Assembly: GCA_946482295.1 (NCBI GenBank)
Contig: CAMLRB010000175.1
Coordinates: forward strand, 1 to 7,376
Source: an uncultured Bacteriovorax sp.
Lineage (GTDB): Bacteria > Bdellovibrionota > Bacteriovoracia > Bacteriovoracales > Bacteriovoracaceae
DNA length: 7,376 nucleotides
Direction of reading: 5' to 3'
In this document: positions 1-7,376 of the stretch, in pieces
Layout of the letters: every line of letters starts with the position of its first letter
How positions within the stretch are numbered: the first letter of the stretch is position 1
Notes under the pieces: model-generated
Seen by the model: only the letters and a program-made list of their open reading frames with translations
What the model was told of the DNA's origin: nothing
Database searches by the model: none
Translations under genes and position numbers: made by a program

Positions 1-293
1 CAGCAGTTTCTCAATGGCATTTAGACGCTATGACTGAGCATTTTAACCTAACATCTTACTTTGAAGCTCGCTTCGGAGTTAATGATCATTATGCATCCAG
101 CAAGTTAGAGCGTGGGCGAGAACTGATGAGTTTTGCCAATATATCAACAGAAAAAACTTTGTTGATTGGCGATACAATCCATGACTTTGAAGTTGCTTGC
201 CAATTAAAAGTTGATTGCCTATTGATTGCTGATGGTCATCAGTCGAAAGAGCGCCTACTGCAAGTCACCTCAAATGTCGTTTCTAGAGCGTAA
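1..293 (+). CDS. HAD-superfamily phosphatase, C-terminal part (5' end outside window)
   Basis: This is the 3' end of a phosphatase-like gene. The frame is open from base 3 to the TAA at 291-293, with no stop upstream, so the in-frame ATG at 30 is internal and about 96 residues are visible. The segment LLIGDTIHDFEVA carries the GD...D acidic motif IV of HAD hydrolases, which binds Mg2+. The upstream SSKLERG lysine fits motif III, and the following DCLLIADGHQSKERLL is typical of phosphoglycolate-phosphatase-like (HAD subfamily IA) enzymes. The N-terminal DxD nucleophile motif lies outside the window, so activity and substrate cannot be judged. The gene converges on and overlaps the DUF924 gene by 24 bases. 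It shows no link to the isonitrile genes and is probably the ordinary flank of the locus. Confidence 0.85.
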   Translation, partial: AVSQWHLDAMTEHFNLTSYFEARFGVNDHYASSKLERGRELMSFANISTEKTLLIGDTIHDFEVACQLKVDCLLIADGHQSKERLLQVTSNVVSRA

Positions 294-815
294 CGGAAAA
301 CACTTAAACTGCTGAATCATTAATTTATGCTCCAAGGCTTTCTCTAGAGCTAAATGAGTCCAGTTTTTAATGGCTTCTGGTGCACACTCATGCAGTTTAC
401 TAAATTTCACAACACTTAGATTTTGCAGAACGATGTCTTCAGCATGTTCGAGCGGCAAATAAAGAAAAATTTTTTGAGGAAGTGTGAGTTCGTGTTCACG
501 ATAAGTTCCTAAGGCCATGAGACAAAGATTTTGAGCATAACGATCGTAAGCATATGCTTGAGACGAACCTCTAAAAGAGTTGCGAGGTATTTGATCGAGT
601 AAAAGAATAAGTGACAAATACTGAGATGTAGAAAGCCTATCCGCTTGTTCTAAAAGTTCTAAAGCATGATGAAGTAAGGGAGTAAATTCACGGCATTCAT
701 TATCAAAAATCGTATCATGTCCAAAGAACCATTGAGGTACTTTACGCGAGAAATAAGAGTCATCAATTTTTATTTCATCGAACCAAAAGTGATGAAGATG
801 ATCAAGATCTAACAT
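270..815 (-). CDS. DUF924 family protein with a short C-terminus
   Basis: This 181-residue protein belongs to the DUF924 family (all-helical, TPR-like, function unknown). Family hallmarks are the N-terminal HHFWFDE, then PQWFFGHD, the central LLLDQIPRNSFRGSSQAYAYD, and FLYLPLEHAEDI. The C-terminal H-x-x-x-I-x-x-F-x-x-FP pattern is present, but the usual FPHRN-x-x-LGR ending is replaced by FPLRSRNDI and a stop, so roughly 15-20 residues of the family tail are missing. I chose the ATG at 815, directly before the conserved HFWF block, with a weak GGGAT upstream. A TTG at 842 would add nine non-conserved residues. The start lies inside the last 14 bases of the glycosyltransferase gene, which suggests translational coupling. 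The 3' end overlaps the convergent HAD gene. Whether it acts in the isonitrile pathway or is only a neighbour is unknown. Confidence 0.85.
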   Translation of the reverse strand: MLDLDHLHHFWFDEIKIDDSYFSRKVPQWFFGHDTIFDNECREFTPLLHHALELLEQADRLSTSQYLSLILLLDQIPRNSFRGSSQAYAYDRYAQNLCLMALGTYREHELTLPQKIFLYLPLEHAEDIVLQNLSVVKFSKLHECAPEAIKNWTHLALEKALEHKLMIQQFKCFPLRSRNDI

Positions 816-2019
816 CTGATTTATCCCGAATATAGTTAACAATTCCTTCTAAACCATTAAGTTTTGAAAAGTGATTTTTCATTAATAGCAGATTTTTTGC
901 CAACAATTTATCAGATGAAACTTTAGTAATGGCATCACGAATAAGTTCTGCTGTTAAGTCATGTTTTTTTAGTTGATGGCCTAAGTTTAAATCCACCAAT
1001 CTCTGAGCATTAACAAATTGATCATGAGCATGGGGAATGGTGATGATCGGAACTCCAAGTGCAAGTGCTTCATTCACACTGTTCATGCCACCATGGTTAA
1101 TAAAAATATCAGTGAGTTTTAAGACTTCTTTTTGAGGAATTTTCGGAAAAAGATGGATATGAGAGGGAACTTTTCCAAGACTTTGAACATTCTCCTCTGA
1201 TCCAACGGAAAGAATAAGCTGAAAATTTGTATCTTCTAAAAAAGCTTCAATCAGTTTTTTAAATAAGTTTATTACGTGGGGATTTTCCTTGGGGAGAATT
1301 GTTCCCATGGCCATAGTAATGACTTTTTTTTGGTCTTTTTCAAAGATTGAGAATGGAAACCAATCCTGAAGTTCTATGCTATCAAGCATTGAACCAGCGA
1401 AATGAAAATGTTTATCGTTTTCTACATCTATCTCTGGGTTAAATTCTTTAGAAGTAAAAACAATATTATGCTTACCGTATGCACCTAAAGCATCTTCAAG
1501 TTTTAGTAAAATATTAAATTTGTTTCGTAAATGTGAGATGGCCATTTGATTGGTGTGATCGATTTCAACATGATGTTGTTTCAACATTTCCTGTTTTTTA
1601 TCGAGAGATAGTGCAAAGGTTGAAACTGTGCAAAAGCTGGGAATTCGATAAATCTCTCCTAGTACATACCCCCAAGGTGCCATTGAATCGTAAAGAATGA
1701 AATCAGGCTTTATTCGCTCTATTTCTTCTTGAAGAAAGGGAAGGAGACCAACGGTCGCCGGTATAGTTTGTAAGACGAAATTTTTTCCTGGGTTAAAATC
1801 AGCGGCCTTATACTCATCATAACCGTAATTGATAAAGTGCGCTCCGGTTGATTGTATCAATTCCTTTCTATCGGGGGAGCTATGGTAAAATATTTGGACT
1901 CCTTGATCACACAAAACCTTCACGAGAGGGAGTGTTGGGTTAATGTGTCCGAGTCCAAATATATTGTAGAAGATTGCTTTCACCTGATGGAAGCTATCAC
2001 AGACTGGATATAGATCCAT
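802..2019 (-). CDS. GT1 / macrolide-type UDP-sugar glycosyltransferase
   Basis: This 405-residue GT-B glycosyltransferase resembles the MGT/UGT family, whose members move a sugar from a nucleotide sugar to a small lipophilic acceptor in the cytoplasm. The N-terminal domain starts with KAIFYNIFGLGHINPTLPL, where His25 is the likely catalytic base, paired with Asp111 in LYDSMAPWG. The C-terminal donor domain has ITMAMGT (235-240) and the family signature INHGGMNSVNEALALGVP (307-324), ending in HDQFVNAQR (332-340), where the Asp-Gln pair contacts the sugar. Length is normal for the family. The ATG at 2019 has no clear ribosome site. A GTG at 1983 giving VKAIFYNIF would match the usual family start better, so the first 12 residues are uncertain. 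The gene follows lysR by 38 bases and overlaps DUF924. Rhabduscin-type loci also pair isnA/isnB with a glycosyltransferase, so it may glycosylate the isonitrile product (inference). Confidence 0.9.
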   Translation of the reverse strand: MDLYPVCDSFHQVKAIFYNIFGLGHINPTLPLVKVLCDQGVQIFYHSSPDRKELIQSTGAHFINYGYDEYKAADFNPGKNFVLQTIPATVGLLPFLQEEIERIKPDFILYDSMAPWGYVLGEIYRIPSFCTVSTFALSLDKKQEMLKQHHVEIDHTNQMAISHLRNKFNILLKLEDALGAYGKHNIVFTSKEFNPEIDVENDKHFHFAGSMLDSIELQDWFPFSIFEKDQKKVITMAMGTILPKENPHVINLFKKLIEAFLEDTNFQLILSVGSEENVQSLGKVPSHIHLFPKIPQKEVLKLTDIFINHGGMNSVNEALALGVPIITIPHAHDQFVNAQRLVDLNLGHQLKKHDLTAELIRDAITKVSSDKLLAKNLLLMKNHFSKLNGLEGIVNYIRDKSDVRS

Positions 2020-2040
2020 TTAATAATTTTTAACGATGGT

Positions 2041-2056
2041 ATAGGTAAAAACCTAT
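2041..2056. repeat. Perfect inverted repeat ATAGGT-AAAA-ACCTAT between lysR and the glycosyltransferase
   Basis: Two exact 6-base arms flank a 4-base spacer. The repeat starts one base after the lysR stop codon on the - strand and about 21 bases before the glycosyltransferase ATG. It could be an operator for the adjacent regulator. In the - strand transcript it would form a 6-bp UUUU-tetraloop hairpin. There is no U-run after it, so it is not an obvious terminator. An 8-base part of it (- strand CATAGGTT) recurs upstream of lysR at 2892-2899. Confidence 0.55.
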
Positions 2057-2057
2057 G

Positions 2058-2882
2058 TTAATGAACTACTGGTATAAAAGATTTTTTTAACTCTTCGAAT
2101 ATTAACTTACCTTCTTTGGACTTTATAATCTCGGGGTAGCAAACTAGCGCCAATCGATCTTTATAGGTAGGTGTACCGGAAACTTTATGAAGTCCCAAAC
2201 GCTGGGCCTTGACGACCTGTGAAGGAAGAATTCCTATACCCGCCCCGGAGTCCACTAAATTGGCAATTAATTCAAGATTAGAAACCTCAATTCTGTCTTC
2301 CGGAGCATTTTTCCATCGAGCTAAAATTCCTGAAGTTTGCATCATATCTGGGTTGTAGATCAGCCTCTTACTATAACGTTTACTAGATTCCCAAACCGCT
2401 ACTTCGTCATCACCAATCAACTTCGTGATGAGCCCAGGTATAGGAAGCGGATTCATAACGAGACCAAAGTCAATCTCACCTTGGGCCACTTTTTTATTAA
2501 TTTCGCTCGAGGATCCATTAACTATTGTGAGATCGATGTTGGAAGAATACTGATGCATTGATTTCAAAAAACGCCCCAGCAGAAACATGCCGACAGATGG
2601 GTGACAGCCAATCTTGAAAGAAAGATTGGTTGGAGCACCTTTAATCTTAAAAAGTAATTTAAGTGCACCTTGTGCTTCTGGCAGGATAATACGTCCTTGA
2701 GGAGTGAGCTTTATTCCATTTCTGCTGCGAATAAAAAGCGGTAAGTTTAACTCTTTTTCTAGCTTTTTAATGGCCAGGGATAATGAAGGTTGTGCCATTT
2801 GTAGTTTTTCTGAAGCTTCTGAGAGTGTTTTCGAGTGGGCTACAGCAATAAAGTTCTCTAGATCTTTGAATGTGATGGACAT
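2058..2882 (-). CDS. LysR-type transcriptional regulator, divergent from isnA
   Basis: This 274-residue LysR-family DNA-binding regulator has an N-terminal winged helix-turn-helix at about residues 1-62. The recognition region is SEASEKLQMAQPSLSLAIKKLEKELNLPLF (21-50), followed by the wing RNGIKLTPQGR. The remainder (about 85-270) is the periplasmic-binding-protein-like effector domain, with GCHPSVG at its start, VAQGEIDFGLVM in the middle and VDSGAGIGILP near the end. It is slightly shorter than the usual 290-310 residues. The ATG at 2882 has an AGG about 11 bases upstream. LysR genes usually control a divergent neighbour and themselves, and in Pseudomonas aeruginosa LysR-type proteins control the pvc genes. 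It therefore probably regulates the isnA operon and perhaps its own downstream glycosyltransferase. The effector cannot be predicted. Confidence 0.93.
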   Translation of the reverse strand: MSITFKDLENFIAVAHSKTLSEASEKLQMAQPSLSLAIKKLEKELNLPLFIRSRNGIKLTPQGRIILPEAQGALKLLFKIKGAPTNLSFKIGCHPSVGMFLLGRFLKSMHQYSSNIDLTIVNGSSSEINKKVAQGEIDFGLVMNPLPIPGLITKLIGDDEVAVWESSKRYSKRLIYNPDMMQTSGILARWKNAPEDRIEVSNLELIANLVDSGAGIGILPSQVVKAQRLGLHKVSGTPTYKDRLALVCYPEIIKSKEGKLIFEELKKSFIPVVH

Positions 2883-2941
2883 ATAGCTTTTAACCTATGC
2901 TAGTTATTGTTTATATATAATTTTTAAATGATTAGTTCTCC

Positions 2942-2967
2942 TTTATCAATAACAAAGTGTTTATCAA
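2942..2967 (+). repeat. Direct repeat TTTATCAA x2 upstream of isnA
   Basis: Two identical 8-base copies, starting 18 bases apart, lie 22-47 bases before the isnA ATG, downstream of the candidate -10. Their position suits a regulator site or a leader element, but AT-rich repeats of this size can arise by chance. Confidence 0.4.
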
Positions 2968-2974
2968 GACTTTG
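2953..2974 (+). repeat. Inverted repeat CAAAGT-N10-ACTTTG in the isnA leader
   Basis: Two exact 6-base arms with a 10-base spacer end just before the AAGGAG ribosome site of isnA. In RNA this would be a modest hairpin next to, but not covering, the ribosome site. As DNA it could be an operator half-site pair. It interleaves with the TTTATCAA direct repeat. Confidence 0.4.
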
Positions 2975-2988
2975 CTGAAGGAGAAATT

Positions 2989-3930
2989 ATGACAACACTA
3001 CAGATCGAAAACAATAATGAAATTTCAACAAATGCAATGTCTATTGCTTTTAAAGCGTTAGCAGATCTTTCGAATCAAGAAAAAAGCATTGAAACATTTT
3101 TAGATATTCCTATTATGCGAAAAATGGCTGATCAAATGATAGAGAGAAAAACTTTGCAGTTTCTTCTTCCTGCCTTTCCGGCCAAAAGCCCCAGCACTCA
3201 CAAAACGGCCGGTATACATCCCGATTTAGGCGAAGTTATAGCATTAAACAATTTGAATGAAATGTGTAAAAAAATTTCTCAAGTTTATGAGCCCGGCGCA
3301 GAGGTCATTATTTGTTCAGATGGAAGAATCTTTAGTGACGTGGTCATGGTGCCTGATGAGGCCATTGATGAGTACTCTGAATGGATTAAAAATATTATCA
3401 TTGAATTCAACTTGGACCATCTTTCAACTTTTGCCATGGATGACCTTTACCGCGAACTTAAAGGGCCAGAATTGAGAGAGCGTCTTATTTGGCAATATGC
3501 TAAGTCAGCGGAAGAAATTCGTTACTTAGTAGCTAACGACGAAGATTTTAGAAGTCTCTTTAATGGTGTACATAAATTCATGATTGAAGATCAAATGGGA
3601 CTAACGGAAAACTTTGGTGCAAGTAAAAATCAGATTAACAAAAAAACGAAGCCTCTGACTTATGAGTTATTGAGAAGATCAGATGCCTGGTCTCAGCTAT
3701 TACTCGATCATTTTGACGATGCCCTTCGATTGTCTATTCATGCTTATCCACTGACACATGAAAAGTTCGGCGTGAAACTTGTGAAATCATCAGAAAGATG
3801 GGCGACTCCCTGGCACAATGTTACGGTAAAAAAAGAAAATACATTTGAACTAATGCATTTATCAGAAGCTCTTAAATTAGGCGCGCAAAAAGTAGTGTTT
3901 CAGGAGAAGTATGTTTATTTTGAAGTCTAA
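2989..3930 (+). CDS. isnA: Isonitrile (isocyanide) synthase, IsnA/PvcA family
   Basis: This 313-residue cytoplasmic enzyme matches the DIT1/PvcA family. Characterised members convert the amino group of tyrosine or tryptophan to an isonitrile, taking the carbon from ribulose-5-phosphate. Family blocks appear in order: LPAFPAKSP (60-68), PDLGEVIALNNLNEMC (78-93), the signature ICSDGRIFSD (108-117), FNLDHL (140-145), LRLSIHAYP (246-254) and WATPWHNVTV (271-280). Length is close to the usual 320-330, with no missing block. The start is fixed by AAGGAG five bases upstream. It leads a three-gene operon, and its last 20 bases contain the start of isnB. Tyrosine or tryptophan as the substrate cannot be decided by eye. 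Confidence 0.95.
   Translation: MTTLQIENNNEISTNAMSIAFKALADLSNQEKSIETFLDIPIMRKMADQMIERKTLQFLLPAFPAKSPSTHKTAGIHPDLGEVIALNNLNEMCKKISQVYEPGAEVIICSDGRIFSDVVMVPDEAIDEYSEWIKNIIIEFNLDHLSTFAMDDLYRELKGPELRERLIWQYAKSAEEIRYLVANDEDFRSLFNGVHKFMIEDQMGLTENFGASKNQINKKTKPLTYELLRRSDAWSQLLLDHFDDALRLSIHAYPLTHEKFGVKLVKSSERWATPWHNVTVKKENTFELMHLSEALKLGAQKVVFQEKYVYFEV
3902..3906 (+). promoter_or_regulatory. Ribosome site that fixes the isnB start inside isnA
   Basis: AGGAG stands four bases before the ATG at 3911, within the last codons of isnA. A TAG in the isnB frame at 3893-3895 closes any longer reading, so this site decides the start and suggests translational coupling between the two enzymes. Confidence 0.75.
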
Positions 3931-4585
3931 TATGCATCTCACCGATGCAGAACTGCTAAAGCTTGCCGGTGAATTCAGTGATAAACCGGACGCAAACGTG
4001 CAGGAAAAATTTCTGCATTGGGATTTTGGTCCCATTATGAATATGAAGTTTGATCCGGAAGCACCTAATTATCTTTTTTCAGCGGAAGCCGTTCCCTTGC
4101 ATTGGGATGGAGCTTTTTATAAAGAGCCACGCCTGCTCCTTTTTTACTGTACGGAAACTGATGGTGAAGGTGGAGAAACGCTATTTTTGAACACCGAGCT
4201 TTTGTGGGCGTCCCTCACAGATGAAGAAAAAAGCGAGTGTGAAAAAATCACTCTTCGCTATACCACTGAGAAGAAAGCTCATTACGGCGGACAGATTACA
4301 GTTCCCATGGTGCAGAAACATCCGGTAACGGGAGCAACCATTTTAAGAATGGCCGAAAGAGTAGAGACGATGTTGAATCCAGTATCTCTGGAAATTCTGG
4401 GAGCTAGAGATCCGGAAGACTTTTATCTGCGCATAGTGGAGAAACTCAAGTCAGAAAATTTTCTGACTGTCCATAAATGGAAAAAAGGTGATGTCGTGAT
4501 TTGTGACAACTTTACTTATCTCCATGGAAGAAACGCGCTTAGAAACAATTTAGTTAGATCATTTAAACGAATACAAATTCTTTAG
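3911..4585 (+). CDS. isnB: Fe(II)/2-oxoglutarate oxygenase, IsnB/PvcB family (short N-terminus)
   Basis: This 224-residue TauD-fold oxygenase is the usual partner of isonitrile synthases. Relatives oxidise the amino-acid isonitrile, often with decarboxylation to a vinyl isonitrile. The metal triad is visible as H64-x-D66 in VPLHWDGAF and H205 in DNFTYLHGR. R216 is the likely 2-oxoglutarate carboxylate ligand, 11 residues after the distal His. Other family blocks are HWDFGPIMNMKFDPEAPNYLF (36-56), GEGGETLFLNT (85-95), AHYGG (123-127) and KKGDVVICDN (191-200). PvcB-type proteins usually run about 280-300 residues. Here the first ~50 residues are absent and the protein opens at MFILKSNMHLTDAELL, the equivalent of the LLLLRGF strand. 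An in-frame stop 16-18 bases upstream shows that this is not a miscalled start. All catalytic residues remain. The gene ends 7 bases before the P450. Confidence 0.93.
   Translation: MFILKSNMHLTDAELLKLAGEFSDKPDANVQEKFLHWDFGPIMNMKFDPEAPNYLFSAEAVPLHWDGAFYKEPRLLLFYCTETDGEGGETLFLNTELLWASLTDEEKSECEKITLRYTTEKKAHYGGQITVPMVQKHPVTGATILRMAERVETMLNPVSLEILGARDPEDFYLRIVEKLKSENFLTVHKWKKGDVVICDNFTYLHGRNALRNNLVRSFKRIQIL
4449..4468. repeat. Perfect 20-bp palindrome inside isnB
   Basis: AGTCAGAAAA is followed directly by its exact reverse complement TTTTCTGACT, with no spacer. It lies within codons for KSENFLT of isnB. It could be a dyad protein site or an intragenic hairpin. By a simple estimate a perfect 20-bp palindrome is rare in a window this size, though AT-rich coding DNA makes it less surprising. 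Confidence 0.6.
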
Positions 4586-4592
4586 GAGCATT

Positions 4593-5822
4593 ATGAAAAC
4601 GGCACAAGGAACTTCATTTCTTGATTTCAAAAAGAGCAGCAATGTTTCCGATTTTCCGGAGTCGTTTGCCGCTTACATCAAATCTTATGGAGACATCTAC
4701 TTCTGGGAGAAAGGAAATTTTCATGTTGTGACGAAAGCCTCTGATGCTAGAGAAGTACTCACTTCGTCTCATTTCAGTGCAGACAGAGGAGCTTTTTTTA
4801 TCTCTCGCATGCCGCAGATGGATCTCAGTCTCATTCAAGATTTTTTCGGTGTTGTAAAAAAAATGATGGTGATGAGTGATGACGGTGACCACGCCAAAAG
4901 AAGAAAGATTGCTGCCGGAGGTTTTGAAGATCACGTTCTCGAGCGATTTACAAAAACAGTTCAGGCGACAGTGAAAAGAATTGTCAACGAAGTAAAAAAC
5001 AAAGATCAGTTTGAGTTTGTTGAGGCCATTAGCAAAAAATTACCTTCTACTGTTTTAGCCGATCTCTTTAGCATTCCTGAATCAGACAGAGAAAATTTCT
5101 TCAATTCGGCCAACATTATGACTGGCTTTTTTGGAGGGGCCAGCAGTTACCAAAATGCTGATGGCATTGAAGTCAACAATGCGGCGAAATCTCTTAAAGC
5201 TTATTTCGAGAAACTCATCGAAGAACGCAGAGGAGGAAAAGGCGAAGACTACGTTTCTATCCTGCTGAGAGCGCAGCCGGTGAGCGGACTTTCTGATGAA
5301 GAACTGATCTCGCAATTGATTATGATGTTGGTTGCCGGTCAGGTGACGACGACTGATCAAATTAACAATATTATGTTTTTACTCGCGAAACATCCTTCAC
5401 TTCAAAGCGACATTAGACAAAATATGGAACTTCTTCCCAATGCGCTTGAAGAATTAAAACGTTTTGATCCTGCCGTTACATTTATTTTCAGAGTGGCTCG
5501 CGCTGACACTATGATTGGTGAACAGCCGATTAAAAAAGACGATGTTATTTTTATATCTACTCATTGTGTGAATCGCGATCTGCCAGCTGAGGAAAATCCT
5601 CTGGAGATCGATATCAATCGCAAGAGTTCTCACTTTGCATATGGGCATGGACCACACTACTGCTTAGGAGCAAAACTGGGGCGACTTGAAATTCGACTTT
5701 TATTTGAGGAGCTTTTAAGAGAGCTTCCGGTGTTGGAACTCGATAGAAAAAAAGAGTCGAAAAGAGATCATTACTCACTCTCATTTTCGGGTTTTGAAAT
5801 ATTACAGTTGTCTAAAATCTAG
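4593..5822 (+). CDS. Cytochrome P450, tailoring enzyme of the isonitrile operon
   Basis: This 409-residue soluble bacterial class I-type P450 has no membrane anchor. Landmarks are the C-helix DGDHAKRRKIAAGGF (97-111), I-helix MMLVAGQVTTTDQI (244-257), ExxR pair E287/R290 in the K-helix, and haem loop FAYGHGPHYCLGA (348-360) with C357 as the thiolate ligand. Two key positions are unusual. The I-helix acid before Thr252 is Val251 (AGQVTT instead of AGx[D/E]TT), and the Phe seven residues before the cysteine is Tyr350. AGGAG at 4584-4588 overlaps the isnB stop and sits four bases before the ATG, so it is cotranscribed and probably coupled. No ferredoxin or reductase gene is in the window, so redox partners must come from elsewhere. 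P450s act in some isonitrile pathways, for example fungal xanthocillin clusters. Hydroxylation, coupling or another oxidation are all possible here. Confidence 0.95.
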   Translation: MKTAQGTSFLDFKKSSNVSDFPESFAAYIKSYGDIYFWEKGNFHVVTKASDAREVLTSSHFSADRGAFFISRMPQMDLSLIQDFFGVVKKMMVMSDDGDHAKRRKIAAGGFEDHVLERFTKTVQATVKRIVNEVKNKDQFEFVEAISKKLPSTVLADLFSIPESDRENFFNSANIMTGFFGGASSYQNADGIEVNNAAKSLKAYFEKLIEERRGGKGEDYVSILLRAQPVSGLSDEELISQLIMMLVAGQVTTTDQINNIMFLLAKHPSLQSDIRQNMELLPNALEELKRFDPAVTFIFRVARADTMIGEQPIKKDDVIFISTHCVNRDLPAEENPLEIDINRKSSHFAYGHGPHYCLGAKLGRLEIRLLFEELLRELPVLELDRKKESKRDHYSLSFSGFEILQLSKI

Positions 5823-5871
5823 ACAGCTCGTCTTTACCATCCTCTTGAATTCTCTAAATAAAGAACAGGCT

Positions 5872-5877
5872 TATAAG
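5872..5877 (+). promoter_or_regulatory. Possible -10 element for the C92 hydrolase gene
   Basis: TATAAG lies 41-46 bases before the ATG at 5918. The best -35 match, TTGAAT at 5845-5850, is 21 bases away, which is too far for a good sigma-70 promoter. If used, transcription would begin near 5884 and the leader would consist almost only of the following hairpin. Confidence 0.25.
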
Positions 5878-5886
5878 TTGCATTTC

Positions 5887-5912
5887 CCCCTGAGACGATT
5901 ATCTCTCAGGGG
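5887..5912 (+). promoter_or_regulatory. 9-bp hairpin over the ribosome site of the C92 gene; possible terminator of the isn operon
   Basis: CCCCTGAGA (5887-5895) pairs perfectly with TCTCAGGGG (5904-5912) around an 8-base loop. It stands 64 bases after the P450 stop and could end the isn transcript, but only TTCTT follows, a poor U-run. The only ribosome-site-like sequence for the next ATG (5918), AGGGG at 5908-5912, lies in the right arm, so folding would hide it. It may act as terminator, translational gate, or both. Confidence 0.6.
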
Positions 5913-5917
5913 TTCTT

Positions 5918-7376
5918 ATGAAAAAGTTAATAGCAGCTTTATTCTTTTTTCTGCCATTCACATTGATGGCCGAGAGTCTCGATGTTGATCAACTTTCTAA
6001 ATCTATTGTGAATCATAGAGAAAAAGCAATCAACCTCAATGATGTTGTTAAAAATGGTGATCATTTTCAAAAAATGCGAAAGAAAGAAAAAATCACTGCT
6101 TTAACAAACGACGAACGACAGGTTCTTCGTGAAACTTGGTTTCAACTTCTCACTCATCATGCCTCTCTTAATGAAATTATCATAGATATGGATAAAAGAT
6201 TAAAAGATGAGAATGATGCTTTCTTAAAAGAAGATTACTTTACACTAATGTATTCGGCATATATGGCCCAATATAGAACGGGAATTGAATTTATCCGTGC
6301 AATGAGAACCGTTCCAACGGCGGACACTGTTCTCAATGAAAAGTTTGAAGAATTAGGACTTGAACGGCAATCATTCGCTGATTTTAAGTTTGAATATTTG
6401 AACATTCAAAAATTTACACAATACTCAGGACATAAGCTCGCTTCGTTAAGTCAGAAGAATGAACAGTCACTTCTTAATGACGGAATCAATGAGGATGAAG
6501 ATTACATTGATCAGTTTAATCGTTATAAAGGAACTATTTATACAATTAAGAATGCCGGAAAAATTTCCGGTCATATTCTCTTCAAACTTTATTTCCCTAT
6601 TCAGAAAGCGATTTCAGAGTGGATGGGGGATGAACGCGTGGCACGCGGAAATGAATTTCTCATTTCTGATGAACAGATTAAAACAATTCACAAAAAATTA
6701 AATCCAGGTGACGTCCTTATCGAAAGACGTGAATGGTACTTATCGAATATCGGTCTTCCTGGCTTTTGGCCGCACGCTGCCCTTTACATTGGTCGCCCGG
6801 AAGAAAGAAAGGAACTCAATGAAGATGCAGAAGTCATCGCTTGGGTTAAATCAGAAGGAATTGAAAGCGGAAGTTTTGAAGAACTGCTTGAAGCAAAATA
6901 TCCAGCTGTTTACAAAGAAAGTTTAGGGGCAGATGAAACCGCTCACGACTATCGCGTTCTCGAGGCCATGAGTGAAGGAGTAGTCTTCACTAGTTTAGAG
7001 CACTCTGCAGATGCTGATTCACTAGCGGCCATTCGTCCACGACTCTCAAACGTCGATATTGCTAAAGGCCTCTTGACGGCGCTAAAATACAAAGGCCGTC
7101 CGTACGACTTCAACTTCGATTTCCGCACTGACGCCGAAGTTGTGTGTTCAGAACTCGTTTTCTACGCTTACCAGCCGACTAAAGACAAAAAAGGGATTGA
7201 TTTCCCGGTAACGACAACACTAGGTCGTCCTGTTGTAACTCCGAATAACATCATCAAAGAGCTTGCTGAAACGTACGGGACGGACCGCCAACAGTTTGAT
7301 TTGATTGTCTTTTTAGACGGGAATGACAAAAAGAGAGAAGCCGTGTTTTCGGACATGGAGAACCTTAAAACGACTT
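5918..7376 (+). CDS. Exported YiiX/C92-type permuted NlpC/P60 cysteine hydrolase (3' end outside window)
   Basis: The frame is open from the ATG at 5918 to the window edge (486 residues). MKK plus a hydrophobic run ending FTLMA-ES is a Sec signal peptide with likely cleavage after Ala18. There is no lipobox cysteine, so a periplasmic or secreted product is likely. Residues about 20-255 are mainly helical and charged, and I do not recognise them. The rest resembles the permuted papain-like YaeF/YiiX (C92) family: LNPGDVLI (261-268), then FWPHAALYIG with the catalytic His286, then VVCSELVFYAY with the nucleophile Cys410. Relatives are thought to act on amide or ester bonds in lipid or cell-wall substrates, and the actual substrate here is unknown. 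The signal peptide fixes the start. It is separated from the P450 by 95 bases and a hairpin, so it is probably not part of the isonitrile pathway. Confidence 0.88.
   Translation, partial: MKKLIAALFFFLPFTLMAESLDVDQLSKSIVNHREKAINLNDVVKNGDHFQKMRKKEKITALTNDERQVLRETWFQLLTHHASLNEIIIDMDKRLKDENDAFLKEDYFTLMYSAYMAQYRTGIEFIRAMRTVPTADTVLNEKFEELGLERQSFADFKFEYLNIQKFTQYSGHKLASLSQKNEQSLLNDGINEDEDYIDQFNRYKGTIYTIKNAGKISGHILFKLYFPIQKAISEWMGDERVARGNEFLISDEQIKTIHKKLNPGDVLIERREWYLSNIGLPGFWPHAALYIGRPEERKELNEDAEVIAWVKSEGIESGSFEELLEAKYPAVYKESLGADETAHDYRVLEAMSEGVVFTSLEHSADADSLAAIRPRLSNVDIAKGLLTALKYKGRPYDFNFDFRTDAEVVCSELVFYAYQPTKDKKGIDFPVTTTLGRPVVTPNNIIKELAETYGTDRQQFDLIVFLDGNDKKREAVFSDMENLKTT
6555..6570. repeat. Inverted repeat CCGGAAA-AA-TTTCCGG within the C92 gene
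   Basis: Two exact 7-base arms flank AA inside codons for AGKISG. It may be chance or a protein site, and no neighbouring gene start gives it an obvious role. Confidence 0.4.

What the first reader, a model, noticed from the sequence alone, without database searches (positions are those of the whole stretch)
802..5822. Isonitrile locus combining isnA-isnB-P450 with a divergent lysR-glycosyltransferase-DUF924 arm
IsnA and IsnB are recognised by their full sets of family motifs, and the P450 is tightly coupled to them. Known relatives carry different tailoring sets: flavin hydroxylases in pvcABCD, a glycosyltransferase in rhabduscin-type loci, and a P450 in fungal xanthocillin clusters. Here a P450 and a GT1 enzyme occur together around one LysR regulator. 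This suggests an oxidised or coupled, possibly glycosylated, aromatic vinyl isonitrile that may not be described. The product, and whether GT and DUF924 belong, are inference.
Basis: partly seen in the sequence, partly recalled or inferred. Interest (0 to 1): 0.78.

Follow-up and report, generated by a model that had tools for sequence, protein, structure and literature searches.

The report
Isonitrile gene cluster, Bacteriovorax-like bacterium
This DNA carries a six-gene cluster, probably from a relative of the predatory bacterium Bacteriovorax, that very likely makes a modified isonitrile compound, and comparing it with relatives ties a protein family of unknown function (DUF924) and a sugar-adding enzyme to that pathway.

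Summary
The genes are as described: isnA-isnB-P450 on + and lysR-GT1-DUF924 on -. The arms belong together. (1) A 16-bp site, ATAG-N8-CTAT, lies between lysR and isnA and again before GT. It precedes 3 of 3 such divergent GT genes, Peredibacter starrii's P450 gene 590 kb from isnA, and isnA of Bdellovibrio kdesi, but 0 of 230 other upstream regions. (2) DUF924 copies at seven isn-P450 loci form one group apart from 16 ordinary DUF924s (100/99); one MAG fuses IsnA to DUF924 and IsnB to P450. (3) Bdellovibrio kdesi and a family member have isnA-isnB-P450-GT with a distant GT1. GT and DUF924 are accessories, seen in 5 and 7 of 22 isn-P450 genomes; a GNAT-like gene is in 7. IsnB shares its pocket signature with tryptophan-pathway (wel) enzymes, not with tyrosine-type PvcB/PIsnB, so the product may be indolic. 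Product and DUF924 function are unproven. isnAB-P450 is already reported in Legionella (PMC5126622). A new variant of a known kind.

The parts
270..842 (-). isn-type DUF924 protein (TTG start at 842; a likelier ATG at 815), overlapping the GT gene's end
802..2019 (-). GT1 (MGT-like) glycosyltransferase
   Evidence: Pfam/NCBIfam (MGT 231.5 bits, cut-off 260); 68 close relatives at 43-58% identity, then a drop to about 32%; H25 and D111 invariant in 26 aligned
2041..2056 (.). operator-like site, copy 2, ATAGGTAAAAACCTAT, 21 bp upstream of the GT start codon
   Evidence: also before the GT in B. antarcticus and G104
2058..2882 (-). LysR-type regulator of the locus
   Evidence: Pfam HTH_1 + LysR_substrate; orthologues (370-523 bits) divergent from isnA at 9 other loci
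2883..2898 (-). operator-like site, copy 1, ATAGGTTAAAAGCTAT, directly before the lysR ATG and 90 bp upstream of isnA
2989..3930 (+). isnA, isonitrile synthase (PvcA/DIT1 family)
   Evidence: Pfam DIT1_PvcA 236 bits; PvcA 3e59 185 bits; 380 relatives, 120 listed
3911..4585 (+). isnB, Fe(II)/2-oxoglutarate oxygenase, short form lacking about 37 N-terminal residues of PIsnB
   Evidence: PIsnB 7tcl 111 bits, PvcB 3eat 81 bits; metal and 2OG ligands invariant
4593..5822 (+). isn-type cytochrome P450 with V instead of D/E at position 251 and invariant T252, D255
   Evidence: Pfam p450 94 bits; one group of 21 isn-P450s against 3 outgroup P450s, 100/100

Best explanation
A LysR-controlled pathway for a tailored aromatic isonitrile. 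Step 1 (by family, strong): IsnA turns the amino group of an aromatic amino acid into an isonitrile, using ribulose-5-phosphate carbon. Step 2 (by family, strong; outcome inferred): IsnB desaturates and probably decarboxylates it to a vinyl isonitrile. Step 3 (inferred): the dedicated P450 oxidises it, by hydroxylation or by coupling of two units. Step 4 (inferred): the GT1 puts a sugar on a hydroxyl. isn-type DUF924 is a dedicated partner of the IsnA/IsnB/P450 part; its chemistry is unknown, and I think a small-molecule or enzyme-partner role beside IsnA most likely, because it can be fused to IsnA. LysR (inferred) binds ATAG-N8-CTAT between lysR and isnA and again before GT, so both arms switch together. 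GT and DUF924 are optional modules on a lysR-isnA-isnB-P450 core; many relatives carry a GNAT-like protein instead.
For: Families. Core: of 129 class genomes, IsnA in 16 and strong isn-P450 in 13, 12 of these among the 16. Site: the pattern taken from the window finds, in B. antarcticus (4.2 Mb), one exact match, upstream of GT, and two one-mismatch matches, one of them at lysR/isnA; in P. starrii one of five one-mismatch matches precedes the unlinked P450. Exact ATAG-N8-CTAT: 3 of 3 divergent GTs, 1 of 1 unlinked P450, 4 of 10 lysRs (4 more with one mismatch, 2 with a half-site only), isnA of Bdellovibrio kdesi, against 0 of 230 other upstream regions. DUF924: seven isn-linked copies split from 16 others at 100/99; in 7 of 22 isn-P450 genomes, at 0 of 59 IsnA loci where no isn-P450 was seen; cNMP-IsnA-DUF924 and IsnB-P450 fusions in L069; IsnB-P450 fusion beside IsnA and DUF924 in L164. 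GT: isnA-isnB-P450-GT operon in kdesi and G158.
Against: No product, expression or binding data. GT and DUF924 are not seen in 17 and 15 of 22 isn-P450 genomes (some on short contigs). The lysR-side site overlaps the ribosome-binding region, so part of its conservation may be translational. ATAG-N8-CTAT is one base longer than the T-N11-A box usual for LysR regulators (recalled). No exact site precedes DUF924 in P. starrii or Parachitinimonas, isnA of G158, G059 or G063, or the G054 P450. Up to two mismatches, sites are no commoner than in the reversed control.
Confidence: 0.72

Rival explanations
1. GT and DUF924 are passengers: the GT is an MGT-type antibiotic-inactivating or general detoxifying enzyme, DUF924 is an ordinary housekeeping protein, and only isnA-isnB-P450 is a pathway.
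For: GT scores near NCBIfam MGT (231.5, cut-off 260). Five Bacteriovoracia genomes have the core without either gene at the locus. DUF924 is widespread (53 of 129 genomes).
Against: Site before 3 of 3 divergent isn GTs, 0 of 230 controls. isn-type DUF924 is a separate group, and Parachitinimonas carries both kinds. IsnA-DUF924 fusion. 22 of 37 GT relatives on contigs of 8 kb or more share their longest-contig length with a listed IsnA or P450 relative.
Confidence: 0.12
2. A rhabduscin/byelyankacin-like tyrosine pathway: tyrosine vinyl isonitrile glycosylated on its phenol, with the P450 adding a minor oxidation.
For: Rhabduscin needs isnA, isnB and a GT (PMC6386379, passages). Two of five diagnostic IsnA positions (I137, V278) and 6 of 20 IsnB positions are of the tyrosine-group kind.
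Against: IsnB has Ala-Phe-Tyr where PIsnB has Met105-Tyr106-Lys107 and Ala at Asn188; changing M-Y-K to A-F-A in PIsnB lost ligand stabilisation (PMC9467999, passages). 17 of 17 isn-P450 IsnBs and 4 of 4 wel-type (Trp) IsnBs share A-F and Ala, 0 of 12 tyrosine-type. In the 129 genomes the P450 is found in more isn genomes than this GT.
Confidence: 0.33
3. A xanthocillin- or dityrosine-like pathway: the P450 couples two isonitrile units, working like fungal XanG or yeast Dit2, and GT or GNAT-like protein caps the dimer.
For: XanG and Dit2 are proposed or shown to couple two tyrosine-derived units beside IsnA homologues (PMC5974471 and PMC7345447, passages). The P450 lacks the usual I-helix acid in 21 of 21, compatible with chemistry other than ordinary hydroxylation.
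Against: No sequence kinship to XanG/Dit2 was tested; the NCBIfam models matched are mostly bacterial CYPs. Loss of the acid does not prove coupling.
Confidence: 0.3

Closest known systems
Legionella isnAB-HTH-P450 cluster (PMC5126622, passages only)
   Same: isnA, isnB, a helix-turn-helix regulator and a P450 together
   Different: No GT or DUF924 mentioned in the passages; its P450 was not compared here
Rhabduscin cluster isnA-isnB-GT (Xenorhabdus; PMC6386379, passages)
   Same: isonitrile synthase, oxygenase and a glycosyltransferase
   Different: No P450 mentioned in the passages; PIsnB, the oxygenase of rhabduscin biosynthesis, has another pocket signature; GT kinship not tested
pvcABCD (paerucumarin, Pseudomonas aeruginosa)
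   Same: IsnA/IsnB homologues PvcA (3e59) and PvcB (3eat)
   Different: C and D are flavin hydroxylases (recalled); PvcB has HWDG-MYL and Cys where this IsnB has HWDG-AFY and Ala
wel/amb/hpi indole-isonitrile clusters of cyanobacteria (PMC4236562, passages)
   Same: IsnB signature A-F and Ala148, IsnA F191/L205/N277
   Different: Those have tandem IsnA and prenyl tailoring, no isn-type P450 in the loci read; IsnA/IsnB fall in other branches
Fungal xan cluster and yeast DIT1/DIT2 (PMC5974471, PMC7345447, passages)
   Same: IsnA-type enzyme with a P450
   Different: Eukaryotic P450s; no GT or DUF924 in the passages seen

Membership tests
Isonitrile synthase family (DIT1_PvcA, PF05141) | profile match over nearly the whole domain, above the curated cut-off | tested here: met
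   236.4 bits against 26.4, positions 7-267 of 273
NCBIfam L-tyrosine isonitrile synthase PvcA (NF045653) | score over the equivalog cut-off of 600 bits | tested here: not met
   194 bits
IsnB/PvcB Fe/2OG desaturases | 2-His-1-Asp metal triad and 2OG/carboxylate arginines | tested here: met
   H64, D66, H205, R216, R220 invariant in 16 of 16; numbering tied to PIsnB and PMC9467999
PIsnB-type (K/R at 107, N/H at 188) | published selectivity residues | tested here: not met
   A148 at the 188 position; at 107 Y70, or K71 if the gap is placed otherwise; the rule is only a forecast in the paper
PvcB-type (L at 107, C at 188) | published selectivity residues | tested here: not met
   Y70 and A148
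Cytochrome P450 | heme-ligand Cys motif and ExxR | tested here: met
   YGHGPHYC357LG and E287xxR290, Cys and ExxR in 17 of 17; Tyr replaces the usual Phe in 20 of 21
Cytochrome P450 with canonical acid-alcohol pair | D/E before the I-helix Thr | tested here: not met
   V, A or I at 251, Thr at 252, 17 of 17; the motif has no acid there in 21 of 21
GT1 / MGT macrolide glycosyltransferase (TIGR01426) | score over subfamily cut-off | tested here: not met
   231.5 against 260 bits; GT1-type Pfam models are over their cut-offs
DUF924 (PF06041) | profile match over cut-off | tested here: met
   117.2 against 27 bits, 3-160 of 180
Rhabduscin/xanthocillin-type pathway | the product | not testable with these tools
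   no chemistry available

The most novel reading that the evidence does not exclude
isn-type DUF924 is a new, dedicated component of a P450 branch of isonitrile biosynthesis spread over several phyla. In Bacteriovorax-like and Bdellovibrio predators this branch makes a P450-oxidised, glycosylated, probably tryptophan-derived isonitrile, in which the P450 supplies the hydroxyl that the GT uses.
Probability: 0.35. Interest if true: 0.82.

Novelty: new variant of a known kind. Interest (0 to 1): 0.62.

Why it matters
It gives a first functional setting to part of DUF924, a family name that no paper in the library searched holds. It names a regulator and its likely site, so the whole gene set can be tested, and it shows an isonitrile P450 branch in relatives of predatory bacteria that my paper searches did not find described (listings and a few passages seen). 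The clade-specific IsnB and P450 residues make substrate choice (Trp or Tyr) and reaction type directly testable.
Full report
WHAT IS THERE. The window holds lysR, GT1 and DUF924 genes on the minus strand and isnA, isnB and P450 genes on the plus strand, all open, each confirmed by Pfam. isnA and isnB overlap, P450 starts 7 bp after isnB, and GT and DUF924 overlap, so each arm looks like an operon. DUF924 lies at 270-842, outside the coordinates given. To the left is a HAD-hydrolase end (3-293; Pfam just under cut-off), to the right a C92-peptidase gene (5918 onward). No genome is held for the window. The nearest named relative is Bacteriovorax sp. PP10 (B. antarcticus; IsnA 74-75%), which also has a HAD gene beyond its GT.

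CONSERVATION OF THE CORE. In 129 genomes of the class of G002 (a Bacteriovoracaceae MAG), PvcA is in 16, a strong isn-P450 (over 560 bits) in 13, of which 12 have IsnA (the thirteenth, G054, has the P450 on a short contig), a strong GT of this kind in 2, and DUF924 of any kind in 53. Four of the 16 IsnA genomes lack a strong isn-P450 (G006, G027, G088, G126). A pattern-limited scan of 84,980 species' contigs gave 72 IsnA loci; 13 of them lie in genomes where I saw an isn-P450 (L001-L008, L014, L015, L017, L064, L069). Further isn-P450s came from the cyanobacterial order of G132 and the phylum of G134 (samples of larger groups) and from the family of Bdellovibrio kdesi. I count 22 genomes: the window, G001-G005, G010, G030, G033, G054, G059, G063, G091, G092, G104, G107, G132, G133, G134, G158, G508, G808. 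Linked GT is in 5 (window, G010, G104, G005, G158), isn-type DUF924 in 7 (window, G104, G107, G001, G132, G134, G808), and a GNAT-like gene right after the P450 in 7 (G033, G054, G059, G063, G091, G092, G107). Of the four of these searched against Pfam only the G107 copy clears a cut-off; the rest are linked to it by sequence, G033 and G054 only weakly. Six have none of the three seen (G002, G003, G004, G133, and G030 and G508 on short contigs).

REGULATION TIES THE ARMS. The window has ATAGGTTAAAAGCTAT directly before lysR (90 bp upstream of isnA) and ATAGGTAAAAACCTAT 21 bp upstream of GT. With up to three mismatches 5 matches were found against 1.33 expected, as many in 3 of 200 shuffles; the pattern came from the window, so the real test is elsewhere. 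In B. antarcticus the only exact match in 4.2 Mb is upstream of its GT, and one of two one-mismatch matches is at lysR/isnA. In Peredibacter starrii the P450 lies about 590 kb from isnA and still has the site 50 bp upstream of its ORF. In Bdellovibrio kdesi the identical palindrome ATAGGTTTTTACCTAT lies 76 bp upstream of isnA, at the head of isnA-isnB-P450-GT, although its LysR is of another kind (133 bits). Exact ATAG-N8-CTAT within 160 bp: 3 of 3 divergent isn GTs, 1 of 1 unlinked P450, 4 of 10 isn lysRs with four more at one mismatch and two (L006, L007) with the half-site only. Of 230 other upstream regions in 14 loci none has it (these controls include a few isn genes). Not found: before DUF924 where GT is absent (L089, L001), before isnA of G158, G059 and G063, and before the G054 P450. 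That LysR is the binder is inference.

GT BELONGS. The GT has 68 close relatives (43-58%), then a gap to about 32%. Of the 37 on contigs of 8 kb or more, 22 share their longest-contig length with a listed IsnA or P450 relative (an indirect sign, and a lower bound as those lists show 120 of 380 and 120 of 684). In Bdellovibrio kdesi and G158 a GT1 of another kind (kdesi's 23% identical to the window's) sits directly after isnA-isnB-P450. The same combination in two arrangements with distant GTs argues for function.

CHEMISTRY. IsnB: all ligands are kept, but where PIsnB has Met105-Tyr106-Lys107 and Asn188, this family has Ala-Phe-(mostly Tyr, His or Leu) and Ala. Changing M-Y-K to A-F-A in PIsnB cost ligand stabilisation (PMC9467999, passages). 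17 of 17 isn-P450 IsnBs and 4 of 4 IsnBs of wel-type loci have A-F and Ala; 12 of 12 tyrosine-type ones have M-Y and Cys or Asn. Of 20 positions separating the two groups the window matches Trp-type at 8, Tyr-type at 6 and neither at 6, and other A-F IsnBs of unknown substrate exist (8 of 8 'other' rows), so this may be an ancestral state. L018 and L021 lie in F. muscicola SAG 1427-1 and Fischerella PCC 9431, whose wel clusters are reported in PMC4236562 (passages); L019 and L023 are assigned by closeness and tandem IsnA. In IsnA, three of five diagnostic positions are Trp-like, two Tyr-like. P450: no acid before Thr252 in 21 of 21, Asp at 255, C-terminal R-x-H-x-S-L-x-F-S-G in 21 of 21, 0 of 3 in outgroups; G158's copy was not checked. 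Its reaction is open.

MODEL. Aromatic amino acid to isonitrile (IsnA), desaturation (IsnB), oxidation or coupling (P450), sugar transfer (GT), with DUF924 as a dedicated partner, under LysR. The first two steps follow from families, the rest is inferred. A vinyl product is suggested by likeness to WelI3, which works on the tryptophan isonitrile (PMC4236562, passages), not by the published PIsnB/PvcB rule, which this IsnB fits in neither form.

LITERATURE. isnAB with an HTH protein and P450 is reported as always together in Legionella (PMC5126622, passages). Rhabduscin needs isnA, isnB, GT (PMC6386379, passages). Fungal XanG is proposed, and yeast Dit2 shown in vitro, to couple tyrosine-derived units (PMC5974471, PMC7345447, passages). 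Searches for isonitriles with Bdellovibrio, Bacteriovorax or Peredibacter, for isonitrile synthase with P450 and GT, and for DUF924 showed no paper describing this set in their listings; the library holds open-licence papers only.

VERDICT. A real, conserved, apparently co-regulated isonitrile locus; a new variant of a known kind, with a newly tied protein family.

Noticed in passing
L069 8699-11434 and 13424-15601: cNMP-binding/IsnA/DUF924 and IsnB/P450 fusion proteins with a second, diverged IsnA-like gene between them.
   Followed up: partly
L164 10851-17853: IsnB-P450 fusion, IsnA, DUF924, a 336-residue gene (looks like a methyltransferase by eye, no family search made) and a second IsnA-like gene in a row.
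   Followed up: partly
L090 8752-9318, L093 12172-12837, L095 6956-7600, L099 1443-2135, L006 12736-13308, L007 12805-13377, L098 1789-2496: A GNAT-like or diverged protein follows the isn-P450 in seven genomes.
   Followed up: partly
L014, 76 bp upstream of isnA (start 9857): The palindrome of the window's GT site recurs before the isnA-isnB-P450-GT operon of Bdellovibrio bacteriovorus kdesi.
   Followed up: partly
L068 9209-12534: TetR-IsnA fusion next to an IsnB-UbiA prenyltransferase fusion in a Bacteroidia MAG.
   Followed up: no
L056 8618-10807: cNMP-binding/IsnA fusion without DUF924 in Sulfidibacter corallicola.
   Followed up: no
window 5918-7375: C92 papain-like peptidase gene downstream; no homologue at the other loci scanned, probably unrelated.
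   Followed up: partly
window 3-293: End of a HAD-hydrolase gene, convergent with DUF924; a HAD gene lies at the same place beyond GT in B. antarcticus (L091 12131-12802).
   Followed up: partly
G010 C2:270387-270402 (L106): One further one-mismatch site, with no isn gene in the 3 kb read around it.
   Followed up: partly
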